Virus record (IMG/VR): IMGVR_UViG_3300034374_006160
Span: 1-36,473 of that record
Direction: 5' to 3' (one strand)
Source of the DNA: a virus
Length of the DNA: 36,473 nucleotides
Positions 1 through 36,473 of the stretch are shown piece after piece. The translations under genes and the position numbers were made by a program. Position 1 is the first letter of the stretch. Every line of letters starts with the position of its first letter. A model generated the notes under the pieces. That model searched no databases. It was not told the origin of the DNA and saw nothing but the letters and a program-made list of their open reading frames with translations.

Positions 1-418
1 AAGTGATAGGGCCATACAAGCTTCCGCCGCTATTGTGCCAGTTGCGCCAGTTGGAGAACATAGCGCCTACTTCGGATCGGCTACGCTTAAGGTAGCGCTT
101 AAGGCTTCCCTTGGAAAGGCTATCGACTAGGGCGCTTTCCAGCGCTTCCGCGCTTGGAACCGCTAGCTCGCAAGCTTCCGCTAGGGCGCTAACCGCAGTC
201 CAGTATTCAAGGTAGAAAGCTAGGCTAGCTTTCCCGCTGTTATCGGCTAGGTTTCGCTGCAAGCCTTGCCAAGCTTCCAAGATATCGCCCGGCTCCCAAG
301 GTTCCGCGCCCGTAACCGCCGCACAGTAGTCGCTGCAATACGGCTCATCGCCTACCTTGTATTCCGGCTTTGCTTCCGCCCCGCATAGGGCGCTACAAAG
401 GATTCTATCTTCGCTCAT
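1..418 (-). CDS. Unrecognised first gene of the left arm, open at the window edge
   Basis: An uninterrupted frame of 139 codons runs leftward from an ATG at 418-416 and meets no stop before position 1. A GGAG lies 8 bases before the ATG, which supports the start. The product begins with a four-cysteine pattern: Cys8, Cys12, Cys28 and Cys32 (CX3C-X15-CX3C), which could bind one zinc ion. The remainder is Ala/Ser/Glu/Leu-rich and probably helical, with several Trp and Tyr residues (segments such as EAWQGLQRNL and WRNWHNSGG). I recognise no family. It is the first gene downstream of the control region on this strand, so an early regulatory or host-takeover role is possible; this is inference. 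Its codon use is odd, with many CTA, AGC and GCG codons and recurring GCGGAAGC words not seen in the other genes, which suggests separate ancestry. If the genome is circular, joining the ends gives a TAG stop directly after codon 139. Confidence 0.72.
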   Translation of the reverse strand, partial: MSEDRILCSALCGAEAKPEYKVGDEPYCSDYCAAVTGAEPWEPGDILEAWQGLQRNLADNSGKASLAFYLEYWTAVSALAEACELAVPSAEALESALVDSLSKGSLKRYLKRSRSEVGAMFSNWRNWHNSGGSLYGPIT

Positions 419-490
419 CGGTCTATCTCCGTGGGCGGCTAGCGCCGAGTTAGCGCCTAAGCTTCCGCCCGCTATTGTAATCGGCAGCCT

Positions 491-519
491 ACCATATATC
501 TTTCCCCATAATGGGACAA
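491..519 (-). promoter_or_regulatory. Candidate leftward promoter for the 1-418 gene
   Basis: Read on the minus strand, TTGTCC (519-514) resembles a -35 box (4/6) and TATGGT (496-491) a -10 box (4/6), separated by exactly 17 bases. Transcription would start near 484, leaving a leader of about 65 bases before the ATG at 418. Both boxes are weak matches, so this is a candidate only. The palindrome CCCATAATGGG falls in the spacer. Confidence 0.35.
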
Positions 520-536
520 TTTTGGGCAATCCCCAA
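505..536. promoter_or_regulatory. Two operator-like inverted repeats
   Basis: CCCATAATGGG (505-515) is a palindrome with 5-base arms around a single central base. TTGGG (522-526) and CCCAA (532-536) form a second dyad with a 5-base spacer. The first sits between the putative -35 and -10 boxes of the leftward promoter and the second just upstream of the -35, where a repressor or activator would be expected. No binding protein can be named. Confidence 0.4.
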
Positions 537-537
537 G

Positions 538-598
538 CGCCCGCCGCCCGCCGCCGCGCCTATGGGAAGCGCCGCCCGCCGCCGCGCCCGCCGCCCGC
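538..598. repeat. CCGCC-rich low-complexity tract
   Basis: About 60 bases consist almost wholly of C and G in CCG/CCGCC/CGCGCC words. The longer word GCCGCCCGCCGCCGCGCC or a close variant occurs twice, either side of TATGGGAAG. The tract borders the AT-richer tandem repeats directly. Strong strand asymmetry (C on +, G on -) could favour unusual secondary structure. No coding sense is apparent. Confidence 0.6.
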
Positions 599-737
599 AT
601 ATATGAACCGCCCGCTTCATCGGTGAATCTTTCATATATGAACCGCCCGCTTCATCGGTGAATCTTTCATATATGAACCGCCCGCTTCATATGTGAACCT
701 TTCATATATGAACCGCCCGCTTCATCGGTGAACCGCC
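598..737. repeat. Four 35-bp tandem repeats carrying TTCA-N4-TGAA dyads
   Basis: Four units start at 598, 633, 668 and 703. Each begins CATATATGAACCGCCCGC and continues TTCATCGGTGAA with a short tail. Units 1 and 2 are identical, unit 3 has TTCATATGTGAA in the second dyad, and the end of unit 4 diverges. The array contains seven 12-base dyads of the form TTCA-N4-TGAA, at 616, 631, 651, 666, 686, 701 and 721, with start-to-start spacing alternating 15 and 20 bases. Three are the perfect palindrome TTCATATATGAA. The regular array resembles replication iterons, a partition site or a cooperative operator cluster. Confidence 0.9.
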
Positions 738-748
738 GCCCGGCTGCT

Positions 749-767
749 GATAATGAGACTCATTCTC
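749..767. promoter_or_regulatory. Fur-box-like palindrome over a possible -10
   Basis: GATAATGAGACTCATTCTC matches the classical 19-base Fur consensus GATAATGATAATCATTATC at 16 of 19 positions, and its core AATGAG-A-CTCATT is a perfect dyad. Its first six bases, GATAAT (749-754), could serve as a rightward -10 (5/6), so a bound protein would block transcription of the structural arm. No good -35 is visible at the right distance. It may be a site for a host regulator, a phage operator, or a chance resemblance. Confidence 0.45.
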
Positions 768-884
768 AACAAGGGGGATGGGGGCTGGCCCCACGCCGCC
801 CACCCCCCGGCCCAAGACCAGTCGCCGAGGATCTCTTAGGTGCAGCGTACTAGAACTAACCCCAACATATGCTACGATTGAGGG

Positions 885-3377
885 ATGCCCGCCAGTCCAG
901 GCTCCAGTTCGTTCTTCAACCTGATTGTTGACCATGGTGGCATCCAGGGTCTCACCGATGACGATCACACCCAGTACCCCTACTTCACCACGGGTACGGG
1001 CACTCCCGTAGGCGCGGTCACACCCCAGCGCGTCGGCCACATCTACATCGACACCAGCGGGGAGAACGCCTGGATCGCCACGAACACGACCAACGCGGAC
1101 TGGGAGCAAATCGATGCGTCTGGCGGCGGCGCTTCGGTCAGCACTGGCTCGGGTGCGCCGACCAGCACCCCCAGTGCCGAGGGCGACATCTACATCGACA
1201 CGACCAACGACCAGAGCTACATGGCGGTGGGCACTGCCAGCAGCAGCGACTGGAAGCAGACGAGCAACCTCCCCCAGGGCATCACCTCGGTCAGCGATGA
1301 CACCTCCCCCACCCTCGGCGGCGACCTGGATGGCGGCGGCTTCGCAATCACGAACATCGGTGATGTCGATGGTGTGGACATCAGTGCCCTCGTCTCGCTG
1401 ACCATCGCCAACCTTCGCTCCGTAATCGGCGGTTTGACGGACACGCAGGGCGCGACGGCTGACCGCTTCGTCTATTGGGACGCGGACGGAACTCTCCAGC
1501 AATGCTCCCATGAGGACATCGTCACTCAGGCTCACAGCGATATGGGGATTGTGCCGCAGAAGAGGATCTCAACCACGGTGGATCCTACCGTGAACGATGA
1601 TTCCGCTAGTGGCTATGCGGTTAACGACCTGTGGACCAACACCACGACCGACAACTCCTGGATCTGTCAAGACATTACGACGGGCGCGGCTGTCTGGACG
1701 CAGATTGATGGTGGTGGTGGTGGCGTGTCTGACCATGGAGCGTTGACTGGACTAGCCGACGATGACCACACTCAGTATTTCCGACACGACGGCACTCGAC
1801 TGATGACTGCTGCCCTGAACATGGGCGGCTTCGACATCACCAATGTCGGGGATGTCGATGGTGTCGATGTGAGTGCGCTGGTGTCGCTCACCATCGCCAA
1901 CCTTCGCAGCCTGATCGGTGGCCTGACTGACGCTCAGGGAGCTACTGCTGACCGCTTCCTGTATTGGGACAGCGACGGAACTCTTCAACAATGCTCGCAC
2001 GAGGACATCGTTACTCAGGGCTTCAGCGACCTGGGCATCGTCCCGCAAAAGCGTATCGCAACTACGGTTGATCCTACCGTTAACGATGACTCTGCCAGCG
2101 GTTATGCGGTCAACGACCTCTGGACGAACACCACAGATGACACCTCCTGGATCTGTGTAGACGCGACTGCGACCGCCGCAGTCTGGAAGCCCATCGCCCT
2201 CACCAAGACGGGAACGGCGGCCCCTGCCGTCGCCCCGGACTTCGTGGGCCAACTCTTCCTCGACACGACCAACGAGAACATCTACATCGGCATCGACACG
2301 GTCAACGCTGCTGACTTCCTGCAAGTCAATGGCGGCGGTGGCGACCTCTGGAGCGATGTGGTAGACGCTGACATCGTGCCCGACGCGGACGGAACCCGCG
2401 ACCTTGGTGCTGACGCGACCCGCTTTGCTCAGGCTTACATCGACGAACTGCACAGCACGGGTGGACTCCTCGTCACCGAGTCAGCCGACCACACGAACAC
2501 CCCTGCCGCTGGCAAGGGCGAGTTCTGGGTCCGCAACGACACGCCCTGCGTTCCTGTCTTCACGGACGATGCTGGTACGGACCATGTACTCAACGCGGCG
2601 GGAGGCGGCACTGATGTCAGTGTCCTCAGTGTCGAGAAAAACACCGCTGGCACGATCAACAAGGGTCAGGTGGTCTATGTCGCTGGCTACGACACGGACA
2701 AGCCGACTGTCGAGCTTGCGGACGCAGACGCGAGTGCGGCACTGCCGCCCATCGGTGTCGCCAACGCTTCCATCACGGACTCGACTGCGGGGGATGTCGT
2801 GATGAGCGGCATCGTTGACGGCATGGACACCTCAGCCTTTACTGCTGGCGACAATGTTTACCTCGACACGACTGCTGGCGCACTAGTTGCAACGCGACCC
2901 GACGAGGAGTTCGTCTACCGCATCGGTCAGGTGATCTACAGCCATGCCTCTAACGGCGTACTGCGGGTCAACATCGAGCGCGTTCAAGGGCGTTACTGGA
3001 TCTACGGCGTAGTCTGGGGCCTGTCCAACTCACAACGACTTGACAACTGGTTCGTTGGTCAAGCCACCGGAACGGTCGAGTCTGTCGAGTTCAGCGCTGC
3101 AAAGTATCTGTCAGGATCGGACGCTTCGAACTACTGGACCTTCGATATTCAGAATGCCTCTGAGTCCGACCGATCTATCCTCGCAGCCCCCTACGACATG
3201 ACGACCGACCCAACCTGGAAGACTTGGGTAGACCTCGGCGCAGTAAACGGCACGGCAGCCAACCTAGAAGTGACAAGGGGCGACCTCATCAACCTAGAAG
3301 TTCGCGAAACTGGCAACCCTCCATCACTCGGGACTCACTCGATCTCGATTCGCATTAAAGTCAAACCTGCTAACTAA
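885..3377 (+). CDS. Tail fibre-like virion protein with an internal duplication
   Basis: The 830-aa product is Asp/Thr/Gly-rich and repetitive, as phage fibres are. The motif HGG/HGALTGLxDDDHTQY, frequent in phage tail-fibre and collar-fibre proteins, occurs near residues 18-33 and 282-297. A segment of roughly 125 residues beginning GGFAITNIGDVDGVD (about 150) recurs 163 residues later (about 313). The region around residues 590-700 is a compact beta-rich module (DKPTVELADADAS, GDVVMSGIVDGMDT) like those on phage structural proteins. The last 120 residues look like a separate beta-sandwich, perhaps receptor- or virion-binding. The ATG at 885 is preceded by GAGGG almost without spacing, so the start is less sure than the frame. 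Its stop overlaps the next ATG (TAATG). It probably forms or decorates the host-contacting fibres together with the next gene product. The exact role is inferred. Confidence 0.75.
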   Translation: MPASPGSSSFFNLIVDHGGIQGLTDDDHTQYPYFTTGTGTPVGAVTPQRVGHIYIDTSGENAWIATNTTNADWEQIDASGGGASVSTGSGAPTSTPSAEGDIYIDTTNDQSYMAVGTASSSDWKQTSNLPQGITSVSDDTSPTLGGDLDGGGFAITNIGDVDGVDISALVSLTIANLRSVIGGLTDTQGATADRFVYWDADGTLQQCSHEDIVTQAHSDMGIVPQKRISTTVDPTVNDDSASGYAVNDLWTNTTTDNSWICQDITTGAAVWTQIDGGGGGVSDHGALTGLADDDHTQYFRHDGTRLMTAALNMGGFDITNVGDVDGVDVSALVSLTIANLRSLIGGLTDAQGATADRFLYWDSDGTLQQCSHEDIVTQGFSDLGIVPQKRIATTVDPTVNDDSASGYAVNDLWTNTTDDTSWICVDATATAAVWKPIALTKTGTAAPAVAPDFVGQLFLDTTNENIYIGIDTVNAADFLQVNGGGGDLWSDVVDADIVPDADGTRDLGADATRFAQAYIDELHSTGGLLVTESADHTNTPAAGKGEFWVRNDTPCVPVFTDDAGTDHVLNAAGGGTDVSVLSVEKNTAGTINKGQVVYVAGYDTDKPTVELADADASAALPPIGVANASITDSTAGDVVMSGIVDGMDTSAFTAGDNVYLDTTAGALVATRPDEEFVYRIGQVIYSHASNGVLRVNIERVQGRYWIYGVVWGLSNSQRLDNWFVGQATGTVESVEFSAAKYLSGSDASNYWTFDIQNASESDRSILAAPYDMTTDPTWKTWVDLGAVNGTAANLEVTRGDLINLEVRETGNPPSLGTHSISIRIKVKPAN
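1336..2200 (+). repeat. In-gene duplication, period 489 bp
   Basis: Two adjacent coding segments within the fibre gene encode nearly identical peptides (for example ATADRFxYWDxDGTLQQCSH and VDPTVNDDSASGYAVNDLW). The word GATGTCGATG starts at 1362 and again at 1851, a shift of 489 bases or 163 codons. DNA differs mostly at third positions, so the duplication is old and the protein sequence has been conserved since. Confidence 0.85.
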
Positions 3378-5467
3378 TGGCACTCATCCCTTTCGGAAAA
3401 AGTGACCTTCGCAAGGGTGGCCTTGCGGCGGACGGTATCAACACAACCTCTACTAACTACTGGACCCGAGGGAACCCGTACTGGAACTTGATGTACCAGT
3501 CCGAGGACAACATCCGTACAGACGGGTCTACCAGCCCGTTCGCCGGAACCCTCAACTCGGACGGCTACCCCCTGGACTACGGCACGGCGACGAACTGGAT
3601 TGAATGGTATTGCTGGTCTGAAATCCAAGATGAATTCCCGTGGGGCATTGATTGGGTACTGACCTGGGAAGGTGGCGGCAACGGCACGGTCAAACCGAAG
3701 ATAAATGGAATGACCCCGACCGTCGATGAGGCGCAGCGGCGCGTGTACGCGGTAACGGAGTCCGACTTCACAATCGCCAGACCCCTCCGAATCGATGTGG
3801 CTGATATCGACGCATGGGGAACGGCCAACTACGCGGCAGACCCGATTGTCAATGTGCGCTTTGAGCCATTGTCGATGGAGGGGACTTGCGGATACGGCGA
3901 AGCGAACTTCATCCGGCAGGATTACATCGACGCTTACTCTGAGTTCGATTACCTCCGCATGATGAACTTCCAGGCGACGAATCAGCAAGCGACGAATAGC
4001 TCGTGGGCAGACCGTAAGCCGACCACCTACCGCACCTTCGCGCACGGTGCGTATAACGGCGGTGCTGGTCGTCACGCCCCGGCGGGTGCGCCTCTAACGG
4101 TCTGTCTTGAGATCGCAAAACAGGTCGGCATCCGCCCCTGGGTGTGCATCCCCCATGAGTACGACGATGCCTCCATCACCGCGTTCTTCGAATACATCCG
4201 AGACAACTGGGACTGGTCTTACGGCCACCCGATGATCGAGTGGACAAACGAGTTCTGGAACACAGGCTTCCAGCAGGGTCAATGGTGTCAGGCCCAAGGG
4301 CTGCTGCACGACGCATCCACGCGCTATGTCACGCTCGGCAGCATGGCCGACTCGAACTTCAACGGGGATTACTTCCAGTCGAACAACGGTGAAGTCGCAC
4401 CGGGCGGGTTTGATACGACCAACGCTGCCTTCCATGTGTTCAAGCGCGAGAGCGGGGGCACGACCTATGTGCTGTACCACAACCAGACCTCTGGAAACTG
4501 GGAGGTCGCAACCTCCACGAGTGACCCGGACACCTGGACTAACTCGCAGTCGGTGACGCTCGGCTTGCCGGAGACGGTCACGGCGGTAGATGACACCTGG
4601 GAAGACAGCACGATTGGGCCGGACGAGGGTGATGCCAATGTCACCTATACCAGCCGCTTCTTCCGTGACCCATACCCGCTCTGGTATTACGGCGCGTTCC
4701 GTTCGACCCAAGCCATGAAGATCGGAAAAGCAATCATGGATGCTGCTGGCCTCGACTGGTCGGCGGTGGTCGAAGTCCAAACCGGGGGTAATGCAGCGCA
4801 GAACGATATCCTCAACTGCAATGTCTCGGAGCCGTTCGACAGCACCAGCACGGAGCGTGTTAAGGATCACCACACCTCAATCGGTGTGACCTTCTATGTT
4901 GGCGTTCAGCCTACTGCAGAGCCGCTCTGGTCGAGCAACGGCGCGAAGGATGATTCCAACCCCGTTCCTGGCACAACTCAGAACGCGATCAACTGGGATC
5001 CCGACATCTCAAAGCTGTACGACTACCTGTACTACTACATCGACACCTACCACACCAACGCGGCGGAGAACGATTCGTGGACAGCGTGCTACAACCGCAT
5101 TCACGCGGCGTGGCCGGACAGCGAGATCATCGGCTACGAGGGGAACCACCACTTCGTCCGCCACTTCGGCGGCGGCGAAACGGCAGACGGCCTAGCGTGG
5201 TTCCGCACCATGATTCAGGAGTACACCGCCCCTGAGTGGCAAGAGTGGTATCGCCGGATGTTCTGGCGATGGACTCAGATCTTCTCTCAAGGTGGTCGAA
5301 CGCCGTCCAAGTGTCACTTCGTCTTGGTGAACCCCGACGATGAGGACGGGCATTGGGCACTCTACTTCACGCTGGCCGATGCAAAGGCGCAAGTTGCTGA
5401 CGGAACCTACAAGATGGCCGAGATCATGCGACTCGACACCGGGCACTCAACCAAGCTGACGGTCTAA
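3377..5467 (+). CDS. Putative glycoside hydrolase-like virion protein
   Basis: The 696-aa product has no signal peptide and lies in the fibre block, its ATG overlapping the previous stop. Its centre resembles a clan-A (TIM-barrel) glycosidase: IRPWVCIPHEYDD is strand/loop-like, and IEWTNEFWN (residues 287-295) carries an Asn-Glu pair, Asn291-Glu292, in the usual position of the acid/base catalyst after strand 4. A candidate nucleophile is Glu588 in IIGYEGNHH. Between them lies an insertion of about 110 residues, rich in Thr, Asp and Gly (VFKRESGGTTYVLYHN), probably a separate beta domain. The N-terminal 190 residues (many Trp, Tyr) may be a virion-attachment or carbohydrate-binding part. The likely job is cleavage of capsule, O-antigen or exopolysaccharide during adsorption, as tailspike depolymerases do. 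The fold is inferred from motifs; the substrate is unknown. Confidence 0.62.
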   Translation: MALIPFGKSDLRKGGLAADGINTTSTNYWTRGNPYWNLMYQSEDNIRTDGSTSPFAGTLNSDGYPLDYGTATNWIEWYCWSEIQDEFPWGIDWVLTWEGGGNGTVKPKINGMTPTVDEAQRRVYAVTESDFTIARPLRIDVADIDAWGTANYAADPIVNVRFEPLSMEGTCGYGEANFIRQDYIDAYSEFDYLRMMNFQATNQQATNSSWADRKPTTYRTFAHGAYNGGAGRHAPAGAPLTVCLEIAKQVGIRPWVCIPHEYDDASITAFFEYIRDNWDWSYGHPMIEWTNEFWNTGFQQGQWCQAQGLLHDASTRYVTLGSMADSNFNGDYFQSNNGEVAPGGFDTTNAAFHVFKRESGGTTYVLYHNQTSGNWEVATSTSDPDTWTNSQSVTLGLPETVTAVDDTWEDSTIGPDEGDANVTYTSRFFRDPYPLWYYGAFRSTQAMKIGKAIMDAAGLDWSAVVEVQTGGNAAQNDILNCNVSEPFDSTSTERVKDHHTSIGVTFYVGVQPTAEPLWSSNGAKDDSNPVPGTTQNAINWDPDISKLYDYLYYYIDTYHTNAAENDSWTACYNRIHAAWPDSEIIGYEGNHHFVRHFGGGETADGLAWFRTMIQEYTAPEWQEWYRRMFWRWTQIFSQGGRTPSKCHFVLVNPDDEDGHWALYFTLADAKAQVADGTYKMAEIMRLDTGHSTKLTV

Positions 5468-5502
5468 TGAGCACTAAGACCCACCAGCGTCGTGGCATTT
5501 AA
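5467..5502 (+). CDS. Possible 11-residue leader peptide before terL
   Basis: An ATG overlaps the stop of the glycosidase-like gene (TAATG) and opens a frame encoding MSTKTHQRRGI, which ends with TAA at 5500-5502. That is 8 bases past the GTG start of the terminase gene. TerL lacks a visible Shine-Dalgarno sequence and no other in-frame start is available upstream, because a TGA lies at 5468-5470. Translation of this short frame could therefore deliver ribosomes to the GTG by termination-reinitiation. It may equally be fortuitous. Confidence 0.25.
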   Translation: MSTKTHQRRGI

Positions 5503-7159
5503 CCGCCACGACCTCGACCGCTCCCAGGAGCTACAGGATCGCATCCTCCAACTCTGGGAGTGCCCCGTCGAGTTCGGCTCAATGTGGCACAGGGGTGTCC
5601 TCCAGACGGACGGCACACGCAGGAAGCAGTATTCCCAGTTGCATCGGGATATTGCGGCCCACGCCCTCAGCAGCAACCGCACCAGCACCGTCGTAAGCCG
5701 AAACCACGGCAAGACCACCATCTTCATGGACATCGCGCTGTGGTCCAAATGGCGGCACATGGACAAGCGCATCATGTACATGAGCGCCTCGACCCAGCTT
5801 GCTTGCGAAATCCTTGGCGAACTAAAGGCCATCACCGAGGGCGAGATCGAGCTTCTCCCAGGGCTGATGGTCCCGTTCCGCGAGTGCTTCCCCGAGCTTA
5901 CGCCCGTCAAGGCAGCCGCCGGGTCTCCTCCCGCGTCGTTCAACCTCGCAGGGCGGACGGGCACTGGGCGCGAACCTTGCTTCTTCCCCTCGTCCATCGG
6001 CAGTAACAAGGCGGGCAAGCACCCCACGGACATCTTCGTGGATGACCCCAGCAACGAGAAGAACAGCACCACCCCCGTCCAAAGGGAGAAGGTCATCCAT
6101 GCCATCAAACAACTAGAGCCGATCCTCCGCGACCCCCAAGATGGCGCGATCCGGCACATCGGAACCCCCTGGGCCTTTGAGGATGTTGTAGCGTGGCTCG
6201 GGCGCAACCCGGAGTACAGCCAACTGCGCTTCGGTTGCTGGGACGGCGTAAACCAGGGCCACGGCCTTCTTGACGGCAAAGGACCAGGGCCGGAAGGGGC
6301 GTACCCCCTCTGCCCCAGCTACATGACTGCCCCCGAACTCATTGAGGCGGAATCCCTCATCGATGACTACGAGTTCTGGGCACAGCAGTACCTCTGCAAG
6401 CCCGTGGCCGCCGCAAATGCGTTGTTCACTGACGCAATGTTTCAGGTCGCGGAGCAAAAGGTCAGCAGCATCGACCAACTCCCCGAGGGCAAGCGCGTAC
6501 TCCTCTGGGACCCCACCAGCCGCGCCGACGCGAAATCGGGCGACTGGAACGGCATCGTGGTTGTCCATGTCAGCACTGCGGGACACATCCTCAACGCTTG
6601 CGCCAGCAACCCCGCGCTCAAAATCCCAGGGCTGGCAGATGTCCCTCGGGACACCAACTACTTCTTCCCCATCGAGGCCCACGAAATCAAGGGGCCACCC
6701 GGCGAGTGCATGGATCTTGTCGAGGACATCCACCAGCGCCTTCGCCTCAATGCCATCTGGGTCGAGGACACGGGCAGCGCGGGGGCACTCATCCCGTGGT
6801 TCCACCAGAAACACTGGACGCGGGAAGACAAAGTAGCGATTGTCCCGGCCAAGATTGGCACAAAATCCAACAAGGCGCAACGACTCCAGGGAATCCAACT
6901 GGGTTTCAAGGAGGGGCGTATTAGAGTGCTGCGAGATTTTCCTGGCCGGGACATTCTTCTCAAAAGATTGGCCGAGTTCCCCAAGAGCGAATCCGATGAC
7001 ATCCCAGACGCTCTTGCGCTGCTGACCAACCACATCATGCGGCGCGGCGCGATTCCTGGGATTTCTCTGGAAAAAAGTGACGCGCCGTACTACAATCCGG
7101 CTGCCGATCCATCGTCCGTCGCGTACCGGCAGCCCCGCACTAACTCGTCTTCGTGGTAA
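5492..7159 (+). CDS. terL: Terminase large subunit
   Basis: This is the motor that packages DNA into the prohead: an N-terminal ATPase and a C-terminal RNase H-like nuclease (555 aa, normal size). A Walker A-like loop SRNHGKT lies at residues 69-75 with Lys74, as in T7-type terminases. Walker B is IFVDDPSNEKN, with Asp184 and Asp185. Nuclease acidic residues are seen in LLWDPTSR (Asp340), WVEDTGSAG (Asp426) and SDDIPDALAL (Asp506), the three usual metal-binding positions. The start is a GTG with no clear ribosome site. Its TAA overlaps the GTG of the portal gene, consistent with coupled translation. No small-subunit terminase was recognised nearby. Family assignment is confident; the packaging strategy (headful or cohesive end) cannot be told. 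Confidence 0.93.
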   Translation: MAFNRHDLDRSQELQDRILQLWECPVEFGSMWHRGVLQTDGTRRKQYSQLHRDIAAHALSSNRTSTVVSRNHGKTTIFMDIALWSKWRHMDKRIMYMSASTQLACEILGELKAITEGEIELLPGLMVPFRECFPELTPVKAAAGSPPASFNLAGRTGTGREPCFFPSSIGSNKAGKHPTDIFVDDPSNEKNSTTPVQREKVIHAIKQLEPILRDPQDGAIRHIGTPWAFEDVVAWLGRNPEYSQLRFGCWDGVNQGHGLLDGKGPGPEGAYPLCPSYMTAPELIEAESLIDDYEFWAQQYLCKPVAAANALFTDAMFQVAEQKVSSIDQLPEGKRVLLWDPTSRADAKSGDWNGIVVVHVSTAGHILNACASNPALKIPGLADVPRDTNYFFPIEAHEIKGPPGECMDLVEDIHQRLRLNAIWVEDTGSAGALIPWFHQKHWTREDKVAIVPAKIGTKSNKAQRLQGIQLGFKEGRIRVLRDFPGRDILLKRLAEFPKSESDDIPDALALLTNHIMRRGAIPGISLEKSDAPYYNPAADPSSVAYRQPRTNSSSW

Positions 7160-9129
7160 AACTCTCCCCAGAGCAGTCTAGCGCCCTTTCTCAGCTAGTG
7201 GTTGAGGCGCAGACCTCGTTTGAAGGCGTTACCACAGGTACTGCGCGTCTCATTAACGATCTTTACACGGGTCGAGATCCCTCCTCTGGCGCACAACTTC
7301 CCCTTGAAGGTGCGCCGTTTATGCCAACTGTAGACCCTGAGCGGGTCTCCTCCAACTGGAACTACCCGCAGATCGGGGCCAACCTCTTCCAGTCCCGCGC
7401 TCGGCAGTTGGTCACAGAGCTTGTCCCGGCAGTTCCCTCGTTTCATTGTGAGCCTCTGGTAGCTGAAGCCGCGCACCTTGTCGAGCAGCAAAACAAGCTG
7501 ATGGCATGGTCTACGCGGAACGGCAACCTGAAGCAAGCATCGCGTGATGCGGCTCTCTATGGTCTTCTAGGCTCCCACCTCGGTATGAAGGTGGTCGTAG
7601 ACAAGAACCATCCCCACCTAGAGAGTCGCATCAAGTGGCTGGCGATCCCCTCGTCGCACTGTGGTTACGAGCCGCAGCACAAGCGCTTCAAGTACCACAC
7701 CTACCAGTGCCAGTGGAAGGACATCCCCAAGGAGATGTACCCGGAGAGCTACCGGGGCAACCTAAAGCCTTGGGACATCGTGACTAAGACCGAAGTATTC
7801 CACGAAGGTTTTGAGTACGAGGGCAAGGGCTGCCCCATGTCGGTGTTCATCAACATGGGCGAAGGTCGCAAAGACCCGCAAGCCTATTCGGTTGGTAACG
7901 CCCCAGAGCTAGAGAAGAAGCCTCTGGGCGAGTATTGCGGCACGGTGGATCTCCCCGCCTGTCCGCTGTACATCGACAGCTTCCTCGACCCCGCCCCAGG
8001 CGAATATATTGCACCCCCCGAGTGCGCGTCGTGGATTCCCGTCATCCGCTCGATTCATGCCGACATCCGGCAGATCGAGAAGGAAGTTGGCCGGATCAAC
8101 AACATCGTCCTCTACGACAAGGAGGCGTTCGACCCGGATCACATTGCGACCGTTGCCACGAACCCCTCGGGCAACGAACTCTACCTCGCTGTAGACACCT
8201 CCCAGGCCACCAACTCGTTTGAACGGGACAACGGTGTCTCACACAAAATGCGCCCCGTCGAGCGCACCAGTGCCCTTGGTGAGCTTGTGACGGCCCTCCA
8301 GACGCACATGATGCTGCTGGACGAGGTGGTTGGCGCATCGCGCATGAATCTTGGCTTGCAGCAAGGCCCGCGCAAGTCGGCGGCGGAAGCATCCATCCTG
8401 GCGCAAGCCGGGTCACGCCGTTCGCGGGACCGCTTGTCGGTGATGGCTGACCTCTTTAGCGCGGCTGCCTGTGCGTCGTTTGCCTTCCAGCGCGATGCCT
8501 ACGGTAAGTCGGTCAAGTTCCCGACGCGCAGCGAACTCATCGAGGTCATCGAAGTGCCTGATGCAAAGGTCGCCCGGATGGCGTTCCGCGTCGAGGCCGT
8601 CGAGCTTGGCAACCTCTCCAAGCAGGGGCAACTGGAAACCCACAGTGCCTCCCTCACTCTGCTCGCTAACTTGCGCCAACAAGCGCCGGACTTGATTACC
8701 CCGGAGATCATTGTTTCGGAGGCGCGGAAAGCGCTGATGGCTTACGGCAATGTCGAGGCTGCGGATCGTCTGAAGTTGCCGCCGGATCGTGGCGGCCCGC
8801 TGGAGCGCATTCGCAACTTCATCTACGGCATCACCATCGAAATCCCGGTCTACCCTGAAGATGATCACGAAACTTACATCAGTGCTTATCAGCGTGAAAT
8901 CGCTATTGCCGCTACTAACGCGGTCGCTAGTGTCCCTGTGCAAGAAATCCAAGCCGCTCTTCAAAAGCATCAAGAGTTTGCTTCGCAGCGTCCCGCAATG
9001 GGTCAAGCGATTCCGCAATCGCCACTAAGCGGCTTCAACGCCAACGGTCAGCCGTCTAACGACATTCTTGCCGCTCTCCAGGGAGGGCAGACTCCTTTCT
9101 CTGATCCCTCTACTTTGACTCAGTTTTAA
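7153..9129 (+). CDS. Portal (head-tail connector) protein
   Basis: The 658-aa product sits directly after TerL and before scaffold and capsid, the classical portal position, and overlaps terL by 7 bases (GTGGTAA). Its sequence fits podovirus-type portals: an alpha-helical start, NWNYPQIGANLFQSRARQLV near residue 70, a mixed central wing region, EVGRINNIVLYDKEAFDP (about 310) and a long helical stem and crown region (RMNLGLQQGPRKSAAEASI, about 395). Gln/Ala-rich sequence closes the protein. Twelve copies normally form the ring through which DNA enters and leaves. The start is a GTG without visible Shine-Dalgarno, as for terL. The identification rests on position, size and overall pattern. Confidence 0.85.
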   Translation: MVKLSPEQSSALSQLVVEAQTSFEGVTTGTARLINDLYTGRDPSSGAQLPLEGAPFMPTVDPERVSSNWNYPQIGANLFQSRARQLVTELVPAVPSFHCEPLVAEAAHLVEQQNKLMAWSTRNGNLKQASRDAALYGLLGSHLGMKVVVDKNHPHLESRIKWLAIPSSHCGYEPQHKRFKYHTYQCQWKDIPKEMYPESYRGNLKPWDIVTKTEVFHEGFEYEGKGCPMSVFINMGEGRKDPQAYSVGNAPELEKKPLGEYCGTVDLPACPLYIDSFLDPAPGEYIAPPECASWIPVIRSIHADIRQIEKEVGRINNIVLYDKEAFDPDHIATVATNPSGNELYLAVDTSQATNSFERDNGVSHKMRPVERTSALGELVTALQTHMMLLDEVVGASRMNLGLQQGPRKSAAEASILAQAGSRRSRDRLSVMADLFSAAACASFAFQRDAYGKSVKFPTRSELIEVIEVPDAKVARMAFRVEAVELGNLSKQGQLETHSASLTLLANLRQQAPDLITPEIIVSEARKALMAYGNVEAADRLKLPPDRGGPLERIRNFIYGITIEIPVYPEDDHETYISAYQREIAIAATNAVASVPVQEIQAALQKHQEFASQRPAMGQAIPQSPLSGFNANGQPSNDILAALQGGQTPFSDPSTLTQF

Positions 9130-9145
9130 CCTTTTACTGTCCTCG

Positions 9146-9475
9146 ATGCCTAATAGCGAAGTCATTTACCGAACTAATGTCCTTGGATGCACTAAGTGTG
9201 GCTCAGGAATCGGTGGCGGCAAAAGCACTGACTGGTGCTGCTATGACTGTGGCGAACCGATGCCGGAGCGCCGAAACTACACGAAGACAGGTACTGGGGA
9301 CTGGGAGTCGTTTGAGATGTTCCAGTTGCACCCCAGTGACCCCCTGCGTAAGGAGGTCAACTCGATGTCCGATTACAAGGCTGCTTGCCGTGCGCGACAC
9401 CTTGACCCGGACACGCACCGTCCCACCGCTAGTAACCCTAAGTTCTACCAAGGGAATAACGGTAGCTGGGACTAA
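9146..9475 (+). CDS. Small zinc-ribbon protein, unrecognised
   Basis: The 109-aa product contains CTKC (Cys15, Cys18) and, after a Gly-rich loop, CCYDCG (Cys32, Cys35), a typical zinc ribbon. The rest is hydrophilic, with the helical segment SMSDYKAACRARH and no further motif. It lies between portal and scaffold, spaced 16 bases after the portal stop and lacking a visible ribosome site. Structural-block genes at this place sometimes encode head-assembly or minor virion proteins; no function can be assigned. Confidence 0.65.
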   Translation: MPNSEVIYRTNVLGCTKCGSGIGGGKSTDWCCYDCGEPMPERRNYTKTGTGDWESFEMFQLHPSDPLRKEVNSMSDYKAACRARHLDPDTHRPTASNPKFYQGNNGSWD

Positions 9476-9482
9476 CAATCAC

Positions 9483-9513
9483 CCAGGGAGCCATCCCGGT
9501 AAGCCCTGGTTTT
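9483..9513 (+). terminator. Weak terminator-like hairpin before the scaffold gene
   Basis: CCAGGG (9483-9488) can pair with CCCTGG (9504-9509) around a 15-base loop, followed directly by TTTT (9510-9513). The stem is short, so at most partial termination or a processing site is expected. The loop sequence GGTAAGCC reappears just before the scaffold ATG, as part of a local near-repeat beginning GGAGCC. Confidence 0.3.
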
Positions 9514-9536
9514 AAAGTGGAGCCGAAAGGTAAGCC

Positions 9537-10199
9537 ATGACCGAAGAAAACAACACCCCCGCCGAGGCAGCGCCTGTTGCCGAAGCAGCCCCCCAGAACC
9601 AAGCCCCTGTCGAGGAGCCGCAAGCGGTAAGCCTCAAGGATGCAGTCGAGGAGGGTATTAAGGCAGCCCCTAAGAAGGCAGCCGAAATCACTCAAACGCT
9701 TTCAGAGCAACTCACGCCAGAGCAACTCAAGCAAGTCGAAGCACTTGCAGAATCTAAAGCATCCCGCGCTGTGAACGAAGCGCTTGCTGCCGAACGCGAA
9801 CGCGCCAAATCCACCCCAGTGCTTTCTCAAGACGATGTGAAAGCTCAGGTAGACGAGGCTATTCGCTTGGAGCGTCAAGTCGCTGAGGCCCAGCGGCAAC
9901 TGGATCTCACCCTCGGAAGCCTTGGAGCGCCTGTTGGCTCCGAGAACTACAAGAAGGTGGAAGCCATCATTGCCGAAGGGCTACAGTCTGGGGCGATCTC
10001 TCACCAAGCACTCTTCAACGAGAACATGATTAAAGGTTTCGTTGCGGCGGCTGGTGTGGGAGAGGCTAAGGAGGAAGTTACTTTTCCTGGACTTGGTGTA
10101 CACGGTCGAGCCGAGAAGGTTAATACCGAAGGTGTGACCCCATACAATGTCCGAGAGAAGATGGAGCAAGCGATGGCCGAGGCGATGCGAAAGCGCTAA
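9537..10199 (+). CDS. Scaffolding protein
   Basis: The 220-aa product is acidic and Ala/Glu/Gln-rich, with a disordered N-terminus (EEPQAV, many Pro) followed by long helices (about residues 35-150) able to form coiled coils. It ends in a small basic helix (MEQAMAEAMRKR), the usual capsid-binding end of scaffolds. It lies directly before the major capsid gene, as in T7-like phages. The ATG is preceded by AAAGG with a 6-base gap. It is expected to guide prohead assembly and leave before or during packaging. No protease domain is visible. The call rests on position and composition. Confidence 0.83.
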   Translation: MTEENNTPAEAAPVAEAAPQNQAPVEEPQAVSLKDAVEEGIKAAPKKAAEITQTLSEQLTPEQLKQVEALAESKASRAVNEALAAERERAKSTPVLSQDDVKAQVDEAIRLERQVAEAQRQLDLTLGSLGAPVGSENYKKVEAIIAEGLQSGAISHQALFNENMIKGFVAAAGVGEAKEEVTFPGLGVHGRAEKVNTEGVTPYNVREKMEQAMAEAMRKR

Positions 10200-10234
10200 C
10201 AACTCCCTGTAATCCTTAAGGAGGATTAAGACAA

Positions 10235-11422
10235 ATGGCTTTTCCTGTTTCTGACACCCGCGAACTGGACACTCTGGTCACCTCGGCCATTGATACCATC
10301 AGCGGTAACCCTGCCAACCTCGTCAACGAGGGCGGCGAAAAACTCCTGGGCAAGCTGGCAAAGCGTGGCCGCATTTTCCGCGTGAACGACGCAGAGCGCG
10401 TTGAACACCCGGTCATGTACAGCACGGATGCCTCCGCTTGGGAAGCTAACCTTGGCGACCAGTACAGTGGTACTCCGACTTCGGGTACTACTCTTACTGC
10501 CACCCAGAACGAGGTTCTGACCAAGGCGCTGTTCGACATCGTGACCAAGACGAAGAACTTCAATGTTCCTCAGTCGATCATCGGTCGCGATAGCCAACTC
10601 GCCATGAGTGACATTGCCTACCTTGCACAGCGCATGGCAATGGAAACTTACGCGGAAGAGGAAGCTCTGCTGCTGCTGGGTCAAACCGACCTGACTGCTG
10701 GTGGCGACCTGAACCCGCTGGCTCCGTATCGCGGTGACAACGACTTCTTCAACCGTGGTGGCACTTCTACTTACGCAGACTTCGGCTCGATGTCGATGCT
10801 TGGTCTGTTCGATAGTGGCCGGGATACTGGCAGTCGTGGCCAAACTTTCGCTGGCATTGCGCCCAACGATGATACTGATTGGGAAGCCCAGTTGTTTACC
10901 GCTTCGAACGCCGCACCCTCCACCTCAGCCGAACTCGATCAGTTCCTTGCGGATGTTCAAGAAGCGATTATTCGCACGGACTTTGGTGGTATGGAGCGTC
11001 CGACTGACATCCTCTCGACCATCGACTGGTACAGCAAGTTCCTTGAGGCTCTCCGCTCCAAGGGTACGATCAACGACACCCTGATCCGTGACATGGGCGT
11101 TGGCCCGAACACTGAGATTCCGTTTGGCTCGGTGCTGGTTGACTACAGCCGTCACCTTGATGCGGATAACCAGTGGGATCTGACCGTTGGTAGCCCTGCT
11201 GCGGTTCACCCTGTCATGGGCCTGAACCTGAACTCCCTGCGTTGGAACCTTGTGGGTCAAACTACGGGCGTTGGTGCAGATGCGGGCTGGATTCAGCAGA
11301 AGTCGGAGATGGCTCCGCATCCGACGCTGACCAACTTCTTCAAGCGCCTGGAATACCGTAGCTGCTACTCGCTCGATAACGGTCGCCGCTCCCACTTCCT
11401 GATTAAGGGCTGGACTCTCTAA
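10235..11422 (+). CDS. Major capsid protein
   Basis: The 395-aa product follows the scaffold and has the strongest ribosome site in the window, AAGGAGGA at 10218-10225, 9 bases before the ATG, as expected for the most abundant virion protein. Features fitting an HK97-fold capsid protein are a helical N-terminus (SAIDTISGNPANLVNEGGE), a beta-rich E-loop-like region (EHPVMYSTDASAWEANLGD), a long spine helix (MSDIAYLAQRMAMETYAEEE), the segment FGGMERPTDILSTIDWYSKF and a beta-rich C-terminal part ending FLIKGWTL. No protease or propeptide site is obvious. Sequence alone does not give the subfamily. Confidence 0.87.
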   Translation: MAFPVSDTRELDTLVTSAIDTISGNPANLVNEGGEKLLGKLAKRGRIFRVNDAERVEHPVMYSTDASAWEANLGDQYSGTPTSGTTLTATQNEVLTKALFDIVTKTKNFNVPQSIIGRDSQLAMSDIAYLAQRMAMETYAEEEALLLLGQTDLTAGGDLNPLAPYRGDNDFFNRGGTSTYADFGSMSMLGLFDSGRDTGSRGQTFAGIAPNDDTDWEAQLFTASNAAPSTSAELDQFLADVQEAIIRTDFGGMERPTDILSTIDWYSKFLEALRSKGTINDTLIRDMGVGPNTEIPFGSVLVDYSRHLDADNQWDLTVGSPAAVHPVMGLNLNSLRWNLVGQTTGVGADAGWIQQKSEMAPHPTLTNFFKRLEYRSCYSLDNGRRSHFLIKGWTL

Positions 11423-11424
11423 GC

Positions 11425-12261
11425 ATGGTACTTGTCTCTACGATTCGTGACAATCTCTACAAGCGTCTGGGGATCACTTCTCCTTCGCAGCGCGAGACGG
11501 AGCGCGTCGAAGAGGCACTGTACGCGGGCATCGCCAGGGCTGTCGCTGACGGCATCCCTGGCCTTGCCCACTCTCTTATCACTGCCGAAACCTACGGTCA
11601 AAGCAGTGATGCGGTAGCGGCTGCGGGCCATAGTGCCAACACCGCCACCATCACCCTGGACGCAATCCCCACAGGGACTCGCTCCGGGGATCTCCTGAAG
11701 ATCGGTAGCGACATCTACACGGTGTTCTCCATCAGCGGCAGTGCCATTGATGTTGGAGCGCCCATCAAGGATCAGATTGCAGATGCTACTACCGTCACGG
11801 TCATCCACCGCACGGTCGAGCTTCCCAACACCGGCCCAGTGCTTCGGGTCTTTGACCTGACCAACGATCACGCCCTTGCCCATGAGCCTAGCGGGTTTGC
11901 TCGTTATGGTTTCAACCAGGGCACTCCGAAGGGTTACGAGATCACCTACGACCGTGACAACTCGGAGCTAGTCGTTGGGTTGTGGCCCGCGCCCGACAGT
12001 GCCACCCGGTTGGCTGTGGTGCAGTCGTTCGCCTGGGACAGCCTGACTACTGAAACCGATCTTCCGTTCCCCGCCAGTGCCCTGGAAGCCATCATGGAGC
12101 GAGCAATCGCTTGTTGGCGTTCTTGGCAAGTTGGCGGAGTTAGTCCTGCCGAACTTGAGGCAAGCCGCCAGAGCGTCAAGGATGCTGAGACTGGCCTCAA
12201 CCACGGCAGTACCCAACCGATTGTCCGTGATTCGCTGAGGGGCCGTGGCCGGAGACACTAA
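11425..12261 (+). CDS. Head-tail adaptor protein, probable
   Basis: The 278-aa product starts 3 bases after the capsid stop. Helical ends (TIRDNLYKRLGITSPSQRE near the start, ALEAIMERAIACWRSWQVGG about 215-235) flank a beta-rich centre (SGDLLKIGSDIYTVFSISGS). This helix-beta-helix arrangement and its place between capsid and nozzle genes match adaptor proteins (T7 gp11 role) that dock under the portal ring. The central beta insertion makes it longer than typical adaptors of about 200 residues. The basic tail RGRGRRH is coded in the overlap with the next gene. Motif-level evidence is weak, so the call is mostly positional. Confidence 0.6.
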   Translation: MVLVSTIRDNLYKRLGITSPSQRETERVEEALYAGIARAVADGIPGLAHSLITAETYGQSSDAVAAAGHSANTATITLDAIPTGTRSGDLLKIGSDIYTVFSISGSAIDVGAPIKDQIADATTVTVIHRTVELPNTGPVLRVFDLTNDHALAHEPSGFARYGFNQGTPKGYEITYDRDNSELVVGLWPAPDSATRLAVVQSFAWDSLTTETDLPFPASALEAIMERAIACWRSWQVGGVSPAELEASRQSVKDAETGLNHGSTQPIVRDSLRGRGRRH

Positions 12262-12817
12262 CTGCTGTTGCGATCTTACCCCGCATCCAGAGGACAAGCT
12301 CACCTGGACGGGAACAAGGGCTGCGGGTAAGCGTTACCAACTTATTCGTGACTCTTGTCATGTTGATTTCATAGAAGTCATGATCCACACTTCGACGGAA
12401 GTGGAGAGTGCTACTGTTCGGTTCTTTACTAGCGCTGAACCTGATGCTGGTACTCCAGACGGAGACGCTGACGAGAATGTTTGGCAGTTAACAGTCGGAA
12501 TGGCTGTTGGCAGCACGGCGTACACCCCGGAGTGCTTTGCTGGAATGTACTTCCGCAACGGTGTATTTGCTGAGATCGTATCCCCGGACAATAATGTCGA
12601 AGTAATCATCAACATCGTTTACTACGACAGGGCAAAATACACCCCAGCATTTCCTGAGCGGCCTTACGAGCGTCGAGTTCGTCTGTGGAACTGCTACAAC
12701 GACACGCCGTATGGTGACAACTTTGATGGCGGGTATCAGGGCGACGAATACTCTGATACTTCTACTGGTAACACGACTCCTGGCGAGATGCCGTCCACGC
12801 CGATTGGTGACATTTAA
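12245..12817 (+). CDS. Unrecognised small structural-block protein
   Basis: The 190-aa product begins at a GTG overlapping the adaptor gene by 17 bases, with GAGGGG just upstream. It opens with a Cys cluster (GDTNCCCDLTPHPED), is beta-rich through residues 25-130 (FIEVMIHTSTEVESATVRFF, VEVIINIVYYDRAKY) and ends in a Gly/Asp/Thr-rich, probably flexible tail (YGDNFDGGYQGDEYSD). A jelly-roll-like fold is conceivable. Its place between adaptor and nozzle-like genes suggests a neck or head-decoration component, but no family is recognised. Its TAA overlaps the next ATG (TAATG). Confidence 0.6.
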   Translation: MAGDTNCCCDLTPHPEDKLTWTGTRAAGKRYQLIRDSCHVDFIEVMIHTSTEVESATVRFFTSAEPDAGTPDGDADENVWQLTVGMAVGSTAYTPECFAGMYFRNGVFAEIVSPDNNVEVIINIVYYDRAKYTPAFPERPYERRVRLWNCYNDTPYGDNFDGGYQGDEYSDTSTGNTTPGEMPSTPIGDI

Positions 12818-15800
12818 TGCCTAACCCACGCCTCCGCATCGACCAACTCCCGATGCACCGCAGGGCATCGGCTCACGGGGCAGGGGAGGGTGTTGCCTAC
12901 GAACGCCGAGAGGTTGACCCCGATGCAGAGGAACTTTCTCGCCGCACGGGATCGACTCGCCAAGCACGGTTTAGCACTGCGCTTGGCTTTGTCGCAGAGC
13001 AAGAGGGTGCGCGTGTAGTTATCGACAACGAGTTCGACCTGACGGGCAACTGGTCGATTGCCTTCAGTGCTAATGTCGGAGATATCCTCGACACGACCGC
13101 CAGCGAATACTGGACGCTTGTGTTTGCCGGTGCAACTTCTTCGGCTGACGCGGATAACTCCATCCATATCTACCTGGATCGTAGCGGTTCGGACTACCAG
13201 ATCAACCTAGTTGTTACGGATAACAGCAGCGGTACCTACGCGGCGACCACCCCGTCTCAACTGACCGTCACTCCTGGAGATGATGTAGACTTTCTGATTA
13301 CTCGGTCGGGCAACACGATTACCCTGAATGTTGACACCTCCAGTGCTACGGTCGATGTGTCCGCTGCAACCCTGACGGGTATGGATGAGTGTCAGGTAGA
13401 ACTGCTGGGTAGCCACAAGGCAACCAACAAGGGCAAGGGCACTGCGCCCGTCCTCGACAACTTCCACATCTTCGGATCGGTTGTCACTACTGCTGTCTAC
13501 GGCGACCGAAGCCCTGGGTCGAGCTTTAGCATTCTCCCCTCTGACATTGGCGGCACGGCGTTCAGCCCCGCCAGCGCCAGTTACAATGTCTACCTCCATC
13601 CGTCGCCCCCGCAGCTACTCGGCAGCGCGGTAAACTTTAGCGGTTTTGGCGGCGCAGTTCGCGTACCGTTCCGCTCGATCTTTGAGCGTTACTTCCAGAC
13701 GCAAACCGAGGAGGTTGGCTCAAAGACTTTTGCGTTCCGTGTAGCTGGAACGGTCGAGTTCCTCGGTCTCACCAGTACGATCATCGACTTTGGATCTGAT
13801 ACCCCGCTGGCCTACCTTCGGCTGGATGCTGGTGTTGCCAAGTTCAAGTACGGTGATGTGGAAGTCAACAGCGCCCAGACTCTCACCAAGGGCAGTAGCT
13901 ACGAGATTTTCTGCGGGGTTGACGGCACGAATGTATTCATCTCGGTGGACGGCGAGGCTGTTGTCACCAGTGCCATCAGCGAGGTTCCGCGCCTTGAGCT
14001 TGAGCGCATCCCCGATCTGTACATTGGTAACGACGAAGATCCGACTGCGGACAAACACTACCACGGATCGCTGACCACCTTCCAGTTCTACGACTACGCG
14101 GCCAAAACTAGCTCTACTACGGCAGCCGCGCCTGTTGTTGATCTGGACTTTTCCGCAGACACGCTGCGGGACAAGGGGCCAAACCGCGTGGCGCTGGAGC
14201 AGATTTCCCATGCCACGACCGAAGGCCAGCCGCTCTACACGGATGGCCCTCTTGATGACCAAGACTTCCAAGCCGTGCAGCAGGAGGTCGTGCTTGGCCC
14301 CTCTGCGGTCGGATACACGGGCAAGTACGCCGCCCCCATCACATCAGACGCATCGAGTGTCCGTGCTGGCGACAGGGCGTACATCCACAGCGGCGACTAT
14401 GTTCATGTCCTGAACTCGGAGTTGTCGCAAATCCGACCGCTTGGCATCCCAGAGCCTGGGTCGGAAGTATCTTGTCGTAATGTTGGCGCTGGGGCGCTGG
14501 ATGGTGTGTACCAATACGGCTACCGCTACCAGTCCCAAGATGGAACTTACGGGCCGATGAAGCGCCTGAAGCCCCTGACCGCATTTTCCAACACTGGAGT
14601 GCTGGTGGGTTCGGGCGATGCTGCCGACGAGAACCGAGAGCTTGGTGAGTCCTACGGTAAGACCGACGAGTCTAGCGGTAGCCAAGAGTACTTCTCCATC
14701 ACCGACACGGCGGACGCAATCCACGGAGACATCGTCAGCGGCAGTAACGAGGATCTTAGTGTCGAGTCCTTCTTGGCCTTCCCCGACTTTGAAGACCTTG
14801 AGGAAACCGTATTTGACCGAGGTGTAACTGGCGACTTTACGGATGTCAACAGCTTTGGCATCCAGAGCGACACGGAGATCGACATTGACCCCAACAGCGA
14901 CTTCGCGCTGCAATGCTCCTTTAAGCTCGACATTAGCAACCTCAACGAAAACACCCTTGGCGAAAACAACCAGGGCATCTTCTCCCTTGGAACGCAGTCA
15001 GGTGGAGGCAAGACGCGCTCGTTCATGCTGTTCCTCAGCATCGACAGCGCCTACGCCACCAGTGCGCCTCGCATGGTTGCCGCTCGCGCAGTTGGGGATA
15101 AAGACAGTCGCTACAAGTACCTCATCTTCAACAACTCTGGCACTGAGGGGGATGACAGTAGCCTTTGGGTAGATGGAACCGAGTACACGGTCACGGCAGT
15201 CCGCGACGGCGACGATCTGATTGTCAATGTTTGGAACGGATCGACCTGGACGGAGTTTAGCGGCGGCGAGTTGGTCGGGTTCTTTGAAGGTTACAACGCA
15301 CCTACCCGCGTGTATGCCTTTAACGCATTCGGTGTAAAGACCGACTTTGAGCAGATCGCGGCGCTTCCTGCCACGGGTTGGAGTAACGGAACCTACGGCA
15401 CAAAAACTTATGGTACAGGGGCGTCTGGCAGAGAGGCCCGAAGAATCCACAACATGGACAGGGACGCTACCTTCTTCCACGCCCGTGCGTGGTCGAGGGC
15501 ATGGCCCACCGCAACTCTGCAAGCGGAAGCCAACAAGCGTTTTGCTGCGGTAGACGGTGCGCTGACCGACCGAGTTAAGTCTGATGTCGGCGTATTTGAC
15601 CAAGACCCGTCCGCAAATCCCAAGCAGTTCTTTGACAAGGCTGCTACGGTTTATTGGAAAACCTTTAAACAGGACGAGGATGATGGAAGTGGCACTGCTA
15701 GTGGGGACAAAAACCCTCCCAGCGCTGCCACGACTCAGGTAAAGGGCAGCCCCACCGAATACGACGGTGTAGTAATGACTGACAGCGGTATCCAGGATGT

Positions 15801-17832
15801 CGAGGCCGCCCAGTACAGGATCTACGCATCTAGCGTAAACAACGGCTCGATCATCGTCAGTACCAACGACGCATCGTTCATCATCGCCAAGAAGCCCTGG
15901 GATGACACCTCTCCGGGTACGGTGACGCAGTTGCTTGGCCCTGGTGGTGTGGACATCGACCCGAAGAACTTTAACTGGTTCACTACGACGGTCAACTTCA
16001 GCGCCGTCAGCGCCAGTGCCTTGCGACTGACCGTGAATAACCTGTATGTGAACGGCAACAAGTTCTTTGATACGCCACTTAACAGGTACGACACTGACAT
16101 CGTAATCAACACGCAGAACCTTGTCTGCTACCTTGGCGGCTTTAACTACAGCCCTGCGGCTGTCAACGACGGCGAAGTAAACATCGGTGAGTTCCGCGTC
16201 TGGAAAACCGACCGCTACGATGACACCCTGACTGAGGCGTTCGACTACCTGACAGGGCGTGTCGCGGAATCCGAAGTGAGCAATATGTACATCTATGCTC
16301 GCTTCCAGCCCTCGGATCTCGACAGCGGGAACAACTACAACTTGCACCCGCTCTGCTTCCTCAACAGCGAAGACTACATCAGCACTAACGCAGAGCTTAT
16401 CGACACCCGCGCAGGGGAAGGCGGTTCCGAAACCGACCCTGCTCCGGCCATCGGCATCCCCAAGCCGCCGTACCCTTGGATCACCGCAGTGCAAGTCTTC
16501 CGCACCGAGGGGTTCATCGTTCAGGATCAAGACAGCAAGCTGGAGATCGAGCAAGCGCTGGAGTTGGTGCAGGGCCAACCCGCGTATTTCCTCGCTCGCA
16601 TCCCTGCTGGGGACACCTCCTACATCGACATCGTTCCCGACGATACCCTTGGTTACGAAGCCCCCGAGGGCGGCGAAGGGTTTACGGTAGAGAAGCCCAA
16701 CGGCGTGTGCATCTGGCAGAACCAACTGGCTCTGTTCCGGGGCAACACCCTCTACTTCTCTGAGCGCGGTCCCTACGGTTGGGAGTCGTTCCCGTCGTGG
16801 GCATCCTACGCAGTGCCGACCTCCGGCAGCGGCTCCGACATCGTTGGCGCTGTTGAAATCGGGTCGAGCTTGTTGGTCTGCGGCAAGTCGTGGGCGACCA
16901 TGTTGAGCGGCGCACCGTCGCAGCCCCGCCCGTTCGACCTTGGCCCCGGCACTGGAGCGCAATCTGCCCGGTGCATTGCGGTTCACGGCGGCATCGCATA
17001 CGCCCTGGGGAACGGCAAACTGTGGCGCGTCGGCCAAGATGGTGGCTACGACGATCAGTTCAGCCAGCCCGTCCACGACATCCTGCCCACCCAGGGCCGT
17101 GTCGCGGTGGTCGGTGCGCTGTCGAGCCTGTTGGTCATTGACGAGCAGAGCGACCAAGTGCTGCGCTTCCACTTCCCGACCCAGGCGTGGTCAATCGAGG
17201 AGCGTGATGCCCTCGGTGTTGGCGACCAGGGTTCGGACTACTTAGTTGTCCACCAAGTCGGCTCGTACTCCAAGGGTAGCGCGGTTTACGGCGACGATGT
17301 TGCGGCCAACACGGTGGCGACTTCCACTGGTACGAAGGCCAGCAACAGCACAATCACCCTTATCCCGGACGACACCAACCCGAACGCGGTGGCCGGAACC
17401 CGAGTGCTTGTTGTGGATGACAGTGGCAACGAGGCCGTTGGCGACTTCACTTCATACTCTAGCCCGACCGTCACCGTGACCGCTGACCTTTCAGGGCTGT
17501 CCGGTAACTGCACCATCTACTACGGTGTTGGTCAAACGGGCATGATGGTGGACACCGGGTGGTTCGCGGTTGGCTCGCGCAACAGCGACCTGTCCCTGTT
17601 CACCGATGTAACTTCCGGCAGCTTCGACTACTCGTTGGCCGGAACCGACACCCCTGGCGACCGTTCAAACCGCACAGGGCTGTCATTCACGGATCTCGGC
17701 ACTGCCTACGAGTCTACGGGCACGGGCGGTCGGGGTCGATATGTTCGCGCTGTTGTGCGTAACCGTACTGCACAGAGCGCATCCCTTGGACACGCAGAGG
17801 TTGAGGTGAAAGTTGAGCAGCAAGCGTCATAG
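12817..17832 (+). CDS. Giant tail nozzle-like protein with lectin-like insertions
   Basis: The 1671-aa product is about twice the size of T7 gp12-type nozzle proteins. The C-terminal third resembles them: KPNGVCIWQNQLALFRGN and LYFSERGPYGWESFP (about residues 1294-1327), then repeated propeller-like strands (VEIGSSLLVCGKSWATMLSG, RVAVVGALSSLLVIDEQSD) to about 1480. An immunoglobulin-like module (GVYQYGYRYQSQDGTYGPMK, about 565) also fits. Between and before these lie up to four beta-sandwich segments resembling concanavalin A/LamG domains, at about 65-215, 255-425, 685-845 and 985-1145; each pairs a strand such as WSIAFSANVGD or FALQCSFKLDIS with terms like LYIGNDED or YLGGFNY. These could contact envelope glycans. 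The last 110 residues are another beta module. Placement after adaptor genes supports a tail role. The domain calls are by eye. Confidence 0.65.
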   Translation: MPNPRLRIDQLPMHRRASAHGAGEGVAYERREVDPDAEELSRRTGSTRQARFSTALGFVAEQEGARVVIDNEFDLTGNWSIAFSANVGDILDTTASEYWTLVFAGATSSADADNSIHIYLDRSGSDYQINLVVTDNSSGTYAATTPSQLTVTPGDDVDFLITRSGNTITLNVDTSSATVDVSAATLTGMDECQVELLGSHKATNKGKGTAPVLDNFHIFGSVVTTAVYGDRSPGSSFSILPSDIGGTAFSPASASYNVYLHPSPPQLLGSAVNFSGFGGAVRVPFRSIFERYFQTQTEEVGSKTFAFRVAGTVEFLGLTSTIIDFGSDTPLAYLRLDAGVAKFKYGDVEVNSAQTLTKGSSYEIFCGVDGTNVFISVDGEAVVTSAISEVPRLELERIPDLYIGNDEDPTADKHYHGSLTTFQFYDYAAKTSSTTAAAPVVDLDFSADTLRDKGPNRVALEQISHATTEGQPLYTDGPLDDQDFQAVQQEVVLGPSAVGYTGKYAAPITSDASSVRAGDRAYIHSGDYVHVLNSELSQIRPLGIPEPGSEVSCRNVGAGALDGVYQYGYRYQSQDGTYGPMKRLKPLTAFSNTGVLVGSGDAADENRELGESYGKTDESSGSQEYFSITDTADAIHGDIVSGSNEDLSVESFLAFPDFEDLEETVFDRGVTGDFTDVNSFGIQSDTEIDIDPNSDFALQCSFKLDISNLNENTLGENNQGIFSLGTQSGGGKTRSFMLFLSIDSAYATSAPRMVAARAVGDKDSRYKYLIFNNSGTEGDDSSLWVDGTEYTVTAVRDGDDLIVNVWNGSTWTEFSGGELVGFFEGYNAPTRVYAFNAFGVKTDFEQIAALPATGWSNGTYGTKTYGTGASGREARRIHNMDRDATFFHARAWSRAWPTATLQAEANKRFAAVDGALTDRVKSDVGVFDQDPSANPKQFFDKAATVYWKTFKQDEDDGSGTASGDKNPPSAATTQVKGSPTEYDGVVMTDSGIQDVEAAQYRIYASSVNNGSIIVSTNDASFIIAKKPWDDTSPGTVTQLLGPGGVDIDPKNFNWFTTTVNFSAVSASALRLTVNNLYVNGNKFFDTPLNRYDTDIVINTQNLVCYLGGFNYSPAAVNDGEVNIGEFRVWKTDRYDDTLTEAFDYLTGRVAESEVSNMYIYARFQPSDLDSGNNYNLHPLCFLNSEDYISTNAELIDTRAGEGGSETDPAPAIGIPKPPYPWITAVQVFRTEGFIVQDQDSKLEIEQALELVQGQPAYFLARIPAGDTSYIDIVPDDTLGYEAPEGGEGFTVEKPNGVCIWQNQLALFRGNTLYFSERGPYGWESFPSWASYAVPTSGSGSDIVGAVEIGSSLLVCGKSWATMLSGAPSQPRPFDLGPGTGAQSARCIAVHGGIAYALGNGKLWRVGQDGGYDDQFSQPVHDILPTQGRVAVVGALSSLLVIDEQSDQVLRFHFPTQAWSIEERDALGVGDQGSDYLVVHQVGSYSKGSAVYGDDVAANTVATSTGTKASNSTITLIPDDTNPNAVAGTRVLVVDDSGNEAVGDFTSYSSPTVTVTADLSGLSGNCTIYYGVGQTGMMVDTGWFAVGSRNSDLSLFTDVTSGSFDYSLAGTDTPGDRSNRTGLSFTDLGTAYESTGTGGRGRYVRAVVRNRTAQSASLGHAEVEVKVEQQAS

Positions 17833-18073
17833 TCCGCCCGACAAGCTCCGCGACGGTCTGCCCTACCACGGGTCGAGCGTCGATGAGGGCGTTGTCCTTC
17901 GTGCCCGCTCCAAGGGCGCAGGGGTTCCCGTCGAGGTTGCCCCACCGTTTGGCGGGCCGCCCCGCCGCGTTGTCTCGGGTTCCGGCGATGCTCGCTGGGC
18001 CGGGGGCAAGTTGTCCGTTACTCCCACCAGTGCTGCCAAGGGTGAGGAGTTCACTGTTGTTGTTGAGCCGTAA
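17813..18073 (+). CDS. Small unrecognised structural-block protein
   Basis: The 86-aa product begins at a TTG (17813) inside the end of the nozzle-like gene, with AGGTGA upstream at good distance. It is basic at the start (SSKRHSPPDKLRD), Gly/Pro-rich in the middle (AGVPVEVAPPFGGPPRR) and ends with a short beta-like stretch (GKLSVTPTSAAKGEEFTV). No family is recognised. It lies 2 bases before the first ejection-protein gene, so a minor virion part is the likeliest role. Confidence 0.55.
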   Translation: MSSKRHSPPDKLRDGLPYHGSSVDEGVVLRARSKGAGVPVEVAPPFGGPPRRVVSGSGDARWAGGKLSVTPTSAAKGEEFTVVVEP

Positions 18074-18075
18074 AG

Positions 18076-18831
18076 ATGGTTAGAAAGATTCCTACGATGG
18101 CTACTAGCGCTGGGGCGATGCAACTCCAAGCGATGGCAGAGCGCCTAGAAACTCAGGGCGAACTGCGTAACCCGATCATCGAGCAAGCCTTGATGAAGGC
18201 TGCCCGCGAGCAGAGCCAAGCTGCCGTCGAAACCACAGAGCAAGCAGCCGGGATGACTGGCGCGGCTCAGGTTGGTATGACGGCGTTGGCCCAGCTTCAG
18301 GCGCTAGGGCAAGCCTCGATGCAAGCCCAGGCCCAACGAGTTGAGCGGATGCGGGCGACTATGGAGCTTCAAGCAAGTCTCCGAGGGCAAGTAGCCCAAC
18401 TTGAAGAGCAGCGTTACCAGACCAACCTCCAACACCAGCAGTTCATGGAGCAACTTCGGATGCAAGAAGAGCAGCAGAAGGGCAATATGTTGGCGAGTGT
18501 TGCTGGCGGTGCGTTGGCAGCGTTTGCGGGTGGTCCTGGGTTGGCCGGGTTGCTTGGTGGTGCAGAAGCCGCAGCCACCGAGGGCGGGGAAGCAGCACTT
18601 ACCGCAGGACAAATGGCCGCTGGATCTGAGGTGCTGGGAGGCTTGAAGACGGCTGTTACAGGAGGCTTCATGGGCACTGAAGGGGTTAGCTCGTTCGCTC
18701 CGATGGGCGCGATGCAGTCCCTCTTCATGGGCTTGCAGGGCCAAACTCCCGGCCCGCAAACGACAGACCCTCAACTTTTACGCCAGATGATGGGTAGTCT
18801 CCCATTTATGAATCGCGGGGAGGTGTTCTAA
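18076..18831 (+). CDS. Internal virion (ejection) protein, small, gp14-like
   Basis: The 251-aa product is Met/Gln/Ala-rich. Residues 10-140 are almost entirely helical with heptad character (QAAVETTEQAAG, LEEQRYQTNLQHQQFMEQLR). A Gly/Ala-rich hydrophobic segment follows (ASVAGGALAAFAGGPGLAGL, about 142-161), then a flexible tail with Met and Pro. This composition and position, first of three coiled-coil genes after the nozzle-like gene, match T7 gp14, which inserts in the outer membrane as part of the DNA-ejection conduit. Similarity is structural, not by recognisable sequence motif. Confidence 0.68.
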   Translation: MVRKIPTMATSAGAMQLQAMAERLETQGELRNPIIEQALMKAAREQSQAAVETTEQAAGMTGAAQVGMTALAQLQALGQASMQAQAQRVERMRATMELQASLRGQVAQLEEQRYQTNLQHQQFMEQLRMQEEQQKGNMLASVAGGALAAFAGGPGLAGLLGGAEAAATEGGEAALTAGQMAAGSEVLGGLKTAVTGGFMGTEGVSSFAPMGAMQSLFMGLQGQTPGPQTTDPQLLRQMMGSLPFMNRGEVF

Positions 18832-18834
18832 GTC

Positions 18835-20949
18835 ATGGCAAATAAAGACAACCTAATCCAGGGCATTGTTGACGCAATCGCTGGTGGCGCACTCGCAGGG
18901 CTTTCACTGGAAGCGCAGCAGGATTTCTTGTCGCCGTTCCTCAAGGCTCAACAGACTCGGGAGGCGCAGAAACTTGAAACCCAGCGCCGTGCCGAGGATC
19001 TTGCGATTCGGAAAGAGGAACGAGCAGAAGACAAGGCGTTCCAACTTGGGCGGGACGAAGCAACGCGAGAACACCAGCTTGAACTTGAGGGCATTCGTAA
19101 AAAGGAATCTAACAGTACAAAGTCTCTAGATACCTTTATGAAGTCTGTGACTAGCCGAGCGCAGTTCGGAAGTGTAGCTGAATACGATGCGTTTGTTAAA
19201 TCACTTCTTACACAAGCTCAAGACGATCCTGACCTAACCTCAAAGGACTTTACCTTACTTAACAACCATATCGGCTCCAATCGAGAAGTTGCTTCCGCTC
19301 GCAACAAAGAGCAATCGATGACCCGATACAACGAGCGCCGTGCTGCTGGGGATTACGGTGATGCGTTTGTCGCAGACTTTAATGCTCAAGAAAACACCAA
19401 TGTTCGTGGCGCAGTAAGTTACGAAATCCGAGAAGGTAAGGTTGGTAAGGCAGTAAGCGGGCTTTTGGAATCCACTAGAGCCGCGCAGAAGTTTGACGCT
19501 GAAAATGGTATTAACTACTCGATTAGTGATGCCGACTTTAACGCTTTGGAAAAAGCCTACGCAGCTTTTGAGGCAAACCCTACAGGAGAAACTGCTGCGG
19601 CTGCTATGACGCTGCTGAGGGATGTAGATATGCCCTCTATGCAAGCCAACATTGCCTCCGCTCGGCAAAAGGCTATGGCTGCTAAAACTGCGGCAGATGT
19701 CGCTGCCACGATGCCAGCGGATTTTCAGGTTCCAGTTCCTACTAGGGGACTGTTGATGCCTGAACCTGAAGGGCTTGAGGCTATGTTTGTCCCTGAAGAA
19801 GGTCCGAGGGCAGATTTCGCTAGGCAGGAGTTGTTTGTCCCTAACGCGAACCCTAACGAGGTCAACCTGGGCATGACTATGATGATCGCTCCAGATCAAC
19901 GAGCAATCCTAGCATCTCAACTTTACCAAGAGTTTGGATACGAGGGCGCAAAAGCTCAAGTACAGCGTTACCAAGAAGCTGGAGTAAAAGTTCCTGACAG
20001 TGTTCTTGATGAGGTTGCAGAGCAAGCTGTACGAGCTTTTGAAGTTACTTCGGAAGTCGAGCCTGTGGATGCCGCAGTAAAGTTTGAAGCGGCTAAATCG
20101 TCGGCCAATATCGCTCCGCTCCTTGCGAATAGAGCCACAGCGCGAACCGGCCTCATGGAACTTGTTAAGGCGGGCGCACAGCGTGACCCAGCAACCCTTA
20201 GAGCTGAGTTGAAAGAGGCTAGGAGAATCCTTGACATTGTTAATGAGCGGCCTGAGTCTGCTGATGACCTAGGTATAGATGTCGAAGACCTAGAACTAAG
20301 CATCAGTACTATGGAGCTTATGCTCTCTGGGGAGGGTGAAGACTCTGCCACTAAAGATGCTGTCTACGGCTACGGAACTGATGTCCTTCAACTGTTGTTA
20401 GGTAGGGAAGGTATGGGCGATCCTAGACTGCGTCTTGCGGATGATCTAGCTGCCCAATGGTTTGACGCGGATCAACTGATGGCTGATAAGATCCAAGGTA
20501 TCCTAGATCGCAAAGGTACGGTAGAGAGTCAGTTTGCGGCTTTGATGCGACTAGGTAATGAAAGTTCTCTGATTGTGCAGCCAAATGCCTTGGCGCAGGA
20601 GAAGCAACTTGTGGGGTCGTTTGTTAGCTCGGTGACAAAGGACTTCGGTTTGCAGATTGATGACACCCAAGATCTGCCTACTTTCAGAAAGACTAGCTCG
20701 CTTAGAGGTATTGCTATGGCTGCTAAAGACTTTGAGCAGGATATAGCGCAGATGCCTTTGTCTGAGTCTGCGGATCTCGTTGAGGATCTTAGGCAGAAAC
20801 TGATTGAGAATAGTCGTGTAAAAACTTTCGGGATGTCTCCCGAGGAGAAAGCCGCGTTGAAGGCAGAAAGAGTGCAGTTGCTGAAGGAGTTTAATGCTGC
20901 CGAAAAACGGCGTACCGAACTAAAACGAGAGGCAGAAAGAGGACGCTAG
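18835..20949 (+). CDS. Internal virion (ejection) protein, middle, gp15-like
   Basis: The 704-aa product is almost wholly helical and highly charged, with long coiled-coil candidates at about residues 40-95 (RRAEDLAIRKEERAEDKAF) and 655-704 (PEEKAALKAERVQLLKEF). A less charged middle contains PVPTRGLLMPEPEG. A short hydrophobic start (IVDAIAGGALAGLSLEAQQD) may touch membrane. No enzymatic motif is seen. It lies between the small and giant ejection genes, as gp15 does in T7. GGGGAGG precedes the ATG, though 11 bases away. Codons and base content look somewhat more AT-rich than in the capsid genes. Confidence 0.7.
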   Translation: MANKDNLIQGIVDAIAGGALAGLSLEAQQDFLSPFLKAQQTREAQKLETQRRAEDLAIRKEERAEDKAFQLGRDEATREHQLELEGIRKKESNSTKSLDTFMKSVTSRAQFGSVAEYDAFVKSLLTQAQDDPDLTSKDFTLLNNHIGSNREVASARNKEQSMTRYNERRAAGDYGDAFVADFNAQENTNVRGAVSYEIREGKVGKAVSGLLESTRAAQKFDAENGINYSISDADFNALEKAYAAFEANPTGETAAAAMTLLRDVDMPSMQANIASARQKAMAAKTAADVAATMPADFQVPVPTRGLLMPEPEGLEAMFVPEEGPRADFARQELFVPNANPNEVNLGMTMMIAPDQRAILASQLYQEFGYEGAKAQVQRYQEAGVKVPDSVLDEVAEQAVRAFEVTSEVEPVDAAVKFEAAKSSANIAPLLANRATARTGLMELVKAGAQRDPATLRAELKEARRILDIVNERPESADDLGIDVEDLELSISTMELMLSGEGEDSATKDAVYGYGTDVLQLLLGREGMGDPRLRLADDLAAQWFDADQLMADKIQGILDRKGTVESQFAALMRLGNESSLIVQPNALAQEKQLVGSFVSSVTKDFGLQIDDTQDLPTFRKTSSLRGIAMAAKDFEQDIAQMPLSESADLVEDLRQKLIENSRVKTFGMSPEEKAALKAERVQLLKEFNAAEKRRTELKREAERGR

Positions 20950-20953
20950 TAAA

Positions 20954-23900
20954 ATGTCAAACTGGCTAGAACGAGGAATCAACGCCACCATCGGCCTTCC
21001 GTACCAGCTAATCACCAGGGCTTGGTACGCGATGGAAGATGAGGACACGGAGCTATTTAGTGCCCAAGGCATCCTGGCCCCGGAGCTTATCCCTGTGCTT
21101 GGCGCGTTCATGGGCGACCACTCCAGGGCTAAGTACGCCTCCGACATCGCTCTAGACATCTACGACAAGCGGCTTTCAGGAACTCAGGGATTTCTCCTTG
21201 ATACCTTGCTAGACCCAAGTACCTACCTGACCTTTGGTACGAGTGGTGCTTTCAAAGGGCTAGGTTCAGCGGCAAGAAACCTGAACCGCGCTGGTGGTAA
21301 AAGTGCGCGTGTGCGAAACCTTATGGTCAAGCACAAGGCCGCAGGGAGTACCTATGACGAGTTCGTTGAAGAACTGAAGACCTTGCCAGAGGCCAAGACC
21401 GACCGCAGGATCAAGAAGGTCATCAACATGAACCGTGGCGGTTTTGGTACTACGAAGCAAGCCGAGAAGATCCGCGCTAGGCGGTTGAAGGATGCTGGTA
21501 AAGAAGTTCCCACGGATAAGAAGGTAACCCTGAAAGATGTTATCGAGCAGGGCGAAGTCGAAGAGCTTGCTCTCCAGTTCCCTTTCCTAGCATCCAGCCG
21601 AGTTGTTATTGGCGCTGGTAAGGTCGGTAAGTTTCTTGATGCCGCAACCCTGGGTCGGCTGAACAAGCAGCGCGGGTGGTTCTCAAACTTTGGCAGGGCT
21701 TCTTTGGCCCCTGCTAAGTTTGTGAACGACTACTTTGCCTCACCTATCTTGAAGTCCACAGTCATCCCGGCGATGGATGCCCTGTCGGGTAATCGGGCTT
21801 CGTGGATGGGTGCGTTTCTTTCAGGGCTTACCAAGAAGGTAGACCCTGCGGTCAAAACGACTCTACAAGGGGCATCCAAAGCCTACGAAAACTTTGTTTC
21901 CGAAAGTTCAAAGTTCTTCCAAGGCGATTTCACCTTCCAGCGGGCGGCAAAGGCGGCAAACGCTCTGCACCCCGAATCTCTAGTTCCTACTACAGTTCTA
22001 TTTAGCCCTGGGAAAAAGAAGTACCAATCGAAGAAGTTAGCGGATCTCTTGCTTGTTGAAGAGTCCTTTATTCTTGAGGAACTAGCTAGCGGCAAAACTG
22101 TTGATGACATTCTAGAAGAGCAGTTTAGCTTTCGGTATGTTGACGAGACCGCGAAGTTCAGAATGCAAGCTAAGGCAGAAGGTGTTGATCTTACAGATCC
22201 AGATGCCGTAGCTAAGTTTGACCAAAAACTCCGTAAGATCTTCATTAACGACAGGGATCTAGGCAGTATTCCCGCTCTAGATTACGGAAATATGTCCCGA
22301 GTAGATGCCTACATTGCGGCTAGAAAGTCGGGAGTTAAGCCATCAGAGCTTCGCAAACTTGTCAAGAAGCACAACGGCAATATCCAAAGGGCGTTTGAAG
22401 ATATCTATGGTGCGTTGAACCCGGCTATTGATGCCAACTCTGATATCTACAAGGCTTTTGAAAAAGGTCAGTTGGATATCGGTATTGCCGCACAACTTCC
22501 CAAATCTTACGAGAATGCCCCTGGCTCTGTGAGGTTGGGCTGGCTGAAAGGTAAGGAGATCCGAGATTACCTTACTAGGAAGTTTGATCCACTAGGCGGC
22601 AAGAGCGTCAACAAGGCCATCAATGAGATGGAGTTTGAAGGTCAACGCCGGTTGGATTCTGCCTCCAGAGCCGTGTTCCAAGATACGCGAGAGATCCACC
22701 GGGACATGGAATCTTTGGTGGCTGAGTTGGCTCGCATCGGTAACACTTCCGAAATCCGCACATTTGACGATCTCGACAAAGTGCTTGGTATGCACCAACA
22801 GGCTACTCCCCAGGTTGAGGAGGTGTTGGCCGTACTTCGTAGACTTGAAACTTCTGGAACGAAAGCCGCTAAAACTGAGCTAGCGAACCTTGAAGAGCTA
22901 GCCCAGCGCATGACCGGCGCGGCGGAGTTGGCAAAGATCGCAAGCCCTAAGATGGAGGATGCTGCCAGAGAGCTTGCTGAACTAGCACAAGAACTTCGGA
23001 CTGCAATCTACGACAAGGATCTGGTTGCAGGAAAGATTAGACTTACAGACACTTTTGGTAGTCGCCTAGAGTCTGTTGGCGAGTTTATCCGTACTAGCAA
23101 CCACGAAGCTCTGGAGAAGATGTTTGGTATTAGCGACCAGACACCGAAAGCCAAGCAGCTTCTAGATAAACTTCTGTCCCAGAACGCTAAGTTGGCTCGT
23201 TACGCCAGCGGGTTGGGCGCAGACGATCAACTTGCCTACTTCCCTCGACTGTTCGACAAGGATCTGCGAAAGTCCTTGAACCGACTCTTCGACAGGGCAG
23301 AGGCTGCGGGAATGGACAACCAGCTAGTCAAAAGCCTGAAGCGTCGTGTTGAAGCTCGCAACCTCACAGTGCAAGAGTACAACGAACTTCTTATTGAGGC
23401 TCGTAAAGTAGGTGTTGGCGACGAGGCGTTTGAAGAGACTTCCAAGTTTCTCCGCATTCAGCGCCCTGTGGCTCCTGAAGCACTCAAGGCTGCAAAGTCC
23501 ATCCTGGGTAGGAAGATCATGAACGATCAACCTTACCTGTCGGATCTTATGGAGGCAGCCAACAAAGCCCAAGATCCTAAGACTAAGAAGTTGTTGGAGA
23601 AAGCTGTGCGAGATGCCGCAGCGCCAATGAATGAGTCTTGGCTCTCTGCCTTCGCACACCGATCCAACCTAGCGAAGCGACAGTTGGTAGCGGAAGACTA
23701 CATCGACGGCATTCTCCGTGAGGGCAACAAACACGCGGATTCCAGACTAACCCTAATGTCTGGCACGGTCAACAAGGTACACCGAGTTGGTGACGATACG
23801 GTCATCGAGCTTCAAGTTGCCGATGGGGATATGCGTCTGTTGAATGTCTCCGAGATGGGCCGCTCTGGGATGGGTGTCCGCAATATGGGTAAAGTCAGCA

Positions 23901-25408
23901 AGGGTAAAACCATAGGCCAACAGGCTGTGCGACACCAAGTGCGCGGAACTTTCCCCAAGGGCAGCCAGAGCCTGGAGAACATCCGTAAGGGTGAGAGCAT
24001 CATCCTGGGTGACGCGGGTCTGACCAGCCGCCTGTTGGACAACACGATTCCAGCATCTCAGGAGATGTCGGAGTTCTGGAAGTTCTACGACCGAACGAAC
24101 GCCCTCTACAAGTCTACGCAGACGGTGTTTAACCCTGCGTTCTTCATTCGTAACACCCTTACCAACTTCTTCCAAACCAGGGCAGCCGGGGGCAGTATTC
24201 GTAACTTCGGTGCAGCACAACTTGTCGCTGCTCGGATGCTTGGAAACCTCCCTGACAACACTGCAATCGACGGCTCTGGGGTTGTTGGATTCAAAGGTCG
24301 CACCAGGGCGTTGGAGAAGTTGAAGGCCGACGCTACTAACGAAGCCGTCGAAGCTCGCCTTGCCGCCCGTTTCGATGACGCAGATGACCTTGTCCCTATC
24401 TACCAAGTTGGGGACACCCCAATGGGGGAAGATGAACTCCTCAAGTTTTTCGCAGAGCGCGGTCTGTTCAACGACCTGAAGGTTACTGAAGAACTTCGCG
24501 TCGGAGCTATGACTCCTGAAGAGTTTGTAGCTGGTTTGAAGCGAGGCGAGAAGTCGCGCATGGAGGATTTCCGCGACAGTGCATCTGCCGTCGAAATCCA
24601 CAACCGTCTCTCGGCGGCGATGACCCTCATTCTGGATGGTAAGTCCCCAGAGCTTGCTTTGCAGAAAGCCCTGGATGTCCACGGCGATTACTCCAAGCTG
24701 TCGAAGTTTGAGCGTGATGTTGGCCGTCGAGTTGCGGCCTTCTATACCTTCTCCCGTCGAGTGCTTCCACAGATGGCAAAGTCCATCGATAAGGATCCAA
24801 GGATGTTGACGGCCATCAACCGCCTGTCCAACAACTCGGACTGGATTGGTGTTGACCAGTATGGCAACCTCAAGATCGAGCATGATGGTCTGGAGGCTAA
24901 CCTTAGCTCGATTGCACTGCCGGTCGAAGCTGCCGCACTGATCGTCGGAACTATTGACTCGGTTAATAGTTTTGCGGGCCTTGACGAGCAAGCGCCTAGA
25001 GGTTTAGGTCAACCCAGAGGTGTCACCAAGTTGGCTGGCGGTGGTACTGCGGGCCTGTTGATGTCTCTCTTCGGTATGGACCCGAACCGAGAGCCTGGAC
25101 TTGGCTCTGCGGCGGAGTACACAGTGCAAGCTAACACCTTTACTCGGATGGCGATGAAGTACGCCGATGCCGTCTACAACGACAAACCACTGGACGAGAA
25201 CCTTTGGGCAGCCACTTTCCTCCCGGTCAAGATCCGTAAAGACCCAGCCTACCGCCGCAAACAGCGCGTAAAGATTGGCGATGCGCTGCTCCGAGAAATC
25301 AACTTTGAGATCGGTCAAACCAATAACCCCAACAAAATCCGCAAGCTCAAAGAAGAGCAAGCCCGAGTCCTAGAAGCCCGCAACTCGCTGTTGCAGGAAC
25401 TCCGATGA
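20954..25408 (+). CDS. Giant internal virion (ejection) protein, gp16-like
   Basis: The 1484-aa product is the largest helical protein of the window and last of the ejection trio, matching T7 gp16 in place and size (about 1300 aa). Near the start are hydrophobic stretches (IGLPYQLITRAWYAM; FLLDTLLDPSTYLTFGTSG about 75-95) followed by basic helices. The centre is charged and coiled-coil-rich. Around residue 1055 the sequence FNPAFFIRNTLTNFF recalls a motif shared by large phage ejection or polyvalent proteins. Hydrophobic VEAAALIVGTIDSV lies near 1330. No clear lytic transglycosylase glutamate motif was identified, unlike T7 gp16. The ATG follows AGAGG closely. Its TGA overlaps the next ATG (ATGA). 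Confidence 0.7.
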   Translation: MSNWLERGINATIGLPYQLITRAWYAMEDEDTELFSAQGILAPELIPVLGAFMGDHSRAKYASDIALDIYDKRLSGTQGFLLDTLLDPSTYLTFGTSGAFKGLGSAARNLNRAGGKSARVRNLMVKHKAAGSTYDEFVEELKTLPEAKTDRRIKKVINMNRGGFGTTKQAEKIRARRLKDAGKEVPTDKKVTLKDVIEQGEVEELALQFPFLASSRVVIGAGKVGKFLDAATLGRLNKQRGWFSNFGRASLAPAKFVNDYFASPILKSTVIPAMDALSGNRASWMGAFLSGLTKKVDPAVKTTLQGASKAYENFVSESSKFFQGDFTFQRAAKAANALHPESLVPTTVLFSPGKKKYQSKKLADLLLVEESFILEELASGKTVDDILEEQFSFRYVDETAKFRMQAKAEGVDLTDPDAVAKFDQKLRKIFINDRDLGSIPALDYGNMSRVDAYIAARKSGVKPSELRKLVKKHNGNIQRAFEDIYGALNPAIDANSDIYKAFEKGQLDIGIAAQLPKSYENAPGSVRLGWLKGKEIRDYLTRKFDPLGGKSVNKAINEMEFEGQRRLDSASRAVFQDTREIHRDMESLVAELARIGNTSEIRTFDDLDKVLGMHQQATPQVEEVLAVLRRLETSGTKAAKTELANLEELAQRMTGAAELAKIASPKMEDAARELAELAQELRTAIYDKDLVAGKIRLTDTFGSRLESVGEFIRTSNHEALEKMFGISDQTPKAKQLLDKLLSQNAKLARYASGLGADDQLAYFPRLFDKDLRKSLNRLFDRAEAAGMDNQLVKSLKRRVEARNLTVQEYNELLIEARKVGVGDEAFEETSKFLRIQRPVAPEALKAAKSILGRKIMNDQPYLSDLMEAANKAQDPKTKKLLEKAVRDAAAPMNESWLSAFAHRSNLAKRQLVAEDYIDGILREGNKHADSRLTLMSGTVNKVHRVGDDTVIELQVADGDMRLLNVSEMGRSGMGVRNMGKVSKGKTIGQQAVRHQVRGTFPKGSQSLENIRKGESIILGDAGLTSRLLDNTIPASQEMSEFWKFYDRTNALYKSTQTVFNPAFFIRNTLTNFFQTRAAGGSIRNFGAAQLVAARMLGNLPDNTAIDGSGVVGFKGRTRALEKLKADATNEAVEARLAARFDDADDLVPIYQVGDTPMGEDELLKFFAERGLFNDLKVTEELRVGAMTPEEFVAGLKRGEKSRMEDFRDSASAVEIHNRLSAAMTLILDGKSPELALQKALDVHGDYSKLSKFERDVGRRVAAFYTFSRRVLPQMAKSIDKDPRMLTAINRLSNNSDWIGVDQYGNLKIEHDGLEANLSSIALPVEAAALIVGTIDSVNSFAGLDEQAPRGLGQPRGVTKLAGGGTAGLLMSLFGMDPNREPGLGSAAEYTVQANTFTRMAMKYADAVYNDKPLDENLWAATFLPVKIRKDPAYRRKQRVKIGDALLREINFEIGQTNNPNKIRKLKEEQARVLEARNSLLQELR

Positions 25409-25569
25409 CCATCCCCCTCACCGAAGCCCTCCTCGGCCTGATCGCCGCCATTCTCCTGTGGACAGTCACAGAGCTATGGAAAATCTCTAAGGTTGTCGCT
25501 GGTATGCAAGCGCACTCTGAGGACACCAACCGCCGTCTAGAACGCCTTGAAGATCGTACTGCTCTTTAG
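25405..25569 (+). CDS. Small single-pass membrane protein, holin or inner-membrane spanin candidate
   Basis: A 54-aa frame starts at an ATG overlapping the previous stop (ATGA) and ends TAG at 25567-25569. Residues about 5-26 (LTEALLGLIAAILLWTVTEL) form one membrane helix, followed by a short charged helix (SEDTNRRLERLEDRT) able to form a coiled coil. The next gene overlaps it by 23 bases and encodes a lipoprotein-like product. A one-TM protein plus overlapping lipoprotein resembles Rz/Rz1 spanin pairs, but 54 residues is short for an i-spanin. A small holin is equally possible. Position after the late structural genes supports a lysis role. Confidence 0.6.
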   Translation: MTIPLTEALLGLIAAILLWTVTELWKISKVVAGMQAHSEDTNRRLERLEDRTAL

Positions 25570-25831
25570 CCTAATCCTGGCATCATGCGGGCTGCTTCCA
25601 ACCAACAGCGCCCCAGCAGAGTTGGGAAAGTCTCCGACCACCACCCAAGCCCTAGTGGCCGCAGTGCCGGAAGCGGTGACGGCATTGACGGGGTTGGTGG
25701 AGAGCCTGATCATCACGGCAATCATCGCGTCCCTGATGTTCCGCTCAGTGAGGATGGCAGTAGCAGCGATGCTGGTCGCGTTCTACCAACGCATCGAGAA
25801 CTTCTTCAAGCCCTCAAGTACATCATCCTAG
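25547..25831 (+). CDS. Lipoprotein-like membrane protein of the putative lysis cassette
   Basis: The 94-aa product starts at a TTG inside the preceding gene. It has a short signal-like start, KIVLLFSLILASCG, containing a lipobox-like LASC with Cys14, as in outer-membrane lipoproteins including Rz1-type spanins. After a polar Pro/Thr stretch, residues about 45-80 are hydrophobic (LTGLVESLIITAIIASLM, VRMAVAAMLVAFY), giving one or two further membrane helices, which is unusual for an o-spanin and more holin-like. Pairing with the upstream one-TM protein suggests a lysis function. No endolysin was recognised nearby. The start has no strong ribosome site. Confidence 0.55.
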   Translation: MKIVLLFSLILASCGLLPTNSAPAELGKSPTTTQALVAAVPEAVTALTGLVESLIITAIIASLMFRSVRMAVAAMLVAFYQRIENFFKPSSTSS

Positions 25832-25871
25832 TCCTGATTTTGGTGAGCCTCCTGGTACTATTGAGAGCGCG

Positions 25872-26060
25872 ATGGACTCCCTCTACGACAAACTGCTAGA
25901 TGCCTGTGTCGAATACGGACCCCTCATCATGGATCTTTGCGTCTGCCGCCAGTGCGGTGTCACCCAGTTTGTTGTCGTGCCCGTCGATCGTGGCTTTGAA
26001 GGCGGACTTTGCCCTGAGTGCGGCAAACCCGGACTCGATCAAGTAGAGGTAGAGCCTTGA
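25872..26060 (+). CDS. Zinc-ribbon mini-protein
   Basis: The 62-aa product has CRQC (Cys25, Cys28) and CPEC (Cys47, Cys50) separated by 18 residues, a complete zinc ribbon with hydrophobic strand FVVVPV between. The N-terminus is acidic. It may bind nucleic acid or a protein partner; no family is named. Its TGA overlaps the TTG start of the phosphoesterase gene (TTGA). Confidence 0.62.
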   Translation: MDSLYDKLLDACVEYGPLIMDLCVCRQCGVTQFVVVPVDRGFEGGLCPECGKPGLDQVEVEP

Positions 26061-26773
26061 AAACCCTGGTACTCAACGATGTCCATGTGCCTTTCCACAG
26101 TGCCAAGTGGCAGAGGAAGGTGGAGGAGTACATCACCAAAGATCAGCCCGACAAGATCGTCCTAGCCGGGGACATCGCTGACTACCACGCCCTGTCGCAG
26201 CACCGCCGCAACCCCAAGTGGGAGGACAACCTTGAAGCCGAGGTGGCCGCGCACGGCAACTGGCTCGATGCCCTCCGCGTCCTAGCTAAGAAGGCCGAGA
26301 TCGTCTACATCGAGGGCAACCACGAAGCGCGTTGGAACAGTTACATCCAGAACCGCGCCCCCGTGATCCGCAACCTTGGCGTTGACTGGCCTGAGTATGT
26401 GGGCATCGCGGACTTCGACATCCGCATGGTCAGGTCAGGCCACAAGGTCGGATGCGGCCAAGGGCAAAAGGTCGCTATCTATCACGGCCACGAAGGGCGG
26501 CTCGGGTCGAGCAAGTTCGGTGGCGGGTTGGCCCTGCGGTTCGCGCTCAACCACGGCTGCAACGCGCACATCGGGCATACCCACAAACAGGGCACACTGT
26601 TCGGGCAGTGCGGTAAGAAGCTCGTCTACGGTCACGAAGGTGGCTTCGGCGGCGATCTCCGCAAACCGGCCTTCGACTTCGTTCGGGGGCGCAACATCGA
26701 CTGGGTTCTGGGTTTCACGGTCTACGACTCAGAGCAAACTCATTCACCTCTCCCCAAGTTCATCAAGGTGTGA
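26057..26773 (+). CDS. Calcineurin-like metallophosphoesterase
   Basis: The 238-aa enzyme shows the family's metal-binding motifs in order: NDVH (Asp8, His10), GDIADYH (Asp39), GNHE (Asn88, His89), a YHGHE His and a C-terminal IGHTHK. These bind two metal ions and hydrolyse phosphomono- or diesters. The TTG at 26057 overlaps the preceding stop and has AGAGGT upstream; longer in-frame starts to 26018 would lie inside the zinc-ribbon gene. Phage members act on nucleic-acid ends, nucleotides or host signalling nucleotides; the substrate here cannot be told. It opens a block of nucleic-acid-related genes and is probably cytoplasmic. Confidence 0.88.
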   Translation: MKTLVLNDVHVPFHSAKWQRKVEEYITKDQPDKIVLAGDIADYHALSQHRRNPKWEDNLEAEVAAHGNWLDALRVLAKKAEIVYIEGNHEARWNSYIQNRAPVIRNLGVDWPEYVGIADFDIRMVRSGHKVGCGQGQKVAIYHGHEGRLGSSKFGGGLALRFALNHGCNAHIGHTHKQGTLFGQCGKKLVYGHEGGFGGDLRKPAFDFVRGRNIDWVLGFTVYDSEQTHSPLPKFIKV

Positions 26774-27126
26774 AGTTCTACCTCCGCCTTGTCTTCACCA
26801 TCATCCACCTCGCAACGATACTGATGCCTAAGAAACGCACTCAGAAGATGCCGAAGAACTTCTCCGTCAAGAGCGGGGACAAGTCTCCTTCCGGGGGACT
26901 GACCAAGAAGGGGGCTGCCCGCTACCGCAAGGCAAACCCTGGATCGAAACTCCAAACGGCTGTCACGACCAAGCCGTCCAAACTGAAGAAGGGTTCCAAA
27001 GCCGCCAAACGACGCAAGAGCTTTTGCGCTCGGATGGAGGGTATGAAGAAGAAGCTGACTTCAGAGAAGACCAAGCGCGATCCGAACAGCCGCATCAACA
27101 AAGCACTCCGTAAGTGGAACTGCTGA
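26770..27126 (+). CDS. DUF6321-type small basic phage protein
   Basis: The core GGLTKKGAARYRKANPGS and GSKAAKRRKSFCARMEGM with end RKWNC is the signature I recognise as DUF6321, common in aquatic phage genomes and of unknown function. The protein is extremely Lys/Arg-rich, suggesting nucleic-acid binding. Two starts compete. The GTG at 26770 overlaps the previous stop (GTGA) and adds 18 residues with a hydrophobic stretch. The ATG at 26824 gives a 100-aa product beginning MPKKR, as family members typically do and as the next gene also does. Neither has a clear ribosome site. I favour the shorter protein biologically, but give the full frame. Confidence 0.8.
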   Translation: MKFYLRLVFTIIHLATILMPKKRTQKMPKNFSVKSGDKSPSGGLTKKGAARYRKANPGSKLQTAVTTKPSKLKKGSKAAKRRKSFCARMEGMKKKLTSEKTKRDPNSRINKALRKWNC

Positions 27127-27353
27127 TGCCCAAAAAGCGTAACTACAAGAAGGAGTATTCGTCCTTCCATGGCAAACCCACCCAGCGCAAACGCCGCTCG
27201 GAGCGCAACAAGGCCCGCCGCAAGTTGGGTCTGAAGAAAGGCGACCCGCGTGAAGTGGATCACAAGAAGCCGCTCAGTAAGGGCGGAACCAACGGACGCA
27301 AAAACTTGCGAGCCGTCTCCCGTAAAACCAACCGCCGTAAAGGATCCAAGTAA
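27126..27353 (+). CDS. Small HNH endonuclease-like protein
   Basis: The 75-aa product starts at an ATG overlapping the previous stop (TGATG). The Arg/Lys-rich N-terminal half is followed by a compact HNH motif: DH (Asp45-His46), PLSKGG, NGRKNL (Asn60) and KTNRRKG (Asn69). The zinc-binding cysteines of larger HNH enzymes are absent. Small phage HNH proteins often support terminase cutting or act as free nickases; which applies here is unknown. It shares the N-terminal MPKKR with its upstream neighbour. Confidence 0.77.
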   Translation: MPKKRNYKKEYSSFHGKPTQRKRRSERNKARRKLGLKKGDPREVDHKKPLSKGGTNGRKNLRAVSRKTNRRKGSK

Positions 27354-27439
27354 TGCCTGGACACTACCCCAAGGGCAAAATGAAGACCGCCAAGAAAGCC
27401 CCCATGAAGAAGCCGCGTGTCACGAAAAAGAAAAAGTGA
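27353..27439 (+). CDS. 28-residue lysine-rich peptide
   Basis: An ATG overlapping the HNH stop (TAATG) opens a 28-codon frame ending TGA at 27437-27439. The peptide begins MPGHYPKGKMKTAKK and ends in four lysines after RVT; about half of its residues are Lys or Arg. Its overlap with the gene before it and the shared basic character suggest it is real. Such peptides could neutralise DNA, but no family is assigned. Confidence 0.55.
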   Translation: MPGHYPKGKMKTAKKAPMKKPRVTKKKK

Positions 27440-27473
27440 CCGCGCAAGTAAACTTCCAGGGCCGTTGACCCGA

Positions 27474-27505
27474 GGCCGGGTGCGCCGTAAGCAGCGTACT
27501 CGGCC
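27474..27505 (+). promoter_or_regulatory. Strong stem-loop just upstream of the resolvase gene
   Basis: GGCCGGGTGCGC (27474-27485) pairs with GCGTACTCGGCC (27494-27505) over 12 base pairs, two of them G-U in RNA, around an 8-base loop. There is no T-run after it, so it is not a standard terminator. It ends 9 bases before the ATG of the resolvase gene, which lacks a visible ribosome site. It could control translation, stabilise or mark a processing site, or act in DNA as a cruciform. Confidence 0.6.
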
Positions 27506-27514
27506 ACCCCGACC

Positions 27515-28024
27515 ATGTTAATCCTAGGAATCGACCCCGGCTACCGCTCTCTCGGACTCGCCCTTGTGGACACCGAGAATGGGGACATCGTTTGCTCCAA
27601 GACGATTGACTGCGGAACCAACCCGATGACGCAGCACAAGCTCCTCAACCTAGCGCTGGATGATCTGTTGGATGATCACCCCGGCATCGAGTTAGTCGCC
27701 ACAGAGCGTCCGCCGTTCGGCTTCTCTGGGGCAACCGGAGGTAAGACCGCTTGCCTAATGTGGTGGGTGCTAGGAGGGCTGGGATCGTGGGCCGCCCGCC
27801 GGAAGATCCCGTTGCGCGACATCACCCCGACCGCACTCAAGAACTTCGCCGTTGCCACAATCGGCAAAAGGTACGAGGATTGGCCTCAAAAGGGAAAGTA
27901 CAAGACTCGCAGCGAAAAGAAGTGGGGTATGGCCGAGGCTGTCAAAAAGTTGACCGGGGCCAACGAACATTCCTCAGACCACGAAGCCGACGCTGTGTTG
28001 GCCGCATTTGCATTGAAACCATGA
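27515..28024 (+). CDS. RuvC-like Holliday junction resolvase
   Basis: The 169-aa product has the RuvC-fold catalytic residues in order: GIDPGYRSLG (Asp7), VATERPPFGF (Glu64), TPTALKNFAV with its Lys, and DHEADAVLA (Asp155, Asp159). Length equals bacterial RuvC (about 170 aa). Phage resolvases remove branches from replicating or recombining DNA so that terminase can package it. The stem-loop at 27474-27505 lies just before its ATG. Its stop overlaps the next start (ATGA). It sits on the structural-arm strand, so it is probably expressed late, which suits a role in packaging. Confidence 0.88.
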   Translation: MLILGIDPGYRSLGLALVDTENGDIVCSKTIDCGTNPMTQHKLLNLALDDLLDDHPGIELVATERPPFGFSGATGGKTACLMWWVLGGLGSWAARRKIPLRDITPTALKNFAVATIGKRYEDWPQKGKYKTRSEKKWGMAEAVKKLTGANEHSSDHEADAVLAAFALKP

Positions 28025-28425
28025 GCCTACCCAACCCCTCCGAAGAGATCCAGAAAGGCCCGCGTCCCGACCCAGTGCGGGAACGCCTCGGGCACGACCC
28101 CGACATCATGCGCTACTCCCTGGCAGAGCTTGCCGGGGACATCTGTGATCGCACGGGCGCAAGCACTGAGTGGCCCGATGTCCAGGTGATGGCGATGGGC
28201 TGGGCCGCCGCTGCCCGCGAAGCCGCCTCGTTGCTGCGCCAGAAGGTGATCGAGACCCAGGAGTACGCGATCCTCTGGTGCGACGGCAACCACGACAAAG
28301 CCAACTTTGAGATCGTGCAGTCGGGCAAGTTCCGACGCTTGGACTCCCGAGTGCGTACGCTGACTAACGAGATGAAAGCCTACGAAGAGCGGCTGCGCGA
28401 ACTAGCCCAAGCCCTGGAAGGTTAG
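28021..28425 (+). CDS. Unrecognised helical protein, last gene of the right arm
   Basis: The 134-aa product starts at an ATG overlapping the resolvase stop. It opens with a Pro-rich segment (PNPSEEIQKGPRPDP), then is largely helical (MGWAAAAREAASLLRQKVIE) and ends with a likely coiled coil (LTNEMKAYEERLRELAQAL). No motif is recognised. Its TAG lies within the 4-bp overlap with the stop of the opposing Cys-rich gene, leaving no room for a conventional terminator between the two arms. Confidence 0.65.
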   Translation: MSLPNPSEEIQKGPRPDPVRERLGHDPDIMRYSLAELAGDICDRTGASTEWPDVQVMAMGWAAAAREAASLLRQKVIETQEYAILWCDGNHDKANFEIVQSGKFRRLDSRVRTLTNEMKAYEERLRELAQALEG

Positions 28426-28928
28426 CACTTACAGCCCAACTTGTAACTCCGCCACTCGTTGCAGTTTTCGCATCGGTAGAGTGGTCGGATTCTTTGCGAG
28501 GTGTAGCTGCCCACAGGAGAAATGCAGTCGAGGCAGATGTCCAAGTGCTGGTCGATGCCGCAGCCCTCGCATATCTTGACAGGCATCTCGACCCAAGCCT
28601 GTCTCTCTTCGTCGGGCACAAGGGCCACGCCGTCGCGCACGATGCAGCCGGGCCGACCCAGCCTGTAATCGGCTCTAGTGCGTCCTGCAAGGTTAGCGGA
28701 TCTTTGGATCGCACAGTAGTAGCAGAGTTTAGCTGCGGTCTCCTCTTTATCCCCTGGGTCGATGGTCTCGTAGCAACTTTTGCAACGCGCCTTCTTGGCT
28801 CTGCTGACCCTCTTACTTGCGTTCGTACAGTCTTTGCAAGAAGGGCGGAGCTTGCCCTTATTGCTATCCATTAAGAAGTCGTGCAACTCCTTAGTTACAC
28901 CGCAGCTTGCACAAGTCTTAGTCTTCAT
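28422..28928 (-). CDS. Cysteine-rich multi-zinc-finger protein
   Basis: The 168-aa product contains at least eight CXXC-like pairs: Cys6/9 with Cys31/34, Cys49/52 with Cys69/72, then CEGC, CLDC, CENC and the C-terminal CKC. The first unit (TCASCGVTKELHDFLMDSN, then CKDC) resembles the treble-clef fingers seen in phage HNH-related and recombination-type zinc proteins, but no HNH catalytic triad is visible. It likely binds three or four zinc ions and nucleic acid or a host protein. It is the last gene of the left arm and overlaps the SprT-like gene by 11 bases. Confidence 0.7.
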   Translation of the reverse strand: MKTKTCASCGVTKELHDFLMDSNKGKLRPSCKDCTNASKRVSRAKKARCKSCYETIDPGDKEETAAKLCYYCAIQRSANLAGRTRADYRLGRPGCIVRDGVALVPDEERQAWVEMPVKICEGCGIDQHLDICLDCISPVGSYTSQRIRPLYRCENCNEWRSYKLGCKC

Positions 28929-29229
28929 ACAGGGCTTGGTAGCACTCGCTATATGCTACGCCGAAGTATGGGGAGTGGTCATCCACATTGTCGAGCCATG
29001 CCCTAGCGTGTGCCCACTCATGGGCCAGGGTCTCGATGGCCTCGTCATCCGTGATGGCCTTGTCGATTCGGATGATGAACCTGTCGGGGTTGGACTTCTT
29101 CTCGCAAGTGCCCCAGCAATCCTTCAGGGCGCAGCGGATGATCTTGACCGGGTGAGCAAGAGGGACGAGAACCCGCAGGGTATGCACTGCGTCGTTGAAC
29201 TCTTTACTGGACCGCCTGTGTACCTTCAT
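28918..29229 (-). CDS. SprT-like zinc metallopeptidase
   Basis: The 103-aa product contains AHEWAHA, an HEXXH metal site (His70, Glu71, His74), with a probable third ligand His85 in HSPYFG, as in SprT/Spartan proteases. Cys33, Cys38 and Cys42 precede it. It is much shorter than cellular SprT (about 165 aa) and lacks the C-terminal zinc ribbon; the adjacent downstream gene encodes a separate multi-zinc protein that could supply it. Related enzymes cleave proteins cross-linked to DNA or stuck at replication sites. The ATG overlaps the upstream stop (TGATG). Substrate is unknown. Confidence 0.75.
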   Translation of the reverse strand: MKVHRRSSKEFNDAVHTLRVLVPLAHPVKIIRCALKDCWGTCEKKSNPDRFIIRIDKAITDDEAIETLAHEWAHARAWLDNVDDHSPYFGVAYSECYQALYED

Positions 29230-29438
29230 CAGCCTCGCGCTCGGAAACGAAAGTGCCCCTCCGCGACTTCCTTGAGGGCTTTAACGAGTCCTTCAACATG
29301 GCAGACATCAATGGAAACAGTCTGCCCAGTCTCGTCCTTCATCACTAGTAAGTCTTCATCTGAATCGACCCAGATGGTAAGTTCAGTTCCACGCTCGGTG
29401 TCCGTTAGCACTAGTTTGTGTTCCTCGATTAGGCTCAT
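29229..29438 (-). CDS. 69-residue acidic protein, unrecognised
   Basis: The ATG at 29438 overlaps the exonuclease stop (ATGA) and has GGGAGGT directly before it. The product is acidic and beta-rich (KLVLTDTERGTELTIWVDSD, LLVMKDETGQTVSIDV), ending in a helix (VEGLVKALKEVAEG) and a basic tail. Repeated strand-turn-strand patterns suggest a small beta sheet. No function is assigned. It sits between exonuclease and SprT-like genes and is translationally coupled to both. Confidence 0.65.
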   Translation of the reverse strand: MSLIEEHKLVLTDTERGTELTIWVDSDEDLLVMKDETGQTVSIDVCHVEGLVKALKEVAEGHFRFRARG

Positions 29439-30292
29439 ACCTCCCACCCCTCCCGACGCGCCTCGCACTCGGCTTGCACGGAGCAGTAGCCCTGACAGGG
29501 CATGAAGTTCTTGTCGCCCTTCTGCTTGCGGTCCCAAAGCTCCGGGTAGAACGGGCCATCCCACGCACCGACACGGCGCTTGACATTCACCAGTGCCTCT
29601 TGCAGATGCTCGGGGAGAACATACTGCGCCTTGACACGCTTGTATCGCTCCTTGGGAGTCTCGCGGTTGAGGTAAATCAACAACGCGCCAGCATCCATAG
29701 TGCCCTTGAGGTCCGAGTACACGGCAAGCTGATCCAGGTTGCCCCAGATGTCGCTCGCTGGCTCGATGATGTCCTTGGTCTTGGTCATCCCCAGTGCGTG
29801 TTTGGTCTTGATGTCCGCCATGATGTAGTGCGGAACACCAGGGATCAACCACTCCGGATCGAGGCAGCGCAACTGTAGGTCGATGTGGCCCTGCTGCTTG
29901 AAGCCGTCAGCCTTGGGCCACCAGTCCATCGTCAGGTCAACCTCCTCCTCGATCTCAAGGTGGAACGCCTCCTTGGGCAGCGCACTCAGCAGGGCTGCGT
30001 AGGTGAGGTTGTGATGGAAGTGCCCCGTGGCGAACAACATTCGCGGCAGATCGTCCCCCTCAGAACGACCGTATCCCTGCGCGATCAGTTGCGTCATTGC
30101 CGCGCAGTTGATGCCACCCGAAGGTCGCACACAGGGCTTCTCCTCCCCTCGCAGGAAGGAGCTTTCAAGGTCATCCATCAGGAGTTCCTTGGCTTTGTCG
30201 AGGTGCGCCTTGTCCATGTTCGCCATACCGTGGTGGTAGGCTTCAACGATCAGGTGCGACCACGAAGAGTATTCTTTCTTTTCTAAAACCAT
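29435..30292 (-). CDS. PD-(D/E)XK exonuclease, RecB/Cas4-like, with probable Fe-S cysteines
   Basis: The 285-aa product starts at an ATG (30292); upstream in-frame codons overlap the neighbouring gene and a terminator and are excluded. GHIDLQ (Asp138) and ADIKTKH (Asp160, Lys162) form the PD-(D/E)XK nuclease core. The N-terminal CVRPSGGINC (Cys54, Cys63) and the C-terminal Cys266, Cys270 and Cys276 (CX3CX5C) match the split cysteine arrangement that binds a 4Fe-4S cluster in Cas4/AddB-type nucleases. It likely resects phage or host DNA for recombination or nucleotide supply, together with the possible ssDNA-binding neighbour. No ribosome site is visible before the ATG; a hairpin occupies that place. 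Confidence 0.83.
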   Translation of the reverse strand: MVLEKKEYSSWSHLIVEAYHHGMANMDKAHLDKAKELLMDDLESSFLRGEEKPCVRPSGGINCAAMTQLIAQGYGRSEGDDLPRMLFATGHFHHNLTYAALLSALPKEAFHLEIEEEVDLTMDWWPKADGFKQQGHIDLQLRCLDPEWLIPGVPHYIMADIKTKHALGMTKTKDIIEPASDIWGNLDQLAVYSDLKGTMDAGALLIYLNRETPKERYKRVKAQYVLPEHLQEALVNVKRRVGAWDGPFYPELWDRKQKGDKNFMPCQGYCSVQAECEARREGWEV

Positions 30293-30304
30293 AGTGCTGG
30301 CAGG

Positions 30305-30339
30305 AAAAAGGGTGCAGCCCCTGGAGGAAGACTGCACCC
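30305..30339 (-). terminator. Rho-independent terminator or attenuator inside the left arm
   Basis: Read on the minus strand, GGGTGCAG (30339-30332) and CTGCACCC (30317-30310) form a perfect 8-bp stem around a 14-base loop, followed by TTTTT (30309-30305). This is the clearest intrinsic terminator in the window. It follows the 136-aa gene (stop 30357) and lies 12 bases before the exonuclease ATG, so it should reduce exonuclease expression relative to upstream genes. Confidence 0.82.
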
Positions 30340-30356
30340 AAACCCTAATGAGTAAC

Positions 30357-30767
30357 CTACTTGACGGGACGGAAGTTGTACTTAGCCCAGGGATCGCCGT
30401 TCTGGTTGGGTTGGTGAACGACCATGATGTTGATCTTTTCACCCACCCAATCGTTGATCGACTTATTGGCTCGCTCCTTCGCGTCCGGCCAGATCGCCGC
30501 AATCAGTTGGAAGTGCGCCGACATCGGGTGCGGGTCAGTCGGGTTGCTGACATTGACATAGCTCTGGAGAGGCTCTGCGTGATCCGGGCACTCGTAGCGC
30601 ACCTGGAGGCGGGCCTTGACACCCTCTTGATCCTCAAAAGGTTCAAAGGCTTGAACGCTAGTGATGACGCAGTTGTTGTAGCTACCTTCAGGAGTGATCG
30701 GTCGCTTACCCTTGGCAGCGTCCTCACTCACCTGTGCAGACAGGATTTCTTCGGCATTGAAGCTCAT
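30357..30767 (-). CDS. Possible single-stranded DNA-binding or recombination accessory protein
   Basis: The 136-aa product is beta-rich (NNCVITSVQAFEPF, KARLQVRYECPDH, INIMVVHQPNQNGDPWAKY) with acidic patches and aromatic residues. Size and pattern resemble small phage OB-fold or DUF669-like proteins that travel with exonucleases. No acidic C-terminal tail typical of bacterial SSB is present; it ends KYNFRPVK. It lies upstream of the exonuclease, separated by a terminator, so it should be made in larger amounts, as an ssDNA-binding protein would be. Its ATG overlaps the upstream stop (ATGA). The function is inferred from context. Confidence 0.5.
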   Translation of the reverse strand: MSFNAEEILSAQVSEDAAKGKRPITPEGSYNNCVITSVQAFEPFEDQEGVKARLQVRYECPDHAEPLQSYVNVSNPTDPHPMSAHFQLIAAIWPDAKERANKSINDWVGEKINIMVVHQPNQNGDPWAKYNFRPVK

Positions 30768-31054
30768 TTTTCTGATGCTTGGTTAAGTTTTTCGATGATG
30801 GAGCGCAGCCCACTTGGTGTGTCGCCGCCCCCCGAGAGTTCTGCGAGTGATCCAGCGAGATTCTTGACCGCCGCAGAGTAGCGGACGGCATCGCTAGGAT
30901 CGGCAGCCCGCATCTGCTCAAGCATATAGCGGGCGTTCTGTTCGATCAACCTTTGGATCGGGATTTCTTCGGTCATCGCAGTAGGGGGTGGGCCAGCTTG
31001 CGCCAACAAGCCAGCCCTTTCGATCTGTTCCTCGGTGACACCACATGCACACAC
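30764..31054 (-). CDS. Small helical protein, unrecognised
   Basis: The frame gives 96 aa from a GTG at 31054, or 70 aa from an ATG at 30976 (beginning MTEEIPIQRLIEQ). Neither start has a good ribosome site. The shared part is helical (RYMLEQMRAADPSDAVRYSA, NLAGSLAELSGG). The longer form adds CACG and Pro-rich residues. No family is recognised. The 114 bases between this frame and the polymerase stop (31055-31168) hold no clear gene, though another minus frame with an ATG at 31118 runs through it (see rejected items). Confidence 0.5.
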   Translation of the reverse strand: MCACGVTEEQIERAGLLAQAGPPPTAMTEEIPIQRLIEQNARYMLEQMRAADPSDAVRYSAAVKNLAGSLAELSGGGDTPSGLRSIIEKLNQASEK

Positions 31055-31168
31055 CGAAGAACAGTCCGAAGGTTTTGTGGCGGGCCAGTTTCAACTCATG
31101 GCCCAGGAGCTTCCTCATGTTGAAGAACTTAGGGAGTCTTGGTCGAACACACGAATGCGTATCGGTAG

Positions 31169-32869
31169 CTACACATCCGCCCAAGTCTCCCCATGTCCCC
31201 CGTCTGCAACGAAGTCTACTTGGTTGAGTCGGGAGTCAGGGAAGGCAGCGTTGGCCGCCTCTCGCATGATTGTAGCGTACTCGTCGCCCTTGTCCAGTAC
31301 ATCCCCAACAAGCTCGTCGTGGACGCTCAGGATCGGGCGCAACCCCGCCTCCTCACAGGCAACCAGGGCGTGTTTCATCAGCGCAGCCGCCGTCCCCTGC
31401 ACCTCCTGCGACACAGCACTGGTGAGTCGGTCGAGTTCCCACCGCTGGTAGACCCGGCGCGTACCATCCAGGGCACTGGCCGAACTGCTCCCCTTGGTGA
31501 TCTTGCTGACCAGATTCATCCAGTTGTGTAGCTCCGGGTGGGCCTTGCGGTGTTGGTCGATGAACCTCCGTGCCTCGTCAACCGAGGTGTTGATCTGGAG
31601 GGCCAACCGCCCAGCACCCATGCCGTTGAGGATGCCGAAGTTGACAGCCTTGGCCTTGAAGCGTTCGCCGTCTGGAAGGTTGTCGATACTACAACCACTG
31701 GTGGCAGCGGCGGTCGCTGCGTGGGGGTCGGCCCCCTCCGCAAACGCCTGAAGCATCCGCTCGTCATTCGACAGGGCAGCGGCCACCCGCAGTTCCACCT
31801 GTGAAAAGTCCGCCCCGGAGCAACCACCCGACGCGCCCTGGAAGCAACCCCGGAAACGCTTGGCGATCTTGCGCTCTTGGTCGGTCTTGCCCTGCTTGGG
31901 GATCTGCCCCAGGTTCGGCTCGGCGTGGGCGAATCTCCCAGTGCCTGTCCGGGCAGTCTTGATGCCGCCATGGATCAGGCCGTCAGGCTGCACGAACTTG
32001 GGCAGGGTCTGGCAGAAGTCCCTGTCCTTCTTGTTCCACGCCCGGTACATGAGGATGGCCCCGATCAACTCGTCGCCCGTGCGGTCGAAGTGGGGGCGCA
32101 GCACTGTTTGGGTGTTGGTTCCCCTGAACTTGTACCCCTTCGACTGCAAGAACTCCAGCACTTGCTTGGGCGAGTTGAGGTTGCCCGTGAACCCGTGCCG
32201 CTCGATGACTGCCCACGACTCGGCCACCAACGGGCGGATCTCCAGGGCCAACTGATGAAGCCGATCCTCCAACAGACGAACGCCCCGATCCTCCATGCGC
32301 TGCACGGCCCACTCGACCTTGCCTGACAGGGGGTGGTGCGCTCGCTTGTACTTCTCCCACAACTGCGAGGTCACGATGAGGTCATCGGCAAGATACTCCA
32401 AGAGCTTTGGATTCCATCTGTGCAGCCCTGGGGTGAGGAGGTGGATGCTGTTCTGGTTGCCCTTCTTGCCCTTGAGTTCGGGGATGGTGGCGATCTTGGT
32501 CTTGCCGAAGTCACGGGCCAAGTCATCGAGGCTCTTGCGGCGGCGCGTGTCCTGCGTGTAGACCGCGAGCATGGTGTCGCACCACCAATCGACAGGGCGA
32601 ATGTTCATGGCGTGGATGTCGAAGCGGAGGTTGTGACCAACCAGTGCCATGCGCTCCATGATGGGCTTCATCTTCCGCCACTCGGGGTTGCGGCAATCGA
32701 TAAACAACACCGAATCAGTGCCGTGCGGCAACAGCCCCACGATCCACGCCTTGTCCCTCGACATCGGGCCACGAACCTCCAGGCCGTCAGTCTCGGTGTC
32801 GCAGATCCACTCGCCCTGGTGTGCATCGACCAGTTGCTGGAGTTGATCAGCCGTCTCCAGGAATCTCAT
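31169..32869 (-). CDS. Family A DNA polymerase with 3'-5' exonuclease
   Basis: The 566-aa phage replicative polymerase resembles a compact Pol I lacking the 5' nuclease. Exonuclease motifs are ICDTETDGL (Asp24, Glu26), LVGHNLRFDIHA and YLADDLIVT. Polymerase motif A is GADFSQVELR (Asp354), motif B is RFKAKAVNFGILNG (Phe411) and motif C is SVHDELVGD (Asp518). Phe411 corresponds to E. coli Phe762, a position linked in published phage surveys to virulent lifestyles. The motif B residue equivalent to Tyr766 is Asn here. The ATG at 32869 has GGGGAG upstream and overlaps the queE stop (ATGA). It is shorter than T7 gp5 (704 aa). Confidence 0.95.
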   Translation of the reverse strand: MRFLETADQLQQLVDAHQGEWICDTETDGLEVRGPMSRDKAWIVGLLPHGTDSVLFIDCRNPEWRKMKPIMERMALVGHNLRFDIHAMNIRPVDWWCDTMLAVYTQDTRRRKSLDDLARDFGKTKIATIPELKGKKGNQNSIHLLTPGLHRWNPKLLEYLADDLIVTSQLWEKYKRAHHPLSGKVEWAVQRMEDRGVRLLEDRLHQLALEIRPLVAESWAVIERHGFTGNLNSPKQVLEFLQSKGYKFRGTNTQTVLRPHFDRTGDELIGAILMYRAWNKKDRDFCQTLPKFVQPDGLIHGGIKTARTGTGRFAHAEPNLGQIPKQGKTDQERKIAKRFRGCFQGASGGCSGADFSQVELRVAAALSNDERMLQAFAEGADPHAATAAATSGCSIDNLPDGERFKAKAVNFGILNGMGAGRLALQINTSVDEARRFIDQHRKAHPELHNWMNLVSKITKGSSSASALDGTRRVYQRWELDRLTSAVSQEVQGTAAALMKHALVACEEAGLRPILSVHDELVGDVLDKGDEYATIMREAANAAFPDSRLNQVDFVADGGHGETWADV

Positions 32870-33471
32870 CGCACTCCCCACAGTTTATGAGCTTGCACTG
32901 ACAATGCCCAGTCAGGATGTCGTAGGCACAAATCAATACAGGTTTGCACCGCCTCGGGATCTAACTGATCGCCCTTGAAGGCTGGCGAAAGGAACTTGGC
33001 CTCGGCATCCAGGCTAGGTTTCGGGATGCCCTGCCCGACACCACGGACATACCGCAGTTCGTCGGCGTACTGTGCGCGGATAGCGTGTTCCGCCACCTTG
33101 GGCGACACGACCACCCAATCCAGCCCCACAGGAATAAGCATCGTTCCGTTTGTCTCCAGTGCGATCTTGAAGCCATGCTCCTTTAGCAGATTGATGAGCG
33201 ACCTAGTGACTTGCAGCAACGGCTCTCCGCCCGTCAGTACGACCCAACGACATTCCCCTGCCGCAGCCAACACATCTTCCACCAGTGCCTCTTCGGTGTA
33301 AGCCTCTCCGCTGACAAACTCGGTATCGCAGTCGAAGCCACCTGGACTATCAGCCCCGGCCTCAACCCGACACTTCATGTTGCAGCCGCTGAACCTGATG
33401 AACACGGAAGGATGTCCGGCCCTCGCCCCCTCACCTTGCAGCGAGTAGAACACTTCATTTACTACGAGCAT
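32866..33471 (-). CDS. queE: 7-carboxy-7-deazaguanine synthase (radical SAM)
   Basis: QueE converts 6-carboxy-tetrahydropterin to 7-carboxy-7-deazaguanine, the second-last step to preQ0. The 201-aa product has SLQGEG near the start, IRFSGCNMKC and FDCDTEF. The iron-sulfur cysteines are Cys30, Cys34 and Cys48 (CX3CX13C), an enlarged loop compared with the usual radical-SAM CX3CX2C; QueE is known for loop variation here. LTGGEPLL (SAM site) and ALETNGT follow. The ATG at 33471 with GGTGA upstream is preferred over an extra 10 residues to 33501. It overlaps queC by 10 bases. Product goes to QueC. Confidence 0.93.
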   Translation of the reverse strand: MLVVNEVFYSLQGEGARAGHPSVFIRFSGCNMKCRVEAGADSPGGFDCDTEFVSGEAYTEEALVEDVLAAAGECRWVVLTGGEPLLQVTRSLINLLKEHGFKIALETNGTMLIPVGLDWVVVSPKVAEHAIRAQYADELRYVRGVGQGIPKPSLDAEAKFLSPAFKGDQLDPEAVQTCIDLCLRHPDWALSVQAHKLWGVR

Positions 33472-34040
33472 GATTTCACCGCCTTCGCCATATCTTGGCA
33501 AGCTCCGCAGCTACCGCAAGGCAACTCCTTGCCCTCGTAGCATGACCAAGTATCTTCGATGGGAACTTCCAACCGAAGAGCCATCTTGTATACCTCTGCC
33601 TTGGGTAAGTTCTTGAGAGGTGTAACCAGTCGGCACTTGTTGTCCGACCCCAACCGCACCGCCTCCTTCGCTGCTCGCAGGAACTCCATCCGGCAATCAG
33701 GATAGCCAGCAGCGTCATCGTGGTTTACCCCAAGGATAATCCGACCTCCTCCCAGCATAAGCGAATGGGCTGTGGCTAGGCCAATCAACATCAAGTTACG
33801 ACCCGGAACCACAGTGCCTTCTCCGTGGCCCTGGGTGGTAGATATCTTCCGCAAGTGCGGGGCTTGCAAGATAGTCAGACTCACCTTGTAGTGATCCGCC
33901 AACCACTCTGCCGACATCAACTCCTTACGATGTCGCTGCCCGTAGTCCACAGCCAGAGCAGCAGTTGGCCCTCCGCTTTGAACCGTCATCGCAAGAGCCA
34001 CGGTTGAGTCCAGCCCTCCACTAAGTAGCACTAGGTTCAT
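33462..34040 (-). CDS. queC: 7-cyano-7-deazaguanine (preQ0) synthase
   Basis: QueC uses ATP and ammonia to convert the QueE product to preQ0. The 192-aa protein has the PP-loop SGGLDST (residues 7-13), VDYGQRHRKE, VPGRN and HDDAAGYPDCR. Zinc ligands are Cys167, Cys175, Cys178 and Cys181 in CYEGKELPCGSCGACQ. All hallmarks of the family are kept, though it is slightly shorter than the usual 220 aa. The ATG at 34040 has AGGAG 8 bases upstream and overlaps the DpdA stop (ATGA). With DpdA and QueE beside it, preQ0 is expected to go into phage DNA rather than tRNA. No glutamine amidotransferase fusion (Gat-QueC) is present. Confidence 0.94.
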   Translation of the reverse strand: MNLVLLSGGLDSTVALAMTVQSGGPTAALAVDYGQRHRKELMSAEWLADHYKVSLTILQAPHLRKISTTQGHGEGTVVPGRNLMLIGLATAHSLMLGGGRIILGVNHDDAAGYPDCRMEFLRAAKEAVRLGSDNKCRLVTPLKNLPKAEVYKMALRLEVPIEDTWSCYEGKELPCGSCGACQDMAKAVKSCS

Positions 34041-34783
34041 CCGAGTAGCTCCTGGTTTCTTTCTTCGTTGTGCCTTCCAGCCCACCTTGACGCACTGGCG
34101 TGTGCCTCGATGCGGTCTACCAAGACTGCACCTCTGGCTGGCTTGCTCATGTTCTTGAGGTAGCCCTTATCCCATCGGCAATCTAGTCCGATGTTCCTGG
34201 CAACATTAGTGCTGTCGGCGGAAGCCAGCGGCAAATGCGAGAATACGGTTGGGTTAAGCATCCTCAGCCCGTGGAGCTTGCAAGGAGGTTGCCCGTCCGT
34301 GTCTTCGGTTAGCGCGGTCATGGCATCTTCCATGCGATCCCACCAAAGTTTGTTACCGACAACCGAGAACTCCCCCGAACTACCAAGGCAGACGCGAGGC
34401 CATTCGTTTGCCAGCCTAACCAGTCGCTCGTTCGATTCGTGCATATGCCAGACTGGTGCGCCAAGGTGCAGAGGTAAGGGCCACTCGTCCAACAGGGCAT
34501 CGTTCTGCCGCTCGTCGCCGTCGATGACATCAGGGATAACCGCAAAGTCGAACCCTGGATGCCTGTGCCAATGCTTGACGAACTCGTAGTATCCCGACCA
34601 ATCAGGTTGACACCCCTTCTTCCAGACGGAGAAGGCTCCGTTGTCCAGGGCAAACGACTGACAAATCTCAGCAGCTAGTACCATCGTTTGTTGGTACTCG
34701 TAACTGATGAATGCGTGTCTACGAGACAGCACTTCCCTTGCCGCCCTAGCGGGGGAGATGGGTGTTCCGTGGTAATGAATCAT
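34037..34783 (-). CDS. dpdA: DpdA-like DNA 7-deazaguanine transglycosylase
   Basis: This 248-aa protein fits phage DpdA, a relative of tRNA-guanine transglycosylase that exchanges guanine in DNA for a 7-deazaguanine base. Likely active-site positions are ALDNGAFS (Asp47), AVIPDVIDGD (Asp84) and SADSTNVARN (Asp190), with LHGLRMLNP between, the typical order in phage DpdA. It is much shorter than bacterial DpdA, as phage forms are. GGAG lies 8 bases before the ATG, and the start overlaps the upstream stop (ATGA). Direct linkage to queC and queE strongly supports the assignment. Sequence specificity and final base (preQ0 or derivative) are unknown. Confidence 0.83.
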   Translation of the reverse strand: MIHYHGTPISPARAAREVLSRRHAFISYEYQQTMVLAAEICQSFALDNGAFSVWKKGCQPDWSGYYEFVKHWHRHPGFDFAVIPDVIDGDERQNDALLDEWPLPLHLGAPVWHMHESNERLVRLANEWPRVCLGSSGEFSVVGNKLWWDRMEDAMTALTEDTDGQPPCKLHGLRMLNPTVFSHLPLASADSTNVARNIGLDCRWDKGYLKNMSKPARGAVLVDRIEAHASASRWAGRHNEERNQELLG

Positions 34784-35010
34784 TCTTGGTTCTCCAGGAA
34801 AAGTTCAAGCTCGATGTCGTACTCGCAGATCGCACGGGCGAATCGGTTCCACTCATGGATTGCGAACGGCAACTCGGCATAGGGAACCCAGTCGTGCCCG
34901 GCCAAGCGGCGGCGGATGTCCACGACCACTCGGTCTTTGTAGTAGCTCAGGTGTAGCATCCGCTCACCTTTGGAGGTGATGAGGCTAACTTCGCGCTCGG
35001 GAGATTGCAT
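34780..35010 (-). CDS. Small unrecognised protein next to DpdA
   Basis: The frame lies between helicase and DpdA, overlapping both. The ATG at 35010 gives 76 aa; a second ATG at 34959 has a better ribosome site (AGGTGA, 4-5 bases upstream) and gives 59 aa. The protein seems to start with two strands (EVSLITSKGERMLHLSYYKD, then RVVVDIRRR), then a Trp-rich turn (GHDWVPYAELP) and an acidic helix (ICEYDIELELFLENQE). No family is recognised. Its conserved-looking position in the deazaguanine cluster makes an accessory role in modification or a DpdA partner plausible; this is inference. Confidence 0.6.
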   Translation of the reverse strand: MQSPEREVSLITSKGERMLHLSYYKDRVVVDIRRRLAGHDWVPYAELPFAIHEWNRFARAICEYDIELELFLENQE

Positions 35011-36112
35011 GGTTTGCTTTGACAAGTAGGTTGTGAGGTAGGTAAAGGTTACGCCGCGCTCGGGTGAGGGCGACATACATCAATCGTAGTTCGTCAGGTG
35101 CGCCAGCGTCCAGCGCAAATGTGCGGTTATTCCCCCAGGGCAACAGGTAAACATCGTCCGTCTCGTAGCCCTTGGCGGCATGGATCGTGCAGATCGTTAG
35201 CCCTTCGGGGTTCAACTCCGGCACGATGCCGACATTGCGTAGGTCGTGGCGCTTGATGTAGGCATCCACGGAGTACCTTGAAAGCCCCATGATCAGCCCC
35301 TGCTTAGGTGGTTGCTGATTCCACGGGTGCATCTGCGTCAGGTGATTGGCCCTGAAGGTGTCTGCGCTGCGGTCGTAGAACGGCTTGAGGATGCCCGCCG
35401 CTGCATCAGCCGCCGGGTATCCGATGCGGAAACCCTGCGCCAATGTCTCGGTGGACTCGGCTCGCTCCCATGCCGGGGGCAGACGGTCGGCGGGCCAACC
35501 CTTGCCGCCCAGGAAGATCGCTTGCCCTGGGTCGCCAACGGCCAGCACCTTGCCACCGGGTTTCACCAGTGCGAGACAGGCCGCCAACTCCAGGGCAGAG
35601 ACATCCTGCGCCTCATCGACAGCCATGAACTCGTAGCCGTCGAAGTCCTTGAGGGGTGCGCCAACCGCCAACCACCGGGCCAACCCCACGGCAAACGACT
35701 CTTCCCGGCTGACATCATCTTGCCAGATCCAGTCGGGGGGATCGCCCTGGGTTGGTTCCCACAGGTGCAGGAACTCGGCCCGTTGGTTGCGTTTCTTCAG
35801 GGACGGCGCGTCCTTGGTGTACTGCCCGAGGGCATCGTCGGTCTGCGACTCGATGTTGCGCCGCCTGTACGACGGCTTGGTCTTCTTGCCACGACTGAGC
35901 TTCAGGTTGCTCACTTCACGGACATGGGGCCAAGTCATCTTGTACAGGGTCTTGGCGTTCTCGGGGGGAACACCACGCGCAGCCAGGGTGTTGGCCGCGT
36001 CGTTCCCGAAGGTGACGATGCACCACGGTTCGGGCCACGACTCGCAGTCCTTGACCAGCTTGGTGGTCTTACCGCTACCGGGTGGCCCATCCAGGGCTGT
36101 GAGCTTAGGCAA
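34985..36112 (-). CDS. UvrD/Rep-like superfamily 1 DNA helicase
   Basis: The 375-aa compact helicase shows motif I GPPGSGKT (residues 9-16), motif II AVDEAQD (Asp166, Glu167), motif III AVGDPGQAIF, motif IV-like GFRIGYP, motif V TIHAAKGYETDDVYL and motif VI YVALTRARRNL. All ATPase and translocation motifs of SF1A are present in about half the length of UvrD, so accessory domains are missing. The TTG at 36112 overlaps the upstream stop and has GGAGAAG before it; a longer frame to 36175 would run inside the preceding gene and is rejected. It likely unwinds DNA for replication or recombination beside the polymerase. Confidence 0.92.
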   Translation of the reverse strand: MPKLTALDGPPGSGKTTKLVKDCESWPEPWCIVTFGNDAANTLAARGVPPENAKTLYKMTWPHVREVSNLKLSRGKKTKPSYRRRNIESQTDDALGQYTKDAPSLKKRNQRAEFLHLWEPTQGDPPDWIWQDDVSREESFAVGLARWLAVGAPLKDFDGYEFMAVDEAQDVSALELAACLALVKPGGKVLAVGDPGQAIFLGGKGWPADRLPPAWERAESTETLAQGFRIGYPAADAAAGILKPFYDRSADTFRANHLTQMHPWNQQPPKQGLIMGLSRYSVDAYIKRHDLRNVGIVPELNPEGLTICTIHAAKGYETDDVYLLPWGNNRTFALDAGAPDELRLMYVALTRARRNLYLPHNLLVKANHAISRARS

Positions 36113-36452
36113 GTTTCTTCTCCAGGTGATCTTGGTAACGAGCCTCGATGACCGCAACGGTGTCGCTGCACTCAAGGGAGGCCAACGGGATGCGCCAAGT
36201 GTGGCCGTAACTGTCGCGCTTGCGCTTGCCGAAGTCGTTGAGGTAGCTCTGGCACTCAGGGGGTAGCCCCATGAGCAGTTGCTTCACGGCTTGCGGCGCA
36301 GCAACCAGGGTGAACTGCCCGTGCGAGGTGAACAACCAGGGCGAATACGGGTCGGGCTTGTGGTTGTGGATCGGTTGACCGCCGCGCAGCGTTTCCCCGA
36401 AGTACGCAGCATCGGCGGCATCACGGGCGGCGGTCAGGAGCTTTTCCCGCAA
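36105..36452 (-). CDS. Unrecognised protein at the right edge
   Basis: The 115-aa product starts at a TTG (36452) with a consensus-strength GGAGGT 4 bases upstream (36462-36457). The frame stays open to the window edge, so a longer protein is not excluded. It has a helical start (KLLTAARDAADAAYFGE), a mixed centre (SPWLFTSHGQFTLVAAPQ) and a charged segment (SYLNDFGKRKRDSYGHTW) before a C-terminal helix. No family is recognised. Its TAA overlaps the helicase TTG, placing it at the head of the replication block. Confidence 0.68.
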   Translation of the reverse strand: MREKLLTAARDAADAAYFGETLRGGQPIHNHKPDPYSPWLFTSHGQFTLVAAPQAVKQLLMGLPPECQSYLNDFGKRKRDSYGHTWRIPLASLECSDTVAVIEARYQDHLEKKLA

Positions 36453-36473
36453 CTCGACCTCCGGCGCAGCGCT

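Follow-up and report, generated by a model that had tools for sequence, protein, structure and literature searches.

An uncultured phage that carries the gene of a predicted DNA transglycosylase (dpdA) beside genes for no more than the second half of the preQ0 pathway, and whose DpdA is of a type often found alone, raises the question of which modified base would enter its DNA, where that base would come from and how much guanine it would replace. The window (the whole stretch of DNA that was analysed) is a linear virus record of 36,473 bases with its early genes on the minus strand; genes run off both of its open ends, so the contig may be incomplete. We consider it probable, with moderate confidence, that the dpdA, queC and queE genes form a partial, host-complemented guanine-modification set that makes preQ0 for a short DpdA. 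In the downstream direction the genes of this run are arranged as follows.

34985..36175, minus strand: UvrD-like SF1 helicase, preceding the cassette (PHROG 1967, Pfam UvrD_C/AAA_19)
34780..34959, minus strand: small ORF with no assigned function that immediately precedes dpdA (59 aa if started at ATG 34959)
34037..34783, minus strand: short-type DpdA, predicted TGT-fold DNA guanine transglycosylase, 248 aa (PHROG 887, alignment, tree, model)
33462..34040, minus strand: QueC, 7-cyano-7-deazaguanine synthase, 192 aa (PF06508, TIGR00364)
32866..33471, minus strand: QueE, 7-carboxy-7-deazaguanine synthase, 201 aa (PHROG 2076, TIGR04508 below cut-off)
31169..32869, minus strand: family-A DNA polymerase (polA) with 3'-5' exonuclease domain (PF00476, PF01612, PHROG 17)

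Gene run and encoded enzymes

ATGA overlaps, read directly in the DNA, connect the small ORF with dpdA, dpdA with queC, and queE with polA. An earlier note on this DNA had described the entire run from helicase to polymerase as chained in this manner, which stands for these three junctions and fails for queC and queE, since these share 10 bases, as well as for the helicase and the small ORF if the 59-aa start is used; the small ORF is extendable to 35076 (98 aa). Ribosome sites similar to GGAG/AGGAG precede dpdA and queC. The small ORF itself had no match in Pfam, PHROG or NCBIfam and no convincing relative among phages, and was not found in the dpdA loci scanned.

The assignment of the three linked genes to the last two preQ0 steps and a DpdA, also made in that note, was borne out in identity by PHROG, Pfam and NCBIfam, and the gene positions agreed. 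QueC matched PF06508 at 5e-50 and TIGR00364 with 158.3 bits, above the cut-off of 150.3, and its alignment revealed an SGGLDS loop and four cysteines near the C-terminus but no Gat domain. QueE matched PHROG 2076 at 3.5e-34, while its best NCBIfam model, TIGR04508, reached 159.7 bits and thus stayed under the equivalog cut-off of 240. The QueE protein contains the three clustered cysteines of radical-SAM enzymes for a [4Fe-4S] cluster (C30, C34 and C48) as well as a TGGEP motif; the cysteine spacing, CX3CX13C, is common to most related phage QueEs. Environmental phages, most of them with contigs that carry folE and queD, have QueEs about 48-59% identical to it.

The profile search suggested earlier for DpdA yielded PHROG 887 with an E value of 2e-71, and the protein is 53-55% identical to phage DpdAs. 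Its closest relatives in the phage collection (about 55%) belong to temperate Salmonella phages and a Vibrio phage; in the two of their neighbourhoods that were read, dpdA has no annotated preQ0 gene beside it. An AlphaFold model of the window DpdA (pLDDT 91, pTM 0.89) found its best solved match in arcTGT (1iq8; Z 16.1, rmsd 3.3 over 230 residues), and 49 of the 50 best solved matches were TGTs (Z 16.1-15.3, with 223-230 residues aligned), the single exception being a Cap10-CdnD complex. This ranking was obtained with VIA-align, which put the TGTs on top, whereas Foldseek alone mixed them with other barrels. Comparison of the short DpdA with E. coli TGT by hhalign returned no sequence match, so its homology to TGT rests on the fold and on intermediate DpdAs; the DpdA alignment, used as a profile against PDB sequences, gave chance matches only. 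In the alignment with the 9g and CAjan DpdAs, D47, H171 and D190 occupy invariant columns, corresponding to D72, H196 and the Asp of the CDSS motif (C214-D215) of 9g. According to the model and these conserved catalytic residues, the window protein is a predicted TGT-fold enzyme and a probable phage DpdA in the broad sense, which would have DNA as its substrate.

Other members of the family were considered as identities for this protein. Histidine 196 has been used to separate DpdA from DpdA2 (PMC6884629). A DpdA2 of the Vibrio phage nt-1 type, which is without this residue, was rejected on the alignment of H171 with H196 of 9g, in an alignment made with 9g and CAjan. A bacterial tRNA-guanine transglycosylase was rejected as well, as the 248 residues contain no CXCXXC zinc motif. 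The DpdA1 of 9g and CAjan was likewise set aside, because the window DpdA did not group with these two in the tree described below. Later work reportedly uses the names DpdA3, DpdA4, DpdM and DpdL.

The short-DpdA clade and its measured members

In a DpdA tree that included 9g and CAjan, with Rosebush not among its rows, the window DpdA fell inside a 32-row clade of short DpdAs with an SH-aLRT of 100 and a long stem (branch 2.5). Salmonella phage 7-11, Pantoea phage MED16, BTP1, Athena1 and Epa33 are also members of this clade, while 9g, CAjan and the DpdAs of full preQ0 clusters fall outside it. The window protein sits with phage DpdAs and not with tRNA TGTs; a grouping with the latter is what the earlier note had named as contrary to its prediction.

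CAjan and 9g (Hutinet et al. 2019, PMC6884629) resemble the window in that a TGT-family DpdA, QueC and QueE are encoded in one run next to the polymerase and helicase genes, and in the catalytic Asp and His residues of DpdA. They differ in that they have their own folE and queD, whereas the window has only the last two preQ0 enzymes, and in that their DpdAs are longer (306-317 aa) and belong to another clade; in addition, the QueC of 9g is fused to a Gat domain. The short DpdAs of 7-11, MED16, BTP1 and the Vibrio phage Athena1 share the clade and 31-55% identity with the window protein over most of its length, but no preQ0 gene is annotated near their dpdA, to which the window adds queC and queE.

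For two of these relatives the DNA has been analyzed. In 7-11 DNA, dADG amounts to 50 per million nucleotides, or about 0.02% of G, with dPreQ0 undetected (PMC6884629), and that of MED16 contains dADG at about 0.13% and dPreQ0 at about 0.001% of G and is cut normally by enzymes with G in their sites (PMC8306585). By comparison, 28-32% of G is modified in CAjan and Rosebush, which have all four preQ0 genes (PMC6884629). The earlier note had expected guanine replacement and a block of restriction from the combination of DpdA with preQ0 enzymes. This expectation was built on DpdAs of the 9g, CAjan and Rosebush type, among which the 9g/CAjan type has been shown to install dPreQ0 or dG+ and to block restriction; given the trace dADG in 7-11 and MED16 and the cutting of MED16 DNA, it cannot be transferred by homology to the window DpdA. 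A dpdA-queC-queE set therefore need not mean bulk dPreQ0 and restriction resistance.

We regard it as improbable that the cassette raises host preQ0 or queuosine and changes host tRNA, with a short DpdA that acts on RNA or is no active base exchanger. A rise in tRNA queuosine has been proposed for phages that have preQ0 genes without DpdA (PMC6884629), and the TGT fold is common to tRNA enzymes. The window protein, however, has the conserved DpdA histidine, groups with phage DpdAs and is without the zinc motif, its clade members 7-11 and MED16 carry dADG in their DNA, and no QueF was found on the contig.

Precursor genes in short-DpdA loci

Single-sequence IMG/VR scans with the DpdA and the polymerase found no relatives, but an alignment query succeeded. 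Three alignment-based IMG/VR scans and phage records provided 160 distinct short-DpdA loci, a sample that was picked by similarity to the three query alignments and is not random. Their flanks were scanned with profiles, including a QueD profile built from neighbour clusters, which recovered queD neighbours missed by an earlier profile. A precursor gene was present in 39 of the 160 loci, in all cases on the dpdA strand, no more than 1 kb away and mostly directly adjacent. The genes were yhhQ (20 loci), queD (10), queE (10) and queC (5), with folE in none, and queE occurred without queC in six loci. Neither a precursor gene nor a gene of the QueF-like family described below was nearby in 100 of the 160 loci, 18 of which have a flank of less than 1 kb on one side; the link between dpdA and precursor genes is thus common and not obligatory. 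On a 109-row tree, the precursor-linkage label needs at least 15 changes, and hence linkage was gained or lost repeatedly. Short DpdAs recurrently acquire single supply genes in this manner, and the function and base source of phages with a solo DpdA become directly testable.

The order dpdA-queC-queE was observed in four loci, i.e. the window and three loci of uncultured IMG/VR phages, L053, L056 and L217, the first two of which are near-identical and also share overlaps of dpdA with queC and of queC with queE. In these three the QueE spacing is CX14CX2C, in contrast to the window, and L053 also differs from the window in its QueE clade. A single clade for the DpdAs of the window, L053 and L217 was rejected (AU p 2e-58). 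The order arose separately elsewhere, and this convergence is the strongest evidence for the three genes working together.

FolE (PF01227), QueD (PF01242) and QueF (PF14489) were not found on the whole contig in searches whose controls worked, and the FolE and QueD profiles built here had no match on it either. The earlier statements that neither FolE nor QueD was found in this DNA and that no QueF or Gat-QueC is visible, the latter in agreement with a QueC of 192 aa, accordingly hold. Gat-QueC and QueF are two of the markers of a dG+ pathway, next to QueF-L and ArcS. This absence is typical of short-DpdA loci that bear QueE: FolE and QueD were each present in 0 of 10, also across whole records, compared to 70 of 71 (FolE) and 71 of 71 (QueD) comparison clusters with the other DpdA type, a contrast that is conditional on the presence of QueE, because the comparison clusters were picked through it. 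The contrast points to a host source of the precursor rather than to contig truncation, with the caveat that several short-DpdA contigs are small and that the window ends are open, so FolE and QueD could lie on missing window sequence.

The corresponding alternative, a full preQ0 pathway (group 2 of Hutinet et al.) whose folE and queD lie in the unsequenced remainder of the genome, heavy dPreQ0 as in CAjan or Rosebush and strong restriction resistance, appears unlikely to us. It would fit a linear contig with genes running off both ends, as well as a QueE that is closest to the QueEs of full folE-queD-queE clusters. In full clusters, however, queE has folE and queD no more than a few kb away, whereas its neighbours in the window are queC and polA; the short-DpdA loci with QueE are without FolE or QueD, whole records included, and the window DpdA is not of the CAjan type. 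The cassette is probably a variant of the known phage 7-deazaguanine system in which partial, host-complemented preQ0 genes are combined with a short DpdA.

A family of 80-110 aa proteins is encoded near dpdA in 21 of the short-DpdA loci, directly adjacent in most, and is not present in the window. Its model (pLDDT 96) has the beta-beta-alpha-alpha-beta-beta order of the T-fold, and its best match was the archaeosine synthase QueF-Like (Z 12.9, rmsd 1.6 across 82 of 82 residues), with the second-best family trailing by about 2 Z units. In an alignment with the QueF of Dp-1, the Cys of SLCP is retained, as is the HE of FHED (which reads QE in one row), but the Asp of GQPDF faces a gap and the ESKSLK motif is missing. 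As a profile against PDB sequences, its alignment gave chance matches only; with the profile-level sequence link to QueF weak, the assignment rests on the fold and those residues. A possible role of these proteins is an NADPH-independent reaction on preQ0 or on the form of it present in DNA. The small ORF upstream of dpdA in the window was rejected as a member, with no match to the QueF-like profile even at an E value of 10.

On a broader scale, we tentatively raise the possibility, to which we give a limited chance, that short DpdA constitutes a separate and widely distributed class of phage DNA modification, which relies on any one precursor step that the phage happens to carry (YhhQ, QueD, QueE, or QueC with QueE) or on an 80-residue QueF-like protein altering the inserted nitrile, and that it marks a few sites per genome with no bulk replacement of guanine.

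Inserted base and restriction

A role of YhhQ in the transport of preQ0 has been reported for E. coli (PMC5372724). Since the gene for this transporter is the commonest precursor-gene neighbour of short dpdA, preQ0 is a reasonable candidate for the inserted base. The earlier prediction that the base is preQ0 can be kept to that extent; as the final base, dADG is at least as well backed by the measured relatives, and the final base could be either dPreQ0 or dADG. The traces of dADG in the DNA of 7-11 and of MED16 could be a by-product.

Direct insertion of ADG or CDG by the short DpdA instead of preQ0, with QueE and QueC making that earlier product, has in our estimate a small probability. It would agree with the dADG of 7-11 and MED16, where dPreQ0 is undetected or nearly so (PMC6884629, PMC8306585), and with the six loci that have queE without queC, in which, on the other hand, host QueC could finish the pathway. 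Both the predominance of yhhQ among the neighbours and the QueF-like fold near dpdA in 21 loci point to preQ0 instead.

In the favoured, host-complemented scheme, host FolE and QueD would supply 6-carboxytetrahydropterin, which phage QueE would convert to 7-carboxy-7-deazaguanine and phage QueC further to preQ0. In phage DNA synthesized with the polymerase and helicase of the same gene run, the short TGT-fold DpdA would then replace guanine by preQ0. The inserted nitrile would stay as dPreQ0 or become hydrated to dADG, probably at low density, and the modified base may modestly alter recognition by host nucleases.

The occurrence of palindromic sites in the window was compared to a maximal-order Markov model. 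Palindromic hexamers were observed 116 times versus 462 expected, an approximately fourfold avoidance, and many G-containing palindromic sites were at zero. Similarly, ACGT occurred 0 times (89 expected) and AATT twice (30 expected), while non-palindromes matched expectation. The median ratios of observed to expected were 0.75 for other short-DpdA loci, 0.68 for full-cluster loci and 0.91 for the remaining loci; palindrome avoidance is thus not special to the cassette, although it is strong in the window. This pattern suggests past restriction pressure and that a modified guanine has not made avoidance needless. With G-containing palindromes avoided about fourfold, it is not evident that modified guanine has given heavy protection over a long time, and this strong avoidance argues against strong protection, including that of a complete pathway with heavy dPreQ0.

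Small genes beside short dpdA

A family of 80-110 aa proteins is encoded near short dpdA, the gene of the compact phage DpdA clade, in 21 short-DpdA loci (the three below plus 18 more), and has no Pfam match.

L263:4756-5001, family member, short-DpdA locus
L004:6756-7001, family member, short-DpdA locus of Pseudomonas phage Epa33
L276:4756-5001, family member, short-DpdA locus

A QueF-Like fold was predicted for this family (Z 12.9, aligned over 82/82 residues), which retains the catalytic-type Cys and the HE of QueF but has neither its Asp nor its ESKSLK motif. Members also occur in Microcystis phage Mae-JY30 and Rhizobium phage RHph_X2_30. Another family near short dpdA, present in about 21 loci (e.g. 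L283, L004 and L027), was labeled C5 cytosine methyltransferase-like from the Epa33 annotation and a look at the sequence only. The isolate Caulobacter phage DMCA, which carries short dpdA, has a QueD-like gene immediately upstream of dpdA.

L003:5705-6001, QueD-like gene, 98 aa (PF01242, 22.5 bits vs cut-off 22.4)

QueE spacing and clusters with yhhQ

The radical-SAM cysteines of QueE were compared across the following genes.

window 32866-33471, QueE
L097-L176, loci
L179-L197, bacterial loci

Most phage QueEs related to that of the window exhibited the spacing CX3CX13C, and many relatives encoded by MAGs of Acidobacteriota, Bdellovibrionales and Phycisphaerae had CX3CX8C; both differ from the canonical CX3CX2C and from the CX14CX2C type. 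Among the comparison clusters, which encode the other DpdA type, 12 phage clusters carried folE, queD, queE and the preQ0 transporter gene yhhQ with queC undetected (among them L101, L117, L118, L126, L136, L144, L145, L151 and L161). These phages may take up preQ0 or rely on an intermediate from earlier in the pathway.

Palindromes and large ORFs of the window

Palindromic hexamers were depleted fourfold in window 1-36473 (116 observed vs 462 expected under a maximal-order Markov model), ACGT was absent (0 vs 89) and AATT was found twice (2 vs 30), which strongly suggests restriction pressure in the past. The structural half contains two very large ORFs, neither with a PHROG match or an accepted Pfam match.

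window 12817-17832, ORF, 1671 aa
window 20954-25408, ORF, 1484 aa
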